From Deltaproteobacteria bacterium (GTDB lineage Bacteria > Desulfobacterota > Dissulfuribacteria > Dissulfuribacterales > QOAL01), in assembly GCA_026991135.1 (NCBI GenBank), contig JALXCD010000114.1, positions 1-48,454 on the forward strand: a DNA stretch of 48,454 nucleotides, read 5' to 3'. The translations under genes were made by a program, and so were the position numbers. The notes under the pieces are model-generated. The model saw nothing but the letters and a program-made list of their open reading frames with translations. It ran no database searches and was not told where the DNA came from. How positions within the stretch are numbered: the first letter of the stretch is position 1; the number at the start of each line of letters is the position of its first letter. Below are positions 1 to 48,454 of the stretch, piece after piece.

Positions 1-10
1 GATAAGAATA

Positions 11-1153
11 ATGTTAAAGGCCTTGGTAGAAAAAGAAAAACTTTTGTTTGCCCTTTCAAAGGCTCAACCCATTGTGGATAAAAAGACCATAATGCAAATA
101 ATAAATAATATTTATTTATATACAAAAGATCAGAGACTTTTTATAGAAGCTACTGATCTGGAAATTTTTTTTAGAACTAGTATTCCTGCCCAAATTACTG
201 AGGATGGGGAACTTACCATAAGCGGTAGAAAATTATATGAGATCATCAAAGAAATTCCTCAAGAAAATATAAATTTGGAAGAATTAGAAAATCACTGGAT
301 TAAAATTCATGTCAGTGAAAAGGCAGAATATACTATAGCAGGAACTTCTGCAGATGAATTTCCAAAATTCGCCAATTTTCCTGATGATAGTGAATTCTTA
401 ACAGTACCTTCCATAATATTCAAAGACCTCATTGATAAGACAATCTTTTCTGTATCCTTTGATGAACGAAAATATGCGCTTTCTGGAATACTATTAGAGA
501 CCTTTAAAGACGAGGACACTGATAAACTTATAATAAGAATGGTCAGCTCTGATGGACATAGACTCAACCTAGCCCAAAAAGAGTTAGATATAGAATATCC
601 CTTATCTGAAAAAAAGTCAGTGATAATCTTAAGAAAAGGCGCAAATGAAATAAGAAAAGTTTCGGATTATTCAGAAGAAATAAGTTTTGCTTCAGATAAA
701 AAATTTTTTTACGTAAAAGCCCAAGAAAATCAGTTTATTATTAGATTAATAGATGGAAGTTTTCCAAACTACGAAGCAATAATCCCCAAGGCAAAAATTC
801 GTTCATTTACCTTTGACAGAAAGACATTGATATCTGCTCTAAAAAGGATTTCTATTTTAATACCCGATCCTTCTTACAAGGGGATTAAAATAAGTATAGG
901 TCCAAACAGAATGCATATTGAATCCATGGAAAAAAAGATAGGAGAAGCCCAGGAAACAATTGATATTTCATATTCTGGAGAACCCTTTGAACTTGCCCTT
1001 AACGCCCGTTATCTAATTGAAGCCCTTCAGGTCATGAAATCAGAAGAGGTCGAATTTACCTTTAATGATGAAGATTCTCCGTGCACAGTAATTGGTGATG
1101 AATATCCGGGGTTTATTGGCCTAATAATGCCAATGAGTCTCGAGGATGAATAG
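11..1153 (+). CDS. dnaN: DNA polymerase III subunit beta (sliding clamp)
   Basis: The 380-residue product has the length and three-domain layout of bacterial beta clamps. It forms the ring that tethers DNA polymerase III to DNA. It starts MLKALVEKEKLLFAL, as clamps do (a short strand, then the first helix), contains the family-like segment VSSDGHRLNLA near residue 180, and ends with the conserved PMSLEDE-type tail. gyrB follows 40 nt later on the same strand, the usual dnaA-dnaN-(recF)-gyrB order, so dnaA probably lies just outside the window; recF is absent between them. The start ATG is only 10 nt from the window edge, so its upstream signals cannot be judged. Confidence 0.97.
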   Translation: MLKALVEKEKLLFALSKAQPIVDKKTIMQIINNIYLYTKDQRLFIEATDLEIFFRTSIPAQITEDGELTISGRKLYEIIKEIPQENINLEELENHWIKIHVSEKAEYTIAGTSADEFPKFANFPDDSEFLTVPSIIFKDLIDKTIFSVSFDERKYALSGILLETFKDEDTDKLIIRMVSSDGHRLNLAQKELDIEYPLSEKKSVIILRKGANEIRKVSDYSEEISFASDKKFFYVKAQENQFIIRLIDGSFPNYEAIIPKAKIRSFTFDRKTLISALKRISILIPDPSYKGIKISIGPNRMHIESMEKKIGEAQETIDISYSGEPFELALNARYLIEALQVMKSEEVEFTFNDEDSPCTVIGDEYPGFIGLIMPMSLEDE

Positions 1154-1165
1154 CATTTTTTTTAA

Positions 1166-3592
<2,427 letters not shown>

Positions 3593-3613
3593 CTTTTTTC
3601 TTGGAGGAAAACC

Positions 3614-3817
3614 ATGAAATGCCAGAAGGATAACAACCTTAAGCGTTGCATTTGCACCTATGAGCCTTGTCCAAGAAAGGGCATTTGCTGTGAGTGCATT
3701 AGATATCATCTAAAGATGAGGCAACTTCCAGCCTGCTGTTTTCCAAAGGATGCAGAAAGGACCTATGATAGAAGTTTTGAGCATTTTGCAAGGCTTGTAA
3801 ACGAAGGGGCTATTTAA
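3614..3817 (+). CDS. DUF6485 family small cysteine-rich protein
   Basis: A 67-residue protein with nine cysteines, in patterns such as CICTYEPCPRKGICCECIRYH and PACCF. This arrangement matches the DUF6485 family, common in anaerobic bacteria and of unknown function. The number and spacing of cysteines suggest a bound metal, zinc or Fe-S; that is inference. It has a clear Shine-Dalgarno (tggagg) 22 nt after gyrB and may be cotranscribed with it. It ends 3 nt before the stop codon of the convergent Memo-like gene, leaving no room for a separate terminator. Confidence 0.8.
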   Translation: MKCQKDNNLKRCICTYEPCPRKGICCECIRYHLKMRQLPACCFPKDAERTYDRSFEHFARLVNEGAI

Positions 3818-3820
3818 AAA

Positions 3821-4627
3821 TCAGTAACAAATAAGCCCGGCATAACCAACAACCCTTGAATAATCTCCGTTAATATCTCCCGAGTTTGCATATTTTACAA
3901 GTTCTGCCTCGGTTGCACCAAGTAATTTGCTGGCTTCAAGGGCTATGGTTGTAGGGATATAACCGCACATTGTGATACCATATTGCTTTACAGTTTCATA
4001 AAGTCCTTCTGGATCAAGGTCAAGAATTCTTGAAATAGCCAGATAATCCAGTTTTTTGGCTGCATCAGCCGAAATATAATGACTCATATCGGTGCTTGCC
4101 ACAATGAGAACAGGTTCATTAATTTCCTTGATTGTCTGAAATATTGCCCTTCCTATTTCAAGGCAGGATGATATATCTATTGGTCCAAGGCAAATAGGGC
4201 TTATCTTTAGATTAGGCTGAAGATACTGAAGAAATGGAACTTGGACTTCCAGAGAATGTTCATAGATGTGTGCCTGATAACCCTCTTCTAGCACAGAAGA
4301 ATTTGAAAGAAGGAGTTTTGAAAGGCCTTCATCAATGGGAACTTCGCCAAGGGGCATATCCCAGATGCCCTCTGTCATTATTTCCGCATAGGAACCATAA
4401 CCAGTATGATTTGGCCCAAGGATAATTACCCTTTTAGGCACAATCACCCTGCTAAAAACCGCCCCTGCCACATGGCCTGAATAAATATATCCGGCATGGG
4501 GACTTATTGCACAAAGTACCTGTCTTTTGTGGGAGGTCTTGGGAATCAAAAGGGAAAGCTCTCTTCTAAGGGCAATGGGATCACCTGTATAAAACTGATT
4601 TGCAACAGCAGGTTTTCTAACAAGCAT
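3821..4627 (-). CDS. amrB: Memo-like protein (AmmeMemoRadiSam system protein B)
   Basis: The 268-residue product matches the Memo family, a nonhaem-iron dioxygenase-like fold. The likely metal ligands and pocket residues are visible: His in SPHAGYIYSG (near residue 44), His in GPNHTGYG (near 74), His in YEHSLEVQ (near 123) and a Cys in MCGYIPT (near 220). In bacteria this family belongs to the AmmeMemoRadiSam set with an AMMECR1 protein and a radical SAM enzyme; neither partner is next to it here. The biochemical role is unknown. A strong GGGAGG lies just upstream of its ATG. It is divergent from the biotin ligase gene and convergent with the DUF6485 gene. Confidence 0.88.
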   Translation of the reverse strand: MLVRKPAVANQFYTGDPIALRRELSLLIPKTSHKRQVLCAISPHAGYIYSGHVAGAVFSRVIVPKRVIILGPNHTGYGSYAEIMTEGIWDMPLGEVPIDEGLSKLLLSNSSVLEEGYQAHIYEHSLEVQVPFLQYLQPNLKISPICLGPIDISSCLEIGRAIFQTIKEINEPVLIVASTDMSHYISADAAKKLDYLAISRILDLDPEGLYETVKQYGITMCGYIPTTIALEASKLLGATEAELVKYANSGDINGDYSRVVGYAGLICY

Positions 4628-4703
4628 TTTTTGACCTCCCGTTTTTTTAATTTTACATTAATCACCTTTAATAACGTGTCCAGTAAGAGTTTGAAATGAT
4701 TTT

Positions 4704-5615
4704 ATGAATAAAAAAGATTTGCAAATAAGAGAAACCATAAATAACAAACTTAAAAGATTAATAAAAAATGAAAGCCCGGTTTGCCTTTCAAAGGATTTCT
4801 TATCCAGAAGATCTAAGGACTTCTATGAATATGTAGCGTTTTTTGATAAGGCAAAAAGTCTAATGTCCAAGGCTGAAAGTAAGATTTTAGAATATTCTTT
4901 AAAAGGAAGGAGTTTCTATCGTTCCAGCCTATTTGCGGCAAATGAGCTTTATTCAGCAAAGGGAAGGATGGATCGAGTCTGGTGGTCTGAAAGGGGAGGA
5001 ATTTATATTTGCATAACCCTTTTCCCTAAGCTTACTAAAGAAAATCAAGACCTTTACGGTCTGGCCATACCTGTTTCAATTTGCCAGGAGCTTTCAAGAC
5101 TTGGAATTTATCCAGAGATAAGATGGCTAAACGATATATTATTAAATGGAAAAAAGATATGTGGTGTTTTGACCAAGGCCTTGAATACAGTAGCTACAAG
5201 GGAAGAATATATAATTTTTGGAATAGGTATTAATATAAACCAAAAAAGTTTCCCATTTTATTTGAGAAATATAGCCACATCTCTAGCAATTGAAGAAAAG
5301 AGAGATTTTGATATTGAAAAGTTGTTTATAAATATAGCGTCAAGAATAGCCTTTAATTTTTCAATACTTGAAGAATGGGAGGCAAAAAGCCTTGAAAATC
5401 TAATGCATGAGGAGATTAAAAATCCAATTCTTGAAATTTATCAAACATATTCAAATCTTAGAAATAGAAAGGTCCTTTATGGACTGGACCTTGAAAGCAC
5501 AAAAGGTGAAATCTTTATTTCACATGGAATAGATAAAAAGGGGAAACTTAGACTTTTTGATGGTTCGGGGCGGGAATTTCTGGTAAATACAGGAGAGATA
5601 AGGTTCCTTGATTGA
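4704..5615 (+). CDS. Biotin--protein ligase, divergent active-site loop
   Basis: This 303-residue protein resembles the catalytic and C-terminal domains of biotin protein ligases, which join biotin to carboxylase carrier domains through biotinyl-AMP. The substrate region is recognisable: RWLNDILLNGKKICGVL (usual form KWPNDI...KKxxGIL) near residues 143-160, then GIGININ. The biotin-binding loop, normally GRGRxGR, reads KGRMDRVWW near residues 91-99, so the key glycine/arginine pattern is degraded. No N-terminal winged-helix repressor domain is evident. There is no good Shine-Dalgarno before the ATG. It could be a working but divergent ligase or a paralogue with another acyl substrate such as lipoate. 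Confidence 0.75.
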   Translation: MNKKDLQIRETINNKLKRLIKNESPVCLSKDFLSRRSKDFYEYVAFFDKAKSLMSKAESKILEYSLKGRSFYRSSLFAANELYSAKGRMDRVWWSERGGIYICITLFPKLTKENQDLYGLAIPVSICQELSRLGIYPEIRWLNDILLNGKKICGVLTKALNTVATREEYIIFGIGININQKSFPFYLRNIATSLAIEEKRDFDIEKLFINIASRIAFNFSILEEWEAKSLENLMHEEIKNPILEIYQTYSNLRNRKVLYGLDLESTKGEIFISHGIDKKGKLRLFDGSGREFLVNTGEIRFLD

Positions 5616-5637
5616 AAATATCCCTTCTTTTTTAATT

Positions 5638-6766
5638 TTACATGGCGTTTTTTTGCAAATATGCCTCTATGAAACCATCAAGATTTCCATCAAGAACGTC
5701 ATTTACATTTCCTGTCTCCACACTGGTCCTATGGTCTTTGACCATCTGGTAAGGATGCAATACATAGGACCTTATCTGGCTTCCAAAACCAATCTCCTTT
5801 TTCTGATCATGCAGTTTTTGCTTTTCTTCCTCTCTTTTTGCCTTTTCAAGCTGATAAAGTCTTGCCTTTAATATTTTCATGGCAATGGCCTTGTTTTTAT
5901 GCTGGCTTCTTTCATTTTGGCATTGAACAACTATTCCTGTGGGAATATGGGTTATCCTTACAGCAGAGCTGGTTTTATTGACGTGCTGACCCCCTGCTCC
6001 ACTTGCTCTGTAGGTGTCAATCCTGATATCCTTTTCATCAATCTCTATTTCTATTGATTCATCAAGTTCTGGAACTACAAAGACGGAAGCAAAGGATGTA
6101 TGTCTCCTTCCAGATGCATCAAAGGGGGATATACGAACAAGTCTATGAACACCAGCCTCGGATTTTAGATAACCGTATGCAAATTCTCCCTGAACAAGAA
6201 AGGTAGCACTCTTTATACCGGCCTCTTCACCAGGCATGAGATCAAGCATCCTGGTTTTAAAACCATGCCTTTCACACCACCTTAGATACATCCTTAAAAG
6301 CATATCTGCCCAATCTTGGGCCTCTGTTCCTCCAGCACCTGAATGGATGGTAACTATGGCATTGTTTACATCATTTTTCCCAGATAGAAGCCTTTGAAGC
6401 TCTGCCTTTCTTATCTCTTTTTCAAGCCTTGAAAGCTCTCCCTTTATTTCCTGGAATGTAGATATATCCTCTTCCTCCTGGGCCATTTCAAAAAGGAGAA
6501 CCAGGTCTTCATATGTTGAGACTATGCCTTCCAGGTTTTCTCTTTGCTTAGTCAGAATGGACCTTTCTTGTAAGAGCTCTTTTGATTCCGGGGATTCCCA
6601 GAACCGGGGTTCCAACATCTTCTTTTCAATTTCTTTAAGTCTTGAATCTAATTTTTGGTAATCAAAGATAACCTCTTAAAAGTTCAATCTTTTCACCAGC
6701 TCTATTGAGCCTTGCCTTTATTTCCTGATAATCAATAGCGCTATCTTTAATATTCTTTATGGCCAT
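5638..6766 (-). CDS. prfB: Peptide chain release factor 2, expressed by programmed +1 frameshift
   Basis: RF2 recognises UGA and UAA stop codons and releases the finished peptide. The gene is in two frames: codons 1-34 start at ATG 6766 and stop at UGA 6664-6662; a +1 shift there (CUU, skip U, GAU) continues for 341 codons, giving about 375 residues, close to the usual 365. The catalytic GAGGQHVNKTSSAVR motif (GGQ) and the codon-recognition region, including SPFD, are intact. A frameshift at codon 25-35 is the classical RF2 autoregulation, so this is not a defect. The ATG lies 1 nt after the lnt stop codon, so the two are probably translated together. Confidence 0.96.
6662..6677 (-). promoter_or_regulatory. 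prfB: prfB programmed +1 frameshift site
   Basis: On the minus strand the message reads AAGAGGTTATCTTTGA. AGAGG (6676-6672) is an internal Shine-Dalgarno-like stretch at the short spacing known to push the ribosome forward. CUU-UGA is the slippery codon plus the weak stop. When RF2 is scarce, UGA is read slowly and the ribosome slips to GAU. The motif matches the well-known RF2 site (RGGGGGUAUCUUUGA-type) except for a weaker SD. Confidence 0.93.
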
Positions 6767-6767
6767 T

Positions 6768-8285
6768 TTATTTCTCCTTAAGATTACTTTTGGTTATTCC
6801 AAAAATAACAATTAAAAAATTAATGGCAAGAAACCAGTAAGGGCCAAACCTCACATAAATGGTAATATCCTCATTAAGGCCAATCTTAGAAAGGATAAAT
6901 TCAGGGATAAAAAGCCTTGATTCCGAAACTACCTCACCCCTTGGGGAGATTATTCTACTAATTCCTGTATTTGCAGCCCTTATGAGCCACCTTCTTGTTT
7001 CAATAGCCCTAAATATGGCCATGTCTGCATGTTGCCTTGGAGCTGGGGTCTTTCCAAACCAGGCATCATTTGTGATCACTGAAAGGATATTTGCTCCTTC
7101 CTTAACCTCTTTTCTGGAAATTTCAGGAAATATGCTTTCAAAGCATATCATAACACCTATTTTGAAAGGCCCGGCTGAAAGGGGGCTTGAGCTTTTCCCA
7201 GAAATGAAGTCCCCTGCTGTTGGAAGAAAACTCCTTGCCCAGGAAGTCAATGGCCCGAAGGGCATGTATTCGCCAAAGGGAACAAGGTGCTGTTTATCAT
7301 ATCTTTTTAGCCTTTGAATATCTGGGCCAATAAGATATGCGCTGTTTAGATATCTTATCTTTCCTTTATCTGTAAATTTATATGACGGACTTCCAAGAAG
7401 AATATAAAGATTTTCCTTTTTGGCCAGTTCAAGAACCCTTTTTCTTTTTATAGAATCATTCTGAAAGTAAAAGGGCATGGAAGTTTCGGGCCATACCACT
7501 AGCTTTAGTCCTTTTTTCTTTTCTTTAGCCTTTTTTGTAAGCTCAATATAACGATTTACAGTAAAATCCTGGTAAGAAGGGTTCCACTTTTGACTTTGAT
7601 CAATAGATGCCTGAACTGCGCTTCCCCAAAAAAGCCCCGTGTCATTTTTTTCATCCAGTCTAATTTGTCCATAAAAAAATAAAAAAAATGAAATAATGGC
7701 TGCTAAGAGGATGCCTTTTATAATGAAATTTTTATCAAGTTTTTTATTAAGAAAAAGTGCAATAAAGGCGTTTAAAGCCAAAAGCAAAAAACCGATTCCA
7801 TATATTCCCCATATGTCAGCTGTTTGAATGAATAAAGGGTGTGTTGAAAGGCTATAGGAAATAAAACCCCATGGAAAACCTGAAAGGATTTTTTGTCTTA
7901 GATATTCAAGGATAATCCAAAGACTAGATGAAAAAAGTATTGTGAAAAAGGGTGAAGGCCGTATTACCAGAAAATTTTTTAAAAAGTGCGCCCAAAGGGC
8001 TGGATAGATGGCTAGATAGCAGCAAAGGCACAAGATTACTATACAGGAAATAGAAATGTGTATGCCACCATAGGTGGAAACAGTTGGTACAAGCCACCAT
8101 AAAAGGAGAGAGAAAAAGGTTATCCCCCATATAAAACCAATAAGTTTTGCCTTTTCTTTTTTCGACTTAAAAACAGCCAAAAAAAGGGGAACAAGTGCCA
8201 AAAAAGAAAGAAGGCCAAGGCCTTCAAAATTAAAACAACTGGCCATTAAAAGGCCAGATATAGCGCTTAAAAAGAAGATTTCCAC
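6768..8285 (-). CDS. lnt: Apolipoprotein N-acyltransferase
   Basis: Lnt adds the third acyl chain to lipoproteins in the inner membrane. The 505-residue product has about six hydrophobic segments in its first 210 residues, a nitrilase-type domain after that and a last membrane segment near the C-terminus. The nitrilase catalytic residues are visible: Glu in VVWPETSMP (near 268), Lys in RYDKQHLVPFGEYMP (near 336) and Cys in MICFESIFPE (near 386). The start is taken as GTG at 8285, as no ATG gives the complete first segment; the Shine-Dalgarno is weak. Its stop is 1 nt from the prfB start, an operon arrangement. Confidence 0.95.
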   Translation of the reverse strand: MEIFFLSAISGLLMASCFNFEGLGLLSFLALVPLFLAVFKSKKEKAKLIGFIWGITFFSLLLWWLVPTVSTYGGIHISISCIVILCLCCYLAIYPALWAHFLKNFLVIRPSPFFTILFSSSLWIILEYLRQKILSGFPWGFISYSLSTHPLFIQTADIWGIYGIGFLLLALNAFIALFLNKKLDKNFIIKGILLAAIISFFLFFYGQIRLDEKNDTGLFWGSAVQASIDQSQKWNPSYQDFTVNRYIELTKKAKEKKKGLKLVVWPETSMPFYFQNDSIKRKRVLELAKKENLYILLGSPSYKFTDKGKIRYLNSAYLIGPDIQRLKRYDKQHLVPFGEYMPFGPLTSWARSFLPTAGDFISGKSSSPLSAGPFKIGVMICFESIFPEISRKEVKEGANILSVITNDAWFGKTPAPRQHADMAIFRAIETRRWLIRAANTGISRIISPRGEVVSESRLFIPEFILSKIGLNEDITIYVRFGPYWFLAINFLIVIFGITKSNLKEK

Positions 8286-8308
8286 TTTTTGGCTTTATTT
8301 ACTTACAT

Positions 8309-8341
8309 ATCAAGACGTCACCCAACGTCTTCAGTCTTGAT
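8309..8341. repeat. Two competing inverted repeats between lnt and the upstream gene
   Basis: AAGACGT (8312-8318) pairs with ACGTCTT (8325-8331) across a 6-nt loop. ATCAAGAC (8309-8316) can instead pair with GTCTTGAT (8334-8341). The two stems share bases, so only one can form. The element starts 2 nt after the stop codon of the minus-strand gene at 8344-8883 and lies 24-56 nt before the lnt start. No T-run follows on either strand, so it is not a standard intrinsic terminator; it may be a 3'-end stabiliser or a leader structure for lnt. Confidence 0.5.
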
Positions 8342-8343
8342 CT

Positions 8344-8883
8344 TCACCCATGGGTATCGTAGGAATAAAGGATTTGTCTTTCAAGTGGTATCCTTTCCTT
8401 TGGAAGCTTTGGAGGCGGCCAGTTTTTAGAGGTCATTTTAATGAGTTCAGCTTTTGTAGGTATTGAATCCCAGCCGTAACCCACTGCCTTTTTCCTTTTT
8501 ACATCTATAAACGAGGCATCATAGAGATTTGCCTGAACTGCCCAGGGAATTATATAGTCCTTTTCAAGAAGCCTTGCCGCAGCTACTGTTCCTGATTCCC
8601 TTGTTATGACTGATCCAGGGGCACATCTTACTATCATAAGAGAGTGATCATTTATCCTGACCACAAGATCAACAAAGGAGACTATCTTTTCATTGTTAGC
8701 CTCTAAATGAATTTCTCTGTCCAGTTGGAAGTCTGCAATATTATAACCTTTTTCATTAACAAGATATTTGGCAATCTTTTGCCTTACCCTCTCCCTGTCT
8801 GTGTCAAGAACAAGTTTTCCTGTTAAAAAACAGGGGACTTTTATAAAAATATCTGTTTCATTTAGATTGCATTTTTCAGCCAT
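8344..8883 (-). CDS. HsdR N-terminal-like (HSDR_N_2) nuclease-fold protein
   Basis: This 179-residue protein resembles stand-alone proteins annotated as the N-terminal domain of type I restriction enzyme R subunits. It has the PD-(D/E)xK-like layout: an early helix with VRQKIAKYLVNEKGY, then VSFVDLVVRIND (an acidic residue at a strand end) and LMIVRCAPG where the usual E-x-K strand falls. The canonical lysine of ExK is not obvious, so catalysis is doubtful. No modification or specificity subunit is nearby, so this is not a restriction system. Versions of this protein are common orphan genes in deltaproteobacteria; function unknown. Confidence 0.7.
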   Translation of the reverse strand: MAEKCNLNETDIFIKVPCFLTGKLVLDTDRERVRQKIAKYLVNEKGYNIADFQLDREIHLEANNEKIVSFVDLVVRINDHSLMIVRCAPGSVITRESGTVAAARLLEKDYIIPWAVQANLYDASFIDVKRKKAVGYGWDSIPTKAELIKMTSKNWPPPKLPKERIPLERQILYSYDTHG

Positions 8884-8964
8884 GAGGCTCTCCTTAATTT
8901 ATGTTTTAGAAAAAATTATTTCTTTGTTATTTGGTGCTCTAAAATAAATGAAATCGAAAAAAAA

Positions 8965-11160
8965 TTATATTCTACTCAAATTTGTATAATCAAGCCTTAA
9001 AGTCTTTTCCCCTGCCATATCAAAAAGTACTTTCACCCTTACTTTATCAAGGACATCAATAATAGTCCCCTTTCCGAATATGGAATGTCTCACTCTTTCC
9101 CCTTTCTTAAAACCTGTTCCTTTTGTATCAGATGTTCCACGTGAAATCTTTTCTCTAGAAGATTGGAGTCCCTCTTCTCTTATATTATTTGCTCTTTTTT
9201 CAATCCTTTCCCCCTTAACATCTTTATATTTTACAATTTTTACATACTTTTCAGGTATCTCTTCAAGAAACCGGCTAGGTTTGGCAGGCATAAGCCCTGC
9301 GCCCTGGATATTTATGAAGGCAGGACAACAGAAAAATAGCTTGTCTTTTGCTCGTGTTGCTGCCACATAAAAGAGCCTTCTTTCCTCTTCGATCTCTTCT
9401 GGATTGTTTATGGCGAGAGGGGAAGGGAAACGGCCCTCACAAAGGCTGATCATAAATACTACCTTCCATTCAAGACCTTTTGCAGAATGGATGGTTGAAA
9501 GGATGAGTTCACCATGTTCTTTTTGGCTTGGATCACCCTCTGGCGGATCAAGGGCAAGGTCTGACAGAAACTCAACAGAATCTCTATAGTTATGGCTGAT
9601 TGCCTTAAGCTGTTCTAGTTCCTGTAGCCTTTTGGGATAATCGTCGTAATAGTGGCTTTCAAGATAGGGCCTGTACCATTTTATTAGCTCATCAAGTACT
9701 CCCTTTAAATCGATTTCCCTTTGGGTAAGTTCTTGAAGCAGTTTTCCCAGGGTCCTTACCTCTTCAACCCAGGCAGCCTTGCCTTCAAATTCAGATAGGG
9801 CAAGAAGTGGATCCTTTTCTTCAACAAGTCTTGAAAAAATCCTTTCTACACTTTTAGGGCCTAGTTTATTAATTAAAAGAAGTATTCTTTGAAGGCTCAA
9901 TCTGTCCAGTGGATTGATCATTATCCTTAAAAGAGAGATGATGTCCTTAATATGAGCAGCATCAACAAGCCTCATGCCGCCCCTTTTTATAAAACCAATT
10001 CCAGCCCTGTTTAAATAGGCCTCAAGTTGAAAGGAGTGAAAGGCGGCTCTAAAAAGGACTGCAATTTCTTCAGGCTCTATGCCTTTATCAATAAGTCGCC
10101 TTATGGTTTCTGTTACAAACCTTGCCTGCTCTTCTTCATCCATTGTCAGTAAAAGCGTTGGCTCTTCTCCTCCCTTTCTGTGTGCTTTAAGGTGTTTTGT
10201 GAATTTCTGTCTTGCATTTGCGATTATGGCATTTGTGCAGTCAAGATTGGGCTGGGTAGTCCGGTAGTTTTTTTCAAGCTTTATTATCCTTGTTCCAGGA
10301 AAAATGCGCGGGAAATCCAATATGTTTTGAAAATTTGCCCCCCTAAAAGAATAGATTGACTGGGAATCATCCCCTACCGCCATGACATTTTGATGGTTAA
10401 CGGCCATTAATCGCACTATTTCCGACTGGCTAAGGTTTGTATCCTGGTATTCATCAACCATTATGTATCTGAATTTTTCACTGACACTTAGTCTGATTTC
10501 TTCAAAATCCCTTAAGATTTTTAACCAGTTAAGCAAAAGGTCGTCATAGTCCATTAAGGCGTGAGCCTTTTTATAATCCTTATAGGCTTCAAAAAGCTTG
10601 CCTATACCTTCAAGGTGTTCCAGAAAGTGGGGGTAGCTAGTCTGGATGATCTCATCCACCATGGCTCCAGAATTAGCAGCCTTACTGAAAATTGAGCAAA
10701 GGGCTGCCTTTGTGGGGAATTTTTTGCCCTTTCCACTAAACTCCATCTGTTTGGAAAGAAGGTGGATGAGATCCTGGCTGTCTGACTGATCCATTATGGT
10801 GAAGCCGGGAGGGTAACCTAAAAGGTGTGCATAGCGTCTGAGCATCCTGTGGCTGAATCCGTGAAAGGTGCCACCCTGAACCCTCTGGCACTTGTCGCCC
10901 CCTAAAAGAGCCGCCCTGTTAAGCATCATAGCAGCAGCTTTCCTGGTAAATGTAAGTAGAAGTATATTTTCTGGAGGAATTCCATCCAGAATGAGCCTTG
11001 CTACGCGATAAACCAAGGTTCTTGTCTTTCCACTACCAGCTCCTGCAATAACTAAAAGCGGGCCATCCTGATGCATTACCGCCTCAAGCTGGGCAGTGTT
11101 TAGTTCCTGTCTGAAGGATATATGTTCAAGAGTTCTTTCTTTTTTTTGAAAAAGTTCCAT
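8965..11160 (-). CDS. UvrD/PcrA-type superfamily 1 DNA helicase
   Basis: The 731-residue product carries the SF1A helicase motifs in order: motif I AGAGSGKTRT near residue 41, motif II VDEYQDTN near 235, motif III GDDSQSIYSFRGA near 262, LEKNYRTTQ near 296 and the late motifs TIHSAKGLEWKVVF and LFYVAATRAKD near 555-605. These proteins unwind DNA 3'-to-5' in repair and replication restart. Its last 50 residues (KGERVRHSIFGKGTI) form the Tudor-like domain by which PcrA/UvrD binds RNA polymerase. It stands alone on the minus strand, divergent from fbp. Confidence 0.94.
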   Translation of the reverse strand: MELFQKKERTLEHISFRQELNTAQLEAVMHQDGPLLVIAGAGSGKTRTLVYRVARLILDGIPPENILLLTFTRKAAAMMLNRAALLGGDKCQRVQGGTFHGFSHRMLRRYAHLLGYPPGFTIMDQSDSQDLIHLLSKQMEFSGKGKKFPTKAALCSIFSKAANSGAMVDEIIQTSYPHFLEHLEGIGKLFEAYKDYKKAHALMDYDDLLLNWLKILRDFEEIRLSVSEKFRYIMVDEYQDTNLSQSEIVRLMAVNHQNVMAVGDDSQSIYSFRGANFQNILDFPRIFPGTRIIKLEKNYRTTQPNLDCTNAIIANARQKFTKHLKAHRKGGEEPTLLLTMDEEEQARFVTETIRRLIDKGIEPEEIAVLFRAAFHSFQLEAYLNRAGIGFIKRGGMRLVDAAHIKDIISLLRIMINPLDRLSLQRILLLINKLGPKSVERIFSRLVEEKDPLLALSEFEGKAAWVEEVRTLGKLLQELTQREIDLKGVLDELIKWYRPYLESHYYDDYPKRLQELEQLKAISHNYRDSVEFLSDLALDPPEGDPSQKEHGELILSTIHSAKGLEWKVVFMISLCEGRFPSPLAINNPEEIEEERRLFYVAATRAKDKLFFCCPAFINIQGAGLMPAKPSRFLEEIPEKYVKIVKYKDVKGERIEKRANNIREEGLQSSREKISRGTSDTKGTGFKKGERVRHSIFGKGTIIDVLDKVRVKVLFDMAGEKTLRLDYTNLSRI

Positions 11161-11361
11161 GTCCTTTTAAAATAAAAGATTTGATCCAAGTGGTTTTAAC
11201 ATCAGGAGGGTTTCAGGGCAACAGGATCATCCACCATATAGGTTTACATAAAGGACTTACGTGATTACTTAATTTACTCATCAATTGGAAATGCTTTTTT
11301 TTACAGATCTTTTCATGTAAAATATCTTTGTCGTCAAAATCCCGGAAAAGGAGGGGTCAAA

Positions 11362-12378
11362 ATGGAAAATACAGGCATAACAGTTATGGAACACCTCTTG
11401 ATTCACCAGAAGGAAAACCCCCTTGCAACAGGTAATTTTACAAGACTTTTAAGCGAACTCATCTTTTCTGCAAAAATAATTTCAAGAGAAGTTAAGAAGG
11501 CTGGTCTTGTTGACATACTGGGGCTTACGGGAAAGATAAATGTCCAGGGCGAAGAGGTGAGAAAGCTTGATGACTATGCAAATAGAATCCTTATTTACCG
11601 GATGCAGCACTGCGGAGTCATCTGTGCAATGGCTTCAGAAGAAAATGCAGATATTATAGAGGTTCCAGATCATCTTCCTAAGGGAGAATATATACTAATT
11701 TTTGACCCCCTGGATGGCTCTTCAAATATTGATGTAAATGTAAACATTGGTACCATCTTTTCTATAAGGAAAAAGAAGAGCGATAGAAAATATGTGACAC
11801 TAGAGGATTTTCTCCAAAAAGGGACAGAACAGATAGCAGCCGGTTATTTTCTCTATGGCCCAAGCACCATGCTTGTATATACCACTGGAAATGGAGTTGA
11901 TGGTTTCACCCTTGACCCTTCGGTTGGTGAGTTTTTGCTGTCTCATCCAAATATTAGGATCCCTGAGACCGGAAAAGTTTATTCTGTTAATGAAAGCAAT
12001 ACCTCCTACTGGGACGACAATGTAAAGGAAACAGTCAACTATTTTAAGAGCCCTGAAAACGAAAGGGGAAAACCATATACTTCAAGATATATAGGAAGCC
12101 TTGTGGCTGATTTTCACAGGAATTTGATTTATGGCGGGATATTTATGTATCCGGCAGACAAAAAGGACCCGGCAAAACCACGGGGAAAACTCCGCCTTCT
12201 TTGTGAGGCTGCACCTCTAGCATTTGTTGTCGAGCAGGCAGGAGGTGCGGCAACAGATGGAAAGGACAGGATACTTGACCTTAAACCGACCCAATTACAC
12301 GAAAGGGTGCCACTTTTTATCGGAAGCAAGAAAGATGTTGAAAAGGCTACAGAGATAATGTGCAAGGGCACTTCGTAA
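11362..12378 (+). CDS. fbp: Fructose-1,6-bisphosphatase class I
   Basis: Class I FBPase hydrolyses fructose-1,6-bisphosphate to fructose-6-phosphate in gluconeogenesis. The 338 residues match family length (E. coli 332). Visible are the metal site [14 protein letters not shown] (near 113-126) with the preceding SEEN glutamates near 93, the substrate region [12 protein letters not shown] near 237-248 and the C-terminal [16 protein letters not shown]. The Shine-Dalgarno AGGAGG precedes the ATG by 7 nt. A 200-nt gap separates it from the divergent helicase gene; I found no convincing -35/-10 pair in it. The enzyme fits an autotrophic or organic-acid-using anaerobe. Confidence 0.96.
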
Positions 12379-12448
12379 AGGTCTTGAATTTTATTCTTTA
12401 ATGACCATATTTTATCAACAAAAAATGAGAGAGGTATGTTAAGGAGTT

Positions 12449-13309
12449 ATGATAAATATCTTTAAGACATTCATTCTTTTGGCAGGGTTAACCGTCCTGT
12501 TCCTCCTGGTTGGAAGGGCCCTTGGTGGCCAGACAGGTATGACCATAGCCCTTATTATGGCAGGGCTCATGAACTTTTTTGCATACTGGTTTAGTGACAA
12601 GCTTGCCCTTTCCATGAGTGGAGCACAGCCGGTATCGGAGCAAGAAGCCCCTATGCTTCATTCCATTGTGGCAAATCTTGCTCAGAAGGCAGGCCTTCCA
12701 AAGCCAAGGGTTTATGTCATTCCGACTCAGACACCCAATGCCTTTGCAACAGGGAGAAACCCATCTCATGCAGCAGTTGCTGTTACCCAGGGCCTTATGC
12801 AGATTCTGGACAGAGACGAGCTCGAAGGTGTTTTGGCCCATGAAATGGCCCATGTCAAAAACCGAGATATACTTATAAGTTCAATTGCCGCAGTTATTGC
12901 AGGAGCTATAAGCTATATTGCCCAAATTGCCCAGTGGGGGCTTATCTTTGGTGGATTTGGTGGAAATGATGATGAAGATAGCGGTGGCGGCTTTTTGGGT
13001 GCCCTTTTAATGATGATTGTTGCTCCAATTGCTGCAATGCTTATCCAGATGGCAATATCACGTAGCCGGGAATATCTTGCAGACTCCACTGGTGCAAAGA
13101 TATGCAGTTGCCCTGGGTCTCTGGCAAGTGCCCTTAAAAAACTTGAAGAATGGAATCACAGAATGCCAATGGAGGTGAACCCGGCAACGGCCCAGATGTA
13201 CATTGTAAATCCTCTTACATCTTCAAGTTTTGCCAATCTCTTTAGCACCCATCCGCCTATTGAAGAAAGGATTAAGAGGCTTTTAAAGATGGCTATGCCA
13301 TCCAGTTAA
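12449..13309 (+). CDS. htpX: HtpX-type membrane zinc metalloprotease
   Basis: HtpX degrades misfolded membrane proteins, together with FtsH. The 286-residue product has two N-terminal hydrophobic segments (residues about 5-45), the zinc motif HEMAH at residues 131-135, two further hydrophobic segments (about 145-170 and 185-205) and the third zinc ligand Glu in SREYLAD near 212. The stretch [15 protein letters not shown] is a family-typical low-complexity loop. Shine-Dalgarno AAGGAG precedes the ATG. The radical SAM gene begins 4 nt after its stop, so the two are almost certainly one transcript; HtpX has no known functional link to radical SAM enzymes. Confidence 0.95.
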
Positions 13310-13313
13310 AAGA

Positions 13314-15068
13314 GTGAAAATTGCTCTTGTTTCACCACCCTGGCCCCTATTTAACCGGCCATCCATACAAATAGGGGCCCTCAAGGCCTTTTTAAATAAT
13401 AATGATAAATCGCTATACGTAAAAAATTTCCACCCTTACTTAAAGATTTCAAAGGCCCTTGGTTATAAAGATTATCATATAATAAGCCAGTCGAGCTGGG
13501 CATCAGAGGCAGTGTTTTCAAAGGCCCTATTTTCGGAAATAAACGGGCAGGAAGCAGTCTTTAAGAAGGCCCTTGGAAAAAGATTTAAGAAAAAGGGTCT
13601 CTTAGGAGATTTTCATGAAATAGCCAGGGCCTGTCAAAAAGTTCTTGATGAATATCTTGAGGAAAAGGCACTGTGGAGTTTTGATCTTGTTGGCATATCT
13701 ATTTGCCTAAATCAGTTAACCGCAGGCCTTTATATTGCCAGAAAGATTAAGGAACAATCACCAGAAACAAAAGTCCTTTTGGGTGGTTCTTCCGTTTCTG
13801 GCCCCATGGGCAAAGAGATTCTTAAGGCCTTTTACTTTGTAGATTTTGTAATTAGTGGAGAGGGAGAAATTCCTCTTTATGAGATTTGTCAAAAATTAAA
13901 GAAAAAAAAGACGATAGAAAAAAGTTTTTTTCAGGAGAATTGTCAGGTTGATTCACTGGATAGTCTTCCACCTCCAGACTATGATGATTTTTTTAATGAA
14001 CTTAATGAGCTAGGAACAGGTGGAATAAACCCTGTTCTTCCTCTGGAGGCATCAAGAGGCTGCTGGTGGGGAAGGTGTGCCTTTTGTAATTTAAACCTTC
14101 AGTGGAAGGGGTACAGGTCAAAATCTCCCAAAAGGATTTCAAAGGAAGTTGATTTTCTATCAAAGAGGTATGGCCAGATAGATTTTGCCTTTATGGATAA
14201 TTGCCTTCCAAGAAAGGAGGCTTCCACCATTTTTGAAGAGTTTTGGGGCCACAGGCGGGATTACAGATTTTTTGCTGAGATAAGGGCAGTTCATGGAAGA
14301 AAAGAGCTTTCCGTAATGAAAAAGGCAGGCCTTAAGGACCTTCAGGTGGGAATAGAAGCCCTTAGCACAAGCCTTTTAAAAAGGCTTAGAAAGGGTGCCA
14401 CGGCCATAAAAAATATTGCCATAATAAAAAACTCAATGGAATTTGGCCTTAATCTTGGGGCCAATATCATCACCTGTTTCCCTGGTTCATCAAAAAAAGA
14501 AATAGAAGAAACCCTTTTCACCCTGGACTATATTTGGCCCTTTTGTGATCTAAAACCAGTGGATTTCTGGCTCGGAACAGGAAGTCCGGTTTCGGAATCC
14601 CCTAGAGATTTTGGTATCGGGGTCCTTAGACCCCACAGGTACTATGAGGGACTTTTTCCAAGGGATATTATCAACAAGGAAATGGCACTCATATTGGAAT
14701 ATAGAGGAGATAGGTTATTTCAAAAAAGGCAGTGGAAAAGGGTGGAAGAAAGACTTTTGGAAATATCAAGGAAAAAGAAAAAAATAGCCCATCTTTCTCC
14801 CTTCTTGACCTACAGGGATGGTGGAGATTTTTTGTTAATTCGCCAAGTGACACTAGAAGGAAAGGTGCTTACTCACAGACTAAAGGGACTTTCAAGGGAA
14901 ATTTATCTCTTTTTTATGGAACCCAGGTCCCTGGATGAGCTTTTTAAAAAGATAAGAGAAGTTCCGAAAGAAACTATAAAAGGATTTTTAGAAGAACTTT
15001 TTAGAAAAAGGCTTGTTTTTATAGAAGGTGACAGGGTGCTTTCCTTGGCCTTTAGAGAGGCAAACTGA
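13314..15068 (+). CDS. B12-binding-type radical SAM protein, CX4CX2C cluster motif
   Basis: The 584-residue protein has a cobalamin-binding-like N-terminal domain (about 1-200, with LLGGSSVSG and VISGEGEIPLYEIC) but no obvious DxHxxG cobalamin ligand. The radical SAM domain starts at EASRGCWWGRCAFCNLN. The three cluster cysteines, 250, 255 and 258, are spaced CX4CX2C rather than the usual CX3CX2C. RGCWW followed by C-x-F-C resembles the RiPP-maturation radical SAM C-methyltransferase family, whose motif is longer. The last 80 residues look like a small winged-helix domain (SREIYLFFMEP, LDELFKKI). It starts at GTG 13314. No precursor-peptide gene is visible nearby. Substrate unknown. Confidence 0.75.
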   Translation: MKIALVSPPWPLFNRPSIQIGALKAFLNNNDKSLYVKNFHPYLKISKALGYKDYHIISQSSWASEAVFSKALFSEINGQEAVFKKALGKRFKKKGLLGDFHEIARACQKVLDEYLEEKALWSFDLVGISICLNQLTAGLYIARKIKEQSPETKVLLGGSSVSGPMGKEILKAFYFVDFVISGEGEIPLYEICQKLKKKKTIEKSFFQENCQVDSLDSLPPPDYDDFFNELNELGTGGINPVLPLEASRGCWWGRCAFCNLNLQWKGYRSKSPKRISKEVDFLSKRYGQIDFAFMDNCLPRKEASTIFEEFWGHRRDYRFFAEIRAVHGRKELSVMKKAGLKDLQVGIEALSTSLLKRLRKGATAIKNIAIIKNSMEFGLNLGANIITCFPGSSKKEIEETLFTLDYIWPFCDLKPVDFWLGTGSPVSESPRDFGIGVLRPHRYYEGLFPRDIINKEMALILEYRGDRLFQKRQWKRVEERLLEISRKKKKIAHLSPFLTYRDGGDFLLIRQVTLEGKVLTHRLKGLSREIYLFFMEPRSLDELFKKIREVPKETIKGFLEELFRKRLVFIEGDRVLSLAFREAN

Positions 15069-15071
15069 ACT

Positions 15072-15902
15072 ATGGAAAAAGAATGGCTTGGAGAAAGACG
15101 AGACCTTTTTTTAAAAAATATTGTAAAGGATTTTTTTGAATGCCAGGTCTTTTTTAATGATCTTAAGGAACATACACAAAAATATGGCGTAATATATGAC
15201 GGATTTGATTTCTGGGTAGGGACAGAAGAGAAAAAAGGAAGGCTTTGGCAGTTAAAGGATCTTTGCCATGTGATATGGGGAGAAAATACGGATAAAGACG
15301 ACCCTGACGGTGTCATGTTTGATTGGATGGTAGGTGCAATTTTCCATGAGGCAATGAAACTTAAGGAAAATGCCTATATGTTTGAACGTTATCAGAAGTC
15401 TTTTCCAGACAGGGCCTTAAAGATAGCAAATGGAAATGGGACAAAGGCCGTTAAGGAATTTTTTAAAGAGATGATTATTGAAGTGGAAAGGTGCATAAAA
15501 AGGCTTGATTGGCTTTTTAAACATGCAGAAAAGCATCTTTTCCAAGTTCTTCAAAAGGAGAAGGAAAATCCGTTACTTTTAAGATTTCTTTTGGCTGATA
15601 CAAACGGTATGCCAGAAGAAGAAAACTGGCAGCGCTGGAAAGGGCCTAAAAAGCTCCTAAAGACCCTTTTTCCTGAGGGAGTGGACAGGGCCTACTGTAT
15701 TGCAGGTGAAAGCTTTCTTGAAGGCGGATGGTTTCAGGAGGCAAGGTCGGTCTTTGAAAAGGCCCTAAAAATCAATCCAGAATGTAAGGATGCTAAATTG
15801 GGGCTGAGACTTCTTGAAAAAAGGTTAAAGGAACTTGCAGCCTTTGTGAACAGGGAATTTGGTCCTATTAATGGAACGTCAGATGTTAATTTAAAGGCCT
15901 GA
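15072..15902 (+). CDS. Unknown protein with C-terminal TPR-like helices, partner of the radical SAM gene
   Basis: This 276-residue soluble protein begins 3 nt after the radical SAM stop codon. It has no signal peptide or membrane segment. It contains a Trp-rich middle (DFWVG, GRLWQLKDLCHVIWG, FDWMVGAIFHEAMKLKENAY). The C-terminal 60 residues read as one or two tetratricopeptide helices (FLEGGWFQEARSVFEKALKI, then NPECKDAKLGL). I do not recognise its family with certainty. Its tight linkage with the radical SAM gene suggests it delivers or holds that enzyme's substrate; this is inference. A 190-nt gap with a promoter follows. Confidence 0.7.
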   Translation: MEKEWLGERRDLFLKNIVKDFFECQVFFNDLKEHTQKYGVIYDGFDFWVGTEEKKGRLWQLKDLCHVIWGENTDKDDPDGVMFDWMVGAIFHEAMKLKENAYMFERYQKSFPDRALKIANGNGTKAVKEFFKEMIIEVERCIKRLDWLFKHAEKHLFQVLQKEKENPLLLRFLLADTNGMPEEENWQRWKGPKKLLKTLFPEGVDRAYCIAGESFLEGGWFQEARSVFEKALKINPECKDAKLGLRLLEKRLKELAAFVNREFGPINGTSDVNLKA

Positions 15903-16025
15903 GTTGCCTGCCTTGAAACAGTGATAAACGCTTTCTGATAATTTAAGGTTTATATAAGAAAACTTCGTAAGTGATTTACTAGACCGACAAAAGAACTGCG
16001 AACAAATAGCTCTTCTGCTCTTATT

Positions 16026-16054
16026 TTGATACACCCTTCTTTTTATTTTATGAT
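16026..16054 (+). promoter_or_regulatory. Sigma70-like promoter for smr-tmk-ftsH-degP
   Basis: TTGATA (16026-16031) and TATGAT (16049-16054) are separated by 17 nt, each one mismatch from consensus. The gene starts 42 nt downstream of the -10. This is the only strong pair in the 190-nt gap and would serve the four following plus-strand genes. Confidence 0.65.
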
Positions 16055-16075
16055 AATATATGAACTCTATCATAA
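16048..16075. promoter_or_regulatory. Inverted repeat overlapping the -10 (putative operator)
   Basis: TTATGATA (16048-16055) and TATCATAA (16068-16075) form a perfect 8-bp inverted repeat with a 12-nt centre. The left arm covers the -10 hexamer, so a dimeric repressor bound here would block RNA polymerase. The arms resemble half of a Fur/PerR box (TGATAAT), but the spacing differs from the 7-1-7 form seen at 44062. Confidence 0.45.
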
Positions 16076-16095
16076 TGTGTTAAAAGTAAAAGACC

Positions 16096-16854
16096 ATGAA
16101 AAGATCATATCTTGATGGCGATTATGAACTTAATCAAGGTCCTTTGACCATAAGGCCTTTTGAAGATATTGGAAGACTTTTAAAAGAAAGAAAGAAAAGC
16201 TTAAAAAAGCAAAGAAAAAATACCCTTATAGGCTCTATTTCACAGGATAAAGAGAAAAAATCAACTGAAAAAGACTTAAAAAGGGAGCTCACAGACCAAG
16301 AGCTCTTTTTAAAGGCCATGGAAGGTGTTAGGCCCCTTGAACACAAAGTGCATGTAGAGTTTGAAGCAAGGAGAAAACAAAGCCAAAAATTAAAGGCTAA
16401 AAAAGAGGATAAAGAGATAGAACACGGTTTAAGGGAGCTTAAAAGGCTTATAGATGGAGAGGTTCCTCTTCCTGTTGAAAAGATACCCGAATACATTGAT
16501 GGGCCAATGATAAATCTTGATAAACAGCTTGTAAAAAGGCTAAGAAGGGGAGATTTTGCCATTCAGGCCTATTGTGAACTCCATGGTCTCAGGGCAGATG
16601 AAGCCCTTCAGGTTCTGGACGGCTTTCTTTCGGACTCCCTCATGAACAATTACAGGGCCGTGGCCTTTATCCACGGAAGGGGAAGGTCCTCTCCAGGAAA
16701 GCCTGTTCTTAAAGAGCTTGTTAAAAACTATCTCAATAGGGGCCGTTTCAGACGCTATATTCTTGCGTATTCAAGTGCACCTTCATGGGACGGAGGGCCA
16801 GGGGTTACCTATTGTCTATTGCGCAAAAGGCCAGTAAAGAAAAGGCGAAGATGA
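16096..16854 (+). CDS. Smr/MutS2 C-terminal domain protein
   Basis: The 252-residue product has a long, Lys-rich charged N-terminal half (residues 25-120, probably helical or disordered) and a C-terminal Smr domain. That domain is identified by ELHGLRADEALQVLDGF (near 156), FIHGRGRSSPGKPVLK (near 191) and GPGVTYCLLRK at the end. Smr domains are nucleases or nucleic-acid-binding units found in MutS2 and in stand-alone proteins; HGRG is the conserved loop. Its stop overlaps the tmk start by ATGA, so they are translationally coupled. It heads the transcript containing tmk, ftsH and degP. Confidence 0.88.
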   Translation: MKRSYLDGDYELNQGPLTIRPFEDIGRLLKERKKSLKKQRKNTLIGSISQDKEKKSTEKDLKRELTDQELFLKAMEGVRPLEHKVHVEFEARRKQSQKLKAKKEDKEIEHGLRELKRLIDGEVPLPVEKIPEYIDGPMINLDKQLVKRLRRGDFAIQAYCELHGLRADEALQVLDGFLSDSLMNNYRAVAFIHGRGRSSPGKPVLKELVKNYLNRGRFRRYILAYSSAPSWDGGPGVTYCLLRKRPVKKRRR

Positions 16855-17471
16855 AAAAGGAAGATTATCCAGGTCTTTTTGTGGTAATAGAGGGGATTGA
16901 TGGAACAGGGAAAAGCACCCTTGCTGCACGGCTTTATAGTGAACTAAAAAAGCAGGGATTAAACTGTTTGCTGACCTTTGAACCCACAAAGGGTAAATGG
17001 GGGAAAATCATAAGGCAAAGTTTTACTTCAAAGAGCCGGAAGGAACCCCAGAAAGAGGTGGAACTATTTCTAAAAGACAGAAAAGATCATCTGGATAAAA
17101 CTGTCATTCCAGCCCTAAAAGATGGAAGGATAGTCATTTGTGACAGATATTTTTATTCCACCTGTGCCTATCAGGGTGCAAGGGGCCTTGATGTTGAAAA
17201 GATACTCAAGATGAACAGGGAATTTGCCATTGAACCCGACCTTTGCATTTTGCTTTGTCTAGATCCCAATGAGGCCATAAAAAGGATTACCAAGTCAAGG
17301 GGAGATAAGGCCAATAATTTTGAAGGACTGGAATATTTAAAAAAGGTTTCAAATATCTATGACAAGTTTGATGACAAATGCATTACAAGGTTAGATGCCT
17401 CATTGCCTCCTGATCAAGTCTTAAATGCAGCCAAGGAAAAGGTACTGGATGCCCTTTCCAAAAAATCTTGA
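16851..17471 (+). CDS. tmk: Thymidylate kinase
   Basis: Tmk phosphorylates dTMP to dTDP. The 206-residue product starts at ATG 16851 inside the ATGA overlap with the Smr gene; longer in-frame extensions upstream lie entirely within that gene. The P-loop GIDGTGKST is at residues 15-23, the DRY-type motif CDRYFYSTCAYQGARG is near 98-113 and the LID region RITKSRGDKANNFE is near 144-157. The P-loop lacks a basic residue after the Asp, while an Arg is present in the LID, as in the E. coli-like type II enzymes. It is followed by ftsH after 47 nt. Confidence 0.94.
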   Translation: MKKEDYPGLFVVIEGIDGTGKSTLAARLYSELKKQGLNCLLTFEPTKGKWGKIIRQSFTSKSRKEPQKEVELFLKDRKDHLDKTVIPALKDGRIVICDRYFYSTCAYQGARGLDVEKILKMNREFAIEPDLCILLCLDPNEAIKRITKSRGDKANNFEGLEYLKKVSNIYDKFDDKCITRLDASLPPDQVLNAAKEKVLDALSKKS

Positions 17472-17518
17472 CTTAATCCATTCCGTGTTTAGGGTGAATC
17501 AAAAAGAATAAATATCTT

Positions 17519-19510
17519 ATGAATCAGGAAAAAAGGCCAGGAGATAAGAAAAAGAGGATTCTATTTTCAAGCATTTATTGGCTCATAGGAATCCTTATTA
17601 TAATGTTCCTTCCCCAGATACTTGTCTCCATCCAGACAAAACAGATTCCCTACTCAGAATTTAAGGAATATTTGAGGCAAGGCAGGATACTTGAAGTGAA
17701 GCTCACAGAGGATGAAATAAGAGGGATTGTTTTTGTGGGGCCCAAAAAGGAGCTTCGTATCCTAAAGGAGACCATTGAGGAAATCTCTAGAAGTCAGAAG
17801 GGGGAAGGTGGTGGGATATTTGACTATTTTAAGGGGACTGGCCTTACTTCAGTCATAGATCAGTTAAAACAGCAGGGTGTTAAAAGGCAGGATCTAACCC
17901 TTTTTAGAACCGTCAGGGTAAAGGATAGTAAACTTGTAGAAGAGCTTGAGGCTCAGGGTGTAGAATTTTCAGGGGTAAAGGACAGCCTCTTTGGCCAGAT
18001 ATTTTGGGGAACCATTGTGCCAATAGCCTTTTGGATTGGGCTATGGTTTTTGCTCATGCGAGGAATGGGGACTCCGGGGGGAGGCCTTCTTTCCATCGGA
18101 AAGTCCAAGGCCAAGGTCTCCATGGAAAAGGACACAGGCGTAAGCTTTAATGATGTTGCTGGCTGTGATGAAGCCAAGGAAGAGCTTAAGGAGGTAGTGG
18201 AGTTTCTCAAAAGGCCACAGAAATTTGAGGCCCTTGGGGCAAAGATTCCAAAGGGTGTCCTTTTAGTTGGGCCCCCTGGTACCGGAAAGACCCTTCTTGC
18301 AAGGGCCCTTGCAGGCGAGGCAAAGGTGCCCTTTTATTCCATTTCCGGGTCAGAGTTTGTGGAAATGTTTGTAGGTGTTGGAGCTGCCAGGGTAAGGGAT
18401 CTCTTTAATCAGGCCAAAAAAAATGCCCCCTGCATCATTTTTATTGATGAAATCGATGCCATAGGAAAATTTAGAGGTGGGGCAATAATGGGCGGAGGCA
18501 ATGAGGAAAGGGAGCAGACTCTAAATCAGCTCCTTGTTGAAATGGATGGATTTGAGCCCAATATTGGAGTCATTATTCTTGCAGCCACCAACAGGCCTGA
18601 AATTCTGGACCCTGCCCTTTTAAGGCCTGGAAGGTTTGATAGACAGGTGGTCCTTGATGCTCCAGATGCAAGAGGAAGAGAGGCCATTTTAAAGGTTCAT
18701 TCAAGGAATAAACCTCTTGCAGATGACGTTGACCTCAAATCCATTGCCTTGAGGACCCCTGGCTTTTCAGGAGCAGATCTAGCCAATGTTGTTAATGAGG
18801 CAGCACTTCTTGCAGCGAGAGAAGGGGCGAAAAAGATATCTCAGAGGCATTTTGAAGAAGCGGTTGAAAAGGTCATGGCAGGGCCAGAGAGAAAGAGCAG
18901 GCGAATTGGAGAAAAGGAAAGAAGGCGCGTTGCCTTTCATGAAGCCGGTCATGCCCTTGTTGCCTTTCATTGCCCCAATGCGGCACCAGTTGCCAAAATT
19001 TCCATAATACCCAGGGGAAAGGCAGCATTAGGATATACCATGCAGCTTCCAGAAGAAGAGCGCTATCTTATGACCAAAAATGAGCTCCTTGATAAAATCT
19101 GTGTTTCCTTGGGAGGAAGGGCTGCAGAAGAAGAGGTGTTTAATGAAATCAGTTCCGGTGCCCAGAATGACCTTGAAGTTGCAACAGAGATTGCAAGGAG
19201 TATGGTATGTAGGTTTGGCATGAGTGAAAAGATAGGTCCTGTGGCCCTCGTAAAAGAGACAAGCCCATTTCTTAAGGTTCCTGGCCTTACCGATCAGCAA
19301 CAATTGAGCCCAGAACTTCAGGCAGAAGTTGACAAGGAGGTAAGAAGGGTCATTGAAGAACAATATGAAAGGGCAAAAAAGATATTAAAGGAAAATCGAG
19401 ATGCCCTTGAACGGGTATCTGAAGAGCTATTGGTAAAAGAGGTAATGAGTGCAGATGAATTTAAGGCCATTGCATCAGGCCAGAGTCAAGCAGTTCAAAA
19501 GGAGGAATAA
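17519..19510 (+). CDS. ftsH: ATP-dependent zinc metalloprotease FtsH
   Basis: FtsH is the membrane-bound hexameric AAA+ protease for damaged membrane proteins and short-lived regulators. The 663-residue product has transmembrane segments at about 18-37 and 162-182 flanking a periplasmic domain. It then has Walker A GPPGTGKT (near 251), pore loop MFVGVGA (near 282), Walker [12 protein letters not shown] (near 309), the second region of homology [19 protein letters not shown] and the zinc site HEAGH at about 474-478. All catalytic elements are intact. degP follows 3 nt later, putting two quality-control proteases in one transcript. Confidence 0.97.
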
Positions 19511-19513
19511 AGG

Positions 19514-20977
19514 ATGCGAAATTATGTTGAAAGGTTAAAGGTCCTTTACCTTGTTTTAGGACTTTTCATGGTTTTATTTTTTGAGTTTTCCCCAAAGGGA
19601 TTTTGCCTTAATGAAAACAATATTGAAGATGAGAACGTGGCCCTTTTAGCAAAGACATCAAAGGCCATTGCTGAGATTGTTAAAAAGGCAAAGCCTGCGG
19701 TAGTCTTTGTTCAGGTTGAAAAGACAATTGAGCAAAGCGTATCCCCCTTTGGCCCCGACCCTTTTGGAATGTTTAATGACCCATTTTTTCAGAGGTTTTT
19801 TGGCCCCCAGTTCAGGAGACCCAGGAAATTCAAACAGAGAGGCCAGGGTTCAGGCTTTATAATTAGCCCTGATGGGTACATATTAACAAATAACCATGTT
19901 GTTGGAGATGCAGACACCATCAGTGTCAAGCTTGTGGACGGAAGAAAGTTTAAGGCAAAGGTTATAGGTAAAGACCCGCAATCCGATGTGGCAGTTATAA
20001 AGATAAATGCAAAGAATCTTCCTGTCCTCCCCCTTGGTGATTCAGATAAGCTTCAAGTGGGTGAGTGGGTCATTGCAATTGGAAACCCTTTTGGTCTTAC
20101 CCAGACGGTTACTGTAGGGGTTGTGAGCGCCAAGGGTAGAAGTAGGCTTGGAATCACTGAATACGAAGACTACATCCAGACAGATGCAGCAATTAATCCT
20201 GGGAATTCAGGTGGACCTCTTATCAATATCCATGGAGAGGCCATAGGTATAAATTCGGCCATATTTTCTAGAAGCGGCGGTTATATGGGGATTGGCTTTG
20301 CCATTCCCATCAATATGGCAAAGGCAGTTAAGGATCAGCTCATCAAAAATGGAAAGGTTATAAGAGGCTGGCTCGGTGTTGTAATTCAGGAGCTAGACGA
20401 GGACCTTGCCAAATCCTTTGGTCTTTCCAAAAAGGAAGGAGTGTTAATTGCAGAGGTTGCAGACAACTCTCCGGCCAAAAAGGCAGGGCTAAAATCAGGT
20501 GATATCATCTTAAAAATGAATGGGCATAAGGTCTATGACATTGGAGAGCTTAGGAACAAGATTGCCCTTACTCCTCCTGGCACAACGGTGACCTTTGATA
20601 TCTTGAGGGAAGGCAAACACAAAAAAGTGACCGTGACCATTGAAGAAAAGCCTGGAAGCGCAACCCTTGCCATGAACAAGCATGGGCTTTTGAAAAAATT
20701 GGGCCTTACCGTTCAGGATCTCACTCCAGACCTTGCTCAGCAGTTTGGATACAAGGAAGGCCAAGGTGTCCTTGTTGCTGAAGTAGAGCCTGGAAGTGCC
20801 GCTGCAAATGTTGGTATTCAGCCCGGGCAGTTAATTGAAGAGGTGAATCGGGTTAAGGTCCATAGTGTCAAGGAGTTCCTTAAGGCCCTTTCAAAATCAA
20901 AACGCACAGGAACCGTGCTACTAAAGGTAAGGGATGGAGATATAAGCCGTTACGTGGCCTTTAGAATTGGTGAATAA
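19514..20977 (+). CDS. DegP/DegQ/MucD-type periplasmic serine protease
   Basis: This protease-chaperone degrades unfolded periplasmic proteins. The 487-residue product has a signal peptide or anchor (hydrophobic residues about 9-25), a trypsin-like domain with the triad His128 (NNHVV), Asp158 (SDVAVIK) and Ser232 (GNSGGP), and two PDZ domains (about 285-375 and 395-485). The Phe/Pro-rich loop after residue 72 (FGPDPFGMFNDPFFQRFFG) is the LA loop found in DegP and MucD relatives. Shine-Dalgarno GGAGG overlaps the end of ftsH, 3 nt upstream, supporting coupled expression. Confidence 0.95.
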   Translation: MRNYVERLKVLYLVLGLFMVLFFEFSPKGFCLNENNIEDENVALLAKTSKAIAEIVKKAKPAVVFVQVEKTIEQSVSPFGPDPFGMFNDPFFQRFFGPQFRRPRKFKQRGQGSGFIISPDGYILTNNHVVGDADTISVKLVDGRKFKAKVIGKDPQSDVAVIKINAKNLPVLPLGDSDKLQVGEWVIAIGNPFGLTQTVTVGVVSAKGRSRLGITEYEDYIQTDAAINPGNSGGPLINIHGEAIGINSAIFSRSGGYMGIGFAIPINMAKAVKDQLIKNGKVIRGWLGVVIQELDEDLAKSFGLSKKEGVLIAEVADNSPAKKAGLKSGDIILKMNGHKVYDIGELRNKIALTPPGTTVTFDILREGKHKKVTVTIEEKPGSATLAMNKHGLLKKLGLTVQDLTPDLAQQFGYKEGQGVLVAEVEPGSAAANVGIQPGQLIEEVNRVKVHSVKEFLKALSKSKRTGTVLLKVRDGDISRYVAFRIGE

Positions 20978-21004
20978 TGAGAGGATATCAAAAAATTCCA
21001 TATG

Positions 21005-21038
21005 GAAAGGGAGGCATGTTTTTATTTGTCTCCCTTTC
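21005..21038. terminator. Stem-loop after degP
   Basis: GAAAGGGAG (21005-21013) and CTCCCTTTC (21030-21038) form a perfect 9-bp stem with a 16-nt T-rich loop, 28 nt after the degP stop and 43 nt before the antitoxin start. There is no T-run after the stem, so termination would be inefficient or it may instead protect the 3' end of the message. Confidence 0.45.
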
Positions 21039-21081
21039 TATTGGTGGACCTTAGATGATTTGCCTTAAAAGGAGACTAACT

Positions 21082-21300
21082 ATGACCAAATTGCTTGAAA
21101 AGGCATTCGAAGAGGCATCAAGATTGCCAGAGTTAGAACAAAATGCTCTTGCCCGTTGGTTGATTGAAGAAATCATAGCTGAAAAAAAATGGGAAAAAAC
21201 CTTTGCTGAATCAGAAGACACATTAGATAAACTTGCAGATGAGGCAATCAAGGAATATGCAGAGGGCAAGACAATCCCATTAGATGCGAATTATTTATGA
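21082..21300 (+). CDS. Antitoxin of a RelE/ParE-type toxin-antitoxin pair
   Basis: The 72-residue product is acidic and helical (MTKLLEKAFEEASRLPELEQNALARWL), like small antitoxins paired with RelE/ParE-superfamily toxins. The ATG at 21082 has AAAAGGAGA 8 nt upstream; longer in-frame starts lack this. No DNA-binding fold can be asserted from sequence alone. Its last codons overlap the toxin start by ATGA (21297-21300), the usual TA coupling. The antitoxin looks intact while the toxin is frameshifted, a common end state for chromosomal TA loci. Confidence 0.75.
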   Translation: MTKLLEKAFEEASRLPELEQNALARWLIEEIIAEKKWEKTFAESEDTLDKLADEAIKEYAEGKTIPLDANYL

Positions 21301-21570
21301 TTTCGCATACTACAGACCAGTTCCGTAAGCTCTTAGCTCAATTACCAAAGGATATTCAAAAGCAAGCGAAAGAAGCTTATCTTCAATTTGAAAAAAAATC
21401 CTTATTATCCAGGACTGCGTTTTAAACGAGTTCATTCTAAGCGTCCTATCTATGCTGTTCGTATATCAAGAGATTACAGAGCCTTGGGAGTTCTTCAAGA
21501 TAACAAGTTAATCTGGTTTTGGATAGGATCGCATGCAGAATATGAAAAGATATTAAAAGAAAATAGGTAG
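21297..21570 (+). pseudogene. RelE/ParE-type toxin with a +1 frameshift in an A8 run
   Basis: From ATG 21297 the frame reads MISHTTDQFRKLLAQLPKDI and reaches a run of eight A (21391-21398), then stops at about 21423 after 42 residues. Dropping one A joins it to a second frame that continues KNPYYPGLRFKRVHSKRPI to the stop at 21570. The repaired product would be 90 residues, the usual length of a RelE/ParE toxin, with the C-terminal block WFWIGSHAEYEKIL seen in that family. A genuine frameshift, polymerase or ribosome slippage at A8, or a sequencing error are all possible. A separate TTG-initiated product from 21388 (60 aa) is less likely. Confidence 0.75.
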
Positions 21571-21623
21571 TAACCAAACCTTGATAAGATATATTGATAA
21601 AATATCAAAAAGGAAAATAAAAA

Positions 21624-22934
21624 ATGACCTCACTGAATATTAGAACCATAGATGCCACTTCTTATGACAAGGGGGAACTAACAAAAAGCCTTTTAAGGAG
21701 AAAGCTTGATATATCGCCTGAAATTGAACTTCAGGTCAAGGAGATACTTGGCAGGGTAAAAGAAAAAGGTGATGAGGCCCTCTGTGAATTTACGCGAAGG
21801 TTTGATTGTCCTGACTTTGATATGGAGGATCTTAGGGTTTCCAAAGATGAGATTGAAAGGGCCTTTGGCCAGGTTGATCCGCGGGTTCTATCATCACTTG
21901 AAAAGGCAAAGACCAATATTGAAGAGTTTCATAAAAGGCAGGTTCCACGATCATGGTTTGAGACAAAGGAAGATGGTACCATTCTTGGCCAGATGGTAAA
22001 TCCTGTTGGAGCTGCTGGTCTTTACGTTCCAGGTGGAACAGGAGGAAAGACGCCCCTTGTCTCTTCGGTCCTGATGAATGCAATTCCTGCAAGGATAGCA
22101 GGTGTAAAAAGGATAGTTCTTTGCACCCCTCCGGGAGAAGGTGCTAAGATAAGTCCATATCTTTTGGTCGCAGCTAAACTGTCAGGGGTTACGGAAATTT
22201 TTCGGGTTGGAAGTGCCTGGGCAATAGGTGCCATGGCCTATGGAACAGATACCATAAAGAAGGTGGATGTGATAGCAGGTCCTGGAAATATCTTTGTGAC
22301 GGTTGCAAAAAAGATCATCTCCGGGACAACAGGAATAGATATGATAGCAGGTCCAAGCGAGATACTAATAATTGCAGATGATTCAGCCGATCCAGAGTTT
22401 GTGGCAGCAGATATGCTTTCTCAGGCAGAACATGACACCATGGCCACATCTATCCTTGTTACTTCATCAAGGTTTCTCATGGAAAAGGTAAAAATTTCAT
22501 TGGAAAAACAGCTTTCTATGCTTCCAAGGGCAGATATAGCAAGGGAATCCATAAATAAAAATGGTTTAATGATTTATGTTAAGGACCTAGAGGTAGCAAG
22601 TGATGTGGCTAATGAGATTGCACCGGAACATCTAGAGCTTTTTGTGGAAAATCCCTGGGAGCTTTTAACCAGGATAAAGAATGCAGGGGCCATTTTCCTT
22701 GGAAAATTCAGTCCCGAGCCCATAGGGGACTATATTGCAGGTCCGAATCATGTGCTTCCGACCATGGGAACTGCCAGATTTTCATCAGCCCTTGGAGTAG
22801 AGACCTTTTTGAAAAGGTCAAGCATTATCTATTATTCAAGAGACGCCTTTTTAAAGGATGCAAAGGATGTCATGTCCATTGCAGAAGTGGAAGGGCTTAT
22901 TGCCCATAAAAATTCCATTAAGGTTCGTCTTTAA
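21624..22934 (+). CDS. hisD: Histidinol dehydrogenase
   Basis: HisD performs the last two steps of histidine synthesis, oxidising histidinol to histidine with NAD. The 436-residue product matches the family length. Visible are VPGGTGGKTPLVSSVLMNAIPA (the family's PGG-rich stretch, near 134), the NAD-site region AGPGNIFVTVAKK near 218, AGPSEILIIAD near 241, SQAEHD near 266 with metal-ligand His, and the catalytic Glu-His pair in APEHLELF near 335. No other his genes are adjacent. An AAAAGGAAA precedes the ATG by 10 nt. Confidence 0.97.
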   Translation: MTSLNIRTIDATSYDKGELTKSLLRRKLDISPEIELQVKEILGRVKEKGDEALCEFTRRFDCPDFDMEDLRVSKDEIERAFGQVDPRVLSSLEKAKTNIEEFHKRQVPRSWFETKEDGTILGQMVNPVGAAGLYVPGGTGGKTPLVSSVLMNAIPARIAGVKRIVLCTPPGEGAKISPYLLVAAKLSGVTEIFRVGSAWAIGAMAYGTDTIKKVDVIAGPGNIFVTVAKKIISGTTGIDMIAGPSEILIIADDSADPEFVAADMLSQAEHDTMATSILVTSSRFLMEKVKISLEKQLSMLPRADIARESINKNGLMIYVKDLEVASDVANEIAPEHLELFVENPWELLTRIKNAGAIFLGKFSPEPIGDYIAGPNHVLPTMGTARFSSALGVETFLKRSSIIYYSRDAFLKDAKDVMSIAEVEGLIAHKNSIKVRL

Positions 22935-22963
22935 AAGATTATCTTGCATTTAAACACAAAAAG

Positions 22964-23752
22964 GTGAACAGCCTAATAGCCCTTTCAGTCTCAGGCCTTT
23001 TTGTTAAGTATCAGGGGAACACCATCCTGAAAGATATAAATTTTAGTCTAGGACGTGGTGAATTTGTTGGCCTTTTAGGTCCAAATGGAGCTGGAAAGAC
23101 CACACTTCTTCATACAATAACTGGCTTTATATGCAGTTATAAGGGAAATGTTCAGATTTTTGGAAAAGATATCGAGGCCCTTTCTTCCAGGGAACGTGCA
23201 AAAAAGATTTCCCTTTTACCCCAGTTGGTGGAGACTCCATTTTTTTATTCTGTAAGGGATATTGTTTTAATGGGAAGATATGCAAATAATGGCCAAAAAG
23301 ATGGCAATCTTGACTTGCACGTAGATAATGCCCTAAGAATCTGCGGAATATCACATTTAAAAAACAGGCCTTTTACAAGGCTTTCAGGTGGCGAAAAAAG
23401 GCTTGTCCTACTTGCAAGGTGTCTTTGTCAGGATAGTCCTATCCTTTTGCTTGATGAAGCCACTTCAAGCCTTGATATTCGAAGAAAGATGGAGGTCTTT
23501 GAAATCTTAAGGCAAGAAGCCTGTAAAAATGGACGCACGATCTTGATAGTTGTCCATGATATTAATCTTGCATCCTTGTACTTAGATAGACTAATTTTTA
23601 TAAAAAAAGGTAGGATAATAAAAGACGGACCGGTAAAAGAGGTTCTTTCAGAGAAAAATCTTAATGATATCTATGAAACAAAAACAAGAGTGATCGAGCA
23701 TCCAGAATATGACCGCCCTGCGGTTTTGTTTTTGCCAGAAAAGTCCTATTAA
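22964..23752 (+). CDS. ABC transporter ATP-binding protein (FecE/BtuD-like), orphan
   Basis: The 262-residue ATPase has Walker A GPNGAGKTT near residue 39, signature LSGGEKRLVLLAR near 138, Walker B ILLLDEATSSLD near 158 and the switch His in VVHDINLAS near 193. Its closest family by eye is the importers of iron-siderophore, haem or cobalamin (FecE, HmuV, BtuD). No permease or binding-protein gene is in the neighbourhood, so its partners must be elsewhere. The start is GTG 22964. It ends at 23752, overlapping an in-frame ATG of the next gene by one base. Confidence 0.88.
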   Translation: MNSLIALSVSGLFVKYQGNTILKDINFSLGRGEFVGLLGPNGAGKTTLLHTITGFICSYKGNVQIFGKDIEALSSRERAKKISLLPQLVETPFFYSVRDIVLMGRYANNGQKDGNLDLHVDNALRICGISHLKNRPFTRLSGGEKRLVLLARCLCQDSPILLLDEATSSLDIRRKMEVFEILRQEACKNGRTILIVVHDINLASLYLDRLIFIKKGRIIKDGPVKEVLSEKNLNDIYETKTRVIEHPEYDRPAVLFLPEKSY

Positions 23753-23790
23753 TGGAACTAAGTATAAAAGACCTTTTAGGAGGTTTGAAA

Positions 23791-24138
23791 GTGTCTGATG
23801 ACTGTTTGTTTTGCAAGATGGTGAGGGGAGAAATTAAGCCAGATGTTGTTTATGAGGATGATGAAATTCTTGCCTTTAGAGATATAAATCCCCAAGGGCC
23901 TGTTCATGTTCTCATTATACCAAAGGAGCATATTCCTACTTTGAATGATCTTGAAGATCGGCATGTCGAGCTTATGGGAAAGATGTTTTTGACTGCAAAA
24001 AGGATTGCCCAGGACGAAAACCTGGCCTCTAATGGTTATAGGACCGTGATAAATTGTAACAGGCATGGCGGTCAGGAGGTGTATCATATCCATCTGCATC
24101 TTATTGGCGGAAGACAGATGACATGGCCACCGGGTTAG
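23791..24138 (+). CDS. HIT family nucleotide-binding hydrolase (HinT-like)
   Basis: HinT-type enzymes hydrolyse purine nucleoside phosphoramidates. The 115-residue product carries the histidine triad HGGQEVYHIHLHLIGGR near its C-terminus, with the catalytic His in HIHLH, and aligns along its length with E. coli HinT (LFCKMVRGEI, VYEDDEILAFRDINPQGPVH). I chose GTG 23791 because TTAGGAGG lies 8 nt before it. An in-frame ATG at 23752 overlapping the ABC gene's stop would add 13 residues with no similarity to the family. A 258-nt gap with the carA promoter follows. Confidence 0.9.
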   Translation: MSDDCLFCKMVRGEIKPDVVYEDDEILAFRDINPQGPVHVLIIPKEHIPTLNDLEDRHVELMGKMFLTAKRIAQDENLASNGYRTVINCNRHGGQEVYHIHLHLIGGRQMTWPPG

Positions 24139-24301
24139 ATGTAACGTTTTTTCAAGAATAAAGGGTGGAATGTATTTTTAAGGTAGAGACAGGCAACATT
24201 TAAATAAATTTTTTCCTTTTTTTAATGATCAAAAGTCATAGAGCCTGTTCTTAAGGTGTAGTTCCCTTTTTGTGAAGCTCGATAGAATAAAAAGCCACTT
24301 A

Positions 24302-24330
24302 TTGACTGCCCAAACCCCTGCGTTTATAGT
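24302..24330 (+). promoter_or_regulatory. Sigma70-like promoter of carAB
   Basis: TTGACT (24302-24307), a 17-nt spacer, and TATAGT (24325-24330) give a near-consensus promoter. Transcription would begin near 24337, leaving a leader of about 60 nt before carA. Confidence 0.7.
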
Positions 24331-24364
24331 GGGCTTGCCTTTTTCAGGCATGGTCTAAAATTGC

Positions 24365-24380
24365 GCCCAAGCCTTTGGGC
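24365..24380 (+). promoter_or_regulatory. Leader hairpin of carA
   Basis: GCCCAA (24365-24370), loop GCCT, TTGGGC (24375-24380) form a compact 6-bp hairpin ending 4 nt before the carA Shine-Dalgarno region (AGAGG). A CTTGCC at 24334-24339 can also pair with GGCAAG at 24389-24394, which covers the ribosome site. The alternatives suggest, without proof, translational control of carA. Confidence 0.4.
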
Positions 24381-24396
24381 TTAGAAGAGGCAAGAA

Positions 24397-25542
24397 ATGA
24401 AGGCACTTATTGCCCTTGAAGATGGACGAATATTTGAAGGACGTTCCTTTACTGGCCCTGGTGAGGTCTCAGGTGAGATAGTCTTTAATACCAGTATGAC
24501 AGGGTATCAGGAGATTCTCACCGACCCTTCCTACAAGGGACAGATGGTTACAATGACCTATCCCCTTATAGGAAATTATGGGGTAAATCCAGAGGACGAA
24601 GAATCCCTTGGAATACATCTTGGCGCCTTTATTGTTAGGGAATATGAGGCAGACTATAGCAACTGGAGGGCTACAGGGGATCTAGCAAGCTATTTAAAGA
24701 AATATGGGATTTTAGGCATAGAGCAGGTGGATACCCGTGCAATTACAAGGCACATTAGGCTTTCTGGTGCCATGAAGGCGGTTATATCAACAATTGATTT
24801 AGATGAAAGATCCCTTGTGAAAAAGGCTAAGGAAAGCCCTAGTCTTGTTGGACTTGATCTAGCGTCAAAGGTGGGCTGTAAAAGGCCCTATTGCTGGGAA
24901 GAAGGGAAAATCTTGGAACTTGATGATATAAGCCCTGAAAGGCTATCGAGGTTAAAGTCATGGGAGACTTCAAGGTTCAGGATAGCCATTATCGACTGTG
25001 GTCTAAAGTTCAACCAGTTAAGGCTTTTTAGTAAAAGGGCCTGTCAGTGTGTGGTCGTTCCGGCAAGTTCTATGCCTGAACAGATTCTTTCCATTGATCC
25101 TCACGGGATATTCATTTCAAATGGCCCAGGGGATCCTGCTGCAGTCACAGGGGTTATTGAGACAGTAAAGGCCCTTCTTGGGAAAAGGCCAATTTTTGGT
25201 ATTTGTCTAGGGCACCAGATACTCTCACTTGCTCTCGGGGCCAAGACCTATAAGCTAAAGTTCGGCCACAGGGGTGGAAATCAGCCTGTAAAGGATCTAT
25301 CAACAGGAAGGATTGAGATTACTGCCCAAAATCACGGATTTGCTGTAGATGAAGCAACTCTTCCAGCAGGTGTTGAGGTTACCCATATAAATCTAAATGA
25401 CAATACGGTTGAGGGTATAAGGCACAGGAACATTCCCGCCTTTTCTGTCCAGTATCATCCTGAAAATGCCCCTGGTCCACACGATTCAGAGTATCTTTTT
25501 GATAGATTTGTTGATCTTATGGAAAAATTCCACTCCAAATAA
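24397..25542 (+). CDS. carA: Carbamoyl-phosphate synthase small subunit (glutaminase)
   Basis: CarA hydrolyses glutamine and channels ammonia to CarB for arginine and pyrimidine synthesis. The 381-residue product starts MKALIALEDGRIFEGRSF and has FNTSMTGYQEILTDPSY near 31-47, typical of the CarA N-terminal domain. The class I glutaminase domain has the catalytic Cys in FGICLGHQILSLALG near 270 and the His-Glu dyad in VQYHPENAPGPHD near 350. Length matches E. coli CarA (382). carB follows 18 nt later. It has its own promoter and a structured leader. Confidence 0.98.
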   Translation: MKALIALEDGRIFEGRSFTGPGEVSGEIVFNTSMTGYQEILTDPSYKGQMVTMTYPLIGNYGVNPEDEESLGIHLGAFIVREYEADYSNWRATGDLASYLKKYGILGIEQVDTRAITRHIRLSGAMKAVISTIDLDERSLVKKAKESPSLVGLDLASKVGCKRPYCWEEGKILELDDISPERLSRLKSWETSRFRIAIIDCGLKFNQLRLFSKRACQCVVVPASSMPEQILSIDPHGIFISNGPGDPAAVTGVIETVKALLGKRPIFGICLGHQILSLALGAKTYKLKFGHRGGNQPVKDLSTGRIEITAQNHGFAVDEATLPAGVEVTHINLNDNTVEGIRHRNIPAFSVQYHPENAPGPHDSEYLFDRFVDLMEKFHSK

Positions 25543-25560
25543 ATCAAGGTTTGAAAAAAG

Positions 25561-28500
25561 ATGCCTAAAAGAACTGATTTAAAAAAGATATTGATAATAG
25601 GTTCCGGCCCCATAGTTATTGGTCAGGCATGTGAATTTGACTATTCAGGCACCCAGGCCTGTAAGGCCTTAAAGGAAGAGGGCTATGAGGTGGTCCTAGT
25701 AAACTCAAACCCGGCAACCATAATGACCGATCCGGAGGTGGCAGATAGGACCTATGTTGAGCCCATCACCCCAGAGGTTGTCATTAAGATACTAAAAAAG
25801 GAAAGGCCTGATGCAATTCTACCAACCCTAGGAGGGCAAACAGGGCTTAACACCGCAGTGGCTGTGGCAGATACAGGCATACTGGAAGAGCTCGGGATTG
25901 AAATGATTGGCGCAAGCCCTGAGGTTATCCATAAGGCAGAGGACAGGGAAAAGTTCAGGGCTGCCATGGAAAATATTGGTCTAAGGATTCCTAAAAGCGC
26001 AATAGTCCGTTCCATGTCAGAGGCCCTTGATGCAGCAAAGGAAATTGGCTTTCCAATAATTGTCCGTCCCTCTTTTACCCTTGGAGGCACAGGGGGCGGG
26101 ATTGCATACAACATGGATGACCTTAGGAATATCTGCAGCCAGGGCCTTGAGTTAAGTATGATACACGAGGTGATGCTGGAAGAGTCGGTGATTGGCTGGA
26201 AGGAATTTGAGCTTGAGGTCATGAGGGATGCCAAGGACAATGTGGTCATTATCTGTAGCATTGAAAACCTTGACCCAATGGGTGTTCATACAGGTGATAG
26301 CATCACCGTTGCCCCTGCCCAGACCCTTTCGGACAAGGAATATCAATATTTAAGAGACGCATCCCTTGCGATAATAAGGGAAATAGGGGTGGAAACCGGA
26401 GGTTCTAATATACAGTTTGCGGTGAATCCAGAAAATGGAGATGTGGTTGTAATTGAGATGAACCCCAGGGTTTCCCGTTCTTCTGCCCTGGCGTCAAAGG
26501 CAACAGGCTTTCCCATTGCAAAGATAGCCGCAAAGCTTGCCATAGGTTACACCCTTGATGAGATACCAAATGACATCACCAGGGAGACCATGGCCTCCTT
26601 TGAGCCCACCATAGACTACTGTGTGGTCAAGATACCCCGCTGGACCTTTGAAAAGTTTCAAGACGCTGAAGACCTTCTCACCACCTCCATGAAAAGCGTT
26701 GGCGAGACCATGGCCATTGGAAGGACCTTCAGAGAGGCCCTTCAAAAGGGTCTTCGTTCCCTTGAGATTGGACGTTTCGGCCTTGGCTTTGATGGCAAGG
26801 ACCCCTGGGACAGGGGCAAGATGCCAGATATGGATGAAATAAAAAACAGGCTCCGAATCCCAAATTCAAAACGCATATTTTACATTCCCCTTGCCCTTGA
26901 AAGGGGACTTTCCATCCAGGAGATTAATGGACTTACTGGAATCGATCCCTGGTTTATCTTCCAGATAGATAGGATAAGAAGGGCTGGGAACGAGATCAGG
27001 AAAGAGGGCGAAAAGGCCCTTCATAGGCTATATGAGCTTAAAAGGGAGGGTTTTTCAGATAGACAGATTGCCTATCTTACTGGAAAGAGTGAGGAAGAGA
27101 TAAGAAGTCTACGCTATAAAAAGAATATAAAGCCTGTTTACAAACTGGTTGATACATGTGCAGCGGAATTTGAGGCCTATACCCCTTATTATTATTCAAC
27201 TTATGAGTCAGAAAGCGAGTCCCGACCTAGTAGCAATAAAAAGGTCATGATCCTGGGAGGAGGGCCTAACAGGATTGGCCAGGGCATAGAGTTTGACTAC
27301 TGTTGTGTTCATGCCTCCTTTGCCTTAAAGGAAGAAGGCATTGAAAGCATAATGGTGAATTCTAACCCGGAGACCGTTTCCACCGACTATGACACTTCAG
27401 ACAAGCTCTATTTTGAGCCTCTTACCCTTGAAGATGTCCTTCACATAGTGGATACAGAAAGGCCAGATGGGGTTATAGTTCAGTTTGGAGGACAGACACC
27501 GTTAAACCTTGCCGTTCCACTTGAAAAGGCAGGTGTTAAAATCTTGGGCACAAGCCCTTCCAGCATAGATAGGGCGGAGGACAGGGAAAGCTTTCAAAAG
27601 ATGCTTAAAAAGCTTGGCCTTATTCAGCCTGCCAATGGCACTGCCTTTAATCTGGAAGAGGCCCTAAAGATTGCAGAGGATATCGGGTTTCCTGTGGTTG
27701 TAAGGCCTTCCTATGTCCTTGGAGGCCGTGCCATGCGAATTGTTCATACAAGTAAAGAGCTTCGGGAGTTTATGGAAGAAGCAGTGGAGGTTTCAGAAGG
27801 CCATCCTGTCCTTATTGACAAGTACTTGCAGGATGCAATAGAGATAGATGTTGATGCCATAAGCGATGGAGAGATCACAGTCATTGGCGGCATAATGGAG
27901 CATGTGGAAGAGGCCGGAATTCATTCTGGAGATTCAGCTTGTGTCCTTCCTCCCCACAGGCTAAGTCAAGAGATGATTGAAGAGATAATGGATGCCACTA
28001 AAAAGATGGCAAAAGAGCTAAATGTCATTGGGCTTATGAATGTCCAGTATGCCGTAAAGGATGAAAGGCTATATGTCCTTGAGGTAAATCCTAGGGCATC
28101 AAGGACTGTTCCCTTTGTAAGTAAGGCCACAGGGGTTCCCCTTGCAAAGCTTGCAACAAAGGTGATGATTGGAAAGAGCCTTAAAGAGCTTGGTTTTACC
28201 AAAGAGCCCCAAGTCAAACATATCTCTGTCAAAGAATCTGTATTTCCGTTTAGAAAATTTCCAGGCGTTGACATTATCCTTGGGCCAGAGATGAAGTCCA
28301 CAGGGGAAGTGATGGGAATCGACAAGAACGTGGGTATGGCCTATGCAAAAAGTCAATTCGCTGTGGGCTTAAGGCTTCCTCTAAAGGGCACCGCCTTTTT
28401 GAGCATCAAAAAGGGTGATAAGGAGGCCCTTTTGGAAACAGCAAGGCTACTTGAAAATGAAGGCTTTAAGATTGTTGCCACAAGTGGCACCGCAAGGTTT

Positions 28501-28812
28501 TTGAATGAGCATGGGGTAAAATGTGAAAAGGTTCTAAAGTTTTCAGAGGGGCGTCCCAATTGTGTTGACATGATGAAAAATGGTGAGATTGATCTTGTAA
28601 TAAATACCCCCAGCGGAAAAAAGCGTACCCTTTCAGATGCCTACCACCTTAGAAGGACTGCCCTTGAGTTAGAAATACCATATTTTACCACGGTAGCCGG
28701 GGCAAAGGCAGCAGTTCAGGCCATAATTGCCCTAAAGAATCACGAAATGGATGTAAAACCCCTTCAGGAATACTATAAAAGAAATTTGCCAAGAAGAAGG
28801 GTAAAACTCTAG
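25561..28812 (+). CDS. carB: Carbamoyl-phosphate synthase large subunit
   Basis: The 1083-residue synthetase (E. coli 1073) makes carbamoyl phosphate from bicarbonate, ammonia and two ATP. Both homologous halves are present: each starts with an ATP-grasp-type domain ([19 protein letters not shown] near residue 12, [19 protein letters not shown] near 563) and carries the [11 protein letters not shown]- and [11 protein letters not shown]-type ATP loops. An oligomerisation domain lies between (about 405-555). The C-terminal MGS-like allosteric domain begins near 945 ([17 protein letters not shown]). It is intact. A decayed copy of its own tail follows immediately. Confidence 0.98.
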
Positions 28813-29175
28813 TTATTGAACCTATGAATGTTCAGTATGCAGTTAAGGATGAAAGGCTTTATATCTTTCAGGTAAATGCCGCGCCTTCAAGGGTTGTTCC
28901 ATTTTTAAGTAATATTATATGGACTCCTCAAGTGAAGCATATAATAAAGGTGATGATTGGAAAAAGCTTTAAAGGGTTTATTTTAACTAGGGAGCCATGG
29001 GTTAAACTCATTTTAGTAAAGGTATTAGTTCAGATGCCTATCACATCAGAAGGGCTGCCCTTGAGCTTGAAATACCATATTTTACCACTGTAGCCGGGGT
29101 AAAGGCCATAATTGCCCTAAAGAATCACGAAATGGATGTAAAACCCCTTCAGGAATACTATCAAGAAAACAGATG
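28813..29175 (+). pseudogene. Decayed tandem copy of the carB 3' end
   Basis: Directly after the carB stop, the sequence again encodes [18 protein letters not shown], matching carB from its Met826 ([18 protein letters not shown]). KVMIGKSFKGFILTREPWVK then matches [20 protein letters not shown]. After a deletion of more than 200 codons and a change of frame, [20 protein letters not shown] and the tail [14 protein letters not shown] return. About 58 nt of the tail (29103-29160) are identical to carB 28719-28776, while the upstream part is diverged. It has no ATP site and cannot be an enzyme. It ends in a TGA overlapping the purF start. Confidence 0.9.
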
Positions 29176-30627
29176 AATCAGAAAAGACATTCTATGGATT
29201 GCAACAGCTTTTGGAAAATCAGACGCTACTTTGGTGGCCCCAGGGAAGAATGTGGCATCTTTGGCGTATATGGCCATGAAGATGCTGCAAAGCTTACCTA
29301 TTTTGGTCTCTATGCCCTTCAGCACCGGGGCCAGGAAAGCGCAGGAATAGTGACCTCAGATGGAAAAGAAGTCTGCGAATATAAGGCAATGGGCCTTGTT
29401 AGCGAGGTCTTTAATGAAAGAAATCTCAAGGAATTAAGGGGACATATTGCAGTAGGCCATGTTCGTTATTCTACAACTGGCTCCTCTGTTCTTCAAAATG
29501 CACAGCCCTTTTGCGTAAACCATGCAGGCTGCACCTTGGCAGTTGCCCATAACGGAAACCTGGTTAATGCCGCCCAGATAAGAAAGGACCTCGAAAATTT
29601 TGGCTCCATATTCCAGACCACAATGGATAGTGAGGTGATAGTTCATCTCCTGGCTAAGGCCTGGAAACGCGGAATAGAAGATGCCATTGGCCAGTCAATG
29701 AAAGTGATAAAGGGGGCATATAGTGTTTTAATTCTGACAGAAAAGGCCCTTATAGCCTTCAGGGACCCGTTGGGCTTTAGGCCCCTTTCAATAGGAAAGA
29801 TGCCAAATGGGGCCTATGTCCTAGCCTCTGAGACCTGTGCCTTTGACCTTATCCAGGCTGAATACATAAGAGAGGTTGAAAGGGGCGAGATAGTGATTAT
29901 TGATGAAAACGGTCTTCATTCCTATACTGCAATTCGGGCAGAAAGAAGGGCCAACTGCATATTTGAATTCATCTATTTTGCAAGGCCTGACAGCAACATC
30001 TTTGGAAGAAATGTCTATACCTTTCGAAAGGCCCTTGGTGCAGCCCTTATCAAGGAAGTTACAATTGATGCAGATTTTGTCATGCCATTTCCCGACTCTG
30101 GCAACTATGCTGCCGTTGGTTATGCCCAGGCAGCAGGCCTTCCCCTGGAGCTTGCAGTAATAAGAAACCATTATGTTGGAAGGACCTTTATCCAGCCAAG
30201 TCAGGCCATGAGGGATTTTGGCGTAAGGGTAAAGCTGAACCCGGTTAAAGAGGTCATAAGGGGCAAAAAGGTCATAATAATGGAAGATTCCATCATCAGG
30301 GGGACTACCAGTAGAACCAGGATCAAGGCCATTAGGGATGCAGGGGCAAAAGAGATTTACATGCTTGTAAGTTGCCCTCCAACCAAATTTCCATGTTTTT
30401 ATGGAATAGATTTTTCCACAAAAGGAGAACTTATAGCCGCCAAAAAGAGTGTGGAAGAAATTAGAGAATTTCTGGGCCTTGATGGTCTTCACTATTTGAA
30501 CATTGATTCCATGGTCGAGGCCGCAGGGGCAAATTCTGAAAGGTTCTGTCTTGCCTGCTTTAATGGCAAGTATCCCACTGAAGTGGATTTTTCTATAGGG
30601 AAATTCAGTCTTGAAGCCCGAACTTAA
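29173..30627 (+). CDS. purF: Amidophosphoribosyltransferase
   Basis: PurF makes phosphoribosylamine from PRPP and glutamine, the first step of purine synthesis. The mature N-terminal Cys is Cys27 in REECGIFGVYG, so a propeptide of up to 26 residues must be removed, as in the Bacillus-type enzyme. Glutaminase residues (HRGQESAG, RYSTTGSS, AHNGNLVN) and the PRPP site VIIMEDSIIRGTTSR near 365 are present. Cysteines in SCPPTKFPC and CLACF near the end fit the 4Fe-4S binding of that subtype. The ATG at 29173 has no clear Shine-Dalgarno; ATG 29194 is an alternative. Its start overlaps the stop of the carB remnant. Confidence 0.95.
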   Translation: MNQKRHSMDCNSFWKIRRYFGGPREECGIFGVYGHEDAAKLTYFGLYALQHRGQESAGIVTSDGKEVCEYKAMGLVSEVFNERNLKELRGHIAVGHVRYSTTGSSVLQNAQPFCVNHAGCTLAVAHNGNLVNAAQIRKDLENFGSIFQTTMDSEVIVHLLAKAWKRGIEDAIGQSMKVIKGAYSVLILTEKALIAFRDPLGFRPLSIGKMPNGAYVLASETCAFDLIQAEYIREVERGEIVIIDENGLHSYTAIRAERRANCIFEFIYFARPDSNIFGRNVYTFRKALGAALIKEVTIDADFVMPFPDSGNYAAVGYAQAAGLPLELAVIRNHYVGRTFIQPSQAMRDFGVRVKLNPVKEVIRGKKVIIMEDSIIRGTTSRTRIKAIRDAGAKEIYMLVSCPPTKFPCFYGIDFSTKGELIAAKKSVEEIREFLGLDGLHYLNIDSMVEAAGANSERFCLACFNGKYPTEVDFSIGKFSLEART

Positions 30628-31612
30628 AGACAAAGAGGCCATAATCAAGGCTGGTAAAGAGGCTATTGGTGTTGAAATAGAAGGCCTTGAGCTTGTTAAA
30701 TCCAAGCTTGGAGACGGGTTTTATTGTGCCGTTAATATTATTTTTGAGTCAAGTGGACGAGTAGTTGTAACTGGTATTGGAAAATCCGGGCTTGTTGGAA
30801 GAAAGATAGCTGCCACCCTTGCAAGCACTGGCACACCTTCCATTTTTCTTCATCCCGTAGAGGCCATGCACGGGGATTTAGGCATGGTGATGACAGGGGA
30901 TGTTGTTATAGCCATATCAAATAGCGGCCAGACCCAGGAGCTAAATGCCCTTATTCCAGCATTTAAGGACAGAAACATTCCAATCATAGCCCTTACTGGA
31001 AACGAAGAATCAATGCTTGCTAAGGCATCCACTTGTGTGATTGATACAGGGGTTAAAAAAGAGGCATGTGCCCTAGGGCTAGCGCCTACAGCCAGCACTA
31101 CTGCGGCCCTTGCAGTAGGAGATGCCCTTGCAGTAGTCCTTTTAAAATTGAGGCGCTTTAGTGAAAGAGATTTTAGGAAAAATCATCCAAGTGGCACTCT
31201 TGGTGAAAGGCTAAAGGTATCGGTTAGCCAGGTAATGTTAAAAGGGCAGGAAGTCCCCATGGCAAAGGTTGGTCAGCGGATGAATGAGGTCATTAAAGAA
31301 ATAGATGAAAAGAGGCTTGGTGCAGTTCTTGTACTTGATGCAACTGAAAGCCTTGTGGGTATTGTAACAGATGGAGATTTAAGGCGGGCAATGCTTAAAT
31401 ATGGCCCATCCTTTTATGAAAAAAGGGTTGAAGAGATTATGACGCCAAATCCAAAAAGTGTCATGCCGGATGCCCTTGCAGCAGATGCCTTGGCCCTAAT
31501 GGAGACGCATTTAATAACCGTTCTTCCTGTAGTTGGTTATGATGGAAGGTTATCCGGTATAGTTCATCTACATGATCTATTGGGAAAAGGCGAATTTAAG
31601 TTTATAATTTAA
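30611..31612 (+). CDS. kdsD: Arabinose-5-phosphate isomerase (KdsD/KpsF/GutQ family)
   Basis: KdsD converts ribulose-5-phosphate to arabinose-5-phosphate, the first step of Kdo synthesis for LPS. The 333-residue product has an SIS sugar-isomerase domain ([20 protein letters not shown], then [20 protein letters not shown] and [13 protein letters not shown]) and two CBS domains (about 210-262 and 275-330, ending [11 protein letters not shown]). Length is close to E. coli KdsD (328). It starts at TTG 30611, overlapping the last 17 nt of purF in another frame. The LPS link agrees with the kinase gene at 35.8 kb. Confidence 0.94.
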
Positions 31613-31632
31613 AAAAATTCTTAGGAGAAATC

Positions 31633-32037
31633 ATGGCAAGAGGTCTTAACAAGGTAATGTTAATTGGAAGGCTTGGGGCTGATCCAGAGATAAGATACAC
31701 CCAGGATGGAACCCCTGTTGTAAATTTCAGTCTGGCCACCAATAGCAGAGTGAAAAGGGGAGATGAATGGCAAGATGATACCGAATGGCACAGGATTGTG
31801 GCCTGGAGAAAGCTTGCCGAGATCTGCAATGAATATCTTAGCAAAGGGCGCCTGGTTTACGTGGAGGGAAGACTAAGGACACGCTCCTGGGAAGATAGAG
31901 ATGGAAACAAGCGCTGGACAACTGAAGTTATTGCAAGGGATATTCAGATACTTGATTCCCGTGGGGAGGCAGCAGAACAAGGTGATGTGGACTTGGAACC
32001 TCCAGTTCCAGAGATTGAAGATGATGTGCCTTTTTAG
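31633..32037 (+). CDS. ssb: Single-stranded DNA-binding protein
   Basis: The 134-residue product has the OB-fold start [19 protein letters not shown], the DNA-contact stretch [16 protein letters not shown] and [19 protein letters not shown], and a short acidic tail ending DDVPF, the partner-binding tip of bacterial SSB. The linker between OB fold and tip is only about 20 residues, shorter than in E. coli. It follows kdsD by 20 nt with AGGAGA before its ATG. Confidence 0.97.
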
Positions 32038-32412
32038 GACTGTTTAAGAAGTTCTTTAAAAAAGCGGCAGGATGTTACTGGTACATTAAGCAAACTAGCA
32101 ATTTTGCACCGACTATTTAGACTGCATCTAAGACAAATTGATATCGACTCCAGGGTGAAATCAAACTCAAGGTCTTTTGCCCCTGGTTTGATAATTAGCT
32201 CGTTCTTGTTACTTAAAGCACTTCTAATGGCCATGCACTTATTTAACTGGAAAAGTTTTTCTTTTTGGTGGAAAAAATTTTCTCTCTTTTACACAAAATC
32301 AAAAAATAAACCATAAAAACAGCCCTATTTAAAATCCTTTTTATTTTAAAATCGGCATTTTTTTTGAAAAATTTAAATGATTGTTGCCTAATATTAATTT
32401 TGGAGGAGAGGC
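32038..32412. other. 375-nt intergenic region, no assignable gene
   Basis: Between ssb and the DUF5658 gene. The minus strand is open for 66 codons at 32034-32234 (Cys-containing, no Shine-Dalgarno, no family I recognise), and I do not call it a gene. The right half is very AT-rich with long T and A runs. A TAATAT just before the next gene's Shine-Dalgarno could be a -10, but its -35 (TTGAAA) is at a poor 19-nt spacing. No clear terminator for ssb is visible. Confidence 0.4.
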
Positions 32413-32763
32413 ATGTATTCCAAGGCAACCATTTATCCTTCTAAAAAATGGCTTTTTGATATAGCCGGTCGTTCATGGCTCTATCTTCTGCTTTTTATAT
32501 GGTCAGCCTCTCTTATGGATTTTTTTCTTACACTTTTTCAGGTTCAACATGGCATAAACGAACTAAATCCAATACTCGCCCCTTTTTTTCATAATCATCT
32601 ATATTTCCAGGCCTTTTTGGTAAAAATGGGCCTTACAAGCCTGGGTGTTTATGTTTTATCCGTTTGCCACCGACATCCAAAGGCCAAGGCGGCATCCTAT
32701 TTCCTTTCCCTTGTATATTTAATGCTCCTTGTATATCATGTCCTGAATATCTCTCTGATTTAA
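32413..32763 (+). CDS. DUF5658 family membrane protein
   Basis: This 116-residue protein has three hydrophobic segments (about 20-42, 60-80 and 92-113). Its first segment and following loop read SLMDFFLTLFQVQHGINELNPILAPF; the D...LT...(G)...E.NP pattern is typical of DUF5658. Function unknown. A strong GGAGGAGAG lies before the ATG. The glgX gene begins 38 nt later and may be cotranscribed, though no functional link is known. Confidence 0.8.
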   Translation: MYSKATIYPSKKWLFDIAGRSWLYLLLFIWSASLMDFFLTLFQVQHGINELNPILAPFFHNHLYFQAFLVKMGLTSLGVYVLSVCHRHPKAKAASYFLSLVYLMLLVYHVLNISLI

Positions 32764-32801
32764 TTAGATCACACGAATTTTACTCACCTTTAAGGAGAAA
32801 A

Positions 32802-34895
32802 ATGTCTAGATTTAAAATAAGGAAGGGAAAAAGATTTCCCCTTGGGGCAACCTGCATGGATGGAGGGGCCAATTTTTCCATCTTTTCCCGTCATGCCAGT
32901 AGCCTTGAGCTGCTTCTTTATGAAACCCCAAGAGATAAAGAACCTGTATTTAAGGTTTCACTTTTGCCAGAAAAAGATAGGGATTTTTATTTCTGGAATA
33001 TCTTTGTAGAAGGCTGCCGTCCAGGCATGGCTTACAACTGGAGGGCAGATGGTCCAGATGATACTTCAATTTCCGGGTTTAGGTTCCACAAGGAACGGCT
33101 ACTTTTGGACCCTTGGGCAAGAATGGTCTATGATGGCTTTTGGGAAAGAGAAAGGGCAAAAAAGGATGTCAAGGCCCCACCCATCAGGGGAATAATTGCC
33201 CCTTGTCTTGACGAGTATGATTGGGAAGGGGTAAAGCCACCAGAACACAATCCAGAAGACGCAATTATCTATGAGATGCATGTAAGGGGCTTTACAAGGC
33301 ATCCTTCGTCAAAAGTCAAAAATCCTGGTACCTTTTCAGGAATAATAGAAAAAATTCCCTATCTAAAGTCCTTAGGAATTACCCACATCGAGCTTTTACC
33401 CATCATGGCCTTTGATGAACAGGATGTGCCAGAAGGTGTAAGAAAGCTTGGGCTTAAAAATTATTGGGGCTATAGCCCTCATAGTTTTTTTGCAGTCCAT
33501 CCCCACTATTTTAAGGATCCCCTTGACATTAATTGCCTTGATGAATTCAGGGACATGATAAAGGCCCTTCACAGGGCGGGAATAGGGGTAATCCTTGATG
33601 TTGTCTTTAATCATACAAGTGAAGGGGGTGAAGATGGCCCGGTTATCAACTTTAAGGGTCTTTCAAACAGGGAATTTTATCATCTGGATCCAAAAGACAG
33701 AAGGAAATACATAGATTTTACAGGTTGTGGAAATACCATAAATTGCAACCATCCGCAGGTTGTCTTTTTTATCATAGAATGCCTGGAATACTGGGTAAAA
33801 TATTTTCACATAGACGGGTTCAGGTTTGACCTTGCAAGTGTCTTGGCCAGGGGTGAGGACGGCAAACCCATGCACCATGCACCAGTTGTATGGAGTCTTG
33901 AGTTTTCAAGGGCCCTATCAAAGGTAGAATTGATTGCCGAAGCCTGGGACGCAGGAGGGCTTTATCAGGTGGGGGGCTTTCCTGGCTACAGATGGCAGGA
34001 GTGGAATGGAAGATATAGAGATGTCTTAAGGCAGTTTATAAGGGGAGACAAGGGACTTATCAATGAAGTTGCCACCAGAATTGCAGGAAGCAGTGATCTA
34101 TATGCCCCATCGGGCAGAAGCCCAATAAACAGCATTAATTTCATCACCTGTCATGACGGATTCACTCTCAATGATCTTGTAAGTTATGAGAGAAAACACA
34201 ATGAGGCAAACGGAGAGGATAACCGGGACGGAAGCAATGAAAACTTTAGCTGTAACTACGGTATAGAGGGTGAAACAAAAGACAGAAGGATTTTGAGTCT
34301 TAGGAGACAACAGGCCAAAAATTTTATGGCAGCACTTTTTCTGTCCTTAGGTGTGCCAATGATACTTTCAGGGGATGAGTGTCTAAGGACCCAAAGGGGA
34401 AATAACAATGCCTGGTGTCAGGACAATGAGATAAGCTGGTTTGACTGGAGGCTTTTAAAAAGGAATTCAGGAATGCTTCGCTTTACCAGAAAGATTATTG
34501 AATTCAGGAAAAGGCATCCGGCCCTTAGAAGAAGGCATTTTTTGACTGGAAAACCTTTAAAAAAAGGTGGAATTCCTGATATCTTATGGCATGGAAAAAG
34601 TCTCAATGAGCCACCTTGGGACAGTGGAGATGAGAATTTTCTAGCCTATACCCTTGCAAGTATTCAGGAGGAAGAGCCGTTTCTTCATGTGATTTTTAAT
34701 ATGGAAAAGGAGGAAGAGGTTGAGGTTGAGTTGCCAGAATTAGAAAATGTTACGTGGTATCTTGCCATTGACACATCAATGCCTTGTCCTAAGGATATTA
34801 TAGAGCCAGAGAGACAAAGTCCTTTTCTTAACAGGAAATACCTGGTAAGGCCTAGAAGCGTAGTAGTATTTGAGGGACGATATTTTGTTTCTTAA
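32802..34895 (+). CDS. glgX: Glycogen debranching enzyme GlgX-type (isoamylase family)
   Basis: The enzyme cleaves alpha-1,6 branches of glycogen. The 697-residue product has an N-terminal CBM48-like domain (FPLGATCMDGGANFSIFSRH), then a GH13 barrel: ILDVVFNHT near 266, nucleophile Asp in GFRFDLASVL near 345, acid/base Glu in IAEAWDAGG near 380 and the third acid in TCHDGFTLNDLVSY near 450. The ATG at 32802 with TAAGGAG 7 nt upstream is chosen; an upstream in-frame ATG lies inside the DUF5658 gene and would add 46 unrelated residues. No other glycogen genes are in the window. Confidence 0.94.
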   Translation: MSRFKIRKGKRFPLGATCMDGGANFSIFSRHASSLELLLYETPRDKEPVFKVSLLPEKDRDFYFWNIFVEGCRPGMAYNWRADGPDDTSISGFRFHKERLLLDPWARMVYDGFWERERAKKDVKAPPIRGIIAPCLDEYDWEGVKPPEHNPEDAIIYEMHVRGFTRHPSSKVKNPGTFSGIIEKIPYLKSLGITHIELLPIMAFDEQDVPEGVRKLGLKNYWGYSPHSFFAVHPHYFKDPLDINCLDEFRDMIKALHRAGIGVILDVVFNHTSEGGEDGPVINFKGLSNREFYHLDPKDRRKYIDFTGCGNTINCNHPQVVFFIIECLEYWVKYFHIDGFRFDLASVLARGEDGKPMHHAPVVWSLEFSRALSKVELIAEAWDAGGLYQVGGFPGYRWQEWNGRYRDVLRQFIRGDKGLINEVATRIAGSSDLYAPSGRSPINSINFITCHDGFTLNDLVSYERKHNEANGEDNRDGSNENFSCNYGIEGETKDRRILSLRRQQAKNFMAALFLSLGVPMILSGDECLRTQRGNNNAWCQDNEISWFDWRLLKRNSGMLRFTRKIIEFRKRHPALRRRHFLTGKPLKKGGIPDILWHGKSLNEPPWDSGDENFLAYTLASIQEEEPFLHVIFNMEKEEEVEVELPELENVTWYLAIDTSMPCPKDIIEPERQSPFLNRKYLVRPRSVVVFEGRYFVS

Positions 34896-34937
34896 AATAC
34901 ACTGTAAAAGTTTACATATAAGGTTTTAGGAGAAGAT

Positions 34938-35756
34938 ATGGCAACTTTTCGCTTTGGCTGGTGGACAACAGGTCGGGATGAGGCAGCAGTCAATTTATTT
35001 AAGGTAGTTCAGGAGGCAATTTATAACGGACGCATACACGGGGATTTTTGCTACTGTTTTATATCAAAAAAAGAGGGAGAGGGCAGATACAGTGATGAGA
35101 TAGCAAAGCTTTGTAAAGAAGAGGACATTCCCCTTGAGATGCTTTCTGCCCTAGATTTTAAAAAGGAATTAAGAAAAAGGAACCGGGATGAGTGGAGAAG
35201 GCTTTATCATGAGGCCCTTTACAGTCTAATTGAAAGGTATGATTGCCCTCTTGCGGTCCTTGCCGGCTACATGTGGGTCTTAAGTGCAGAAATCTGTAAA
35301 AAGGTATCTGCCATCAATCTTCACCCTGCTTTACCAGGTGGGCCAACCGGTACCTGGCAGGAGGTGATTTGGAAGCTTCTTGAAATGGATGCCGAAAAAA
35401 CCGGTGCCATGATGCATCTTGTAACCCCTGAGCTTGACAGAGGCCCTGCCATTACCTTTTTTGCCTTTTCTATTAGGGGGAAGGGCTGGGATAGGCTTTG
35501 GTCTGAATTTTATGACCTTAAAGAAAGACATGGCCTTTTAGGGGTTAAGGAAAAAATAGGGGAAAAGCTTCCGCTTTTTAAAAAGATCAGAAAAGAGGGC
35601 GAAATAAGAGAGCTTCCATTGATAGTTGAGACCTTGAGGTCCTTTTCCCTTGGAAGGCTAAAGGTCTCAAAGGGGCAGATTTTGGACAAAAAGGGAGATG
35701 TCCTTACATCCCCCCTTGACCTTTCAAAAGAGGTCGATAGCCAGATTTCAAAATGA
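34938..35756 (+). CDS. Formyltransferase-fold protein (PurN-like)
   Basis: The 272-residue product resembles the formyltransferase fold of PurN and Fmt. The three catalytic residues are present: Asn127 and His129 in INLHPALPGG, and Asp167 in HLVTPELDRGPAI. It is longer than PurN (212 aa) by a charged C-terminal extension of about 70 residues, and the N-terminus (FRFGWWTTGRDEAAVNLF) is not the usual PurN start, so the substrate may not be GAR. Its stop overlaps the next gene's start by ATGA, linking it with an LPS-kinase-like protein; sugar or lipid A formylation is a possible role, but unproven. Confidence 0.8.
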   Translation: MATFRFGWWTTGRDEAAVNLFKVVQEAIYNGRIHGDFCYCFISKKEGEGRYSDEIAKLCKEEDIPLEMLSALDFKKELRKRNRDEWRRLYHEALYSLIERYDCPLAVLAGYMWVLSAEICKKVSAINLHPALPGGPTGTWQEVIWKLLEMDAEKTGAMMHLVTPELDRGPAITFFAFSIRGKGWDRLWSEFYDLKERHGLLGVKEKIGEKLPLFKKIRKEGEIRELPLIVETLRSFSLGRLKVSKGQILDKKGDVLTSPLDLSKEVDSQISK

Positions 35757-36553
35757 AAATCGATACCCTTTCCCTTTTAAATGGTGACCTTGTCCTAAAC
35801 AAGGATTTTAAATCCATCCTTTTTGAAAACAATCTTAAAAAACCAGAGGCCTTCTGGACCATTGAGGATGAGCCTGTAAAAAAGGTCTTAAAGGAAAGGG
35901 GAACAGGAAGGTTTTATTTAAAGGGAGAATCTGGAAAAGGCATTGAGTGCTACATAAAAAGATATACCCCAATACCTTTTAAAAAAAAGATAAAGGATTT
36001 CTTAAACCTCAAGTTCAGGGTCTTTGATGCCTTTAATGAGTGGAGGGCCCTTTTGGCCTTTCATGAAAATCTTCTTCCAACCCTTATTCCAGTTGCTGCT
36101 GGAAGGCATTTAAAGGGAACATTCTGCGTAACCTTGGGATTAAGGAATTATCAAAGGGCCTCTGACCTTCTTAAGGAAGATAGTGGACTTGACAGAGATA
36201 AAAGGCGGATTCTTATCTCAAATATAGCCATTTATGCTGCTAACATGCATAATAAGGGGTTTGCCCACCAAGACCTTTATCTAGTTCATTTTTTCATAAA
36301 GGAAGATTTAACACCCTATTTAATTGACCTTCAAAGGGTAATAATCCAAAAGGATTTAAGAAGAAGGTGGGCAATTAAAGATCTGGCAGAGCTTCTTTTT
36401 TCAGCAAGACTTGTAATGTCAGATGAGGAAACAGAGTTTTTGATAGATGAATATTCCAAGGAAATTGGCTTTGACATTAGAAAAGATAAAAGGCTTTTTA
36501 GGGAAATTGAAAAAAGGGCCAATAGAATAATGGCAAGATATAAAAACGCTTAG
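35753..36553 (+). CDS. LPS core/Kdo kinase-like protein (WaaP/KdkA family)
   Basis: The 266-residue product fits the Kdo/WaaP family of eukaryote-like sugar kinases that phosphorylate the LPS inner core on the inner face of the membrane. The ATP-lysine region is ECYIKRY near 65-70, the catalytic loop is GFAHQDLYLVHFFI near 170 (His-x-Asp) and the metal-binding Asp is in YLIDLQR near 192. It is translationally coupled with the formyltransferase-like gene. Its stop codon overlaps the stop of the convergent HEAT-repeat gene by 3 nt. Confidence 0.82.
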   Translation: MKIDTLSLLNGDLVLNKDFKSILFENNLKKPEAFWTIEDEPVKKVLKERGTGRFYLKGESGKGIECYIKRYTPIPFKKKIKDFLNLKFRVFDAFNEWRALLAFHENLLPTLIPVAAGRHLKGTFCVTLGLRNYQRASDLLKEDSGLDRDKRRILISNIAIYAANMHNKGFAHQDLYLVHFFIKEDLTPYLIDLQRVIIQKDLRRRWAIKDLAELLFSARLVMSDEETEFLIDEYSKEIGFDIRKDKRLFREIEKRANRIMARYKNA

Positions 36554-37251
36554 CAGCCTAAAAGGTCAAGGGCAATTTTAGAGGCCTCAGAAACGCTTAT
36601 CTTTTTAACCTCATCTTCTATAAAAAGCTCAACTTCCCTTTTATCAGAAAGCCCTTTTTGTATCTTCTGGCAAAAGGTTTTATCTCCTGAATACCCTATG
36701 GCCAAAGTGGCAAGGACCTTTGATGTAGGATCATTATCATCAAGATATGTGCTTACAATTTTATTGGCATTAATCTCATTGTAAATTTCTTTCTGGGACT
36801 TTGACAGTCTATAAAGCCCCCAAAGAGCCCCTCTTCTAAGGGGAAGATATTCAAGAAAATTCCCCTCCTCCCACACATAGGAAAGAAGTATCCTTGCATA
36901 TTCTCTTGAAAGGCCCTTGTGGTTAGCCATTGCCTCAGCCATTGCTTCAGGCGCACCCCAGCCAATGCCGCCCGATTCGTCATTTAGACTCCACATGAGT
37001 CTTCTCATGACAATTCTTGCTTCTTCCATGTCCTTTTCCGCAAGTCTTGCCATTACTCTGCCAAAGGCCCTAATGGCCAGCCATCTTTCAAGGGCATCCG
37101 GCCTATAAAAAAAACGGATGAGGGGAGAGATAAGGGCCTTGGGAGGGGATGAATCAATAAAGTTTATAATGGCAGGAAGGTCTCCCTTTTTTAAAAGCTT
37201 CTGGAGCCTCCTGCCAATATTCTTTCTGTCCCTAAAGGAAAGGTTAGACAT
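36550..37251 (-). CDS. HEAT-repeat protein (DVU0298 family)
   Basis: The 233-residue soluble protein is almost entirely helical, with repeated units such as ALERWLAIRAFGRVMARLAE, YLPLRRGALWGLYRLSK and PTSKVLATLAIGYSG, as in HEAT-repeat proteins. The segment SLNDESGGIGWGAPEAMAEAMANH is characteristic of the DVU0298 family described from Desulfovibrio. Function unknown. It begins 13 nt after the stop of the desulforedoxin-like gene, so it is the last gene of the oxidative-stress run. It ends overlapping the convergent kinase gene. Confidence 0.8.
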   Translation of the reverse strand: MSNLSFRDRKNIGRRLQKLLKKGDLPAIINFIDSSPPKALISPLIRFFYRPDALERWLAIRAFGRVMARLAEKDMEEARIVMRRLMWSLNDESGGIGWGAPEAMAEAMANHKGLSREYARILLSYVWEEGNFLEYLPLRRGALWGLYRLSKSQKEIYNEINANKIVSTYLDDNDPTSKVLATLAIGYSGDKTFCQKIQKGLSDKREVELFIEDEVKKISVSEASKIALDLLGC

Positions 37252-37264
37252 TTAAAATTAATTT

Positions 37265-37591
37265 TTATTCAAGGGGTTCCATTTCCTTTCCACAGCAAAG
37301 AGGGATAGGCTCTCCTGCCTTACAGTTTTTGTACTTATTGCATATGGCACAAAAATAGGTGCAGTCTTCTTCTACCTTTTTGTCAGAATACTGAGTCTTT
37401 CCTCCTGGAACGCCTTCTATATAAAACCTTGCCACCTTATCATGTCCAGGGACAAAGTTCCCCATGGGGACTATCTTCTTATTTTCCCCATAACAGTCAA
37501 TTACAACCTTCCACAGAACCTCAAGAGAAGATTCTTCCTGGGGATTTTCAGGCATAAATTCTATTACATTTTTGTCCACTAAGATTTTCAT
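37265..37591 (-). CDS. Small protein with a C-terminal desulforedoxin-like cysteine site
   Basis: I do not recognise the 108-residue protein as a whole. Its N-terminal 75 residues are mixed, with VPMGNFVPGHDKVARFY. The last 35 residues read YFCAICNKYKNC, then PLCCGKEMEPLE: C-x2-C-x14-C-C followed by G-x-x-M. This closely copies the FeS4 site of desulforedoxin and desulfoferrodoxin centre I (C-x2-C-x15-C-C-G in the protein at 39796). A mononuclear iron site is therefore likely, by inference. It starts 29 nt after the flavodiiron gene's stop and may be an extra redox partner of that oxygen reductase. Confidence 0.75.
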   Translation of the reverse strand: MKILVDKNVIEFMPENPQEESSLEVLWKVVIDCYGENKKIVPMGNFVPGHDKVARFYIEGVPGGKTQYSDKKVEEDCTYFCAICNKYKNCKAGEPIPLCCGKEMEPLE

Positions 37592-37620
37592 TGGTTCAAA
37601 CTACTCCTTGTAATAATTTT

Positions 37621-38817
37621 TTAGGAAAGGGCCTCTATGATCTTTTGGCCCATTAATATTCCGGCCTCTCTGCACCTTTTTAGGTCATCATGGGTTGGTA
37701 CGTATTTCACTTTAATGCCTTCATGGATCAGCTCAAACTTCCAGTCTTCCATTGCCTTATTTAGGTGCTTTACTGACTCTCCACTCCAGCCATAGGAGCC
37801 AAAGGCAAAACCAAACTTGTTGGCAGGCCTAAGCCCCCTAAGATACATGATGAAGCCGGCCATTCTGGGTAAAAGCCCATTATTTAGAGTGGGGCTTCCA
37901 AGACATATTCCTTTGGCATCAATGACATCTGTGACGATCTCGCTTCTGTGATTTACACTTAGATCAAGAAGCTTTACGCTAACCCCTGTGGATTCAATGC
38001 CATCGGCAACGGCTTTTGCCATCATTTCGGTGCTGTGCCACATGGTATCATAAATAACCAGGGCCTTTTTGCTGCCTCTATGATGGGACCAGTCTTCATA
38101 GGCCTTTATGATCTTTCCAGGGTCCTTTCTCCAGATGACTCCATGATCCGGTGCAATCATGTCTATTTCGATGCCAGAGTCGGCCACACTTTTTAAAAGC
38201 TTTCGTACCTGCGGTGAATATAGATAGAGGATATTTGCATAGTACTTTTTGGCCTGATACATGAGCTCGGATTGATCTACCTCGTCATCATAGCGCTCGC
38301 TTGTTCCAAGGTGCTGTCCAAAGGCATCGCTTGATATCAGGAGCTTTTCTTCAGGGATATAGGAAAACATGCTGTCTGGCCAGTGCAGCATCCTTGTTTC
38401 AATAAAGGTGATGCTCCTTTTGCCAACAGAGATGGTTTCTCCGTTTTCCACCACGTGATAGGGCCAATCCTCCCTGTGAAAGTGGGAAAGAAGGTTTTTG
38501 TGTCCCATTTTTGAGCAGATAATCTTTTCAGGCTTAACCAGATCAACGATTTCGGGAAGGCATCCACTGTGGTCCATCTCAACGTGGTTTACCACGATGT
38601 AGTCGATTTTTTCAGGATCAGTTAAGGTCCTGATCCTGTGGACTAGGTCTGAACAAAGGTTCTTTTTGGCAGTATCAAAAAGAACAGTCTTTTCATCAAA
38701 CATGAGGTAGGCATTGTAGGTAGTGCCTCTATAGGTAGAATAGCCGTGAAAGTCTCTTACAAGCCAGTCAACGGCCCCCACCCAGTAAATGTCCTTTTTT
38801 ATCTCATAGACTTGCAT
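37621..38817 (-). CDS. Flavodiiron protein (rubredoxin:oxygen oxidoreductase)
   Basis: FprA/ROO enzymes reduce O2 to water (or NO) using electrons from rubredoxin. The 398-residue product has the beta-lactamase-like diiron domain with the ligand motif HVEMDHSG near residue 80 (H-x-E-x-D-H), His in RMLHWPDSMF near 148 and Asp/His in SSDAFGQH near 168. A flavodoxin domain (about 250-395) follows, with FMN-binding YDTMWHSTEMMA. There is no C-terminal rubredoxin domain; two separate rubredoxin genes lie just upstream. The ATG at 38817 has GGAGG upstream; a longer TTG start is part of that Shine-Dalgarno. Confidence 0.95.
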   Translation of the reverse strand: MQVYEIKKDIYWVGAVDWLVRDFHGYSTYRGTTYNAYLMFDEKTVLFDTAKKNLCSDLVHRIRTLTDPEKIDYIVVNHVEMDHSGCLPEIVDLVKPEKIICSKMGHKNLLSHFHREDWPYHVVENGETISVGKRSITFIETRMLHWPDSMFSYIPEEKLLISSDAFGQHLGTSERYDDEVDQSELMYQAKKYYANILYLYSPQVRKLLKSVADSGIEIDMIAPDHGVIWRKDPGKIIKAYEDWSHHRGSKKALVIYDTMWHSTEMMAKAVADGIESTGVSVKLLDLSVNHRSEIVTDVIDAKGICLGSPTLNNGLLPRMAGFIMYLRGLRPANKFGFAFGSYGWSGESVKHLNKAMEDWKFELIHEGIKVKYVPTHDDLKRCREAGILMGQKIIEALS

Positions 38818-38835
38818 TTTAATTTCCTCCAACTC

Positions 38836-38997
38836 CTAATCTACTGGTTCAAATTGGTCCTTGCTTGCCCCGCAGATGGGACAGCTCCAATCATCTGGAA
38901 GGTCTTCAAAGGCGGTTCCTGGTTTGATTCCAGAGTCAGGATCGCCATTTACAGGGTCATAAATGTAGCCACATATCTGGCATCGATACTGTTTCAT
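38836..38997 (-). CDS. Rubredoxin (53 aa)
   Basis: This short electron carrier reads [20 protein letters not shown], then [15 protein letters not shown] and CPICGASK. The two Cys pairs (CQIC and CPIC) bind one iron. At 53 residues it is a textbook rubredoxin. It starts 19 nt after the other rubredoxin's stop and ends 18 nt before the flavodiiron start, making it the likely electron donor of that enzyme. Confidence 0.96.
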
Positions 38998-39016
38998 GAT
39001 TTCACCTCACTTAGTT

Positions 39017-39238
39017 TCAAGCTTTAGATTGAATATGGCCTTCCTTAACAGAACCTTCTCCAGCCAATGGTTTGAACATTGCTTTGGTGGCGCCGCAGAT
39101 GGGACAGCGCCAGTCATCCGGTAGTTCTTCAAAGGGGGTTCCTGGCGGGATTTTTCCCTTCCTGTCCCCCTTGTCGGGATTATAGATGTATCCGCAATTG
39201 ACTGTTTGACATTGATACATTTGTTCTGCTGTTGCCAT
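39017..39238 (-). CDS. Rubredoxin-type protein with N-terminal extension (73 aa)
   Basis: The 73-residue product carries a rubredoxin domain with the iron-binding pairs in [11 protein letters not shown] and [11 protein letters not shown]. The first pair is spaced C-x4-C (CQTVNC) rather than C-x2-C, as in the minority of rubredoxins with an inserted pair of residues (Rd-2 type of Desulfovibrio). The ATG at 39238 follows AAAAGGAGA; a longer in-frame reading upstream lies within the ferritin gene. With the normal rubredoxin next to it, this gives two carriers of probably different redox potential. Confidence 0.93.
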
Positions 39239-39269
39239 GACTTCTCCTTTTTCCGTATAAGGGGTTGTT

Positions 39270-39794
39270 TTATTCCTTAGCTGGCATGGGAACAGGAAGC
39301 GGCCTTTGGCCAAGTTCTCTATCCACCATGAAGAGTCCGCCGCCTTTTCCATCTGAGCCTCCTGCAAGCTTAAGCTTCTGGACTACAGCACTGGCAGAGG
39401 CCTCTTCCTCAACCTGTTCGCTTACAAACCACTGGAGGAAAATCTGGGTAGCATGGTCCTTTTCCTCTATGGCGAGGTTCATAAGATCATTAATGAGGCT
39501 TGTAACATACTTTTCGTGCTCGTATGCGTGTTCAAAGACTGCAAGGGCAGAATCCCATTCCTGGGGCGGAGTCTTAATGGATTCGAGAAGGACCCTTCCA
39601 CCACGCTCTATGACAAAGTCATAGATTTTCATGGCATGAATCATCTCTTCCTGGGTTTGAGCCTTCATCCAGTTTGCACAGCCTTCAAGGTCAACACTTT
39701 CAAAGTATGATGCCATTGAAAGATAAAGATAAGCTGAATAAAGTTCTGCATTTATCTGCTTGTTGAGTGCCTTTTCCATTCTTTCACTAAGCAT
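39270..39794 (-). CDS. ftnA: Ferritin
   Basis: The 174-residue product is a non-haem ferritin, storing iron as ferric mineral after oxidising Fe(II) at a diiron centre. The ferroxidase residues are visible: Glu in [11 protein letters not shown] near 17, Glu and His in [14 protein letters not shown] near 50 and Glu in [12 protein letters not shown] near 94, plus [22 protein letters not shown] near 120. ATG 39794 follows AGGAG; longer in-frame starts overlap desulfoferrodoxin. It begins 1 nt after the desulfoferrodoxin stop, so iron storage is tightly linked with superoxide removal. Confidence 0.95.
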
Positions 39795-39795
39795 T

Positions 39796-40170
39796 TTAAC
39801 TCCTCCACAGTCCATGAAGATTGCAATATGCACGGGCTGTAACATCTGTTGCATTTGTGCAAAAGGTAGCTTCAGGCTCTTGCCCTGGGCTCAAAAATAC
39901 CCTTTGGGCAACGTCTCCTGCAATTAGCTCAATCCACTCGATATAGTGCTTTTCTTCCATTGGATGGGCAACGCTTCCAACCTTTACCTTGTAACCGCCA
40001 TCAACCTTTTCGATGACAGGCACATGTTTTTCCTTGGCGGCATCCACGGTATTTTCCTCCATGAGGACCATTGGCTTTCCGCAGCAAACCAGCTGCCCCT
40101 TTCCCTCATGGACCATTTCAACCATGTTTCCGCAGATTTCACATTTATAGACTTCTAATTTCTTGGTCAT
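39796..40170 (-). CDS. dfx: Desulfoferrodoxin (two-iron superoxide reductase)
   Basis: The enzyme reduces superoxide to H2O2 without making O2. The 124-residue product has centre I ligands Cys10, Cys13, Cys29 and Cys30 (KCEICG, VCCGKPM) and the centre II catalytic site: His49 in EKHVP, the His pair in [12 protein letters not shown], and Cys/His in YCNLHGLW near the C-terminus. It has no signal peptide, so it acts in the cytoplasm; rubredoxin is the expected donor. It lies between the exported superoxide reductase and ferritin. Confidence 0.96.
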
Positions 40171-40197
40171 AATATCACTCCTTTAACCTTTTTTATT

Positions 40198-40650
40198 TTA
40201 GATTACCTTTACTGTTACAGGCTCACCTATCCATGCGCCATGGAGGTTACATTCAGCTATAGCCTCAAGGCGGCATGTCTTGTTGAGCCTTATTCTGAAG
40301 TATCCATTTGGAGAGGTGTTCCCGCCAGCCTCATTTTCTAGTTCAATGGTTTCATGGCCATCCAAAAGTAGCTTTATTTCATTAATAAAGTGTTCAGGGG
40401 TGGAGGGATGTTCCACCATGAAACCAACCTTTACTTCTATGTTAAACCATTCCCCCTTTTTCACCTGGGAGGGCGCCTTAATGAGGGGAACATGCTTTTT
40501 CTCAAGCATGGAAGGTTTTTTCCTGTTGGTGAGGCGACTTAATTTCTTTTGCCCTTTGTGGCCCTTTGCCCAGGATTTTTCAACCTTGCCAGCAACAAGG
40601 GCTGCTGCCGCTGTGACTACTGCGCCTTTTACAAATTTTCTTCTTTCCAT
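40198..40650 (-). CDS. Tat-exported one-iron superoxide reductase-like protein
   Basis: The 150-residue product starts with a twin-arginine signal (MERRKFVKGAVVTAAAALVAG). It then carries the neelaredoxin-type His4-Cys iron site: KKHVPLI, EHPSTPEHFINEI and ECNLHGAW. There is no CC-type centre I. ATG 40650 with a GGGGGAT upstream is preferred over an ATG four codons earlier, because the twin-Arg is then at the very start. Its position between a secreted cytochrome and the cytoplasmic desulfoferrodoxin suggests a periplasmic superoxide reductase. Because the match to the SOR active site is from motifs only, activity is not proved. Confidence 0.82.
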   Translation of the reverse strand: MERRKFVKGAVVTAAAALVAGKVEKSWAKGHKGQKKLSRLTNRKKPSMLEKKHVPLIKAPSQVKKGEWFNIEVKVGFMVEHPSTPEHFINEIKLLLDGHETIELENEAGGNTSPNGYFRIRLNKTCRLEAIAECNLHGAWIGEPVTVKVI

Positions 40651-40675
40651 GATATCCCCCATATTTTGGGTTTTT

Positions 40676-42013
40676 TTATTTTACTTCAATGACCATCTTG
40701 GCAGTATTGACAAGAATTGGTCTATATTCAGACTCTGGCAGCTTAAAGAACTTGCCCACAGAACTTGGAACCTGGGCATAAAAGAGGTTGGCGTTTATGG
40801 TAAGTTTCCCCTTAGGCAAGTTAGAGGGTAGCTCCCAGACGTAGTTTTCAATCTTTGTCTCCCTTGGTCCAATCCTATAATCAACAACGGTATTATCCTT
40901 TGTGTACCACTGGCATATGGTCATCCTGCCCTTTGGATCAAAAAATGGCTTTCTGAATATCCTTGCGCCATCAGGGACATCTCCATCCCTTTTAAGGCCC
41001 TTAAAGCCCTTTATTTCCTTTATTTCTCCAATTGCCTGGTATGCATAGGTCTTTGAATTGGCAATGGTATAATCTTCGCCTTTAAAGCCCTTTGACTTTA
41101 CTGGGATATGATAACTCTTTCCATTTGCGTCAATGGCCCAGACCTCAAGCCACAGCATCCTCTCTTCACTTGAGCCAGATGGTATATAATGTCCTGCCTT
41201 ACCGTTAAAAAGCACCACCCTGAGCTTAAGGTTATTGCCTGTTGAAAGAGCCTTTTTATTGGCATAAAGGGCAAGATCAATAGCGCCTTTTAATTTTGAG
41301 TCTGAATGGGACCCTTGAAATACATGATGGGCAATATCAGGGCGGTTTTTGCCCATTGAGGTGGACTTTCCTGGAGCTTTGTGCATATGGCAATCCTGGC
41401 AGACAACCCCTTCCTTGGCATAAGGCCCATTTTTCCATTCACGATAGGTGGCTTTAACCCAGGCGCCATATGGACTTTGCTCATCATGGCAGGTAGCGCA
41501 AAATTCAGCACTCTTGTGGAAATTGCTAAAACGGCTCTTATGGAAGGGAGACTTTGCGTCTTTTCTTGGTCCATTTTTGGTCTTTCCTGGGGTAATTTCC
41601 CAGCTAAAGTTAAAGGGCTCTTTCTGGTTTGTGCCTGTAATATTATGACATATCTCACATGATACCCCTTCATTTGCCCTTGTGTTTTTGTCGGCAGGCT
41701 TTGGCGGAATATCTCCTGACAAAAATGCCAATGGACCATGACATGCGATACAGCCAGCCTTTACACCTGAAACCTTTTCCAGTTTTTGGGCATGGGGTAG
41801 AGCAAGCTCAAAATATTCCACCTGATCCCATGAATGGGTATAGCTTTTTGACATCATGCTGTCATTCCATTCCTGAAATATTTTCTTGTGACAGGCACCA
41901 CATTTTTGGGGGCTGCTAAAGTCATCGTATTTATACTGGCCCATTTTTGCACCTATACAAAGACCTGGTAATAACAGGGCAGCCATTAAAAAGACCACTA
42001 TCCTTTTAATCAT
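40676..42013 (-). CDS. Secreted pentahaem cytochrome c (cytochrome c554-like)
   Basis: The 445-residue product has a Sec signal peptide (residues 1-21) and five CxxCH haem motifs in its first 210 residues: CGACH, CIACH, CEICH, CATCH and CQDCH. The remaining 230 residues are free of haem and look like a beta-rich domain (NNLKLRVVLFNGKAGHYIPSG). The haem part resembles cytochrome c554-type multihaem proteins. It is periplasmic. It ends 25 nt before the Tat superoxide reductase start, so it may donate electrons to that protein or to outside acceptors; this is inference. Confidence 0.88.
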   Translation of the reverse strand: MIKRIVVFLMAALLLPGLCIGAKMGQYKYDDFSSPQKCGACHKKIFQEWNDSMMSKSYTHSWDQVEYFELALPHAQKLEKVSGVKAGCIACHGPLAFLSGDIPPKPADKNTRANEGVSCEICHNITGTNQKEPFNFSWEITPGKTKNGPRKDAKSPFHKSRFSNFHKSAEFCATCHDEQSPYGAWVKATYREWKNGPYAKEGVVCQDCHMHKAPGKSTSMGKNRPDIAHHVFQGSHSDSKLKGAIDLALYANKKALSTGNNLKLRVVLFNGKAGHYIPSGSSEERMLWLEVWAIDANGKSYHIPVKSKGFKGEDYTIANSKTYAYQAIGEIKEIKGFKGLKRDGDVPDGARIFRKPFFDPKGRMTICQWYTKDNTVVDYRIGPRETKIENYVWELPSNLPKGKLTINANLFYAQVPSSVGKFFKLPESEYRPILVNTAKMVIEVK

Positions 42014-42044
42014 CTCCTTCCTCCTTTATAAAAAATTATTGATT

Positions 42045-42065
42045 AGGGGCAGCAAACCTGCCCCT
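42045..42065 (-). terminator. Stem-loop between the selenoperoxiredoxin and cytochrome genes
   Basis: AGGGGCAG (minus strand 42065-42058) and CTGCCCCT (42052-42045) form a perfect 8-bp GC-rich stem with a 5-nt loop. It is 11 nt after the peroxiredoxin stop and is followed by AATCAATAATTTTTT. The T-run is displaced by 9 nt, so it may terminate partially and thus lower expression of the downstream genes. Confidence 0.5.
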
Positions 42066-42076
42066 ACAACCCAAAA

Positions 42077-42670
42077 TTACTTGGCGTGTTTAGACAAGTA
42101 TTCCTTTACTCCCTCAAAGGTTGGCTTCATGGCATCTTCGCCAGGCTTCCAGTTGGCAGGGCAAACCTCACCATGGGTTTCATGGTATTGCAATGCCTCG
42201 AGAATCCTTAAGGCCTCGTCAATATTTCTTCCCAGTGGCAGGTCATTCACCAATTGATGGCGAACGATGCCGTCCTTGTCTATGAGGAAAAGCCCCCTTA
42301 GTGAAATTCCAGCATCTTCAAGGAGCACTCCATAGGACAAAGAAATTTTCTTGGTTAGGTCAGAGACCAGTGGATAGCTTATTCTTCCCACTCCACCTTC
42401 TTCAATTGGGGTTTCCCTCCACGCAAAATGGGTGTAGGGTGAATCCACTGAGATGCCAAGGATCTCGCAGTTCTTTTCTCTGAATTTTTCTGCCGCCTTG
42501 TCCAAGGCGATTATCTCACTTGGTCAAACAAAGGTAAAATCCAAGGGATAGAAGAAGAGAAGTACATACTTTCCCTTGTAATCCGAAAGAGAGATATCCT
42601 TTATCTCTCCGCTTGGCATGACTGCCTGGGCCTTAAAATCCGGGGCTTCTTTTGTAACCATTACGCACAT
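42077..42670 (-). CDS. prxU: Selenocysteine-containing peroxiredoxin (AhpC/Prx1 type)
   Basis: From ATG 42670 (GGAGG upstream) the frame runs through one in-frame UGA (42526-42524) to the stop at 42077, giving 197 residues. The UGA is codon 49, exactly at the peroxidatic position: [15 protein letters not shown], where family members have [13 protein letters not shown]. The P-x3-T-x2-[C/U] active site is complete, and the resolving Cys170 is in EVCPANW. A SECIS-like hairpin follows the UGA. The product reduces H2O2 or organic peroxides. If UGA were a stop, only 48 residues would be made and the strongly conserved remainder lost. Confidence 0.9.
42494..42526 (-). promoter_or_regulatory. Selenocysteine UGA and bacterial SECIS-like hairpin
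   Basis: The UGA is at 42526-42524. Fourteen nt later the message forms CGCCUU-GGAC-AAGGCG (minus 42509-42494), a 6-bp stem with a G-G starting the apical loop, +21/+22 from the UGA. Bacterial SECIS elements typically place a short hairpin with G in the loop 16-37 nt after the UGA, so position and form fit. An alternative stem CCAAG/CUUGG (from +1) would compete. Confidence 0.75.
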
Positions 42671-42748
42671 AGTCTTTCCCTCCTTATTTTTTGTTGATCT
42701 AAGTCCTGCAAGGTAGTTTTACTCATGCAGAATTTAGATATAAGTTAA

Positions 42749-43327
42749 TCACCAAGTCTCAACTAGCAATTCAAAATGTGCCTTTTCATGGGCACAGGCA
42801 GGGCATTTTTCAGGTGGCTCATTCCCTTCATGGATATAGCCACAGTTTCTGCAGCGCCACTTGACAGGCGCATCCCTTTTAAAGACCTTTCCTTCCTCTA
42901 TATTTTTGGCAAAGGCCTTGTAGCGTTCTTCATGGAACTTTTCAGCCACTGCTATGGCCTCAAAGACACAGGCAATCTCGTTAAAGCCCTCTTCCCTAGC
43001 CACTTTGGCAAACTCAGGGTACATTTGGCTATGTTCGTAATTTTCGCCTGCGGCTGCTTCCTTGAGGTTTTCAAGGGTTGTTCCAATCTTGCCTGCTGGG
43101 AATCCAGCCGTAATCTCTATTTCTCCGCCTTCCATAAACTTAAAGAGTCTTTTGGCATGTTCCTTTTCCTGATTTGCAGTCTCTTCAAATACTGCTGCAA
43201 TCTGGATATATCCTTCCTTTTTTGCCTGGCTTGCAAAATAGGTGTACCTATTTCTTGCCTGGGATTCGCCAGCAAAGGCCTTTAAAAGATTCTTTTCAGT
43301 CTCGGTTCCTTTTAGGGATCTGCTCAT
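42749..43327 (-). CDS. rbr: Rubrerythrin
   Basis: Rubrerythrin reduces H2O2 to water at a diiron site in anaerobes. The 192-residue product has the ferritin-like domain with Glu and Glu-x-x-His ligands ([11 protein letters not shown] near 18, [15 protein letters not shown] near 50, [17 protein letters not shown] near 90, [10 protein letters not shown] near 127). A C-terminal rubredoxin domain has [11 protein letters not shown] and [14 protein letters not shown]. It is intact and of normal length. It lies 31 nt after the small winged-helix gene and 78 nt before the selenoperoxiredoxin, so two unrelated peroxidases are neighbours. Confidence 0.96.
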
Positions 43328-43358
43328 ATCTTAACTCCTTTTAATTTTTTGTTTTTAT

Positions 43359-43607
43359 TTAGGCGCTAACAAGGTTCTTTCCGGCCTCAGTAATCTGGTA
43401 TCTGCACCTTTGAGGGCTTTCAAGAAGGCCCTTTTTCTTTAGGGCGCTGATGCGACAGCTTAAGGATTTTGATGGAATGCCTGTGGCCTCAGAGATGTCT
43501 TTTGTCGCAACAGGTCCTTCCATCTGGGCAACTGCCTTAAGTATCTTTTCCTGCTCTTCAGTAAGCTTTATTTCCTTGTTCTTTTTTGAACCGCATTTGC
43601 AACCCAT
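43359..43607 (-). CDS. Small winged-helix regulator-like protein with N-terminal CxC
   Basis: The 82-residue product begins MGCKCGSKKNKE and then has a winged-helix DNA-binding domain: EEQEKILKAVAQ, then PVATKDISEATGIPSKSLSCR as the helix-turn-helix and ISALKKKGLLESPQRCRYQIT as the wing. Four cysteines (3, 5 and two in the domain) could sense metal or redox state; this is inference. GGAGG lies 7 nt before the ATG. It sits between perR and rubrerythrin in the same direction. I do not recognise a named family. Confidence 0.8.
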   Translation of the reverse strand: MGCKCGSKKNKEIKLTEEQEKILKAVAQMEGPVATKDISEATGIPSKSLSCRISALKKKGLLESPQRCRYQITEAGKNLVSA

Positions 43608-43647
43608 ATTTTACCTCCTTATATATTGTATTTTAAATTTTTATTTT

Positions 43648-44043
43648 TCAATTATTTTTATTTGCTTCTTCTTCCTGGCATTGTGGGCAAAGCCCCATAA
43701 ACTGCAATCTTTCTCCAAAGATTTTATATCCCTTTGTGTCCTGGATTATTTTTTTTAGATTAATGTCCTGTGCAGTTTTAATATCTGCTATTTTCCCACA
43801 TCTTATGCAAAAAACATGGCTGTGTGGTGAAACATCTCCATCAAAGCGTTTTTGGCGACTTCCGTATTCAATTTTATTAATTATTCCTGCATCAGAAAGC
43901 TGTTCGAGGTTTCTGTAAACAGTGGCAAGGCTTATTCTGGGTAGCCTTTTTCTAACCAGCTCAAAAAGCTCATCTGCAGTAGGATGGCTTTTGGTCTTTT
44001 TAAGTTCTTCTAATATTATTTCTCTTTGATTTGTAATTCTCAT
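43648..44043 (-). CDS. perR: PerR-type peroxide-sensing Fur family repressor
   Basis: The 131-residue product is a Fur family regulator with the winged helix SHPTADELFELV and ISLATVYRNLEQL. All five positions of the PerR regulatory metal site align with the Bacillus protein: His in KSHPTADE, Asp in RFDGD, the two His in SPHSHVF and Asp in CGKIADI; Fur has Glu rather than Asp in the second. The structural zinc ligands CIRC and CPQC are present. Peroxide would oxidise a metal-binding His and release DNA. A matching box lies upstream, so autoregulation is likely. Confidence 0.92.
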   Translation of the reverse strand: MRITNQREIILEELKKTKSHPTADELFELVRKRLPRISLATVYRNLEQLSDAGIINKIEYGSRQKRFDGDVSPHSHVFCIRCGKIADIKTAQDINLKKIIQDTKGYKIFGERLQFMGLCPQCQEEEANKNN

Positions 44044-44061
44044 TAAATACTATATCCTTTT

Positions 44062-44076
44062 TGATAATAATTATCA
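44062..44076. promoter_or_regulatory. PerR/Fur box (7-1-7 palindrome)
   Basis: TGATAATAATTATCA is a perfect 7-1-7 palindrome, matching the PerR/Fur box form (TTATAATnATTATAA-type). It lies 8 nt downstream of the -10 hexamer, covering the presumed transcription start, and 18 nt upstream of the perR ATG. Bound repressor would block the whole downstream run of genes. Confidence 0.85.
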
Positions 44077-44084
44077 TATTTGGT

Positions 44085-44112
44085 ATTTTAAAGCCCTTTT
44101 TGGATTTGTCAA
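44085..44112 (-). promoter_or_regulatory. Sigma70-like promoter of perR and the oxidative-stress genes
   Basis: On the minus strand TTGACA (44112-44107), a 16-nt spacer and TAAAAT (44090-44085) form a near-perfect promoter. Transcription would begin near 44078, at the edge of the PerR box, about 35 nt before the perR start codon. Confidence 0.75.
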
Positions 44113-44176
44113 GTAAAAAAGATAAAAAAAGTCAAATTTATTATGTTTTTTGTTGAAGGTTTTTTGAGAGAAAACT

Positions 44177-44836
44177 TTAAAGGAGTGAAAAGGATCTTAG
44201 GATTTCTGCAAGTCTAGGGTCTTTTTGGGCGTATTCCTTTAGAGCTTCCAAAAGTTTTTGGAGTTTTTTCTTATCCTTGGTGATATCATCTTCCATGATT
44301 TTCACCTTGTCTTCAAATGGTCTAATCATGGTTCGTCTGTCCCAAAGTGCAAAGCCTATTGTGATTACTACAATTGAAACAAAGGCCCCAAGCATTGCAA
44401 TTAAAAGATTCTGGATAAACTCTAAGTGTTTGTTCGTATCGAAACGAAGTTCATCAATCCGTTTATTTGTGTCAAAGCGAAATTCTTCCAGGCGTCTGTT
44501 TGTATCAGCTCTAAGGATATCAATCTTTTTATTTATATCTAGTCTAAGATTTTCAATTCTTTTTTCAATCAGCTCAAACCGTTTGTCCATCTGTTGAAAT
44601 CTTTTTTCAATCAACTCGAATCTCTTGTCAATTTGCTCAAATCTTTTTTCAATGAGTTCAAATCTCTTGTCAATCTGATCGAACCTCTTATCTACCTGTT
44701 TAAGGCGCTCATCTATTCTTACCAGTAGATCACGGTCTTTTTGAGAAAAGGTATTTTTTTGAGCAAATGAAACAGTTGGAAGGAGTAAATGACATAAAAG
44801 AGATATTAATAGAAAAAGAAGAGCAGAATTTTTCAT
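44177..44836 (-). CDS. Membrane-anchored coiled-coil protein, heptads then hendecads
   Basis: The 219-residue product has a signal peptide (1-25) and a long coiled coil. That coil starts with seven 7-residue units of the type DKRFELI or EKRFEQI (about 48-96), followed by four 11-residue units (RLDINKKIDIL, RADTNRRLEEF, RFDTNKRIDEL, RFDTNKHLEFI). A hydrophobic segment (LLIAMLGAFVSIVVITIGFALWDRR, about 144-166) follows, and then a charged, presumably cytoplasmic tail ending PRLAEILRSF. Similar unnamed proteins occur in Aquificae and thermophilic anaerobes. Function unknown; the repeats also show at the DNA level. Confidence 0.85.
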   Translation of the reverse strand: MKNSALLFLLISLLCHLLLPTVSFAQKNTFSQKDRDLLVRIDERLKQVDKRFDQIDKRFELIEKRFEQIDKRFELIEKRFQQMDKRFELIEKRIENLRLDINKKIDILRADTNRRLEEFRFDTNKRIDELRFDTNKHLEFIQNLLIAMLGAFVSIVVITIGFALWDRRTMIRPFEDKVKIMEDDITKDKKKLQKLLEALKEYAQKDPRLAEILRSFSLL

Positions 44837-44863
44837 GCTGGCCTTCCTTGTAGATTTATCTTA

Positions 44864-44892
44864 ATATTATTAATAGACAGGCCAAAAAGCAA
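44864..44892 (-). promoter_or_regulatory. Promoter of the coiled-coil gene
   Basis: On the minus strand TTGCTT (44892-44887), 17-nt spacer, TAATAT (44869-44864). The ATG is about 28 nt downstream of the -10. A perfect 12-bp palindrome TTGTTGCAACAA lies just upstream at 44904-44915 and could be an activator or repressor site. Confidence 0.55.
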
Positions 44893-44903
44893 TATCCACA
44901 GAT

Positions 44904-44915
44904 TTGTTGCAACAA
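44904..44915. promoter_or_regulatory. 12-bp palindrome upstream of the coiled-coil promoter
   Basis: TTGTTGCAACAA is a perfect palindrome 11 nt upstream of the -35 of the coiled-coil gene's promoter. Position suits an activator site; a similar TTGTTGC occurs again at 45684-45690, but not as a palindrome. Confidence 0.35.
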
Positions 44916-45155
44916 TTTATCTTCTAATAATTAATAATTTCTACTATTAAATTATGTGCCTTAGTGGTGAGCCTAAATTCTTACTTGGGTAATTGACTGG
45001 AATTTTTTTAGTCTTACCGTCCTCTATCGCTCTGCTCGCTACAAACCTTCAATGCGTCCTAGGGGCCTAAGAAGATATAGCTTATTTGAAGGTTGAATTG
45101 AATATTTTATCCTTTAAAGATAAATAGTAGTGATTTTGTTTGGAATAAAACTTAT
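44916..45155. other. Intergenic region with a long inverted repeat
   Basis: No gene can be supported here. AACCTTCAA (45044-45052) and TTGAAGGTT (45086-45094) form a 9-bp inverted repeat around a GC-richer centre with TAGGGGCCTA. The stretch 45010-45080 has visibly higher GC than its flanks, suggesting a small RNA or a remnant of foreign DNA, but I cannot choose. Confidence 0.35.
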
Positions 45156-45189
45156 AAAAGGACACATAGAAAAATTTATGTGTCCTTTT
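45156..45189 (-). terminator. Intrinsic terminator of the secreted-protein gene
   Basis: AAAAGGACACATA (45156-45168) and TATGTGTCCTTTT (45177-45189) form a perfect 13-bp stem with an 8-nt loop, 26 nt after the stop of the gene at 45216. On the minus strand the stem ends in TTTT and is followed by ATAAGTTTT, a good rho-independent terminator. The A-run/T-run symmetry means it would also work on the plus strand. Confidence 0.88.
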
Positions 45190-45215
45190 CATTTTTTGAG
45201 CTTTTTATTCTTCTT

Positions 45216-45656
45216 TTACCAAGTTAAGGTTAATGTATTTGCTGCGGTATCACCAGAAACTGTGGCTCCAATAAGGAATGAATAAACACTGCTAGCTGCA
45301 CTGATGGAACCTATGTATTTACCACTACTGAAATCATGAGAGCCTTGTATTGTTACGTTTTGTGGAGGATTCTCACCTTTAACAAAAATCGTCATGGTTA
45401 TCATAGCTGTATTTTGAGCATCAGTCCCTCCATAAGTAACTCGCCTAGTAACTACATAATCTCCAATATAATTACCATTAAGATAAACCTTTCCTCCTTC
45501 ATGCTGCCACCTTCCGGCAGTATCGTCAACATTTTTTAAGGTATTTCGATTTAAATATAGTGTCACAGAGTCCGCATAGGCAAAGCTCGAAAGGCTAAAC
45601 AATAGCGCAGACATTGTCAAAAGATAAAGAATTGTTTTTACCATATTAACTTTCAT
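45216..45656 (-). CDS. Small secreted beta-rich protein
   Basis: The 146-residue product has a Sec signal peptide (hydrophobic 9-26, likely cut after YADS or near it). The mature part of about 118 residues is rich in Thr, Ser, Gly and Tyr with alternating hydrophobic residues: VTLYLNRNTL, GKVYLNGNYIGDYVVTRRV, ITMTIFVKG, NVTIQGSHDF, YIGSISAASSVYSFLIGATV, NTLTLTW. This suggests a beta-barrel or sandwich. No Cys. I cannot assign a family; a faint resemblance to allene-oxide-cyclase/dirigent-like barrels is only an impression. It has its own promoter and terminator. Confidence 0.75.
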   Translation of the reverse strand: MKVNMVKTILYLLTMSALLFSLSSFAYADSVTLYLNRNTLKNVDDTAGRWQHEGGKVYLNGNYIGDYVVTRRVTYGGTDAQNTAMITMTIFVKGENPPQNVTIQGSHDFSSGKYIGSISAASSVYSFLIGATVSGDTAANTLTLTW

Positions 45657-45701
45657 TGTTCGTACCTCCCTTAGGGATATTTTTGTTGCAAATTTCTAAT
45701 T

Positions 45702-45730
45702 ATAGTATTACCTATACTTTAATTGGTCAA
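45702..45730 (-). promoter_or_regulatory. Promoter of the secreted-protein gene
   Basis: On the minus strand TTGACC (45730-45725), 17-nt spacer, TACTAT (45707-45702). The ATG at 45656 is about 45 nt further on, with AGGGAGG as Shine-Dalgarno. Confidence 0.65.
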
Positions 45731-45921
45731 AATGTCAATTGTCATCGAGCCTATTCTAAAAAGGAGACTGCGCTGATCTTGGACTGTATTAGCGAGTTTG
45801 TTTAATATAAATAAATCAAAATCAATATTTCAAAAATCGCAGCAAGATTGAAAGCGGCTTAGTGGACAAGTCCAAAAATGCCGAAATACAGTGAAACGAA
45901 AAGAATTAGATAAATTAAACT
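45731..45921. other. Intergenic region between two divergent promoters
   Basis: I see no gene. It is AT-rich, with a slightly GC-richer patch at 45838-45880. It separates the minus-strand promoter of the secreted protein from the plus-strand yjbQ promoter and could carry regulator sites for both, but no clear palindrome is present. Confidence 0.4.
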
Positions 45922-45929
45922 GGTATAAT
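45921..45929 (+). promoter_or_regulatory. Extended -10 promoter of yjbQ-traB
   Basis: TGGTATAAT is a perfect extended -10 (TGn-TATAAT), which can work without a good -35. Transcription would begin near 45936, giving a leader of about 95 nt to the yjbQ ATG. Confidence 0.6.
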
Positions 45930-45942
45930 CAGTCGTTTTAGT

Positions 45943-45973
45943 TGCAGCCAATCAGTTCCAATCCTAGGCTGCA
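45943..45973 (+). promoter_or_regulatory. Leader hairpin of yjbQ
   Basis: TGCAGCC (45943-45949) and GGCTGCA (45967-45973) form a perfect 7-bp stem with a 17-nt loop near the 5' end of the predicted leader. It does not match the TPP riboswitch consensus. Possibly an mRNA-stabilising or regulatory structure. Confidence 0.4.
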
Positions 45974-46031
45974 GTTGCTTGCCTTCCTTGGGCTTGCCAT
46001 GCCAATAAATTCTATTACTTTTAAGCCATCA

Positions 46032-46451
46032 ATGAAAATTAAATCTAGTATTATAGAAGTTGAATTAAAAAAGGGTCCTGATATTTTGGATATTACAGAT
46101 GAAATTAAAAGGCTTTTATTGGACTCTCGAATAACAGAAGGGATTTGCTCTCTAAATTGTATAGGTTCAACAGGTTCCTTGACAACCATTGAATTTGAGT
46201 CTGGTGTCATTGAGGATTTAAAGTCTGCCATAAATAGGATTGCCCCGCCCGATATGGAATATAAACATGAGCTTGCCTGGCATGATGGAAACGGTCACAG
46301 CCATGTACAGGCTGCACTTTTGGGGCCTAGCCTTACCATTTCCATTAAGGCCGGAAAGCTTCTTTTAGGCACATGGCAGCAAGTAGTAGTTATCAATCAT
46401 GACAATAGACCGAGAAGAAGAAAAATAGCCTGTACCCTAATTGGAAAGTAA
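46032..46451 (+). CDS. yjbQ: YjbQ family protein (UPF0047, secondary thiamine-phosphate synthase-like)
   Basis: ATG 46032 gives 139 residues, the normal YjbQ length; longer in-frame readings extend into the leader. Family hallmarks are present: ITDEIKRLLLDSRITEGICSL, the His-rich HDGNGHSHVQAALLGPSLTI near 86, and the C-terminal GTWQQVVVINHDNRPRRRKI. Members show weak thiamine-phosphate synthase activity, but their true role is unsettled. traB follows after 4 nt, so both are one operon. Confidence 0.92.
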   Translation: MKIKSSIIEVELKKGPDILDITDEIKRLLLDSRITEGICSLNCIGSTGSLTTIEFESGVIEDLKSAINRIAPPDMEYKHELAWHDGNGHSHVQAALLGPSLTISIKAGKLLLGTWQQVVVINHDNRPRRRKIACTLIGK

Positions 46452-46455
46452 CAAT

Positions 46456-47628
46456 ATGTCAAAAAAAGAAGAAAATGTGTCACGCCTTTTTGTTAAGGGA
46501 AAAGAGATAATTATTGTTGGAACAGCCCATATATCGCGTGAATCAATAGAATTAGTAAAAGAGGTTATAAAGGAAGAAAAACCCGACTGTGTATGTGTGG
46601 AGTTAGATGAAAAAAGATACAAGGCCATAAGCCAAAGGGATAAATTTGAATCCCTTGATATTAAAAAGGTAATTAGGAAAAAGCAGCTTACCACCTTAAT
46701 GGCCAACCTTATCCTTTCTTCCTATCAGAAAAAGCTTGGTGAAAGGCTTGGAGTTCTTCCAGGCTCAGAGCTTATAGAAGCAGTAAATTGTGCAAAAGAA
46801 CTCAATATTCCTGTTGAGCTTTGTGATAGAGACATTCGAACAACTCTTTTAAGGGCCTGGCGTCTTACACCTTTCTGGAAAAAGGGAAAGCTTATTTCAT
46901 CCCTTGTTCTAAGCATCTTTGACGATACAGAGGTTACAGAGGAAAAGCTAAGGGAGCTTAAAAAATCAGATGTTATATCTGAACTTATGGCAGAGCTAGG
47001 CTCTGCCATGCCTGAGCTAAAAAGGGTGCTCATTGACGAAAGGGATACATTCTTAGCCGAAAAGATAAAGGGATCCAAGGGGGAAAAGGTTGTTGCAGTA
47101 GTAGGCGCAGGCCACGTTGAGGGTATCAAAAAGGCCCTTCTAGAAGATAGAAGCAAAGATATTCCTGAAATTTCCACTATCCCCCCGGCTTCCCCTTACT
47201 TTAAGGCAGCAGGCTGGGCAATTCCTGCGGTCATCATCGGCTCCATCATAATTATTGCCTTTCAAAGGGGCGGGCAGGTAGCGGGACAAAACTGCATCTA
47301 CTGGATACTTGCTAATGGGATTGCCTGCGCTCTTGGCGCAGTGGCTGCCCTAGCACATCCTTATACCATTGCCACAGGTTTTATTGCCGCTCCCATTACA
47401 AGCCTTACCCCAGTGATTGGTGCAGGTTATGTTACTGCCTTTGTCCAGGCAGTTGTGCGGCCCCCACTTGTAAAAGAGATTAAAAACGCTTCAAAAGACA
47501 TTACGACACTTAAGGGGTGGTGGACAAATAACCTTTTAAAGGTCTTTTTGGCCTTTCTCCTTCCAGGAATAGGCAGCATGATTGGCACTTGGCTTGGGGG
47601 ATATAAGATAGTCAGCAATCTTTTTTAA
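46456..47628 (+). CDS. TraB family integral membrane protein
   Basis: The 390-residue product has the TraB/PrgY motifs: IIIVGTAHISRES near residue 19, CVELDEKRYKAI near 46 and VVGAGHVEGIKKAL near 215, whose His and Glu suggest a metal-dependent protease-like site. The C-terminal 150 residues hold about four membrane segments, including IPAVIIGSIIIIAF. TraB in Enterococcus blocks peptide pheromone action, but the role in Gram-negative anaerobes is unknown. ATG 46456 is chosen over a TTG 15 nt earlier that overlaps yjbQ. Confidence 0.9.
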   Translation: MSKKEENVSRLFVKGKEIIIVGTAHISRESIELVKEVIKEEKPDCVCVELDEKRYKAISQRDKFESLDIKKVIRKKQLTTLMANLILSSYQKKLGERLGVLPGSELIEAVNCAKELNIPVELCDRDIRTTLLRAWRLTPFWKKGKLISSLVLSIFDDTEVTEEKLRELKKSDVISELMAELGSAMPELKRVLIDERDTFLAEKIKGSKGEKVVAVVGAGHVEGIKKALLEDRSKDIPEISTIPPASPYFKAAGWAIPAVIIGSIIIIAFQRGGQVAGQNCIYWILANGIACALGAVAALAHPYTIATGFIAAPITSLTPVIGAGYVTAFVQAVVRPPLVKEIKNASKDITTLKGWWTNNLLKVFLAFLLPGIGSMIGTWLGGYKIVSNLF

Positions 47629-47690
47629 ATTTTTTTCAAACCGTCTTTAAAAATTCCTTCTTGTCTCAATCGTATTTCTTAATAACTCCT

Positions 47691-47699
47691 TGATATAAT
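47691..47699 (+). promoter_or_regulatory. Extended -10 promoter of the FnIII gene
   Basis: TGATATAAT is a perfect extended -10 (TGn-TATAAT), with no good -35. The predicted start near 47706 leaves a leader of about 78 nt that is nearly filled by the structure at 47721-47773. Confidence 0.6.
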
Positions 47700-47720
47700 T
47701 TGCTTTTTTGGGCCTTTTCT

Positions 47721-47773
47721 TCCGGGGCATGGCTGTTGCTCAATTGAGACTAAACAGCAAATTGCCGACCGGA
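47721..47773 (+). promoter_or_regulatory. Long leader hairpin that encloses the ribosome binding site
   Basis: Nested pairings: TCCGG (47721) with CCGGA (47769-47773), GGCA (47726) with TGCC (47763-47766), and GCTGTT (47732) with AACAGC (47753-47758), with CTC-AATT-GAG at the tip. The outer right arm ends inside the Shine-Dalgarno GGAGG (47771-47775), which lies 8 nt before the ATG. In the folded state translation would be reduced. It does not match the c-di-GMP-I riboswitch consensus or others I know. Confidence 0.6.
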
Positions 47774-47783
47774 GGATATAGAT

Positions 47784-48454
47784 ATGAAGGGCCTAAGGAC
47801 AAAAGAAAATACAAAGGATAACAAGAAGTTATTTGTTGGTTTTGAAAATATCGCCAAATCTAAGACAAAATTTTTTGATAAAAAACTTAAAAATTTTTCA
47901 TTAAAAATTTTTCTGATTGCCTTGGCCCTTTTTGCCTTCCTACCAGAAATTATTTGGGCAGCTAGTGTAACCCTTACCTGGAACAGAAATACCGAACCAG
48001 ATGTTGCAGGCTATGTGGTCTATTGGGGAACAAAGCCAAGGAGTGAAGAAGACTATCCCAATTCCGCCAAGATAAATGATAATAAAAACGATGGGACACC
48101 TATCTCTTATACTGTCGAAGGCCTAGAAGAAGGAAAGACCTATTACTTTGCGGTAAAGGCCTTTGATGCAGAAGGGCTTTACAGTGACTATTCCGAAGAG
48201 GTTTCAGCTACAATCCCCGCCTCTGATAGTGGTTCTGGAGAAGATAACCAATCTGGTAATAATTCCGAAGAAGGTAGCCAGTCTGGTGGAAATTCAGGAA
48301 GTTCAGAAAATCAAGATTCCGGGAATGAGGGAGGAAATGGCGGGGGAGAAACAATTCCGCAGTTTATAAAAAGGATAAATTTTCAGTCTTATCGCAGTTG
48401 GGAAATACCGGAGGGATATGAGAAGGACACAGGGGAGGTATATAGTGAACAGCG
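47784..48454 (+). CDS. Fibronectin type III domain surface/secreted protein (partial, runs off window)
   Basis: The open frame from ATG 47784 continues without stop to the window end (223 residues seen). An N-terminal basic stretch of about 38 residues precedes a hydrophobic segment (FSLKIFLIALALFAFLP) and a likely signal cleavage near IIWAAS. One FnIII domain follows (about 61-146: VTLTWNRNTEPDVAGYVVYW, YTVEGLEEGKTYYFAVKAFD). After it comes a low-complexity Ser/Gly/Asn/Glu linker (about 149-190), then a new domain starting IPQFIKRINF. This layout suggests an exported binding protein. Its Shine-Dalgarno is within a leader hairpin. Confidence 0.85.
   Translation, partial: MKGLRTKENTKDNKKLFVGFENIAKSKTKFFDKKLKNFSLKIFLIALALFAFLPEIIWAASVTLTWNRNTEPDVAGYVVYWGTKPRSEEDYPNSAKINDNKNDGTPISYTVEGLEEGKTYYFAVKAFDAEGLYSDYSEEVSATIPASDSGSGEDNQSGNNSEEGSQSGGNSGSSENQDSGNEGGNGGGETIPQFIKRINFQSYRSWEIPEGYEKDTGEVYSEQ

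Follow-up and report, generated by a model that had tools for sequence, protein, structure and literature searches.

A conserved 108-residue protein with a predicted desulforedoxin-like module, encoded behind a flavodiiron protein gene in Dissulfuribacterales

Flavodiiron proteins (FDPs) of class A need an outside electron donor. The FDP encoded in the window, by which we mean the whole stretch of 48,454 nucleotides analysed here, consists only of a diiron and a flavodoxin domain, and it therefore needs such a donor as well. Directly behind its gene lies an open reading frame for a small protein of 108 amino acids with a cysteine motif near its C-terminus. The locus thus raises the question of what this protein is, and whether it has a part in supplying electrons for the reduction of O2.

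The 108-residue protein and its operon

The gene (37265-37591, minus strand) is part of a run of genes on the same strand. The run comprises, in order, a multihaem cytochrome (40676-42013), a second superoxide-reductase-like protein (PF01880) with a Tat-like signal (40198-40662), desulfoferrodoxin (Dfx, a 2Fe superoxide reductase; 39796-40170), ferritin (39270-39854), rubredoxin 2 (39017-39367 for the open reading frame as listed, with a CX4C-type rubredoxin domain in the C-terminal half), rubredoxin 1 (38836-38997), the FDP (37621-38832), the 108-residue protein, and a DVU0298-family (HEAT-like) protein (36550-37251). The two superoxide reductase-type proteins were assigned by Pfam and NCBIfam searches, and ferritin and the FDP (ODP diiron domain plus flavodoxin, without a fused rubredoxin) by domain search. 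As the initial annotation had it, the gene directly follows the FDP gene, from which it is separated by 29 nucleotides; the DVU0298-family gene begins 13 nucleotides further downstream. The operon already contains two rubredoxins and Dfx, which fits the proposal of a third FeS4-type candidate at this locus. A search of the window's genome gave a total of three rubredoxin matches, of which two belong to the FDP operon, so adjacency to rubredoxin should be rare by chance. A promoter and terminator scan gave no signal beyond that of shuffled sequences and is uninformative on the operon ends.

The 108-residue protein has an ATG start codon preceded, 12 nucleotides upstream, by a purine-rich AAGGAG in the sequence. 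No signal sequence is apparent by eye, and the protein is presumably cytoplasmic for this reason. Neither Pfam nor NCBIfam contains a model that matches it; the sole NCBIfam line, YabA, was rejected as noise, since at E 0.008 it scored 16.7 bits where the cut-off is 130. The single protein, searched against PDB sequences, had one match at chance level (E 1.4); a plasmid collection gave none, and our literature search found no paper on the family. The roo and PerR operons of delta-proteobacteria have been described (PMC545781), and the 108-residue protein is not among what the accessible part of that account covers.

Desulforedoxin-like C-terminal module and N-terminal domain

The reading frame was aligned with 37 full-length relatives (34-81% identity to the window protein). 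The resulting 38-row alignment leaves out near-duplicates, whether of one genome or of closely related species, contig-end fragments (L048, L050-L053, L074) and matches to the C-terminal module only (L054, L075-L078). All 38 members keep the four cysteines and the methionine of the motif C81-x2-C84-x14-C99-C100-G-x2-M104, which reads CAIC-x14-CC-G-K-E-M in the window protein and had been picked out in the initial annotation. They also keep a fifth cysteine, Cys33, in the N-terminal part, which that annotation had missed. The remaining invariant columns are M1, P97 and, in the N-terminal domain, Pro14, Glu19, Trp27, Pro42, Gly44, Pro48, Ala54, Phe56 and Glu59. Two further cysteines of the motif region, C77 and C90, are poorly kept (17/38 and 6/38). 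Judged from this alignment, conservation of the motif is far beyond chance. The dN values of the window gene against two relatives are 0.11-0.13, with dS not estimable.

The motif had been likened to centre I of the Dfx encoded in the same operon, and this Dfx does carry the C-x2-C-x15-CC pattern, at C10, C13, C29 and C30. CX2CX15CC is also the pattern given for Dfx centre I and desulforedoxin in the portion of SORGOdb available to us (PMC3116461). Desulforedoxin, Dfx centre I (PF06397/TIGR00319) and the C-terminal module of our family (residues 73-108; 37268-37375) share the order Y-x-C-x2-C ... CC-G-x2-M. The module differs in its spacing, which is x14 in 35 members and x13 in the other three, not x15. 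It also differs in its position at the C-terminus, the known modules being stand-alone or N-terminal.

The likeness extends beyond the motif. An hhalign comparison of the family with a profile built from 21 desulfoferrodoxins of the same locus set gave a probability of 93.0 (E 3.4e-7) over columns 77-108, corresponding to residues 76-107 or the C-terminal 32 residues. With the 38-column desulforedoxin (Dx) domain of Dfx alone, the probability was 95.2 and the score 40.8. None of 200 controls, in which the cysteine columns were fixed and the others permuted, reached this score (mean 12.7, maximum 25.0); the likeness to Dx therefore exceeds that due to cysteines alone. By comparison, a rubredoxin profile gave a probability of only 24.7. 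A profile search of PDB sequences at E<=10 listed seven matches, five of them desulforedoxin or Dfx; desulforedoxin came first, with a best E of only 0.19. Applied to 80 genomes from a different phylum, the family profile gave six matches, one of them a genuine Dfx centre I (E 0.007).

The initial annotation had named a predicted fold unlike desulforedoxin as grounds for dropping the assignment; the prediction, once run, favours desulforedoxin. An AlphaFold2 model of the protein has a mean pLDDT of 79.4 and a pTM of 0.48, with block means of 92, 77, 90 and 85 for residues 71-108. Residues 73-107 superimpose on Desulfovibrio gigas desulforedoxin (1dxg) over 35 of 36 residues at 1.9 Å, with a Z of 4.4 that is modest, as befits a 36-residue chain. 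Foldseek returned no significant match for the whole model (none at E<=0.001), and 1dxg was absent among the 50 matches it listed.

The family models themselves capture the module poorly. The window protein has no match to PF06397 or TIGR00319 up to E 10; PF06397 finds 11/38 members at E<=1 (best E 0.0005) and TIGR00319 finds 2/38 (best E 0.27), and neither the window protein nor any other member reaches the curated cut-offs. We found no match to superoxide reductase centre II (PF01880) or to rubredoxin (PF00301, CxxCG...CPxCG) in the protein. If the x15 spacing and the curated cut-offs are applied strictly, the protein falls outside the desulforedoxin family as far as sequence can tell, and it is best called desulforedoxin-like: it has the profile homology beyond the cysteines and, in the model, the desulforedoxin fold. 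We regard it as very probable that the C-terminal module is, as predicted, a Cys4 metal module of desulforedoxin type.

The same module occurs in stand-alone small proteins of another phylum, with a similar tail after it. One is encoded at L107:1513-1704 (64 residues from an internal ATG; PF06397 E 0.0045) and one at L054:4986-5186 (67 residues; E 0.00015), both under the cut-off. The module is therefore mobile.

Small Cys4 modules tied to FDP chemistry also include the short-spaced rubredoxin modules of rubrerythrin and of class D and F FDPs, which, in the part of the source at hand (PMC6033852), have CysxxCys pairs 12 residues apart and are fused to the enzyme; our protein has an adjacent CC pair and is separate. 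Desulforedoxin-like centres as fused modules are known from the oxidative-stress protein desulforubrerythrin of Campylobacter jejuni, where, according to the excerpt available (PMC7482061), the centre is joined to rubrerythrin, a catalytic domain of which we found no counterpart in the 108-residue protein. The HTH-Dx-SOR and Dx-SOR proteins listed in the accessible SORGOdb text (PMC3116461) likewise join a Dx module to other domains; we found neither centre II (PF01880) nor an HTH in our protein.

The N-terminal domain (residues 1-66; 37394-37591) carries the invariant residues listed above, Cys33 among them. The claim that the module is fused to an unrelated N-terminal part is borne out in that neither Pfam nor NCBIfam has a model matching the front ~70 residues, for which no clear fold match emerged either. 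Modelled alone, residues 1-66 form a beta-beta-alpha-beta(-beta) arrangement of weak confidence (pLDDT 72), for which Foldseek gave no significant match (none at E<=0.001). VIA-align paired this domain with kinase N-lobes, guanylate cyclase and designed proteins; these rows were discarded, as their Z values of at most 5.6 lie in the range that the tool treats as unspecific. A role in docking or dimerisation would be a guess. The layout of a new N-terminal domain followed by a desulforedoxin tail is one that escapes the family libraries searched.

Distribution and gene neighbourhood of the family

In whole-genome searches, strong relatives (E<=1e-10) were found in 27 of 60 near genomes, the window's own included: 9/9 of the genus, 18/19 of the family (genus included), 9/27 of the rest of the order and 0/14 of other members of the phylum. 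In a further four of these 60 genomes the matches are only weak. An even sample of the phylum gave matches at E<=0.01 in 32 of 297 genomes, of which 25 are full-length, one covers the N-terminal part (G254) and six lie toward the C-terminal part only. A scan of named genome contigs yielded 34 loci, mostly from Deltaproteobacteria and Desulfobulbaceae MAGs, with one from an Aminicenantes MAG.

Within the window's order, all 25 loci have the FDP gene immediately upstream, with 15-207 bp separating the matched segments, and the DVU0298 gene on the downstream side. Such FDP adjacency is general only in this order. Outside it, a rubredoxin gene adjoins on the same strand, at 7-146 bp, in 13 of 28 testable loci (upstream in 11, downstream in two), and in another locus (L039) a superoxide reductase with a Tat signal takes the place of rubredoxin. 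In L094 a pair of rubredoxin and 108-residue-type genes diverges from a Dfx-FDP-DVU0298 cluster. The remaining 14 of the 28 loci had no rubredoxin, FDP or SOR neighbour that we could find with the window's own proteins as queries (E<=1e-4), a search that remote neighbours could escape. The 28 are what is left of 32 loci outside the order when L040, L044, L048 and L051, with less than 40 bp upstream, are set aside; L102, a duplicate of L030, and G031, a fragment at a contig start, are also uncounted.

Mapped onto the protein tree, adjacency to rubredoxin requires eight changes, at least five of them forced by well-supported branches, so the arrangement has been gained or lost repeatedly. Shuffled labels reach as low a number in 59 of 500 trials; the arrangement is therefore scattered rather than clustered. 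In one large branch (L060-L067) the relative's gene lies among unrelated genes.

Six genomes of the same order, picked for an FDP match (G019, G022, G023, G029, G036, G041), keep the rubredoxin-FDP pair without the gene, and no copy was found there. At the level of whole genomes, co-occurrence with the FDP domain family was uninformative (28/28 genomes with the gene have it, as do 38/40 without). As FDP operons exist without the gene and FDP presence does not track it, the protein is an accessory and not a required FDP donor. The DVU0298 gene follows the FDP gene in five of the six genomes that lack the 108-residue gene and in 25/25 loci that have it; its product is another uncharacterised FDP companion in the window's order.

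Possible roles and further neighbours

The best reading, to which we give about even odds, is that the protein serves the rubredoxin/FDP system as an accessory FeS4 carrier of electrons or as an adaptor. In this scheme the C-terminal ~35 residues would form a desulforedoxin-type knuckle pair binding one metal through four cysteines, and the ~70-residue beta-beta-alpha-beta domain would presumably serve docking or dimerisation. Electrons would be exchanged with the rubredoxin pool one at a time and would pass onward to the FDP, which reduces O2 to water, or in some lineages to superoxide reductase. The metal in the predicted site is most likely iron, an assignment we favour with some reserve. 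That the protein is a redox partner of the rubredoxin/FDP system is a proposition with balanced chances. What the analysis establishes is the family, the invariant cysteines, the Dx similarity and the repeated linkage; electron transfer and the partners are inferred, and a role in O2 reduction is plausible in view of that linkage. Potentials near 0 mV, and one at +240 mV, appear for desulforedoxin-like centres in the part of the literature available (PMC7482061), and such values would be appropriate for passing electrons to enzymes that reduce O2. If the protein does carry electrons, the supply line of the FDP is broader than rubredoxin alone, and the protein may be an extra carrier that helps anaerobes to cope with oxygen. 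The oxygen-defence kit of sulfur-cycling anaerobes in any case gains an unnamed conserved family with a predicted metal site. A more elaborate version would make this protein a third type of electron donor devoted to flavodiiron and superoxide reductases. In it the FeS4 site would handle single electrons and work together with Cys33 of the new N-terminal domain, a reactive thiol that would either control the flow of electrons or reduce an oxidant on its own. We find this version doubtful.

Cys4 knuckles are ready zinc binders. The main rival to the electron carrier is a structural zinc knuckle, in a non-redox adaptor or an assembly or stability factor that works through its N-terminal domain. 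It is the main rival because Asn85 replaces, in nearly all members, the Gly that follows the first CxxC in Dx and rubredoxin (CxxCN versus CxxCG), and because the loop is shorter. The strong conservation of the N-terminal domain, Cys33 included, and the 14 of 28 loci outside the order without a redox neighbour are in keeping with it. The adjacent CC-G-x2-M, however, is the desulforedoxin pattern, the similarity goes beyond the cysteines, and genes for rubredoxin, FDP and SOR recur next to the relatives. We consider a zinc site possible but on the whole unlikely.

A redox or iron sensor or regulator of the oxygen-defence operon, in which the FeS4 site, Cys33 or both would report the state of O2, peroxide or iron to a partner, is a good deal less probable. 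It would account for an invariant cysteine outside the metal site (38/38), for the accessory distribution, and for co-location with defence genes here yet with unrelated genes in other lineages; against it, Pfam and NCBIfam searches found no DNA-binding or known signalling domain in the protein, and comparisons of the N-terminal fold gave no clear match. The distorted geometry of CC-type sites could allow iron to be released. Together with an operon shared with ferritin, FDP and SOR, this might suggest that the protein donates iron to the mono- or diiron sites of these proteins or helps to mature them, but the recurrent neighbour outside the order is rubredoxin and not a diiron enzyme, and we think this very unlikely.

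Several other genes lie near the relatives. Small proteins with the sequence EKLRxLxxHWIEHN are encoded at L041:3556-4073, L043:4651-4902 and L090:8566-8975; those of L041 and L043 have a His-rich end, and those of L041 and L090 adjoin a short protein starting MCQ, which we take to resemble CooT. Directly downstream of the relative in L084, positions 9127-9696 encode a single-cluster ferredoxin (PF13370) and a 115-residue protein without a Pfam match. The Tat-type superoxide-reductase-like protein lies beside Dfx in the window (40198-40662, minus strand), and a Tat-type superoxide reductase also lies beside the relative in L039.

Follow-up and report, generated by a model that had tools for sequence, protein, structure and literature searches.

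The stretch of DNA analysed here, 48,454 nucleotides long and referred to as the window, carries on its minus strand a cluster of genes which begins with a Fur/PerR-family regulator (43648-44043; PF01475 at 1.7e-30, the nearest NCBIfam model being PerR, below its cut-off) and continues with a small winged-helix protein conserved in the cluster (43359-43607), a rubrerythrin (42749-43327; PF02915 plus a rubredoxin-like domain) and a peroxiredoxin (PRX, 42077-42670; PF00578). These are followed by a pentahaem c-type cytochrome, predicted to be secreted (CYT, 40676-42013), and a one-iron superoxide reductase, predicted to be exported by the Tat pathway (SOR, 40198-40650), after which come a cytoplasmic desulfoferrodoxin, or 2Fe-SOR (DFX, 39796-40170), a ferritin (39270-39794; PF00210 at 7.9e-46), a rubredoxin (39017-39241; PF00301), a flavodiiron protein of the FprA/ROO type (37621-38817; PF19583 plus PF00258), an unnamed 108-aa protein (37265-37591) and, as the last gene of the conserved order, a DVU0298-family protein (36550-37251; NF045662, 197.9 bits). 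The 108-aa protein, for which Pfam gave no match, is a constant member found at the same position in most clusters, and its C-terminus (CAIC...PLCCGKEM) resembles the iron site of desulforedoxin. The order CYT-SOR-DFX lies inside a conserved Fur/Rbr/Prx/.../FprA cluster and recurs in many genomes, and the arrangement is therefore more than chance.

At the head of the cluster (44062-44112, minus strand), a promoter-like site and a palindrome were recognized by consensus matches. The predicted promoter, TTGACA-16-TAAAAT (44112-44085), is the best such match in the region and is followed by the perfect palindrome TGATAATTATTATCA (44062-44076), a putative Fur/PerR-like box; in 15 of 20 related clusters a similar box, with three mismatches at most, is found upstream of the regulator gene. 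The protein encoded at 44177-44836 of the same strand, which is either secreted or membrane-bound, contains several nearly identical coiled-coil repeats in a row (KRFELIEKRFEQID). As regards the peroxiredoxin gene, an in-frame TGA (42524-42526) was found at the peroxidatic residue (DFTFVUPSE, translated with TGA as U). This codon is either Cys or TGA in 26 loci, TGA prevailing in most related loci and Cys appearing in several, so that PRX is a selenoprotein peroxiredoxin. Between PRX and CYT there is a perfect hairpin, GGGGCAGGTTTGCTGCCCC (42045-42067, minus strand), present as a single copy in the window, which is possibly an attenuator or a repeat element; the Rfam search gave nothing above the gathering score.

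The reading frame of SOR opens at ATG 40662, and ATG 40650, which has a ribosome site (TGGGGGATATCATG) and matches the start of the homologues, is preferred. From this start the protein has 150 aa and begins with MERRKFVKG, a Tat-type signal, while the gaps to its neighbours are 25 nt (CYT ends at 40676) and 27 nt (to DFX). The Pfam Desulfoferrodox domain (PF01880) matches SOR at 1.3e-24; Desulfoferrod_N, the desulforedoxin domain, was not found in SOR by the Pfam search and is present in DFX, and SOR consequently has no centre I. DFX, in turn, combines both domains, scores 209.7 bits with TIGR00320 (over the cut-off) and has no signal peptide. In this respect, the initial annotation, which had placed a one-iron SOR with a Tat signal 25 nt from a secreted cytochrome with five haem motifs, and a cytoplasmic desulfoferrodoxin as the next gene, proved to be correct.

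The Tat signal model TIGR01409 gave 16.9 bits (cut-off 16.7), and in 15 aligned sequences both the twin arginines R7 and R8 and the iron ligands H57, H85, H91, C138 and H141 are invariant, the ligands being also aligned to those of SORs in the PDB. The top fold matches of the SOR model are solved SORs, the first being that of Ignicoccus (4brj, E 2.1e-9), and the fold is an Ig-like beta-sandwich without a desulforedoxin domain. The class II one-iron SORs or neelaredoxins (Ignicoccus 4brj, Thermotoga 2amu, Pyrococcus 1do6) share this fold and the Fe(His)4Cys set, but differ from the protein of the window in the latter's predicted export and in the position of a Glu, at -3 instead of -2. Two other identities were considered and discarded: a two-iron Dfx, as the N-terminal desulforedoxin domain is missing, and SoxY, since the protein has no GGCGG arm (its C-terminus is EPVTVKVI), scores 26 bits with TIGR04488 against a cut-off of 125, and has the iron ligands. 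SOR would load iron and be active on superoxide; from what is known of the family, both its export and its superoxide chemistry are likely. In the genome of the window, TatC is encoded three times, and two genes for cytochrome assembly (PF01578) are present.

With a twin-arginine signal and centre II only, SOR has the make-up of the TAT-SOR class named by SORGOdb in 2011, to which Desulfovibrio salexigens, Desulfuromonas acetoxidans and Geobacter uraniireducens contribute members (PMC3116461), and for the TAT-1Fe-SOR of Sulfurimonas pluma periplasmic superoxide scavenging was proposed in 2023 (PMC10066037). All these proteins are one-iron, carry a twin-arginine signal and have no centre I, the likeness being one of signal and domain make-up. 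The Tat-exported class itself is thus not new. Nevertheless, no cytochrome partner is named in the available text of either source (PMC3116461, PMC10066037), whereas in the window SOR belongs to an oxygen-defence operon and its cytochrome neighbour is conserved.

The active site presents one departure. SOR reads LEKKH, that is, the Lys at -1 from the first His is kept and the Glu stands at -3, so that the EKH motif is not found. A Glu at -3 (LExxH), with none at -2, was observed in 27 out of 27 distinct Tat-SORs read; in the desulfoferrodoxins and ordinary one-iron SORs from the same loci the Glu is at -2 (EKH). An iron-capping Glu out of register could mean that the activity of this SOR-like protein has been lost or changed, involving another metal, ligand or substrate, and the weak SoxY similarity and SoxY fold matches of SOR could be taken in the same sense. 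This is considered unlikely, as none of the five ligands (four His, one Cys) varies, the Lys at -1 is constant throughout the clade of the window's SOR, and the SoxY GGCGG tail is missing. Moreover, the PDB holds structures of engineered SORs in which another residue takes the place of that Glu (A. fulgidus E12V and E12Q), which is why LExxH is treated here as a variant mark.

As for the cytochrome, CYT (445 aa) has a Sec-type signal at its N-terminus, as judged by eye, five CxxCH motifs (CGACH, CIACH, CEICH, CATCH and CQDCH) in its N-terminal half and an Ig-like C-terminal half, which is the layout of the PHC/pentahaem c552 kind. The PHC family, in which Thermochromatium tepidum c552, ExtKL and Gsu2801 were grouped together in 2025 (PMC11976967), has in common with CYT the five motifs and the C-terminal Ig-like domain, and the closest solved relative of CYT is T. 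tepidum c552 (5ze8; phmmer 9.2e-12, Foldseek 1.2e-14), its best match in both fold and sequence. However, the identity is of only about 20%, and CYT lies in an oxygen-defence operon, not in an extracellular-electron-transfer cluster. Membership of ExtKL was discarded, NF040886 giving 64 bits against a cut-off of 250; CYT is a relative, not an ExtKL.

The 42 orthologues of CYT, from MAGs assigned to several phyla, show a mean column identity of 72% (42-row alignment), with six conserved non-motif His (60, 158, 229, 230, 236 and 275) which could be the distal ligands for all five haems; the haem half of the AlphaFold model is of low confidence and too weak for reading ligation. These residues bear on the idea that CYT might itself be the main superoxide- or peroxide-reducing protein, with SOR as a mere helper. 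Such a role would agree with the retention of CYT without SOR in oxygen-defence clusters, but six His would suffice for all five haems and leave no open haem, and this idea is held to be very unlikely.

The clade of the window's SOR comprises 19 genomes, in one of which (G041) the gene lies at a contig end, leaving 18 readable. SOR is found directly behind CYT in 15 of these 18 (families f1, f2 and f97), and so the conserved pairing, whose absence would have counted against the initial annotation, does exist; in three genomes (G021, G196 and G285) the two genes are unlinked. The phylum was represented by 297 genomes, of which 16 have a CYT orthologue and 7 a member of the SOR clade, all 7 being among the 16; in a 60-genome set CYT is present in 38 and SOR in 16. 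Inside the order of the window CYT is near universal, and its co-occurrence with SOR therefore says little there; outside it, CYT was found in five genomes, three of which have SOR, two of these three coming from one genus. In other words, SOR implies CYT (with one contig-end exception), but CYT does not imply SOR. In fact, CYT without SOR is common, in the same cluster and with desulfoferrodoxin as the next gene (loci L044, L053, L055 and L059, among others). Furthermore, in G015 a 3' remnant of SOR stands behind an intact CYT, while in G035 a deletion has removed what lay between the middle of CYT and the 3' end of SOR, a second full CYT being present elsewhere. CYT being kept without SOR, these deletions included, of the two it is CYT which is constant and SOR which is optional. 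A strictly dedicated CYT-SOR couple is thus ruled out, since CYT occurs and persists without SOR, and CYT must have another role besides SOR.

In about 14 of 61 loci, CYT lies beside an octahaem HAO/HDH-like cytochrome c8, a protein unrelated to SOR and absent from the genome of the window; in G021, c8 occupies the exact operon slot which SOR has in the window. At the loci where CYT adjoins c8, namely L178 (G021), L176 (G285), L177 (G196) and L040-L043, peroxiredoxin and rubredoxin genes are nearby.

This distribution admits an alternative, according to which the exported SOR is real but takes its electrons from another, or any, periplasmic cytochrome; CYT would have a job of its own, carrying electrons or acting as a reductase in oxidative/nitrosative stress, as it may also do next to the octahaem HAO-like protein, and the adjacency would reflect shared regulation. 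The far wider occurrence of CYT, its position beside Prx and octahaem c8, its retention after loss of SOR and the three unlinked genomes all agree with this, and 72% mean column identity is more enzyme-like than expected of a simple carrier. Nevertheless, the close position of SOR, which directly follows CYT in 15 of 18 genomes, exceeds the needs of shared regulation, as does the fact that exported SORs independently adjoin other cytochromes. This alternative is regarded as possible, but less likely than a donor role of CYT.

These other cytochromes were found in a second Tat-SOR clade. Another order, which, from SORGOdb, is probably Geobacterales, carries this clade in 38 of 117 genomes. In family f36 a secreted monohaem c6-type cytochrome, unrelated to CYT, directly adjoins SOR on the same strand in 10 of 14 genomes. 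Since this c6-type family has one to four members per genome, chance adjacency should be rare. Moreover, the gene lies downstream of SOR in genus g219 and upstream in g47 and g225, and a neighbour which changes sides without being separated from SOR points to function more than to descent alone. In one further genome a cytochrome P460 gene (L171, 3933-4448) lies about 4 nt upstream of the Tat-SOR, and in one more genome of the second clade a divergent monohaem cytochrome stands beside SOR; at the Tat-SORs read in families f57 and f101 no adjacent cytochrome was found. The FmdB-like and thioredoxin-like CxxCH proteins beside some Tat-SORs (L158, L162 and L169) were not regarded as cytochromes and do not enter these counts. 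The recurrence in two SOR lineages, with two unrelated cytochromes, is the best evidence available and suggests that c-type cytochromes feed exported SORs.

Each turnover of a superoxide reductase takes one electron, so that without a periplasmic donor an exported enzyme would be idle. We propose, with a probability of about 0.55, that the cluster is an oxygen-defence operon in which CYT and SOR form a periplasmic arm. The one-iron SOR would be exported by Tat and would reduce superoxide to H2O2 outside the cytoplasm, the cytoplasm itself being covered by desulfoferrodoxin, rubredoxin, the flavodiiron protein, rubrerythrin and peroxiredoxin. Rubredoxin would be out of reach for the exported enzyme, and the electrons would come from periplasmic c-type cytochromes, the likeliest immediate donor being CYT, made from the same operon. 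CYT, for its part, would be a general carrier in the response to oxidative/nitrosative stress, serving other periplasmic enzymes as well, such as the octahaem HAO-like protein. The steps are not equally firm: that c-type cytochromes feed exported SORs is likely, on the basis of the two clades, while, if one immediate donor has to be named, CYT is the best choice, at about even odds, electron transfer being inferred in both cases. Thus, the earlier suggestion that the cytochrome is the natural donor of SOR keeps its force as regards the conserved neighbour, with the second clade and its other cytochrome in support, but has to be given up in so far as CYT is not dedicated to SOR.

Should the proposal hold, anaerobes would use periplasmic cytochromes as the reductant for superoxide beyond the cell membrane. 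In addition, the cytochrome neighbours in the two clades represent concrete, directly testable donor candidates for exported SORs. It had also been stated at the outset that no cytochrome-dependent periplasmic SOR of this form was known to have been described. Our literature search, which covered few subscription journals, indeed found neither an electron donor for exported SORs nor a cytochrome-fed exported SOR, a silence to be taken as a lead and not as proof of novelty; the exported class, on the other hand, already bears the name TAT-SOR (SORGOdb, PMC3116461).

A broader reading can be put forward more tentatively, at somewhat less than even odds. In the 39-row tree a branch with support of 100/98 sets the LExxH proteins apart, and each of the two Tat-SOR clades has support of its own (99/95 and 99/98). 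The LExxH exported SORs might accordingly constitute a distinct periplasmic family dependent on c-type cytochromes, whose donor would have been swapped in the course of evolution (pentahaem PHC-type, monohaem c6-type and perhaps P460). If so, superoxide removal would be linked to the periplasmic cytochrome network instead of to rubredoxin. The LExxH side of the tree also holds, on a separate long branch, two SORs without a Tat signal (L108 in G303 and L109 in G263), which are possibly related to the exported group but cytoplasmic.
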